A stretch of DNA of 23,066 nucleotides from a virus, in the IMG/VR virus record IMGVR_UViG_3300022925_000190, positions 1-23,066 of that record; one strand, written 5' to 3'. This document shows, one piece after another, positions 1-23,066 of this stretch. The position numbers and the translations under genes were made by a program. Position 1 is the first letter of the stretch, and each line of letters opens with the position of its first letter. The notes below the pieces were generated by a model, which ran no database searches, was not told the origin of the DNA, and saw nothing but the letters and a program-made list of their open reading frames with translations.

Positions 1-199
1 ATTGTTCTTGGTCAATTGGTTTTTGAACTGATGCTTCTAATAAATCTTTTTCAAATAATTGATTCTTAGTCTCTAATCTATTTAATCTTTCAATCACACC
101 AAATGCAAACCATGCTCCAACAGCTACAGCTGCCACCAACGAAATTAAATTTCGTAATGGAAGACCAATATTTGTGTTTTCTGAAATTTTTACTGACAT
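1..199 (-). CDS. Membrane-anchored coiled-coil protein, partial (C-terminus beyond window)
   Basis: The first 66 codons of an open frame that runs off the left edge. Translation starts MSVKISENTNIGLPLRNLIS, followed by a hydrophobic stretch (LVAAVAVGAWFAFGVI, about residues 21-36) that reads as one membrane-spanning or signal-anchor helix. A charged heptad-like region (ERLNRLETKNQLFEKDLLEA) then suggests a coiled coil. The ATG at 199 lies inside the end of the upstream 44-aa gene, with a 10-base overlap, so the two are probably co-translated. Similar short membrane-anchored proteins occur in marine podoviruses, but I do not know a function. A role at the host inner membrane, for example in lysis or injection, is inference only. 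Confidence 0.8.
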   Translation of the reverse strand, partial: MSVKISENTNIGLPLRNLISLVAAVAVGAWFAFGVIERLNRLETKNQLFEKDLLEASVQKPIDQEQ

Positions 200-324
200 G
201 ATAGACACTCATCAGAATCTGAATCTAATTCTGCTAATGCCTCTTCTTTACAATCTTGATTACAGAATATATCCAACTCGTCTTTTGGTTCAAATTCTTT
301 CTCACATTGTTTACATTTTTTCAT
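190..324 (-). CDS. 44-aa putative zinc-finger protein
   Basis: Small cysteine-rich protein. C4-x2-C7 and C21-x3-C25 form a plausible four-cysteine zinc site of treble-clef or zinc-ribbon type, and a third pair C40-x2-C43 lies near the C-terminus after an acidic linker (LDSDSDE). A longer in-frame ATG exists at 378, but I chose 324: it has a strong ribosome binding site (GAGGGAG about 7 bases upstream) and forms an ATGA overlap with the stop codon of the upstream 47-aa gene. The extra 18 residues of the longer reading are the out-of-frame 3' end of that neighbour. Function unknown. A DNA- or protein-binding regulator is a guess from the zinc site. Confidence 0.8.
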   Translation of the reverse strand: MKKCKQCEKEFEPKDELDIFCNQDCKEEALAELDSDSDECLSCQ

Positions 325-464
325 TTTTTTCTCCCTCGTTTTTTTCTTAAAAGTTCTACTCTTTGTTGCCATAACCATGTAGTTATGTTTATTGCAATAG
401 TTTCTAGTTTAGAAAAAAAATTATCTATACCTTCAAAAAATTTATACAAGAATTTGTCTAACAT
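321..464 (-). CDS. 47-aa aromatic/basic small protein
   Basis: Short open frame translating as MLDKFLYKFFEGIDNFFSKL and ending in a strongly basic tail (LLRKKRGRKK). The N-terminal half alternates Phe/Leu with charged residues, which suggests an amphipathic helix able to lie on a membrane or a partner protein. A second hydrophobic patch is ETIAINITTWLW. Its ATG overlaps the TAA stop of the upstream 58-aa gene by one base (TAATG), and its TGA stop overlaps the ATG of the next gene by four bases (ATGA). That coupling is the main evidence that it is real, since no clear Shine-Dalgarno site precedes it. In-frame TTG codons upstream are possible but less likely starts. No family recognised. Confidence 0.65.
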   Translation of the reverse strand: MLDKFLYKFFEGIDNFFSKLETIAINITTWLWQQRVELLRKKRGRKK

Positions 465-640
465 TAAAATAACCAATCTTTTATTTTTTGCCAAAAATTT
501 TTCTTGACACTAGCTCCTAGCTTCACGCCACCACAATCACATTTATCACAAATACATGCGTCACATTTGTTACCAGATACATAATAACCTTGTCCAACGC
601 AATGACACCTGTGGTTACAAATACTACAATATTTTTTCAT
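464..640 (-). CDS. 58-aa cysteine-rich, probably metal-binding protein
   Basis: Nine cysteines in the first 36 residues (C5, C8, C12, C14, C26, C29, C31, C34, C36) plus H10 and H13. They form two clusters, C-x2-C-x3-C-x-C and C-x2-C-x-C-x2-C-x-C, separated by a Gly/Tyr-rich spacer. This density fits two zinc sites or a metallothionein-like cluster. The remainder is an amphipathic basic/aromatic tail (KKNFWQKIKDWLF). The start at 640 has AGGA eight bases upstream and immediately follows the TAA of the 51-aa gene. The stop overlaps the next start as TAATG. The tight coupling and non-random cysteine pattern make it a real gene. Function is unknown, and I recognise no named family with certainty. 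Confidence 0.75.
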   Translation of the reverse strand: MKKYCSICNHRCHCVGQGYYVSGNKCDACICDKCDCGGVKLGASVKKNFWQKIKDWLF

Positions 641-796
641 TTAAATTCCTTGAAGTCTAGGATCTTTAGAAGTAATATTCTTTTCCGCTTTTGGTCTAGC
701 AATAGAATCTTTACTTCTTTTTCTAAGTTGAGCAATCGCAGATTCTTTCATCTGTTTTTGTTTTCTCAGTTCTTTTAAATCTTTTTCTAAATTCAT
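641..796 (-). CDS. 51-aa basic helical protein
   Basis: Reads MNLEKDLKELRKQKQMKESA and continues as a highly charged Lys/Arg/Glu helix before ending in SKDPRLQGI. It has no cysteines and no membrane segment. The N-terminal 30 residues look like a short coiled coil. The ATG at 796 forms an ATGA overlap with the TGA stop of the 215-aa gene and is preceded by a very good Shine-Dalgarno sequence (GGAGGA with a 4-base spacer). The stop is followed directly by the ATG of the cysteine-rich 58-aa gene. Function unknown. The charge suggests nucleic-acid or protein binding, but nothing specific is visible. Confidence 0.75.
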   Translation of the reverse strand: MNLEKDLKELRKQKQMKESAIAQLRKRSKDSIARPKAEKNITSKDPRLQGI

Positions 797-1440
797 TTGT
801 CCTCCGTTGGTTCTATTTCATAGAACATTTTGTCAGAATCTTCTGTAACCCAGTCCGAAGTTTCAACATCCCAGACCGTATTTTGCACTTTATAGTCAGG
901 CCAGCTGTTATCAGTAGTGTAGCTATTAACATGCCACAGAATGCGATTATTAGGCTGAGCTGCATAATTCCCGTTAGTAAGAGCCAATATATGTGCGCAC
1001 TTATGTTCTTGAGGAATTTCAGAATGCTCTGTATTGAGTATATTAGTCTCTGGATGAGCCCAGTCAATAGTAAATAAATATTGTCCATGATAGAATTTTT
1101 TATCTTTTCCTAGATATTTACCATCTATACCAGCCAACCAATCAAAGCAATGCACGCTAGGCCAATAACTAAAACAGTTCCACAACTGTAACTCGTTCGC
1201 CTGCATATCCGGCACATCGGCTCTGGAAAATTCTTTTTGAAAAAACGCTGATATAGGCAAACGCCAAAAGCACGCACCGTTGGGTAGCATGATGTTAAAT
1301 AAGAGTGCGCGACCTGAAATAGAGACCAAACCAAAGATAACGCAGTCTTCAAACTCTCCGTGATGTTCTTTAAGATCATAAAGATACTCCTTCCGTATTT
1401 TGCAATAGATTGGAGGAATGTTCGCGTTTAAATATGCCAT
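793..1440 (-). CDS. Conserved phage-type hypothetical protein, 215 aa, elevated G+C
   Basis: Soluble protein without signal peptide or membrane segment, rich in Trp, Tyr, His and Cys (for example FWRLP, WPSVHCFDWLAGIDGKYLG, ILWHVNSYTTDNSWPDY). The many aromatics suggest a compact beta-rich fold or a binding surface. I recognise no enzyme motif. It starts five bases after the DNA polymerase stop and overlaps the next microgene as ATGA, so it belongs to the replication transcript. Its base composition differs from its neighbours: 1141-1320 is 82/180 G+C by my count, against about 31% in the adjacent polymerase gene. That points to more recent acquisition or a different codon history. Proteins of this appearance occur next to polymerase genes in marine phages, but their role is unknown to me. 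Confidence 0.85.
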   Translation of the reverse strand: MAYLNANIPPIYCKIRKEYLYDLKEHHGEFEDCVIFGLVSISGRALLFNIMLPNGACFWRLPISAFFQKEFSRADVPDMQANELQLWNCFSYWPSVHCFDWLAGIDGKYLGKDKKFYHGQYLFTIDWAHPETNILNTEHSEIPQEHKCAHILALTNGNYAAQPNNRILWHVNSYTTDNSWPDYKVQNTVWDVETSDWVTEDSDKMFYEIEPTEDK

Positions 1441-1445
1441 AATAT

Positions 1446-3305
1446 TTATCCATGTATTTCACCCCAAGTATTACCATATTCATAATCAACTTTATTTGGG
1501 ACCGCTAGTTTAACAGCATTTTCCATAATTTCAATTATCTTTTTGGCTTGCTCAGGTGACTCTACAGAAATATCCAATTCATCGTGTATTTGTATGTGCG
1601 GTATAATACCTTCATTATATAAATCTAACATTGCTTTCTTAGTCATATCAGCCGCTGAACCTTGAATTAATTTATTTAAAGCTTTGTATGTAAAAGCTCT
1701 TCTAATTCTTCCTCTACCATAAGTTCTTTCTGCTTCTTCTAAAGACATAGGTGTATGCATACCAAAAGTATTTGGTTCCCATTTATTAAATCTACATCTT
1801 CTACCAAGTAATGTTCCAATTGATCCAGATAGTTGAGCATGTTGTGAAGTTCTATTCATTAACTCTCTAACGAATGGAACGTTTTCATGATATTGATTAA
1901 ATAAATTTTCTGCTTCTGCCTTAGTGGATAAACCTAATTCTGCTTGTAGTTTTGCTTTACCCATACCATAAAATAATCCAAGGTTAATTGTCTTAGCATT
2001 ACTTCTTGATATCCCTGCCATGTCTGCAACAGTTTGGTGAAAGTCTACTGAATCACTTTTAAATTTTTCTACAATTTGTGTAACAGAATCATCATACATA
2101 ATTGGATCTGTTGTTGCTGCATAGTGTACAACTAATCTTGGTTCTTGTTGTGAATAGTCAAAACATCCCCAAGTATGATTTTGTTCTGGTATAAATAATG
2201 ATCTTATCTTTGGTCCTAAATCTTTATTTCTTGCAGGGATCTGTTGTAGATTAGGATTACTGTAACTAAATCTTCCGGTAACTGTACCTCCTTGATCCGA
2301 TCTTATTGGATTAATATCCGCATGAATTCTACCTCTATGCTCATGTTTTAATATTGTATCTATAAAGGTTGTATGTGCTTTATTTATTTCTCTTGCTTTC
2401 GCAATCTTTTGTACTAATGGATGTTTATGTTCAGATAAAAAATTTTTAGTAAAGGATGGTGCTTGTGATTTCAAAGTTCTTTCATAATGTAAATCGAGTT
2501 TGTCAAAAACTTTCGCAATACTTCTCGCTGCCCATATCTGTGGTTCAATTCCTGTTTCTTTTTTTACTGTTAATAATAACTCTTGTTCTTCTTGCACCAT
2601 TGACTGTTTTAATTGGTGTGCTGCTTCTACATCTACTCTTACTCCTTTGAATTTCATATCAATCAAACAAGGAAAGAGTTGTGTCTCCAGGTCAAATATC
2701 TCAGATAAATTTTGTTTGTGTATCTCTCTAGATAAAACTTTAAATAATTCTAAAGTAAGTTCTGCATCTTTTTCTGCATAAGCTCCAACGTCCATTGCAG
2801 GGAGTTTATACATTTCTGATTTAGCATCTACACCAGCAGCTTCTGCTGCAGCTTTCAATCCTTTTTCATCTTTAACTTCTCTTAGATATTCAAAACCAAT
2901 ACTATTTAATGTGTAAGATAATCTATTCTCATCAATTAATGATGACATAACCATTGTATCTACAATGAAACCATTTATTTTTATATTGTATGCTCTTAAC
3001 CAACAAACGTCATACATTGCATTGTGAAATATTTTAACTGCATCAGTTGCACAAACTTCTTTTATATAATCTAGAACAATTCTTTTATCTAAATTACCTT
3101 CTCTATGTCCTATTGGATAATAACCTGACCAACCATCAACAGCTAAAGCAAAACCTATTATCTCACCTTCACCAATAACTGCACCAGAACCTCTTGATTT
3201 TAAATTAGGATCCTTAGTTTCTAAGTCAATTGCAATATATTTTGCCTGACTTAAATCAGGGAAAGTTTCTGGACAAGTCCATTCCTTTTGTGCTTCAAAC
3301 ATCAT
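1446..3305 (-). CDS. polA: Family A DNA polymerase with 3'-5' exonuclease (Leu762 type)
   Basis: Phage replicative DNA polymerase that extends primers and proofreads. The N-terminal DnaQ-like exonuclease shows D27-x-E29 (Exo I), N95-x3-D99 (Exo II) and Y176-x3-D180 (Exo III), so proofreading should be intact. The polymerase domain shows TGRFS and PNLQQIP at about 343-357, motif A with D383 (DYSQQEPR), motif B with K438, L442 and Y446 (AKTINLGLFYGMG), and motif C with H574-D575-E576. Leu442 sits where E. coli Pol I has Phe762 and T7 has Tyr526. At 619 aa there is no 5' nuclease domain, as usual for phage enzymes. The start is 3305 or the adjacent ATG at 3302, both after GGAG. It lies downstream of primase and helicase genes in the same direction. 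Confidence 0.97.
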   Translation of the reverse strand: MMFEAQKEWTCPETFPDLSQAKYIAIDLETKDPNLKSRGSGAVIGEGEIIGFALAVDGWSGYYPIGHREGNLDKRIVLDYIKEVCATDAVKIFHNAMYDVCWLRAYNIKINGFIVDTMVMSSLIDENRLSYTLNSIGFEYLREVKDEKGLKAAAEAAGVDAKSEMYKLPAMDVGAYAEKDAELTLELFKVLSREIHKQNLSEIFDLETQLFPCLIDMKFKGVRVDVEAAHQLKQSMVQEEQELLLTVKKETGIEPQIWAARSIAKVFDKLDLHYERTLKSQAPSFTKNFLSEHKHPLVQKIAKAREINKAHTTFIDTILKHEHRGRIHADINPIRSDQGGTVTGRFSYSNPNLQQIPARNKDLGPKIRSLFIPEQNHTWGCFDYSQQEPRLVVHYAATTDPIMYDDSVTQIVEKFKSDSVDFHQTVADMAGISRSNAKTINLGLFYGMGKAKLQAELGLSTKAEAENLFNQYHENVPFVRELMNRTSQHAQLSGSIGTLLGRRCRFNKWEPNTFGMHTPMSLEEAERTYGRGRIRRAFTYKALNKLIQGSAADMTKKAMLDLYNEGIIPHIQIHDELDISVESPEQAKKIIEIMENAVKLAVPNKVDYEYGNTWGEIHG

Positions 3306-3330
3306 GTTAATTTACTCCAAAAATAATAAG

Positions 3331-3343
3331 TACACAGTGTGTA
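3331..3343. promoter_or_regulatory. Perfect short palindrome upstream of polA
   Basis: TACACA-g-TGTGTA, two perfect 6-base arms around one central base, in the 67-base gap between the 63-aa gene and the DNA polymerase gene, 26 bases upstream of the polymerase start. The shape is that of a dimeric repressor half-site pair or a small RNA hairpin. It is too short to form a stable terminator and no T-run follows it. Regulatory function is inference. Palindromes of this length also occur by chance in AT-rich DNA. Confidence 0.3.
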
Positions 3344-3372
3344 AAAACACAAATCATAAACAGCAATTATGT

Positions 3373-3564
3373 TCACAAATATTCTTTTTCTATTTTTTTA
3401 TTTAAGTTATCTTTATTACTAAAAGCATATAATGATGCTTTATAGTTATGTGGAAATATTTCCCAATAAGGTCCTTCTTTTCCATTACATCCATTTCTTG
3501 CAGGATATATTTCTAATACAAATTTATAATTATTTATCTTTATATTTTTTCTTATTTTTGACAT
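3373..3564 (-). CDS. 63-aa hypothetical protein
   Basis: Small basic protein, MSKIRKNIKINNYKFVLEIY at the N-terminus, with a plausible beta-strand pattern and a central GPYWEIFPHNYKASLYAFSN segment. It has no membrane segment, cysteine cluster or recognised domain. It starts within the end of the DUF3310 gene, a 35-base overlap and larger than other junctions here. A weak purine-rich site (GAAAGA) precedes the ATG. Its place in the replication transcript between the DUF3310 gene and the DNA polymerase supports a real gene. Function unknown. Confidence 0.6.
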   Translation of the reverse strand: MSKIRKNIKINNYKFVLEIYPARNGCNGKEGPYWEIFPHNYKASLYAFSNKDNLNKKIEKEYL

Positions 3565-3799
3565 CTATATCTTTCATTTTTTTAATTTCTAATTCACAAT
3601 AATGAATTATTTTTTCTAAATCTTGTATGCCATTTTTATTCATGTAACGACATACATACTTTATAACGTTTCCCTGAAAAAAAGAAAGGTCGTTCTTAGA
3701 AATAAATTCATACGGTTGAATATGAAAGTCTTTGTAGTGACTCCCGCCTATCTGCTTATCTTGTGGAAATGCTTGATCAAACATATCTTTATTTGTCAT
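3530..3799 (-). CDS. DUF3310 family protein (SaV-like)
   Basis: Matches by eye the short phage family DUF3310. The hallmark IGGSHYKDFHIQPYEFI is at residues 18-34, followed by the helical core GNVIKYVCRYMNKNGIQDLEKI and a final helix CELEIKKMK. The family is common in phage replication or nucleotide-metabolism modules and is sometimes labelled a nucleotide kinase-like protein, but to my knowledge no activity is established. The last dozen residues are mostly Lys and Asp. The ATG overlaps the helicase stop by four bases (ATGA) and has GGAGAAG upstream within the helicase gene, so translation is probably coupled. Confidence 0.85.
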   Translation of the reverse strand: MTNKDMFDQAFPQDKQIGGSHYKDFHIQPYEFISKNDLSFFQGNVIKYVCRYMNKNGIQDLEKIIHYCELEIKKMKDIDVKNKKKYKDK

Positions 3800-5310
3800 A
3801 TTATTTCTTCTCCTATGTTGTATTGATATTCATAACCTTGATTCATTATAAATAAGTTTTCTTTTGCTCTTGTCACACCAACAAAAAATAATCTATGTTC
3901 AGTGTCCTTATTTACCTGAGCTGCTTCGTAAATAATTCTTTCTAGATCTGTGAACAAAACTACATTCTCTGCTTCTTCTCCTTTAACTGCATGTATAGTA
4001 GATAATTTTATTCTTGCCGGTTTACCTAGATCCTCGCCGCTCGCCACTAGTTCCTTGATGTAATCATATTGATAGTCTTTAAATCGTAACGCGTCCCAGC
4101 CTCCAGATGCAATCAAACCATGTTCTAGTCTCAACTCATCCATATCAACCGAGTCTACATTTACTAAAGACTTGCCACCAGAAAATCCGTATTTTACATC
4201 GCCTTGATCATATTTTAAATATTCATAAATGTTTCTTGCTTCTTCACCGGATATGCTCGCACCTCTATTTAATCGTCGCCAATCATTAATTGCTTTTAGT
4301 GCTTCGTTGGGCAACAGATCATTGAATTTACATTCAAACCGGTATCCAGTTTCTTGAAAAGTGGGCACCAGATTTTTCATTTGTTCATTCGTTCTAGTTA
4401 GAATCATCCATTGTCCAGAATTAAAATCTAAATCTTCTAATTCTAAATTTTCAAAGACTCTACCTTCCGCTTTTCTAGGTTCCCATGTTTTAATTCTTCT
4501 TTGATCAATGTTATCTAAAATAGATAATGCAACTTTATGTACTGCTCTTGGCACTCTTCGTGATTCGGTTTGATGATCGGGAATCCCTTCAAGGTTAATA
4601 AATGTTTTAGGGTCAGCCCCTTGAAACGCGTAGATAGCCTGATCGTCATCCCCTGCAATGTAAGATCTTTTACAACAAGATTCGATGTAAAAAAACATTT
4701 CCCACTGCAAGGGATTCAGATCCTGGGCTTCATCGAGAAAAACGGCGTCGAGGGAAGGACATAGTTTTTTCTCAACAAACTTGGAAATCATGTCTGAAAA
4801 TTCATACATGGTGTAATCTTTTTTATAATCAATAATGTCTTGATTAATTTGATCTAGTAAAGGTTCACTAATATAATCTATTAAGTCTAGTTCTACTGCA
4901 GCGTCTTGTAGTTCAATTTTTTTACATCTAGAATATTCAATAACCTGCATGTATTGATTTCTATATTCATTAAAACCATTCTCATGTTGTTTAGTTTCAA
5001 AGTGTAAATCATTATGACCGTATTTATTTTTAAATGCATTCCAGTTTTTATCTTTTAGTAACTGAGTATTGGTATCAATACCTAATAACTTAGTTCCCAT
5101 TGAGTGCATTGTACAAATCCAATCAAAATTAAATGTTGGATATTCTTTTTGTATTCTATCTCTTGCTTCATTCGCAGCTGCATTACTAAAGGTAATGTAA
5201 CAAATTTTTTTAGAGTTTGTTTTGTGATTAATTAATTCGTTATGTAAATGTTTATGTATCAAAGTATGTGTCTTTCCTGTACCTGGTGGTCCTGCTATTA
5301 CCGTTCTCAT
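3796..5310 (-). CDS. UvrD/Rep-like superfamily 1 DNA helicase
   Basis: ATP-dependent 3'-5' DNA helicase by family. Visible motifs in order: Walker A GPPGTGKT (7-14, K13), motif Ia near ITFSNAAANEA (39-49), TMHSMG (67-72), motif II LDEAQD (192-197), motif III AGDDDQAIYAFQGA (219-232), motif IV WMILTRT (301-307), motif V LSTIHAVKGEEAENV (436-450) and motif VI FVGVTRAKENL (476-486, R481). All ATPase residues appear intact. At 504 aa it is shorter than cellular UvrD (about 720 aa), so the 1B/2B accessory subdomains must be reduced. It overlaps the primase gene by four bases upstream (ATGA) and the DUF3310 gene downstream, so primase and helicase are probably made together. It may serve as the replicative or a recombination helicase. 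Confidence 0.95.
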   Translation of the reverse strand: MRTVIAGPPGTGKTHTLIHKHLHNELINHKTNSKKICYITFSNAAANEARDRIQKEYPTFNFDWICTMHSMGTKLLGIDTNTQLLKDKNWNAFKNKYGHNDLHFETKQHENGFNEYRNQYMQVIEYSRCKKIELQDAAVELDLIDYISEPLLDQINQDIIDYKKDYTMYEFSDMISKFVEKKLCPSLDAVFLDEAQDLNPLQWEMFFYIESCCKRSYIAGDDDQAIYAFQGADPKTFINLEGIPDHQTESRRVPRAVHKVALSILDNIDQRRIKTWEPRKAEGRVFENLELEDLDFNSGQWMILTRTNEQMKNLVPTFQETGYRFECKFNDLLPNEALKAINDWRRLNRGASISGEEARNIYEYLKYDQGDVKYGFSGGKSLVNVDSVDMDELRLEHGLIASGGWDALRFKDYQYDYIKELVASGEDLGKPARIKLSTIHAVKGEEAENVVLFTDLERIIYEAAQVNKDTEHRLFFVGVTRAKENLFIMNQGYEYQYNIGEEII

Positions 5311-6869
5311 TCAAACGCTGCCGGTTGTTTTTCTATTCTTCTAGGTATATACTTTTCAACTTCTATTTTCTCTACCGTCCAAACTTTTACACTTTTCTCA
5401 TCCTTACCTATTGTAATCTTTACAACATCTGTTTTAGCATTAAACAATTGTTCTAATAATCTTATAGTTTTATTTTTAGGATATTTCTTTTCCGACCATG
5501 TTTTTTGTTTAATAACGTACGCCCAGAAATCTTTAAATTTAAAATAACTAACACCATTTTGTGTATATGGTTTTCTTTTCAACACATCTTCCATAGATTT
5601 TCCATCTCGACTTATAAAAGTTGTTAGTAATTCTTTTAACTGTATGTCTTTTTTAGTATCATCTGGAGCGTCTAGTGTTGCCATATTTTTCATTAAAGAA
5701 GCTAATTGTTTTCTCCATACTAATTTAGCAACAGGAATCAAAGGCGTTCCTAATTCTGTCATACATTCAATACTAAATTTTTCATGATCATGTAATGTTG
5801 GTGCATCTACTTCAATAGTGTCTTCATCAATATCTACAAAAAATATTGGTGGGTCTGATTCATATTTTCTAATTGCTGTGATTGCTGGCATTCTAACATC
5901 ACCACCTTTACCAAATTGTTTTGTATAACAAAGTCTTTCATCACAAAAATTACAAATAGGTTTATCTTTACATCTAAAATCATAATCTTTCTTTTCGACT
6001 TGAGCTTTGATTCTTATTACATCTGTGGCTTTTAATGGTGGTTTAATATATTTTTCTACATTATATTCTTCAATTTTATCTTGCCACCCAATTGGATCTG
6101 ATTTTTTTAAATAGACTCCAATATTAAATAAACCATTATCACGGCCAGACGCTGCAACATCTCCATTGCCTTCTATGATAGGACCATTTTTAATTATTGT
6201 ATTTAAACATGGTGGTCCATCTGGAAAATCTTCTTTAACTTTTTCTTGTTTTTTATTTACTAATAAATTTTCTAATTGAATATCTTCTAAAGCAATTAAG
6301 TCATACGCTTTTATAAATTTTTCTATGGTTAAAGAATTACCACTATCATCAATTGCATATTTAACTGTTCGATCTCCACCATGATAAGGCATGTTTAAGA
6401 AACTACCTACATCACCTCTTTCTGCCATAATTTTAGATTGTTTAGGAAATATTTCTGCTTTAGCATAACCTAATGCTGATGCCATTAATTGTAATTTATT
6501 TCTCATCAAAGATGCAGCAACAAATTGTTTTACAAAACAATAAACGTGTGCACCCCCTGACTTTGATCTAAATACAATTAAAGGAAATTTATTTTCTCTA
6601 ATCTTTTTAATTAATTTTAAATGATCAAATGGATAGGTATCAATATCTATTGCACCCCATTTACATTTGTTTTGTTCGTTGATTGGTATAATACCAAGTC
6701 CAGGTTCTTCACCTTTTAAATGCTTCTCCCATAACTCATCGGTTACCGGTTCTCTAATAGTTTTCGATCTAACTTCGTTTTTACCATCGTGTCTAATCTC
6801 ATCAGTTTTTTTAGTGACACCATGAGCACTTTCTAAACCTTTAAATATATCTTTTAATCTTTCTAACAT
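5307..6869 (-). CDS. Archaeo-eukaryotic-type primase (AEP) with four-cysteine cluster
   Basis: Likely DNA primase that makes primers for the phage polymerase. The N-terminal half carries the AEP signatures: WGAIDIDTYP with D75-x-D77 as metal ligands, then SKSGGAHVYCFV with the S-G-x-H core (S104, G105, H108), then FLNMPYHGG near 157-165. A cysteine cluster C300-x5-C306-x2-C309-x4-C314, followed by a Gly-rich segment, probably binds zinc or an Fe-S cluster, as accessory domains of several primases do. The C-terminal 200 residues are Lys-rich and unassigned, and I see no Walker A, so there is no fused helicase. The fold resembles primase domains of phage and TOTE-type systems. The start has GAGGG upstream. 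Family call firm, exact subfamily uncertain. Confidence 0.85.
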   Translation of the reverse strand: MLERLKDIFKGLESAHGVTKKTDEIRHDGKNEVRSKTIREPVTDELWEKHLKGEEPGLGIIPINEQNKCKWGAIDIDTYPFDHLKLIKKIRENKFPLIVFRSKSGGAHVYCFVKQFVAASLMRNKLQLMASALGYAKAEIFPKQSKIMAERGDVGSFLNMPYHGGDRTVKYAIDDSGNSLTIEKFIKAYDLIALEDIQLENLLVNKKQEKVKEDFPDGPPCLNTIIKNGPIIEGNGDVAASGRDNGLFNIGVYLKKSDPIGWQDKIEEYNVEKYIKPPLKATDVIRIKAQVEKKDYDFRCKDKPICNFCDERLCYTKQFGKGGDVRMPAITAIRKYESDPPIFFVDIDEDTIEVDAPTLHDHEKFSIECMTELGTPLIPVAKLVWRKQLASLMKNMATLDAPDDTKKDIQLKELLTTFISRDGKSMEDVLKRKPYTQNGVSYFKFKDFWAYVIKQKTWSEKKYPKNKTIRLLEQLFNAKTDVVKITIGKDEKSVKVWTVEKIEVEKYIPRRIEKQPAAFE

Positions 6870-6890
6870 GTTCCCTCGAGTTGAATTAAA

Positions 6891-6916
6891 TTGGGCGCCA
6901 CAAACGTAGCGCCCAA
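6891..6916 (-). terminator. GC-rich hairpin between the 240-aa gene and the primase gene
   Basis: TTGGGCGC and GCGCCCAA form a perfect 8-bp stem around a 10-base loop. It is strikingly GC-rich for this genome and fills the 56-base gap before the primase start. Read on the minus strand it is followed by TTTAATTC rather than a clean T-run, so it would be a leaky terminator, an attenuator, an RNA-processing site or a 3'-end stabiliser. It would let the 240-aa protein, expected to be abundant if it coats single-stranded DNA, be made in excess over the primase and helicase. The stem is seen; the role is inferred. Confidence 0.6.
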
Positions 6917-6925
6917 ATGTGGCAA

Positions 6926-7648
6926 TTATCTGTTTTGTTTATCCATGCTATCATGGAAATCTTTAGCTCTTTGATAAAGCTCAGCGTTTTCAACTGGTCC
7001 TTCAGACTCTACTGAAAACCCATACCACTGATTACCTTTACCAGAGTTTAATACAGAACTTAGTTTGTAAGAATATGCAAATGATGCAGGTGTAAATGAC
7101 CCTTGTTCATCTTTCATAGTCTGAGACATTTGAAGTGACTGCCATTTTCTTGCAACTTTGCCTTGAGATGCACTCATAGAAATAAGTGCAGTTTCTGCTT
7201 TTCCATCTTTACCAAGTATAATTACAAAGTTTTGATGTACAGTTAAAATGTAATTACCATTCTGTAATCTATCCTTACCACCATCTTTGGTAGTCTTAGA
7301 TAAAATATCAGAGTCTGCAGGAAAAATTTGTTCTGGTCTACCTGAACCAGTACCAAATTCTGCCCACTCTTGGTATTCCATTTTATAGTAACAAGGAATT
7401 ACTATAATTCCTTCATCACCATCATACAGTTTTTTAGTTACTGTATTTAAAAACATTCCAGGTTCTGCACCTTCTACGTAATTTTGATTACGTTTCTGCG
7501 CTTCTCCTGAACCGTTTTGTAAAAGTTTTAAGATTGGTAATGCAAGAGATTCTTGTCTTACGTTCTCAAAACCTTTTGAGGCATCGTCTCTAAATAAAAT
7601 AGTAGACGGTGTTTGTGCCGCTTTTTTAGTTGTTACATTGTTTTCCAT
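6926..7648 (-). CDS. Conserved phage replication-module protein, possible ssDNA-binding protein, 240 aa
   Basis: Soluble protein with a central beta-rich region (PGMFLNTVTKKLYDGDEGIIVIPCYYKMEYQEWAEF in two consecutive parts, residues about 64-98; then ILTVHQNFVIIL) and a conserved-looking start (SLALPILKLLQ). Proteins with this GMxxNTVT...G..(I/V)xVxPCxY..xxxEW layout recur in phage replication modules and are sometimes called single-stranded DNA-binding proteins. I cannot see a classic OB-fold signature or the acidic C-terminal tail of T7 gp2.5, so the role is tentative. A good ribosome binding site (AAGGAG) precedes the ATG. It is the second gene after a strong promoter and lies upstream of a GC-rich hairpin, consistent with high expression. 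Confidence 0.75.
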   Translation of the reverse strand: MENNVTTKKAAQTPSTILFRDDASKGFENVRQESLALPILKLLQNGSGEAQKRNQNYVEGAEPGMFLNTVTKKLYDGDEGIIVIPCYYKMEYQEWAEFGTGSGRPEQIFPADSDILSKTTKDGGKDRLQNGNYILTVHQNFVIILGKDGKAETALISMSASQGKVARKWQSLQMSQTMKDEQGSFTPASFAYSYKLSSVLNSGKGNQWYGFSVESEGPVENAELYQRAKDFHDSMDKQNR

Positions 7649-7650
7649 GT

Positions 7651-8190
7651 TTAACTCCTTTTTATATTTGTACGGTTACCCACGTAAGTTTTAAAGCAAT
7701 CAGGAAGTTCGATTCCAGACTCGTTACACTCCCTGACTACTCCTTTAAGGGTCTGAGGATGGACTCCCACTTTCTGGACAGGTTCGTATCCTTGACCTTT
7801 TGCAAGGACAGCATATTGTGCCGCCTTGTTATCTTCGCCACGACCAAAGGTAACGGTAATATCATTTTTAATAATATCACCTCGACCGTTTTCACGAAGC
7901 CATTGAAAAGCTGCATCTTGATCAACAATAGATGCACTATAAAAGTTGGAGACTTCTACCGTTTCTCCATCTTTTAGCTTTAATTTTTTAATATTCATCT
8001 CCTCCATCATTTGAGGAATTTCAAATTGAGAAATTATATTTGCTTTCTCTTTTAACTTTTTAACAGAATCTTCTGCGTTTGCAATTTCATCTTCTAAATC
8101 TTTTAACTGTTGAACTTTATTTGCTAACTCATTTGGATTAGCAACCATTTTAATTTGATCAACTTTATCATCTCTAAAATTTACACTCAT
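7651..8190 (-). CDS. Coiled-coil phage protein of unknown function, 179 aa
   Basis: Residues about 15-60 form a clear coiled coil (NKVQQLKDLEDEIANAEDSV and following), then a short beta region (LKLKDGETVEVSNF), then a globular C-terminal domain ending GIELPDCFKTYVGNRTNIKR. The LPxxxFxTYVGN-type ending recurs in phage early-gene proteins that sit beside ssDNA-binding proteins, but I know no proven activity. It is the first gene after the promoter at 8215-8242 and ends two bases before the 240-aa gene. Its composition is split: 7681-7860 (C-terminal half) is 84/180 G+C, against 47/180 in 7981-8160 (N-terminal half). That suggests domain-level mosaicism. Confidence 0.85.
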   Translation of the reverse strand: MSVNFRDDKVDQIKMVANPNELANKVQQLKDLEDEIANAEDSVKKLKEKANIISQFEIPQMMEEMNIKKLKLKDGETVEVSNFYSASIVDQDAAFQWLRENGRGDIIKNDITVTFGRGEDNKAAQYAVLAKGQGYEPVQKVGVHPQTLKGVVRECNESGIELPDCFKTYVGNRTNIKRS

Positions 8191-8214
8191 AATCTAACCT
8201 TTCTATTTCTTTCT

Positions 8215-8242
8215 AATATAATCCTACAAACTAAATTGTCAA
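8215..8242 (-). promoter_or_regulatory. Sigma70-type promoter for the replication genes
   Basis: On the minus strand, TTGACA (8242-8237, perfect -35) is followed by a 16-base spacer and TATATT (8220-8215, five of six to the -10 consensus). Transcription would start near 8208, giving a leader of about 18 bases before the 179-aa gene, with an AGAAAGG ribosome binding site. The -35 box contains the TGA stop codon of the upstream 115-aa gene (8241-8239). This is the best promoter I found in the window and would let the host RNA polymerase express the 179-aa, 240-aa, primase, helicase and polymerase genes. Confidence 0.6.
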
Positions 8243-8586
8243 GAGGATTCTTTTTGGTATAGTTCAATTTCAATTGGATAGTATCTTCTTTCTTGTTTGT
8301 CCCATTTTAGTAATTTGTATTTTCCATTTGTAATATCAGAAACTATTGAACATGCAACTCCAATTATTGCAGGATCGCCTGTAAGTAGTAAATAATCTTC
8401 TGGCGTATATTCTTTTAATAATTTTCTTAATTTAAAAACTAATGGACCTGCACTTAAAATAATTTGTGCGTTCTCAGGTAGTAAAACTTTTAATTCTCCA
8501 AATTCAGATGCGCCTATAATATTTATTTTAGGACGACCTTCTCTACTACCAGGTACATCCTGGATTACATAAACTTTATTTTTCAT
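8239..8586 (-). CDS. 115-aa conserved phage-type hypothetical protein
   Basis: Begins MKNKVYVIQDVPGSREGRPK and has alternating beta/alpha character (VYVIQDV, FGELKVLL, AQIILSAGPLVFKLRKLL, DYLLLTGDPAIIGVACSIVSD, GKYKLLKWD). The LLTGDPAIIG segment looks like a Rossmann-like turn, but no catalytic motif is certain. Similar small proteins accompany replication genes in marine podoviruses. The name would be hypothetical protein there as well. It is the first gene of the leftward transcript, divergent from the SNF2 gene with only 60 bases between their starts. Its stop codon forms part of the promoter for the next gene. Only a weak AAGAAA ribosome site precedes the start. Confidence 0.8.
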   Translation of the reverse strand: MKNKVYVIQDVPGSREGRPKINIIGASEFGELKVLLPENAQIILSAGPLVFKLRKLLKEYTPEDYLLLTGDPAIIGVACSIVSDITNGKYKLLKWDKQERRYYPIEIELYQKESS

Positions 8587-8628
8587 AATTTCTTGACTTC
8601 TTGTATACTAAATGATAGAGGGTTTCAA
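8582..8628. promoter_or_regulatory. Putative divergent promoter region sharing a GTATAC palindrome
   Basis: The 60-base gap between divergent starts must carry promoters for both directions. On the plus strand TTCATA (8582-8587), 16 bases, TATACT (8604-8609) would start near 8616, ahead of the AGAAAGAAGA ribosome site of the SNF2 gene. On the minus strand TTGAAA (8628-8623), 15 bases, TATACA (8607-8602) would start near 8595. The two -10 boxes overlap on the GTATAC palindrome at 8603-8608, so the polymerases would compete. The boxes are imperfect and the minus-strand spacer short, so this is tentative. Confidence 0.3.
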
Positions 8629-8646
8629 CAGAAAGAAGAAAATATT

Positions 8647-10080
8647 ATGAATTATAAATTTAAAACTAAGCCGTTTGCGCATCAATTAAAAGCATTAGAA
8701 ATGTCATGGGATAAGTCTGTTTTTGCTTATTTTATGGAAATGGGTACAGGTAAATCAAAAGTATTGATTGATAATATATCCATGCTTTACGACAAAGGTA
8801 AAATAAATGGTGCATTGATTATTGCACCTAAAGGTGTTTATAAAAATTGGTATGATGGAGAAATACCAAACCATATGTCAGACCATATAGAAAAAGAAGT
8901 TGTACTTTGGGAATCTAGTGGTGGTAAGAAAAAAGAAAAAGAATTACAAAGTTTATTTAAAACTACAGAAGACTTACAAATATTAATTATGAATGTAGAA
9001 GCCTTGTCTACAAAAAAAGGTAAGTTATTTGCTTGGAAATTTTTATCTTGTCATAGAACTTTAATGGCTATTGATGAGTCTACAACTATAAAAAATCCTA
9101 GTGCAATTAGAACAAAATCAATTGTAGAGTTAGGTGAAAAAGTAAAATACAAAAGAATATTAACAGGATCTCCTGTGACAAAATCACCTTTAGATTTATT
9201 TGCTCAATGTTATTTTTTAGATCCTTGGTTACTTGATCAACAATCTTACTATGCATTTAGAGTTCGTTATGCAAAAATGAGATCAATAAATGTATCGGGT
9301 CGTCAGGTACAAATTGTAGTTGGTTATAGAAATTTAGGAGAACTATCAGAAAAACTAAAACCTTTTTCTTACCGATGTTTAAAAGATGATTGTTTAGATC
9401 TTCCTAAAAAAACTTACATGAAAAGAATTATACAATTAACTGATGAACAAAAGAAACTGTATAAACAGATGAAAGAACAGGCTCTTGCACATTTAAATGG
9501 TAAGGTTACAACTACTGCAACGGTTATTACTCAAATGATGAGACTACATCAAATAACTTGTGGCCATTTCAAAGCAGATGATGACTCTGTACAAGAAGTT
9601 AAATCCAATAGACTAGATCAGTTAATGCAAGTCCTTGATGAAATAGAGGGCAAAGCAGTTATCTGGGCTCACTATAGACACGACATTGCTTCTATTGTTG
9701 AGTCTATTAAAAAACAATATGGTGAAGAATCTGTTGTAACTTATTATGGTGACACTTCTACAGAAGACCGACAAAGAGCGATTAGAGAAATTCAAGACGC
9801 AGAATCAGAAGTTAGATTTATTGTAGGTACACCGCAAACAGGTGGTTATGGTATTACATTAACCGGTGCATCTACTATGATTTATTATTCTAATGGTTAT
9901 GATCTTGAGAAAAGACAACAATCAGAAGCTCGTATTGATCGTATTGGTCAAGAAAAACCTATGACGTACATTGATATTATTGCAGAAGATACTATTGATG
10001 AAAAAATTGTAAAAGCTTTGCGAGATAAAGTTAATATTGCAACTGAAGTTATGGGTGAAGAACTTAAAGATTGGATTTAA
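8647..10080 (+). CDS. SNF2-family DNA-dependent ATPase/helicase-like protein
   Basis: Superfamily 2 motor of SNF2 type, 477 aa, which would translocate on double-stranded DNA using ATP. Motifs: FAHQLKALEMSW (Q-motif region, 10-21), Walker A MGTGKS (32-37, K36), motif II with D143-E144 (IDEST), motif III LTGSP (172-176), GKAVIWAHYRHD (335-346, motif IV region), TGGYGITLTGAS (398-409, motif V), and QQSEARIDRIGQ (424-435, motif VI) with both arginine residues. I chose ATG 8647 over the frame-opening ATG at 8593: it follows an AAGAAG-rich site and begins right at the conserved fold. It is the only plus-strand gene here. Phage SNF2 proteins are usually linked to replication or recombination; the exact role is unknown. 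Confidence 0.93.
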   Translation: MNYKFKTKPFAHQLKALEMSWDKSVFAYFMEMGTGKSKVLIDNISMLYDKGKINGALIIAPKGVYKNWYDGEIPNHMSDHIEKEVVLWESSGGKKKEKELQSLFKTTEDLQILIMNVEALSTKKGKLFAWKFLSCHRTLMAIDESTTIKNPSAIRTKSIVELGEKVKYKRILTGSPVTKSPLDLFAQCYFLDPWLLDQQSYYAFRVRYAKMRSINVSGRQVQIVVGYRNLGELSEKLKPFSYRCLKDDCLDLPKKTYMKRIIQLTDEQKKLYKQMKEQALAHLNGKVTTTATVITQMMRLHQITCGHFKADDDSVQEVKSNRLDQLMQVLDEIEGKAVIWAHYRHDIASIVESIKKQYGEESVVTYYGDTSTEDRQRAIREIQDAESEVRFIVGTPQTGGYGITLTGASTMIYYSNGYDLEKRQQSEARIDRIGQEKPMTYIDIIAEDTIDEKIVKALRDKVNIATEVMGEELKDWI

Positions 10081-10098
10081 TTTAAAAATAAATTAAAT
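10075..10098. terminator. AT-only hairpin at the convergent gene junction
   Basis: ATTTAATTTA and TAAATTAAAT are perfect 10-base arms around AAAA. Outer GGAT/ATCC pairs can extend the stem with a bulge. It lies exactly where the SNF2 gene and the 76-aa gene converge and includes both stop codons. No GC stem or T-run is present, so it is not a textbook intrinsic terminator. With no other spacer between the two opposing transcripts it is the only visible candidate for ending either of them. Confidence 0.35.
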
Positions 10099-10307
10099 AA
10101 TCCAGTAAGAGTTAAAATAGTTGTAAAAGCACCACCGATAATCCAATATAAAAGTCTATCAGTTTTTTTTTCTATATCTTCAACTTTATTGTTAATTTTT
10201 TCTATGTCTTTGTGTAAATGATTCACGTCTTTTTTTAATCCCTCTACATGTCCGTATAATGCCATTAAATGTTCTCCCGTATCTTCTGGTGTTTTTCCGT
10301 TAGGCAT
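10077..10307 (-). CDS. XhlA-like coiled-coil membrane protein, possible holin accessory
   Basis: 76 aa: a hydrophilic N-terminus (residues 1-25), a coiled coil (about 26-52, DVNHLHKDIEKINNKVEDIE and following), then one hydrophobic helix near the C-terminus (LLYWIIGGAFTTILTLTGLFNLF). This layout matches haemolysin XhlA-type proteins, small phage or prophage membrane proteins that work with a holin or endolysin. The motif DIEKKTDRLLYWIIGGA is typical of that family. It is the last gene of the structural transcript, a usual place for lysis genes. Its ATG overlaps the upstream stop as TAATG, and its stop shares TTAA with the SNF2 gene stop. The holin role is inferred; a tail-linked membrane protein is an alternative. 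Confidence 0.65.
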   Translation of the reverse strand: MPNGKTPEDTGEHLMALYGHVEGLKKDVNHLHKDIEKINNKVEDIEKKTDRLLYWIIGGAFTTILTLTGLFNLFLN

Positions 10308-11605
10308 TATAGTATACTCGATAAGAACCCTTGACCACCTACTAATGAAGCAAGTCCTTGACTCCCTGGTGCAATAACGATTTGATTTGAATAAGGAATA
10401 TACTTAAAACCAACAGGCGATTCTTCACCTGGAAAAATCCCTGGTACTAAGTCTGGTACTAAGTTTTGTAAAATACCAGATGAATCATTATCTCTACTAC
10501 CACCAGTTAATCCTCTATCTTGACCTATTTCTCTTTTAAGATTATTCCATTCTGTATTTGTATAAAGTTCACCTGTATTAGGATTAACTAAATCTTTAGG
10601 TTTAGGCATGTCCATAAAATTTCCAAGATTTCCAGCTGTAAATAAAATTGGGTTATTTTTTTGAGTCAACATAAACTCAGAAAAATTTTGTGGTACAGCA
10701 GTTATTTTATCAAAGGGACCTCTTGTCGGATCATTAAAAAGTTTTTCTAAAATATCAATGTCTTCAATTCCTTTAGGCTCATAACCATAAGCTAATTCTT
10801 GAAATTCATCGTAACCTATAGCATTTTCTTCATCAACACCTTCCATTAATCTATCTATCGTAGCAAGATCAACACCTTGAGATTCTAAATAATTTCTATA
10901 CTCACTTAAATTTTTAAAAGATGATTTTTTTGCACCAGGTAAATTTCTTGCAAACATATAAGATCTCCTTCTTGGATCAAGAAAATCTAATATATTAGGT
11001 TTAGGAGGATTTTGTTTTAAAAATGTCTTATCTCTTTCAGTTAATGGTGGTCTATTAACTTTATTTGGATCTATTGCACCTGTAGCTACTGCTGTAATAT
11101 AGTTTTGTATAGGTGAACCTTTGTCAACTGGTTCAGGCATATTAATCTTGTTTTCTGTTCTTGTGGTTACACCTAGTTCTGCAGGTCCTTTATATGTAAC
11201 ACCATCATTACCACCTGAAGGCGCGCTTGGAGTAGTTTTTGTTTCTCCATAATATCCACTACCTACATCAAATCTTGAATGACCACTGTCACTTCCAGAG
11301 TTTCCGCTATTTCCAGAGTTTCCGCTATTACTATTATTTCCACTACTACCAAATCCATCACTTGCATCACCCCAACCATTTAAACTTATAACACCTGAAG
11401 GACCTCTGTTCACACTTCCTTTTAATGAACCATGTAAATCTGATTTTATAAGTAAATCTTTTTCTTTTTTTGTAATATATGCTAGTTCTGTTTCTGGATG
11501 ATTAGGACTTGATTTCCATTTTACAGGAGCTTTTACTTCTTTTTGTTTACCAAGATAGTTTTTAACTCCTCCTTGAACTTCATATCTAATACTTTTGTCT
11601 ATCAT
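10307..11605 (-). CDS. Gly/Ser/Asn-rich virion-module protein, 432 aa
   Basis: Three parts: an N-terminal 80 residues with a compact, charged fold (KNYLGKQKEVKAPVKWKSSP), a low-complexity linker at about 80-125 made of Gly, Ser and Asn with NSG repeats, and a C-terminal region of helices and short motifs (IGYDEFQELAYGYEPKGIED; VPGIFPGEESPVGFKYIPYS). There are no membrane segments or enzyme motifs I can name. It sits directly after the 1348-aa putative ejection protein with a TAATG junction, so it is probably a minor virion or assembly protein. The flexible linker suggests two domains held at variable distance. Function unknown. Confidence 0.85.
   Translation of the reverse strand: MIDKSIRYEVQGGVKNYLGKQKEVKAPVKWKSSPNHPETELAYITKKEKDLLIKSDLHGSLKGSVNRGPSGVISLNGWGDASDGFGSSGNNSNSGNSGNSGNSGSDSGHSRFDVGSGYYGETKTTPSAPSGGNDGVTYKGPAELGVTTRTENKINMPEPVDKGSPIQNYITAVATGAIDPNKVNRPPLTERDKTFLKQNPPKPNILDFLDPRRRSYMFARNLPGAKKSSFKNLSEYRNYLESQGVDLATIDRLMEGVDEENAIGYDEFQELAYGYEPKGIEDIDILEKLFNDPTRGPFDKITAVPQNFSEFMLTQKNNPILFTAGNLGNFMDMPKPKDLVNPNTGELYTNTEWNNLKREIGQDRGLTGGSRDNDSSGILQNLVPDLVPGIFPGEESPVGFKYIPYSNQIVIAPGSQGLASLVGGQGFLSSIL
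11293..11328. repeat. Tandem 18-bp direct repeat in the Gly/Ser/Asn linker
   Basis: TTCCAGAGTTTCCGCTAT occurs twice in perfect tandem (11293-11310 and 11311-11328). Each copy encodes two NSG triplets on the minus strand, and the flanking DNA carries degenerate further copies. Because the unit is a multiple of three, slippage would lengthen or shorten the linker without changing frame. Confidence 0.85.
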
Positions 11606-14600
11606 TAAGCCATTCCTCTTTGCTTTAATCTAATCTGTTTTTCTCCTTCAGTCAATAACGCATTTTCTGTAGGTGTCAATCCATCTGCTGTCATCATCGG
11701 TTGTGGGTTTACTACTTGTGGATTAGGCATTGGCATTTGTGGTAAACTAGCTACCTGCCTCTCGCTACTCGCTGCTGGCATCGAGCTTACGTAATCTTTT
11801 ATATCAATAAAGTCATAGAAGTTTTGACCTAAAGGTATCTGTTTCATTAAACTTTCTATTTCTTTTAATCTACCTCTTGTTTCTCCACTTAAATTTGGTG
11901 GTAATTCCAGGTCATCAAAGTTTTCCAACAATCTTTCTTGTTGTCTTTTATATTCTTTTGCAACTGGTTTTGTAATATTAAAAGGTCTAAACATTCCAGC
12001 GTTTATGAAGTTATAATTTTTTCTCTCTTGTCTTCTTTTAAATAAATCTAAAAGATCACTGTCATTAGCTTCTAATTCTCTTGACGCTAATATTTTTCTT
12101 TGCATTTCATTGAACGCTTTATATCTTTGTGCGTTAGCTACAATGTATCTTTCAATAATTTTATCTTCCGTTATCTCTCCACCTTTTAATAAGTCAGCTG
12201 TAAATAAACTATTTGTTCTTCTTAAAGATCCTTTGAATTCATTAATCTTATAGTTCAAAGATTTAACTGGATCCATTTTGATAGGTCTTAATCCATAGAA
12301 TCCTGCAACTTCATCAGAGACATCAAACTTTTCTCCACGTGGTCCTGGTTTATCTTGCATTGCAATACCTAATCTTTGCATCTGTTTATAAGATAAAGGT
12401 GCAACTTCTGTTATGGCATATTTTGCAGCTGCATATACTTTTTCTCCCCACGGTGCATCTTCATTCCAAAGAGATCTACCGTCAGCAGTTTTACCTTTTC
12501 TAACTAATAGATTATTAAATACGTTTAAATAAATAGATTCATCTATAAATGGTCTAACAAATCTAGACAGTCCACTACCCAAACCTTGTAGTACACCTTT
12601 TGTTAAAGGTGCGTCTTCATCAAAAACTCTTTCTCTATCAACACCAGCAATAACAGATTGAACCGGGTTAATAACAGTGTCGTAAACCATGGCACCAGAA
12701 GCATCAATATATTTAATATCTCCGTTTTCATCTTTGTAGACAAACAATGTTGAGTCCTCAGAAAAGCTCGGTAAAAATTCTCTAACTGCAGCAACAGTAG
12801 CAGATCCAACTCCATACAATCCTTTTACAACTGCGCTTGCAACGGTCGGTAACGCTGCAACGGTTGCACCGAATGAAGCTAATCTTTTTAATCCTTGTGC
12901 TCTAAACACAGGATTTTTTGCTTCTTTCATACCTAAATGCATTATGTTTCCTGCTGTTCTAACAATCTCTGCTGGGAAAGACATAAAGTTACCTAAAGGT
13001 AATCTTCTAAACGCTTGTACAAATTCACCTACATAGTTGTAGTTTGGAACTGTATTTCTTACAATGTTAGCTGCCTCTTTCATAATATCTAAATCGTTAG
13101 GCATTTTTTTAATTAAACCTTTATCTAAACCAGACTTGTATGCATTTTTATAAGTATCAAACTCAGATAAAAAATTATATGTTTTCCAAATATCATCTTC
13201 TGCAACGTAAACATCTCCAGCAACATTATAAATTTTTTTCATTGCTTTACCAAACTTACCAAACATTCTCATGTAAACATCACCACCTTTACCAATATCA
13301 TCTAACAAACCTGCAATATCTCTTGCACTTGCAGACGAACTTACTACTTGTTCTTCTAATAAAAATTTATATAATCTTTGTCCTTCTGGTGTGTTTCTAT
13401 ACAATAATTGTGGTTGAATTGTATTAAAAGCTTGTTTAAAATTGCTGACTATTTTTCTAGGATCTTTAAATAAATTACCGGTACCTAATGCAAATTGAGA
13501 TGCAGTTATAAAGTTTCTACTGTGTGTAAAAGGACCTAAAATAGTTTTAGATATTTGAGTTAATCCTTTTGGTATTAAAAATAAGGTTTGATATGCAGCA
13601 TCTTTTGCAAGATTATCAAACAATAATTTTTCACTAAAATTTAAAGCATCCGCCATTTCTTGTGATGTAAAGTATCCATTTACAGGGTTTGTATAAGCTT
13701 GTTCACCTAATGGTGATCTAATATTTAAACCTCTTTTATCCGCTATAATTTTTTGAAAAGGTTGATTAACAACCGCTTGTTGACGTGTTGGATATAAAAT
13801 ACTTCTTTCACCATTTTTAATTAGCTCATCAGATTCTTTTATTAAATTATTATAAAATTCATCCTTAGCTGTAAGCGTAGATAAATCTTGCATAGTATTA
13901 ATAATTGTATTTCTTAAATCTCTTTTTTGACCAAAAAATCTTTGAAAAGATCTTAAATCTTCTTTTGATTTAATCAAACTAGTAGGTTTAAACTGACCTC
14001 CTTTTAGATTATCAGCAATATTAATAATTTGTACAGTTTCATCATCTAAAGCAGTAAAGGTAGATAATGGAAACTCAGGTGTTTTAGTTGCAGGATTTAT
14101 TCTTACGTTTTCAATAATATCATTTACTATAGAATCTAAATCATCTGGATCTAAGTTAACTCCTTTTTCTTTTGCAAATCTCTTAAACACTTGTTGTACT
14201 TGATTTATTGCAGACTCTGTAGGTTTGTAGTTTTTCCAAGGTAAAATACTTTTACCTTCAAATATTTTATATTCTGAATTAAATATATTTCTCATTCTAT
14301 CAGACATAATTTCCATAAATTCTTTATTAGCAGCGTTAACATTTCCACCTGAAAGCAAAATGTTTTTAAAGTTATTAAATTCATTTCTTACTTTAAACAT
14401 TTCACCGACTAATTTTTTTGATTGGTCTTGATTCAAACCAATTTCTTTAATAAATTTATTAAATTCAGATAGTTTTTTTGGTTCAAAACCTTCAAAAGTT
14501 ATTTTACCAGCTTTTAAAACATCATCACTAGATGTTAATAATTCATCCATTCTACCTATCAATCTTTTAAAAGCAGGGTTTCTATTAGACATTCCAGATT

Positions 14601-15651
14601 CTTTTGCAATCGTGTATAAAGATTTATCTATATCTTTAATTAAATCTCTAGCAGTAACTTGACCGCCAGATATTTTACCTTCTACTCTTTTAATTCCTTC
14701 AAAAACTTTTTGTGGTTTACCACCTCTTGGTACAAAAGGTTTGACAATATATTTATCTATAAGTCTATCTAATCGATCATTACTATATTTTAAATTTTTA
14801 CCGGCTTCTGATATTCTTTTAGCAACTGTGTTAATTCCATAAACAATAGGCACTGATACAACAGCCGCCTCTGTTCCAAATTTAAAACGATTGTAAAGTT
14901 TTCTTAAAGCGTCATCATCTGCTTCTTTTTGAGGTTCTCTATCTAATTGTGAGGGTCCACCTAATACATCTCCCCATGTTCCAATATCTTCTATGTCTAA
15001 AACCATTCCAGTTCCTAGACCACCACCAACAGTTATAGCTCCGAACTTTTGAGCTCCACTTATTTTATTTAATTCTTTAGCTCTAATACCTGCTTTGACT
15101 GCATTCTTATTTGCTTTTACAACTTTATTTAATTTCGCTGCTTTAGAATAATTATTATAAACTTGATTTGCTTTAGTTATCGCTTTGACACTAGCACTCG
15201 CTGCTACTCTTCCAGTTCCATATAACTGTGTAAAAGCAGAAGTTAATTTACCTACTGCTGTTTCTTTAACAGTATCTTCCGCGCCTTTTTGTATTTTACC
15301 TAATACAGTGTTGTCAAAATATTCTTGTAGTTTAGCAACATTACTTTCTTCAACAGGGATATCATCTTCACCTAAAGCATCTTTTATTTCCGCTGCAAGT
15401 GTTACAAAACCGTAAGGAAGTTTAATTGCTCCATCAATGATCCCTGCAGTAAAACCTTCAAATACACCTACATCTTCTATTTTAGTAAGTTCTTTTTCTG
15501 GTACATCTTGAACTCGTTCTTTAACTCTAGTGATTAAACGTTCACCAGTTAAAAGGTCGGTAGCTTTTTTTGCTTTTTCTAACGCTGTTGGATTAAAAAA
15601 TAAACTGCTAGGAATTATTGCCGAGGATTCTTTTTTTTCTTCTTCGTCCAT
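11605..15651 (-). CDS. Very large internal virion / DNA-ejection protein, 1348 aa
   Basis: The largest protein of the window. It has several hydrophobic stretches between long charged helical regions: about 62-90 (VGVFEGFTAGIIDGAIKLPY and on), 203-219 (Gly-rich), 260-277 (EAAVVSVPIVYGINTVA) and 915-960 (repeated Ala/Val/Gly). Such a mixture is typical of podovirus internal core proteins that leave the capsid and cross the host envelope during infection, as T7 gp15/gp16 do. I see no convincing lysozyme or transglycosylase catalytic motif. The C-terminus is rich in Pro, Met and Gln (ASLPQMPMPNPQVVNPQPM). The start at 15651 has an excellent AAGGAGG site. Position after three smaller core-like proteins supports the role. 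Function by size, composition and context only. Confidence 0.8.
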   Translation of the reverse strand: MDEEEKKESSAIIPSSLFFNPTALEKAKKATDLLTGERLITRVKERVQDVPEKELTKIEDVGVFEGFTAGIIDGAIKLPYGFVTLAAEIKDALGEDDIPVEESNVAKLQEYFDNTVLGKIQKGAEDTVKETAVGKLTSAFTQLYGTGRVAASASVKAITKANQVYNNYSKAAKLNKVVKANKNAVKAGIRAKELNKISGAQKFGAITVGGGLGTGMVLDIEDIGTWGDVLGGPSQLDREPQKEADDDALRKLYNRFKFGTEAAVVSVPIVYGINTVAKRISEAGKNLKYSNDRLDRLIDKYIVKPFVPRGGKPQKVFEGIKRVEGKISGGQVTARDLIKDIDKSLYTIAKESGMSNRNPAFKRLIGRMDELLTSSDDVLKAGKITFEGFEPKKLSEFNKFIKEIGLNQDQSKKLVGEMFKVRNEFNNFKNILLSGGNVNAANKEFMEIMSDRMRNIFNSEYKIFEGKSILPWKNYKPTESAINQVQQVFKRFAKEKGVNLDPDDLDSIVNDIIENVRINPATKTPEFPLSTFTALDDETVQIINIADNLKGGQFKPTSLIKSKEDLRSFQRFFGQKRDLRNTIINTMQDLSTLTAKDEFYNNLIKESDELIKNGERSILYPTRQQAVVNQPFQKIIADKRGLNIRSPLGEQAYTNPVNGYFTSQEMADALNFSEKLLFDNLAKDAAYQTLFLIPKGLTQISKTILGPFTHSRNFITASQFALGTGNLFKDPRKIVSNFKQAFNTIQPQLLYRNTPEGQRLYKFLLEEQVVSSSASARDIAGLLDDIGKGGDVYMRMFGKFGKAMKKIYNVAGDVYVAEDDIWKTYNFLSEFDTYKNAYKSGLDKGLIKKMPNDLDIMKEAANIVRNTVPNYNYVGEFVQAFRRLPLGNFMSFPAEIVRTAGNIMHLGMKEAKNPVFRAQGLKRLASFGATVAALPTVASAVVKGLYGVGSATVAAVREFLPSFSEDSTLFVYKDENGDIKYIDASGAMVYDTVINPVQSVIAGVDRERVFDEDAPLTKGVLQGLGSGLSRFVRPFIDESIYLNVFNNLLVRKGKTADGRSLWNEDAPWGEKVYAAAKYAITEVAPLSYKQMQRLGIAMQDKPGPRGEKFDVSDEVAGFYGLRPIKMDPVKSLNYKINEFKGSLRRTNSLFTADLLKGGEITEDKIIERYIVANAQRYKAFNEMQRKILASRELEANDSDLLDLFKRRQERKNYNFINAGMFRPFNITKPVAKEYKRQQERLLENFDDLELPPNLSGETRGRLKEIESLMKQIPLGQNFYDFIDIKDYVSSMPAASSERQVASLPQMPMPNPQVVNPQPMMTADGLTPTENALLTEGEKQIRLKQRGMA

Positions 15652-15661
15652 TTAAACCTCC

Positions 15662-16624
15662 TTATGGATATATTTTTTTAAACTGGCCGTCACCCTCGTA
15701 TAAATAAATTCCTCCATCTGATGGATTTACATAAGATTTATTTGGAACATATCTTGATTGATTAATTCCTTTTTTATCTGGATTAAATTCAGCTGTTCCA
15801 CTTTCAGGATCAACTACTAAATCATTAGGATATGTCGTTGCTGATAACGTTTCTTGAGCTTGTTGTGGTAATTGTTTGTTTTCCCATAGCTGCCAAATAT
15901 TTCCAGCTGTAATTTGTTCTTGAAAAGAACCTGGACTTGTGAAACCATCTTCTGCTAAATTTTCACCAATTTGTCTAGCTCTAACTTCTGGTGAGTAATC
16001 TTTTAAATAATCACTTCCACCTGTTTGTAATAGTTTAGATAAAAACATATTGATCGCTTGATCTTCCGGTATATTGTTTAATCTTGCATATTGTTTTGCT
16101 CTTCTAATTAATTGATCTTTTTCTGGAGCGGTCATATTTTTTAAAACTTCATTAAGAGCAGTTGATTTAAAACCTTCTGCAGTAGCTTCTCTTTGTTGTC
16201 TTAAACCGGTAGCAGTAGTTCCGGCTTTGGATAAAACTTGTCCAATTGTTTGTAATTTAGTTGCATCTTCTGGAGCGGTTGCACCTAAAGCAGTTAATAA
16301 ATCTTGTAAATTTGTTTTTCTAGTTGGTTTTAATTCTTCATATCTATTTCTAATTAAATCAAAACTTGGATCTGATAATGTATTGTAAGACGTTTGTGCA
16401 TTTCCTGCTGTATTCATTGTAGTTTGTGGAGTAGTTTGTTTTCCACCTGTTCTAACTAAACCGGCATCTTCTAAATCTTTTATACTGTAACCTTTTTCTT
16501 CGTCATACTCTAAATTCTTTGGAGTTCCGTCAGCATAATTTTTTCTAAGACCACTAGTAATACCTACACCATCAGATGTAGAACCACCTTTTCTAAACAT
16601 TGGTCTTTTTAATATATTTGGCAT
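15662..16624 (-). CDS. Putative internal core / virion protein, 320 aa
   Basis: Begins with a basic, Gly-rich leader (RPMFRKGGSTSDGVGITSGL then RKNYADG) that I associate with virion proteins of uncultured marine podoviruses. The rest is helical and polar: Thr/Ala/Gln-rich at 60-85, helices around 130-190 (TATGLRQQREATAEGFKSTA), and a short C-terminal domain with repeated Tyr-Pro-Asn motifs (YPNDLVVDPESGTAEF; SRYVPNKSYVNPSDGGIYLY). No membrane segment. It lies between two other core-like genes, separated by 3 and 10 bases. The leader recurs in the 304-aa neighbour, which suggests a shared targeting or processing signal. Confidence 0.75.
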   Translation of the reverse strand: MPNILKRPMFRKGGSTSDGVGITSGLRKNYADGTPKNLEYDEEKGYSIKDLEDAGLVRTGGKQTTPQTTMNTAGNAQTSYNTLSDPSFDLIRNRYEELKPTRKTNLQDLLTALGATAPEDATKLQTIGQVLSKAGTTATGLRQQREATAEGFKSTALNEVLKNMTAPEKDQLIRRAKQYARLNNIPEDQAINMFLSKLLQTGGSDYLKDYSPEVRARQIGENLAEDGFTSPGSFQEQITAGNIWQLWENKQLPQQAQETLSATTYPNDLVVDPESGTAEFNPDKKGINQSRYVPNKSYVNPSDGGIYLYEGDGQFKKIYP

Positions 16625-16627
16625 AAT

Positions 16628-17545
16628 CTACCCTACTAAACTTTGTATTCCAGCTCCTTGTTGGCCTCCACCCATAAGGTTATATAGACCTGCAAAACCT
16701 TGAATTCCTGCTAAAGCTGGATTAGTTACGATAGGAGGTTGAGCACCACCTGGTACACCCCCTGCAACGTTTGCAAAAATATTAGAAGCACCTGCTATTT
16801 TAGAAAGTGGAAATTGTTGTCCTAATAAATTCTGTTCTCTTATTGCATCAAGAATTGATTGTGAATAAGTTTGTGCCGCTGTTCCTGCCGCTCCTAAAGA
16901 TTTAGTAACATCAGTTTCAAAACCAGTCTGTGCACTACCTAATTTTAATTGATTTAATAAGTTTTGTTGTGCTTGTTTTTGAGCTTGTTGGAATCCTTCT
17001 TGTCTTAATTTAGACATAATACCTGCATCGTAAATATCTCTTTGTCTTCCATATTCTGCTCTTTGAACACCTTCTCTACCACCACCAAATGCACCACCAG
17101 CAATAGCTTGTTCTGCTATTCTACCTTCTCCTGCTGCTCGTTGCTCGGCTAATAGTTTTTCCGTAGCATCTAATACTTCTGTTTGATATGGAGACATGTA
17201 AGCTTTGTAAGCGTCAGGGCCTGCAGAAGCTTGCGCTGCTTGTAAAAAAGGTTCATAAGATGCAATACCTGTTCCGGCTCCAACACCAGTTACTTCTCCT
17301 GTTTGTGGATCAAATTGAATATTACCAAGACCTGCTTGAGAAGCTTGCATTTGTAAAGCCTCTTGAACAAGAGGACTCATTTTAGAAACTTTAGGTGAGA
17401 TAGCTGAAATATCTAAAGGTTGTTGTAATTCAGAAACAGTAAAATCTGCAATTGTTTCACCAAACGGTTTTAAAAATTCTGCAGGTGTACCTGGAGCATA
17501 AGTTCCAGCTTGATAATTTTTTCTAGCTACATTCATTATAGACAT
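16628..17545 (-). CDS. Putative DNA-ejection / internal virion protein, Ala/Gln-rich, 305 aa
   Basis: Ala-, Gly- and Gln-rich helical protein. A central segment resembles ejection proteins of short-tailed phages: SPYQTEVLDATEKLLAEQRA, then an Ala/Gly hinge (AIAGGAFGGGREGVQRAEYG), then a long Gln-rich helix (QQAQKQAQQNLLNQLKLGSA). The C-terminal 60 residues are Gly/Ala-rich and mildly hydrophobic (NIFANVAGGVPGGAQPPIV; IQGFAGLYNLMGGG), possibly membrane-seeking. Its ATG is not overlapped by its downstream neighbour, but its stop-side spacing is only three bases. Its own start overlaps the 304-aa gene stop as TAATG. Ejection function is inferred from composition and context. Confidence 0.75.
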   Translation of the reverse strand: MSIMNVARKNYQAGTYAPGTPAEFLKPFGETIADFTVSELQQPLDISAISPKVSKMSPLVQEALQMQASQAGLGNIQFDPQTGEVTGVGAGTGIASYEPFLQAAQASAGPDAYKAYMSPYQTEVLDATEKLLAEQRAAGEGRIAEQAIAGGAFGGGREGVQRAEYGRQRDIYDAGIMSKLRQEGFQQAQKQAQQNLLNQLKLGSAQTGFETDVTKSLGAAGTAAQTYSQSILDAIREQNLLGQQFPLSKIAGASNIFANVAGGVPGGAQPPIVTNPALAGIQGFAGLYNLMGGGQQGAGIQSLVG

Positions 17546-18459
17546 TACGCTTGACCCTCATACATTTTCATCATTGAATACATTTTTCTAGCTCCTTCTT
17601 TTACATCGCCGTTACCGGCACCTCTCACAGCATCTGCTGTAAATACAAATTCATTATTTGATAACATTGCAGGAATGTCATCTGCTTTTTCTTTTATACC
17701 TATTGGTGGTACAAAACCACCATTTTCTCTATAATCAATTTCTCTAACCCCTTGTGGATTAGTTCTAATATTTAAACCAGTAATTCCAGTTCCATCTTGT
17801 TGAACAGTTCTATTACTCACTGTCATACCTTTTAAACCTTCACCTGTTCTATATTGTTTATATTTTTCTTCTTCTTTTCTTCTATAATCTTCATATTGTC
17901 TTTGAAGTTCTTCATTAACTCTTTTTTGATCTCTGTAACTTAAATAACCACCAGCAAGACTTGCAATACCTTCTGGTGATAATAAAGCTTCTAATATACT
18001 TTGTGTTGTAGTTTTCTTTTCTTTGTCTTCACCACTTGTTTTTTTATCTACGTAACCTTTAGCTAAATTTTCAAAAGCTTTAAGGTAATTATTTCCACTT
18101 GTTTCTGTGCCATAGTCTGGCATTCCATAAGCAGGAAAACCTTTACCACCCCCTGACATACTATACATTTGTAAACCAGTATCTAAAAGTTCATTACCGG
18201 TACCACCACCCATAGTTTGGATGCTCGCCGCTAGCTGCGGGTTGCCAGATGCTAAAGCTGCTAGAGATGCTAAATCTTTTACGTCAACTTTTTCAGCAAC
18301 ACTACCTACAAAGTCTCCAACTTTATCTGCTGCACTTCCTAAAAAATCTCCAACAGAATCAACAATGTCACCTAAAAAATAACCTTGTCTAGGCACCGCA
18401 TTTGTAATTCCGCCACCTCTACGTAATTGTCTGTACATTTGAGATCTAGTTATTGTCAT
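17545..18459 (-). CDS. Putative virion protein with conserved C-terminal NNEFVFTADAV motif, 304 aa
   Basis: Starts with a basic Gly-rich leader (MYRQLRRGGGITNAVPRQGY), then amphipathic repeats (VDSVGDFLGSAADKVGDFVG), Gly-rich low complexity, a coiled coil at about 180-200 (KRVNEELQRQYEDYRRKEEE) and a C-terminal motif: IGIKEKADDIPAMLSNNEFV, then FTADAVRGAGNGD and GARKMYSMM. I recall this last motif as common in marine phage virion modules, function unknown. The ATG at 18459 has no Shine-Dalgarno site, unusual among its neighbours. A start at the internal ATG 18438 has none either. It is the first gene after a 42-base gap and heads the run of core proteins. Confidence 0.75.
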   Translation of the reverse strand: MTITRSQMYRQLRRGGGITNAVPRQGYFLGDIVDSVGDFLGSAADKVGDFVGSVAEKVDVKDLASLAALASGNPQLAASIQTMGGGTGNELLDTGLQMYSMSGGGKGFPAYGMPDYGTETSGNNYLKAFENLAKGYVDKKTSGEDKEKKTTTQSILEALLSPEGIASLAGGYLSYRDQKRVNEELQRQYEDYRRKEEEKYKQYRTGEGLKGMTVSNRTVQQDGTGITGLNIRTNPQGVREIDYRENGGFVPPIGIKEKADDIPAMLSNNEFVFTADAVRGAGNGDVKEGARKMYSMMKMYEGQA

Positions 18460-18501
18460 AGTTTTTTGTCAATATACTTTAATTTATATGTTTTTACAAT
18501 A

Positions 18502-18750
18502 TTATTTAGAGTCAGAAGCAGCCCCTAATGGAGGCATTGCAGCAACTTTTATCTTTAAAGATCTTGTTACATGCTCTTTTTGAGTAGCTGTATTTGGATC
18601 TTTAATATCATTTTCTGCTTCTTCATCTGAATTATATTCTTGATTTGTCTGTGTATTTCTCAATACTACTTCAGTTTCACATTTAACAACCGGTACTTTT
18701 TTACCATTTATGATTGTGTAATTTACTTCTGCTTCTTCTTTAAACGCCAT
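18502..18750 (-). CDS. 82-aa hypothetical virion-module protein
   Basis: Acidic small protein. It has an N-terminal beta-like region (YTIINGKKVPVVKCETEVVL), an acidic middle (EYNSDEEAENDIKDPNTATQ) and a short strand VTRSLKIKVAAMPP before an Ala/Ser tail. No membrane segment or known domain. GGAG precedes the ATG with a 5-base spacer. It sits between a small beta-rich protein and the core-protein run, so a minor virion or assembly role is likely. A 42-base AT-rich gap follows it. Confidence 0.75.
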   Translation of the reverse strand: MAFKEEAEVNYTIINGKKVPVVKCETEVVLRNTQTNQEYNSDEEAENDIKDPNTATQKEHVTRSLKIKVAAMPPLGAASDSK

Positions 18751-18758
18751 ATTATCTC

Positions 18759-19112
18759 CTATGATACTTCACTGTCAGCAATATAAACTCTACTAACTTC
18801 TAGTAAAGCTGCTGTTCCACTTATACCAGATGAATCAGTAGTTTCAATCCTTAACTCATCAGATTCTTCTAATACTACAGAGCCTTTTAATAGGTTACAT
18901 ATTGTAGGACCTGTTATCTCGGCATGAGCTATTAAATATTGTGTAGTTGCAGAACTATCATAAATATAGACTTTTACTGTCTTATTCCCGCCAGTGTTTG
19001 TTAATTGTATAGTTTGAAATATAGCTCTAGCTTCTGTTGGACAAGTAAATATTGTTTCTGGAAGACCTATAGATACCGGTGCATAGAATGCGTTTTTATA
19101 TACGTTTGCCAT
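18759..19112 (-). CDS. 117-aa beta-rich putative virion protein
   Basis: Almost entirely short beta-strand candidates rich in Thr, Ile and Val (AIFQTIQLTNTGGNKTVKVY; YLIAHAEITGPTICNLLKGS; VLEESDELRIETTDSSGISG). This fits a jelly-roll or sandwich decoration or tail-attachment protein. No catalytic motif. The ATG overlaps the upstream stop as TAATG, and the stop lies eight bases before the 82-aa gene. I assign it to the virion by fold character and position; the exact place in the particle is unknown. Confidence 0.75.
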   Translation of the reverse strand: MANVYKNAFYAPVSIGLPETIFTCPTEARAIFQTIQLTNTGGNKTVKVYIYDSSATTQYLIAHAEITGPTICNLLKGSVVLEESDELRIETTDSSGISGTAALLEVSRVYIADSEVS

Positions 19113-19882
19113 TAATTATCTATGAGTATTAACTCAAATCCTCCTGATGCTGAAGATGTAGAACTTGAAATTGCTTGTAATTCTATATCTGTTTTTTCTG
19201 TAATTTTAGTTATAGCCTTTTTAGGAAAGTATGTAAAACCTCCTCTAATATTTAAATATTCTTTTGTTTGAAAAGCAGAATTAGCAATTGTGTTATCTCT
19301 AGTTTTTAATTTACAAGTTTGTTCTTGATCTTTACCTGATCCAAAATTCATCGCTACAACATATCCTGTTTTACCAGCAGGTATTGTATATACTGCCATT
19401 AGTGTTTGACCATTTCCTGCTGTTATAGTTGCAGCAACATCAGATCCACCTGTATAGGTTACAGATATATTTCCAACATTATTTCCAGATGTCCCTGCTG
19501 TTTCAACAGACATTCTAAATACTCTTAAAAAAGTTTGTGTGGTTGTAACTGTAGTTGTTCCATCCATGTCAACAGTTTCTTCAGCTAAATTATAAGAACC
19601 ATCTAAACCTTGTATTTTTAAAGTTCTAGCACCTGTTCCCGCTACATCGTCATTAGCATCATCACTAACTACATCAACAGTAACTGCCGAAGACTGATAA
19701 GGATACTGTCCACCTGTTTCCCAAATAACTTCAAAAGAACCTGATCCAATTGAATTATTATATCCAAACTTATTTACTTTTGTGTAACCAGTAAAATCTC
19801 CTTTAGCTACAGAAAGATAAAAATCTATTTCAGCTGACGATGGAGTTGTTGCACCTGTTGTATTTACATTGTTACAAGACAC
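19112..19882 (-). CDS. Thr/Gly/Ser-rich putative tail or virion protein, 256 aa, GTG start
   Basis: Beta-rich structural-type protein (for example SFEVIWETGGQYPYQSSAV, TVTTTQTFLRVFRMSVETAG, GYVVAMNFGSGKDQEQTCKL) with no enzyme motif. I place the start at GTG 19882 rather than TTG 19888: the GTG shares its G with the TAG stop of the upstream gene (TAGTG), the same one-base junction used elsewhere in this module, and GGAGG lies nine bases upstream. The TTG has the GGAGG too close. The stop overlaps the next ATG as TAATG. The Thr/Gly/Ser composition and neighbours suggest a tail or receptor-side protein. No family named with certainty. Confidence 0.8.
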   Translation of the reverse strand: MSCNNVNTTGATTPSSAEIDFYLSVAKGDFTGYTKVNKFGYNNSIGSGSFEVIWETGGQYPYQSSAVTVDVVSDDANDDVAGTGARTLKIQGLDGSYNLAEETVDMDGTTTVTTTQTFLRVFRMSVETAGTSGNNVGNISVTYTGGSDVAATITAGNGQTLMAVYTIPAGKTGYVVAMNFGSGKDQEQTCKLKTRDNTIANSAFQTKEYLNIRGGFTYFPKKAITKITEKTDIELQAISSSTSSASGGFELILIDN

Positions 19883-20067
19883 TAACAATCCCCTCCACTA
19901 TTTCCACCTTTGAACCAAGCATATCTTTCATTGTCTTCTTTTAAATCTTGTAAGTATGTAGAGTTTAATTGTTCTACTATACCTTGAATTGCTCTGTTAA
20001 TTTGTTTTTGGTTAGATACATCATATTCTTTTTTAGGTTCTGGTAATCTTACATTAATTTTTGTCAT
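19882..20067 (-). CDS. 61-aa virion-module protein
   Basis: Small polar protein: MTKINVRLPEPKKEYDVSNQ, then QINRAIQGIVEQLNSTYLQD, ending in an aromatic and Gly-rich tail. The helix QINRAIQGIVEQLNSTY recurs in my memory beside tail genes of uncultured marine phages, so I treat it as conserved but unnamed. A longer reading from 20118 is possible. I prefer 20067 because it forms the usual TAATG with the stop of the 642-aa gene and because the first 17 residues of the longer version would be the out-of-frame end of that gene. It may be a short connector in the tail. Confidence 0.75.
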   Translation of the reverse strand: MTKINVRLPEPKKEYDVSNQKQINRAIQGIVEQLNSTYLQDLKEDNERYAWFKGGNSGGDC

Positions 20068-21995
20068 TATCTTCTTCCATCCGGTTGTATATCTAATCTC
20101 ATTGTTCCAAATCTCCAAGACTCAGAACTAGAATCATTTTCTATTTTTATATTAACAAATCTTCCTCTAGCTCTTGTATCTTTTTTATTTGTTGAAGTTG
20201 TAATTGTAAAAGGACTCAATGAAGTAACTGTATCAGATTGTTGTGGATATCTTTTTACAGCTAAAGTTACTTTTGCACTTCCTTGTAAATCTTTAAAGTC
20301 AGGTACAAATCTTCTAACCGCTAAAAATATTTCTCCTGCTGTTCCTTCCGCTTGTAAATCGAAGTCATAAGATTTAACAAAAGAAGTAACTGTTGTTGTA
20401 CTACCGTCAGGATTTACTTGATCAGTTCCTACTTCATGTTCAAATAAAACTGTTTGACCTAAACCACTTTCTCCAACAATTACTGGGAAAGTTCCGGTAT
20501 CTGAACTATTAAATTTAGTTGCAAAAGGTTTTGGATATACACTAGCATCAATCCAAGTTGTTCTAGCTTCGGTGCCAATATACCAAACACCTTCTGGTAT
20601 TTGTTTTCCTGATCCTTCTCCATAATTATATATAACATATTGATCATTATATTCAGAATTAGTAGAAGGATAATACCAAGTTACTTCAGTAAATTGATTG
20701 TTTAATCCTGCATAAATTTGTTGACCTTTTGTAGTATCTGCTTGATCATAAACATAGTCTTCAACACTACAGGACATTGATTTAACTGTACCATCATACA
20801 TAAAGAAACCATTATTTGACATCCAAAAAGCAACACCATCTATTTCAACAGCTGCATTTTTACCAATTAATCCACAGTTTGTACCTACTTGTTCAAAACC
20901 AAATGTAAAAGGTGAACCAACAAATTTCATTGTATACAATGCATTATCAGTCCAAATTAAAATAACTTCTTTAGCTTTTAATGAACCAATAATTTTAGTT
21001 CCATCTTGTAATCTTTGTGTACCTGCTGTGTTTATAGCAGTTGGAGCATATAAGTTAATATTTTCTTGATCTGAAAATCTTATAAACATATCATCTTGAG
21101 TAGATGTATCACCAATAGTTGTTTCAGTTCCTAAGTGAATCAAGTGTCTAGTTGTAGGTGAAACAAGTGTAACTCTACTTGCAGTTGGATTATTTGTGGT
21201 TTCAAATCCCGCTGTAGTCGTTGATGCTCTTGTTGTTAGCCTTGAAGCATCTCCTGAATTCCATGTAAATGTTTTACCATTTGCAATAGTTGCAATTAAA
21301 ACTTGACCAAAATTACTTAAAGACCAAAGACCTGGTTCAAGTGATACATCGTTTGCAGACGAAGCATCTCCCCATCCACCTGTACCCCAAGTATCTGTTC
21401 CCCAACCATAACCATAAGATTGTGCAGCGGGTCCTACTTGTTCGTAAGGTTTCACATCAATACTTCCGCCTGTTGCAACTGTTCCTGTTGCAGCTGTGCT
21501 TTGTGTGATTGTAAATACCGTTGCAGATGTAATACCTGTTACTTGAAATAATTTATCTTCAAAATCAGAATCCGCATATCCAGTTCCTCCTGGTAAAGTT
21601 ACATTATCAAGTAATACAATATCTCCTGTAGATAAATTGTGATTAGATCCTGTTGTAATAGAACAAATTGCTGAAGTATCTGTTGTTGCAATTGTTGCAG
21701 AACTTAAAGTAGCTTTTAATGGTGTGATGTCATAAAGCTGACCTTCAAAATAAATAAGTAAAAATTTATCTGTTCCAATAGCAACATATCTGTTTCCATC
21801 TAAATCAACAAACGCAAATTCACGTCTTGCAACACCTACAATTGTATCTGTAACTAATGATGCCCAACCACCAACTTTTTCTGGAAGTCCATATCTAAAT
21901 CTTACATTATCAGAATCAACCCAACGCTGTTCTGCACCAGCTGTTGTATCTTGTTTGTCTATTCCGGGTAAGACTTTAAAATCAATTAGAGCCAT
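20067..21995 (-). CDS. Large putative tail (tube/nozzle or stabilisation) protein, 642 aa
   Basis: Starts MALIDFKVLPGIDKQDTTAG, with the DNVRFRYGLPEKVGGW signature at about 29-44. I connect this with a family of marine podovirus tail proteins thought to close the tail tube or stabilise packaged DNA. The body is made of repeated beta-strand modules with Trp and Gly (GYGWGTDTWGTGGWGDASSA; KAKEVILIWTDNALYTMKFV; VEIDGVAFWMSNNGFFMYDG), as expected for a beta-propeller. There is no membrane segment. AGGAG precedes the ATG. Its stop overlaps the next ATG as TAATG. Tail membership is fairly safe; equivalence to T7 gp12 or P22 gp10 is only a suggestion. Confidence 0.8.
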   Translation of the reverse strand: MALIDFKVLPGIDKQDTTAGAEQRWVDSDNVRFRYGLPEKVGGWASLVTDTIVGVARREFAFVDLDGNRYVAIGTDKFLLIYFEGQLYDITPLKATLSSATIATTDTSAICSITTGSNHNLSTGDIVLLDNVTLPGGTGYADSDFEDKLFQVTGITSATVFTITQSTAATGTVATGGSIDVKPYEQVGPAAQSYGYGWGTDTWGTGGWGDASSANDVSLEPGLWSLSNFGQVLIATIANGKTFTWNSGDASRLTTRASTTTAGFETTNNPTASRVTLVSPTTRHLIHLGTETTIGDTSTQDDMFIRFSDQENINLYAPTAINTAGTQRLQDGTKIIGSLKAKEVILIWTDNALYTMKFVGSPFTFGFEQVGTNCGLIGKNAAVEIDGVAFWMSNNGFFMYDGTVKSMSCSVEDYVYDQADTTKGQQIYAGLNNQFTEVTWYYPSTNSEYNDQYVIYNYGEGSGKQIPEGVWYIGTEARTTWIDASVYPKPFATKFNSSDTGTFPVIVGESGLGQTVLFEHEVGTDQVNPDGSTTTVTSFVKSYDFDLQAEGTAGEIFLAVRRFVPDFKDLQGSAKVTLAVKRYPQQSDTVTSLSPFTITTSTNKKDTRARGRFVNIKIENDSSSESWRFGTMRLDIQPDGRR

Positions 21996-22005
21996 CTGTT
22001 AGCTC

Positions 22006-22725
22006 CTATATGTTATCTTTATATGCCCAGCCTCTTGTTGCATTAACATAAACTAATGTAAATGCTGCTGTATTTACAGATATAATTAAATCAGCTGCTA
22101 CACCTAAAATATTAGAACTGTTTCTACCGATTGTTAAATTATTAGATGCTAGGTTATTACCACTATCTATAAAATGTACTTCATCACCAACTGATGGTGA
22201 TGCTGGTAAATTAATTGTAACGGGCGCACCAATACCACCTCCAGAAGTATCTACTAAAACTTGATCACCATTGACTGCTGTGTATGTTGCTCCTGGTGTA
22301 ACATATCCTTTATTTCTAATACCTAAATTAATATTTGTGCCATCAGAATAAACTAAATTAGTTGAAGCTACTGGTAAAGTAACACCAGTTCCTGATACTG
22401 TTTTAACTGTTAAAGTAAAAAGAGAAGAAGATCTATCTGTTGCATCTTCTACTACAAAAACTCTTTCAGCAGAATCTGGCATAGTTACCGTTCTATTCGC
22501 TGTTAAAGTTCCGGTTAGTTTAAAATAAAAATTTTTACCATTTGATACTGCACCATTAGATAATGCTAACGCAACATCTGCTGATGCTACATCTACTGCA
22601 ATATATCCTGAAACAGCTTGTTCTAATTGTTGTAAATTAGTATTAGTAATGGTACCCCAAGTACCTGATTTTTCACCAGTTGTAATTAGTTCTAATTTTA
22701 AATCACTCGAATACGTACTAGCCAT
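22006..22725 (-). CDS. Tail-fibre-like protein, 239 aa
   Basis: The opening STYSSDLKLELITTGEKSGTWGTITNTNLQ (residues 3-32) is a signature I recognise from many marine phage tail or fibre proteins. It is followed by beta-rich repeats (FKLTGTLTANRTVTMPDSAE; VTINLPASPSVGDEVHFIDS; ASNNLTIGRNSSNILG). Such modules form trimeric fibres or tail appendages that contact the host surface. There is no chaperone or enzyme domain visible, and 239 aa is short for a complete receptor-binding fibre, so it may be an adaptor or a shaft piece. AAGGAG precedes the ATG, ten bases separate its stop from the 642-aa gene. Confidence 0.85.
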   Translation of the reverse strand: MASTYSSDLKLELITTGEKSGTWGTITNTNLQQLEQAVSGYIAVDVASADVALALSNGAVSNGKNFYFKLTGTLTANRTVTMPDSAERVFVVEDATDRSSSLFTLTVKTVSGTGVTLPVASTNLVYSDGTNINLGIRNKGYVTPGATYTAVNGDQVLVDTSGGGIGAPVTINLPASPSVGDEVHFIDSGNNLASNNLTIGRNSSNILGVAADLIISVNTAAFTLVYVNATRGWAYKDNI

Positions 22726-22734
22726 TTATTCTCC

Positions 22735-22986
22735 TTATGGGTTATCTGGATCTATTGGAATCCAAATACCAGTTGCTCCTGGAATTATTGGGTTCCATGA
22801 TATCACATCTACCGTGTCTGTTGCAAGGTTTATTTGATTACCATTTACAGGAACAGTTGTAACTAATCCAATAGTTGTATTACCTATTGCTACATTTACT
22901 TGAGTACCTGTCGGTTGAACAGTAATATTAACAATACCAACTCCGGCAAAAGGTGCTGCTGCAAATGTGGTTGCTCCAAAAAACAT
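22735..22986 (-). CDS. 83-aa virion-module protein with W-PI-PGA-W-PI ending
   Basis: Small beta-rich protein: Gly/Ala-rich N-terminus (MFFGATTFAAAPFAGVGIVN), several Thr/Val strands, then DVISWNPIIPGATGIWIPID at the C-terminus. The last motif is repeated in the preceding gene (VKKWDGIVPGASQTWVPVQ), so the two look like tandem paralogues. Its ATG overlaps the previous stop as TAATG, and the next gene starts ten bases after its stop, past an AAGGAG site. It is probably a small tail or decoration protein. Function unknown. Confidence 0.7.
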   Translation of the reverse strand: MFFGATTFAAAPFAGVGIVNITVQPTGTQVNVAIGNTTIGLVTTVPVNGNQINLATDTVDVISWNPIIPGATGIWIPIDPDNP

Positions 22987-23066
22987 TATGAACCTCTACT
23001 CGTTTGAACGGGTACCCAAGTTTGACTTGCACCTGGTACAATTCCATCCCATTTTTTAACATTTAC
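22986..23066 (-). CDS. C-terminal end of a paralogue of the 83-aa gene, partial
   Basis: The last 26 codons of a gene whose start lies beyond the right edge: VNVKKWDGIVPGASQTWVPV followed by QTSRGS and TAA. The spacing of W, (I/V)PGA, W and (I/V)P(I/V) matches the end of the 83-aa neighbour, which suggests a tandem duplication. The stop overlaps the neighbour's ATG as TAATG. Too little is present to name it. Confidence 0.7.
   Translation of the reverse strand, partial: VNVKKWDGIVPGASQTWVPVQTSRGS

Follow-up and report, generated by a model that had tools for sequence, protein, structure and literature searches.

A variable set of four small genes between the replication genes and a lysis-type block in a pelagiphage-like genome fragment

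Gene layout and origin of the window

The window analysed here, a stretch of 23,066 nucleotides from an IMG/VR virus record (IMGVR_UViG_3300022925_000190), carries four open frames of 51, 58, 47 and 44 amino acids that tile the minus strand from position 796 down to position 190. These frames and their neighbours are listed below in the direction of reading.

1446..3305, minus strand: DNA polymerase A gene (polA), replication module
793..1440, minus strand: F215, conserved upstream neighbour (phrog_3704) and upstream border of the variable slot
641..796, minus strand: A51, a 51-aa basic microprotein whose conserved C-terminal half reads LRKRSKDSIARPKAxKNITSxDPRLQGI
464..640, minus strand: B58, a 58-aa Cys-rich microprotein, CxxCxHxCHCxGxGY...CxxCxCxxC(x)C/H followed by an amphipathic aromatic tail, KKxWWQKIKxWLF
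321..464, minus strand: C47, a 47-aa basic, amphipathic microprotein
190..324, minus strand: D44, a 44-aa acidic microprotein with a zinc-finger-like CxxC-x13-CxxxC motif and the invariant C-terminus SDECLSCQ
1..199, minus strand: 5' part of M, a gene for a membrane-anchored protein (phrog_20984) that is cut by the window edge

The initial annotation of this cassette is confirmed in its structural details. F215 and A51 are joined by ATGA (796-793), A51 and B58 by TAA directly followed by ATG (641/640), B58 and C47 by TAATG (466-462), and C47 and D44 by ATGA (324-321), with no free base left over; the 3' end of D44 also overlaps the start of M (ATG at 199) by 10 bases. The three ribosome sites that had been described are Shine-Dalgarno-like and belong to A51 (GGAGG), B58 (AAGGA) and D44 (GAGGGAG), and C47 has no clear one. 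Nine cysteines fall within residues 1-36 of B58 and six among the 44 residues of D44; A51 and C47 are the two basic products (pI 10.3 and 10.2), and the computed pI of D44 is 4.2, that is, acidic. As had been claimed, the cassette ends the same-strand replication run and precedes the gene of the membrane-anchored protein M. The only large plus-strand gene of the window encodes a 495-aa helicase (8593-10080), with replication and structural genes flanking it on the opposite strand.

SAR11 are the most abundant marine bacteria and the hosts of pelagiphages. The closest matches to the polymerase, helicase and structural genes of the window come from the pelagiphages HTVC027P, HTVC023P and 023Pt_psg01 (66-74% DNA identity in the matched parts), and by this resemblance we assign the window to an uncultured relative of HTVC027P/HTVC023P, a marine SAR11-type phage, as a fragment of its genome. 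From polA to M the window matches the IMG/VR contig L156 with 100% identity; L156 extends past the window edge, where it carries the complete M (127 aa), then a gene of 72 aa and then an M15 endolysin gene. F215 itself is named 'phosphoribosylaminoimidazole synthetase (PurM)' in GenBank pelagiphages and 'ferredoxin' in PHROGs (phrog_3704); it has no match in Pfam and none above cut-off in NCBIfam, and both names look unsupported.

Coding status and properties of the four proteins

All four frames are genuine protein-coding microgenes. Their median dN/dS across relatives is 0.19 for A51, 0.30 for B58, 0.46 for C47 and 0.09 for D44, compared with 0.12 for F215 and 0.18 for M. In gapless pairs diverged by 3-25%, the in-frame pN/pS is 0.25, 0.17, 0.49 and 0.13 in the same order (for D44 minus the last five codons, where M overlaps), whereas the two shifted forward frames of the four genes give 1.0-2.0. 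Low values (0.26-0.59) are seen in one reverse frame too, which is expected where its codon positions coincide with the true ones; M and F215 behave in the same way. The SDECLSCQ end of D44 is kept also where there is no overlap with M (L056, L099) and is therefore conserved as protein. Conservation in relatives and purifying selection, named in advance as the test of these genes, were thus found for all four, and the suspicion that such short genes had been overlooked was correct, family libraries having missed them. Short open frames do commonly arise by chance, here in AT-rich DNA, but the strong in-frame purifying selection against the shifted-frame control and the invariant Cys and His residues of B58 leave that origin a practically negligible probability, and we rule it out.

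Twelve positions of B58 are invariant over 30 diverse members (C5, C8, H10, C12, H13, C14, G16, G18, C26, C29, C31 and C34), and eight Cys and two His among them are residues of the ligand type; the cysteine spacing is conserved in relatives. The ninth cysteine, C36, is replaced by His in some lineages (L041/L042/L068/L135-type members), a swap expected of a metal ligand, which supports the metal-binding reading, and B58 probably binds zinc. The AlphaFold model (alignment A1) is poor, with a pLDDT of 57, too poor to judge metal sites. The aromatic, amphipathic C-terminus is shorter in one clade (WWQFWK) and extended and Trp-rich in L135. In L066, L067 and L069 the B58 head runs on in frame into a lipoprotein-like transmembrane/lipobox segment, ILILLVSLLGCVKQEKEYP... 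(LLVSLLGC), which resembles a fusion with a small lipoprotein.

Relatives of B58 were found in 66 IMG/VR contigs in the first scan and in 142 in a later one. There was no significant match in Pfam, PHROGs, NCBIfam or PADLOC, nothing among PDB sequences at E ≤ 10 with the B58 profile, no match in sequenced phage records for B58 and two diverged members, and no confirmed relative in 84,980 prokaryote genomes. Judging from these searches, we regard B58 as a new, undescribed protein family. Neither B58 nor D44 has a homologue in isolates.

All six cysteines of D44 are invariant, including C4, C7, C21 and C25 with the CxxC...CxxxC spacing (alignment A2), and D44 is probably a zinc-binding protein. 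Its best matches are weak: the N-terminal zinc motif of NinG (PF05766) in Pfam (E = 0.0076, 16.5 bits against a cut-off of 25.4) and the HNH families phrog_15471 and phrog_1271 in PHROGs (E = 0.0012-0.0075). Since the NinG score lies under the curated cut-off, D44 is not classed as a member, and on these scores we do not assign it to a NinG/HNH-type family. The AlphaFold model (alignment A2) is again poor (pLDDT 52) and does not confirm metal sites. Relatives of D44 also occur in L381, L382, L383 and L384, recorded as a Thermoplasmatales MAG, a Winogradskyella MAG, a Flavobacterium single-cell genome and a Borrarchaeum MAG. A cellular origin was rejected, as three of the four carry polA, M, 72-aa or other phage-group genes; with these or other phage-like genes, all four appear to be phage contigs that were present in the samples or binned along with them.

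A51 is abundant, with at least 580 confirmed IMG/VR matches, and is present in the isolates HTVC103P, HTVC104P and HTVC023P and in the myovirus Mosig. C47, whose Eisenberg moment of 0.58 marks it as amphipathic, was found in 17 pelagiphage records, with partial or weak matches in five. The C47 homologue of HTVC168P (L003:2299-2439, minus strand) is a frame unannotated in the record and overlaps gp47 in a different frame. Matches to GASA (E = 0.025) and RelB/ParD (E = 0.077) were rejected as due to chance or composition, and so was the idea of a toxin-antitoxin pair, which had no match and whose members are not strictly paired.

A slot of changing content beside a lysis-type block

Across 161 non-redundant loci the gene order is polA, F215, any of A51, B58, C47 and D44, then M, the 72-aa gene and the endolysin gene, with parts missing, swapped or displaced; the swapped orders, by initial letter, are ACBD, CBD, CA and BA. 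M lies downstream on the same strand within 1.5 kb of A51 in 28 of 33 cases, of B58 in 80 of 91, of C47 in 43 of 45 and of D44 in 75 of 82. The genes of the cassette proposed at the outset are real and coupled in the window, but it is not a fixed unit, for content and order differ between phages. Breakpoints lie even within it: compared with L155 (the same contig as L007), identity is 99% from polA to B58, 90% in C47 and D44 and 60% in M, which in L155 is of a different subtype.

Further occupants of the slot are a transmembrane coiled-coil protein, a 55-aa family (phrog_32989), an Rz1-like lipoprotein and a transmembrane micropeptide. The micropeptide (28-30 aa, a single transmembrane segment, consensus MDYRFTAILIILMCLLAFFGGP) lies in the F215-M slot at L027:3911-4001, in L079, L084 and L310 and at about 25 more loci, and is absent from the window; HTVC027P, 023Pt_psg01 and L383 encode a secreted-type protein of 177-181 aa whose N-terminus consists of this segment. 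In L192 a different short transmembrane protein replaces M between D44 and the endolysin gene, and in L383 D44 lies within the lysis block itself, between the 72-aa gene and the endolysin gene. Apart from the B58 homologue of L135, which adjoins a DUF6321-type basic protein, B58 and D44 hardly occur outside the stretch from polA/F215 to the endolysin gene. No terminator-like site was found from polA to M. We infer co-transcription, and the four genes are probably co-translated from one mRNA with the block of M, the 72-aa gene and the endolysin gene.

The downstream peptidase is an M15 endolysin (PF08291, E = 7e-17; phrog_894, E = 7e-38). The complete M of L156 has a hydrophobic segment near residues 15-36, a predicted transmembrane segment, followed by coiled-coil-type matches, and with the endolysin gene close by it has, by sequence, the layout of an inner-membrane spanin. 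The best named matches of M are to Rz-like lysis proteins, namely TIGR03495 (LysB; E = 0.0033, 17.7 bits, where the cut-off is 92.75) and, for another M member, phrog_739 (E = 0.0009); both are weak and possibly due to coiled-coil bias. A short lipoprotein with a Pro-rich, Rz1-like tail overlaps the start of M in L089; none was recognised in L156, the closest relative of the window. In L382 a holin-like protein with three transmembrane segments is encoded immediately upstream of M.

The genes for M and the 72-aa protein lie next to or close to each other in HTVC010P, HTVC168P, HTVC024P, HTVC104P, Skadi-4 and HTVC027P. In HTVC010P a holin-like gene with three transmembrane segments stands between the two, and the endolysin gene is less than 1 kb away; these three genes, gp40-gp41-gp42 (L385 2086-3012), are all recorded as 'hypothetical' and form a candidate lysis module consisting of M, the holin-like protein and the 72-aa protein. 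C47 or A51 adjoins M in HTVC024P, HTVC104P and Skadi-4, C47 is near M in HTVC168P and HTVC010P, and A51 is one gene away from the endolysin gene in HTVC023P.

The A51 and C47 families recur in late regions, lysis or structural, of other marine phages. Of 80 loci fetched with the A51 profile, 42 had A51 alone recognised and 17 had A51 and C47 without M. The examples read among the loci without M come from other marine podoviruses and are structural regions, running from portal-type to scaffold/major-capsid-type genes, beside a DUF6321 basic protein.

Possible roles and relation to known systems

From position and sequence we tentatively favour, at somewhat less than even confidence, the view that the four serve as accessory proteins late in infection, at the host envelope, where they would tune the timing or execution of lysis. 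B58 would consist of a metal-stabilised Cys/His head and an amphipathic aromatic tail docking at the inner membrane, C47 would be a basic amphipathic helix binding the membrane, D44 a small protein of the zinc-finger type, and A51 a basic partner protein. The late part of this view is better supported than the lysis part, because the loci with A51, or A51 and C47, and without M read as structural-gene regions; together with L135, these loci therefore support a late function in general and leave room for a role in the virion.

That the proteins are virion or packaging accessories, serving capsid assembly or DNA packaging and adjoining the lysis block by accident, is unlikely. The recurrence of A51 and C47 between portal-type and scaffold/major-capsid-type genes beside the DUF6321 protein argues for it, as does the position of the L135 homologue of B58 next to a protein of the same type. 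Against it stand the near confinement of B58 and D44 to the interval before the endolysin gene and the tails of B58 and C47, which appear membrane-active rather than DNA-binding.

The initial annotation had suggested host takeover or anti-defence as a possible role, a reading that could include small zinc proteins binding host RNA polymerase or other host proteins. Small phage proteins are indeed frequently host-directed (PMC11323111), HTVC027P depends on the RNA polymerase of the host and encodes none itself (PMC12753301), and D44 is similar to the zinc motif found in NinG and in HNH nucleases. The downstream neighbours, however, are a lysis-type block, and the A51 and C47 families recur in the lysis or structural regions, that is, the late regions, of other pelagiphages; genes that close the replication run and precede lysis-type genes fit middle or late expression. 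None of the four proteins matched a PADLOC family at E ≤ 0.1, a result of limited bearing since PADLOC covers defence systems and is a poor probe of counter-defence. We consider the takeover reading rather improbable, and a late or lysis-associated role is more likely than early takeover.

It is very unlikely that these are regulators of late transcription or translation, zinc microproteins that switch the host RNA polymerase from replication genes to lysis and structural genes. The cassette does lie at the boundary of both modules, in a phage group that depends on the host polymerase (PMC12753301), but no match to a DNA-binding domain was found, and each gene is lacking in many relatives whose modules are ordered alike, which rules out an essential switch for every one of the four.

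Returning to the envelope reading, its boldest form would be a layer of lysis control not known from model phages, in which an exchangeable cassette of zinc-type microproteins, their tails docking at the membrane, lets SAR11 phages regulate when or how the host lyses; this we put forward as an improbable extension. More soberly, the cassette is mostly unannotated and of an ordinary type, a group of small accessory genes in a modular slot; at least one of its families is undescribed, and the phage group is ecologically dominant. Pelagiphage lysis is barely annotated, the M, 72-aa and three-transmembrane genes being 'hypothetical' or oddly labelled in isolates, and the slot provides a compact list of conserved lysis-region proteins, among them B58 with its strong metal-ligand pattern. 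The isolates with A51, C47, M and 72-aa families (HTVC010P, HTVC104P, HTVC024P and Skadi) make part of the proposal testable.

Two-component spanins are encoded by Rz/Rz1 cassettes such as lambda Rz/Rz1, T7 18.5/18.7 and P2 LysB/LysC. M resembles them in its N-terminal transmembrane segment, its coiled coil and its nearness to the endolysin gene, and L089 in its Rz1-like lipoprotein, whereas the match of M to Rz-like profiles is weak and A51-D44 are not spanins; to our knowledge, the four have no counterpart in the lambda or T7 cassettes. The CHCxGxGY of B58 recalls one repeat of the DnaJ-type CxxCxGxG zinc domain, a domain also carried by the HMO-2011-type phage polymerase (PMC9038755), but in B58 the CxxCxGxG is not repeated, there is an extra His and a CxCxxCxC cluster, and no profile matches, so a DnaJ identity was rejected. 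D44 shares the CxxC...FC-x3-C spacing of the NinG/HNH zinc motif, and differs in being a stand-alone protein of 44 aa with an acidic SDECLSCQ tail of its own and no nuclease domain. In size, abundance and modular occurrence A51-D44 are like the catalogued small phage proteins of less than 100 aa (PMC11323111); unlike those, their families occupy a defined syntenic slot beside a lysis-type block.
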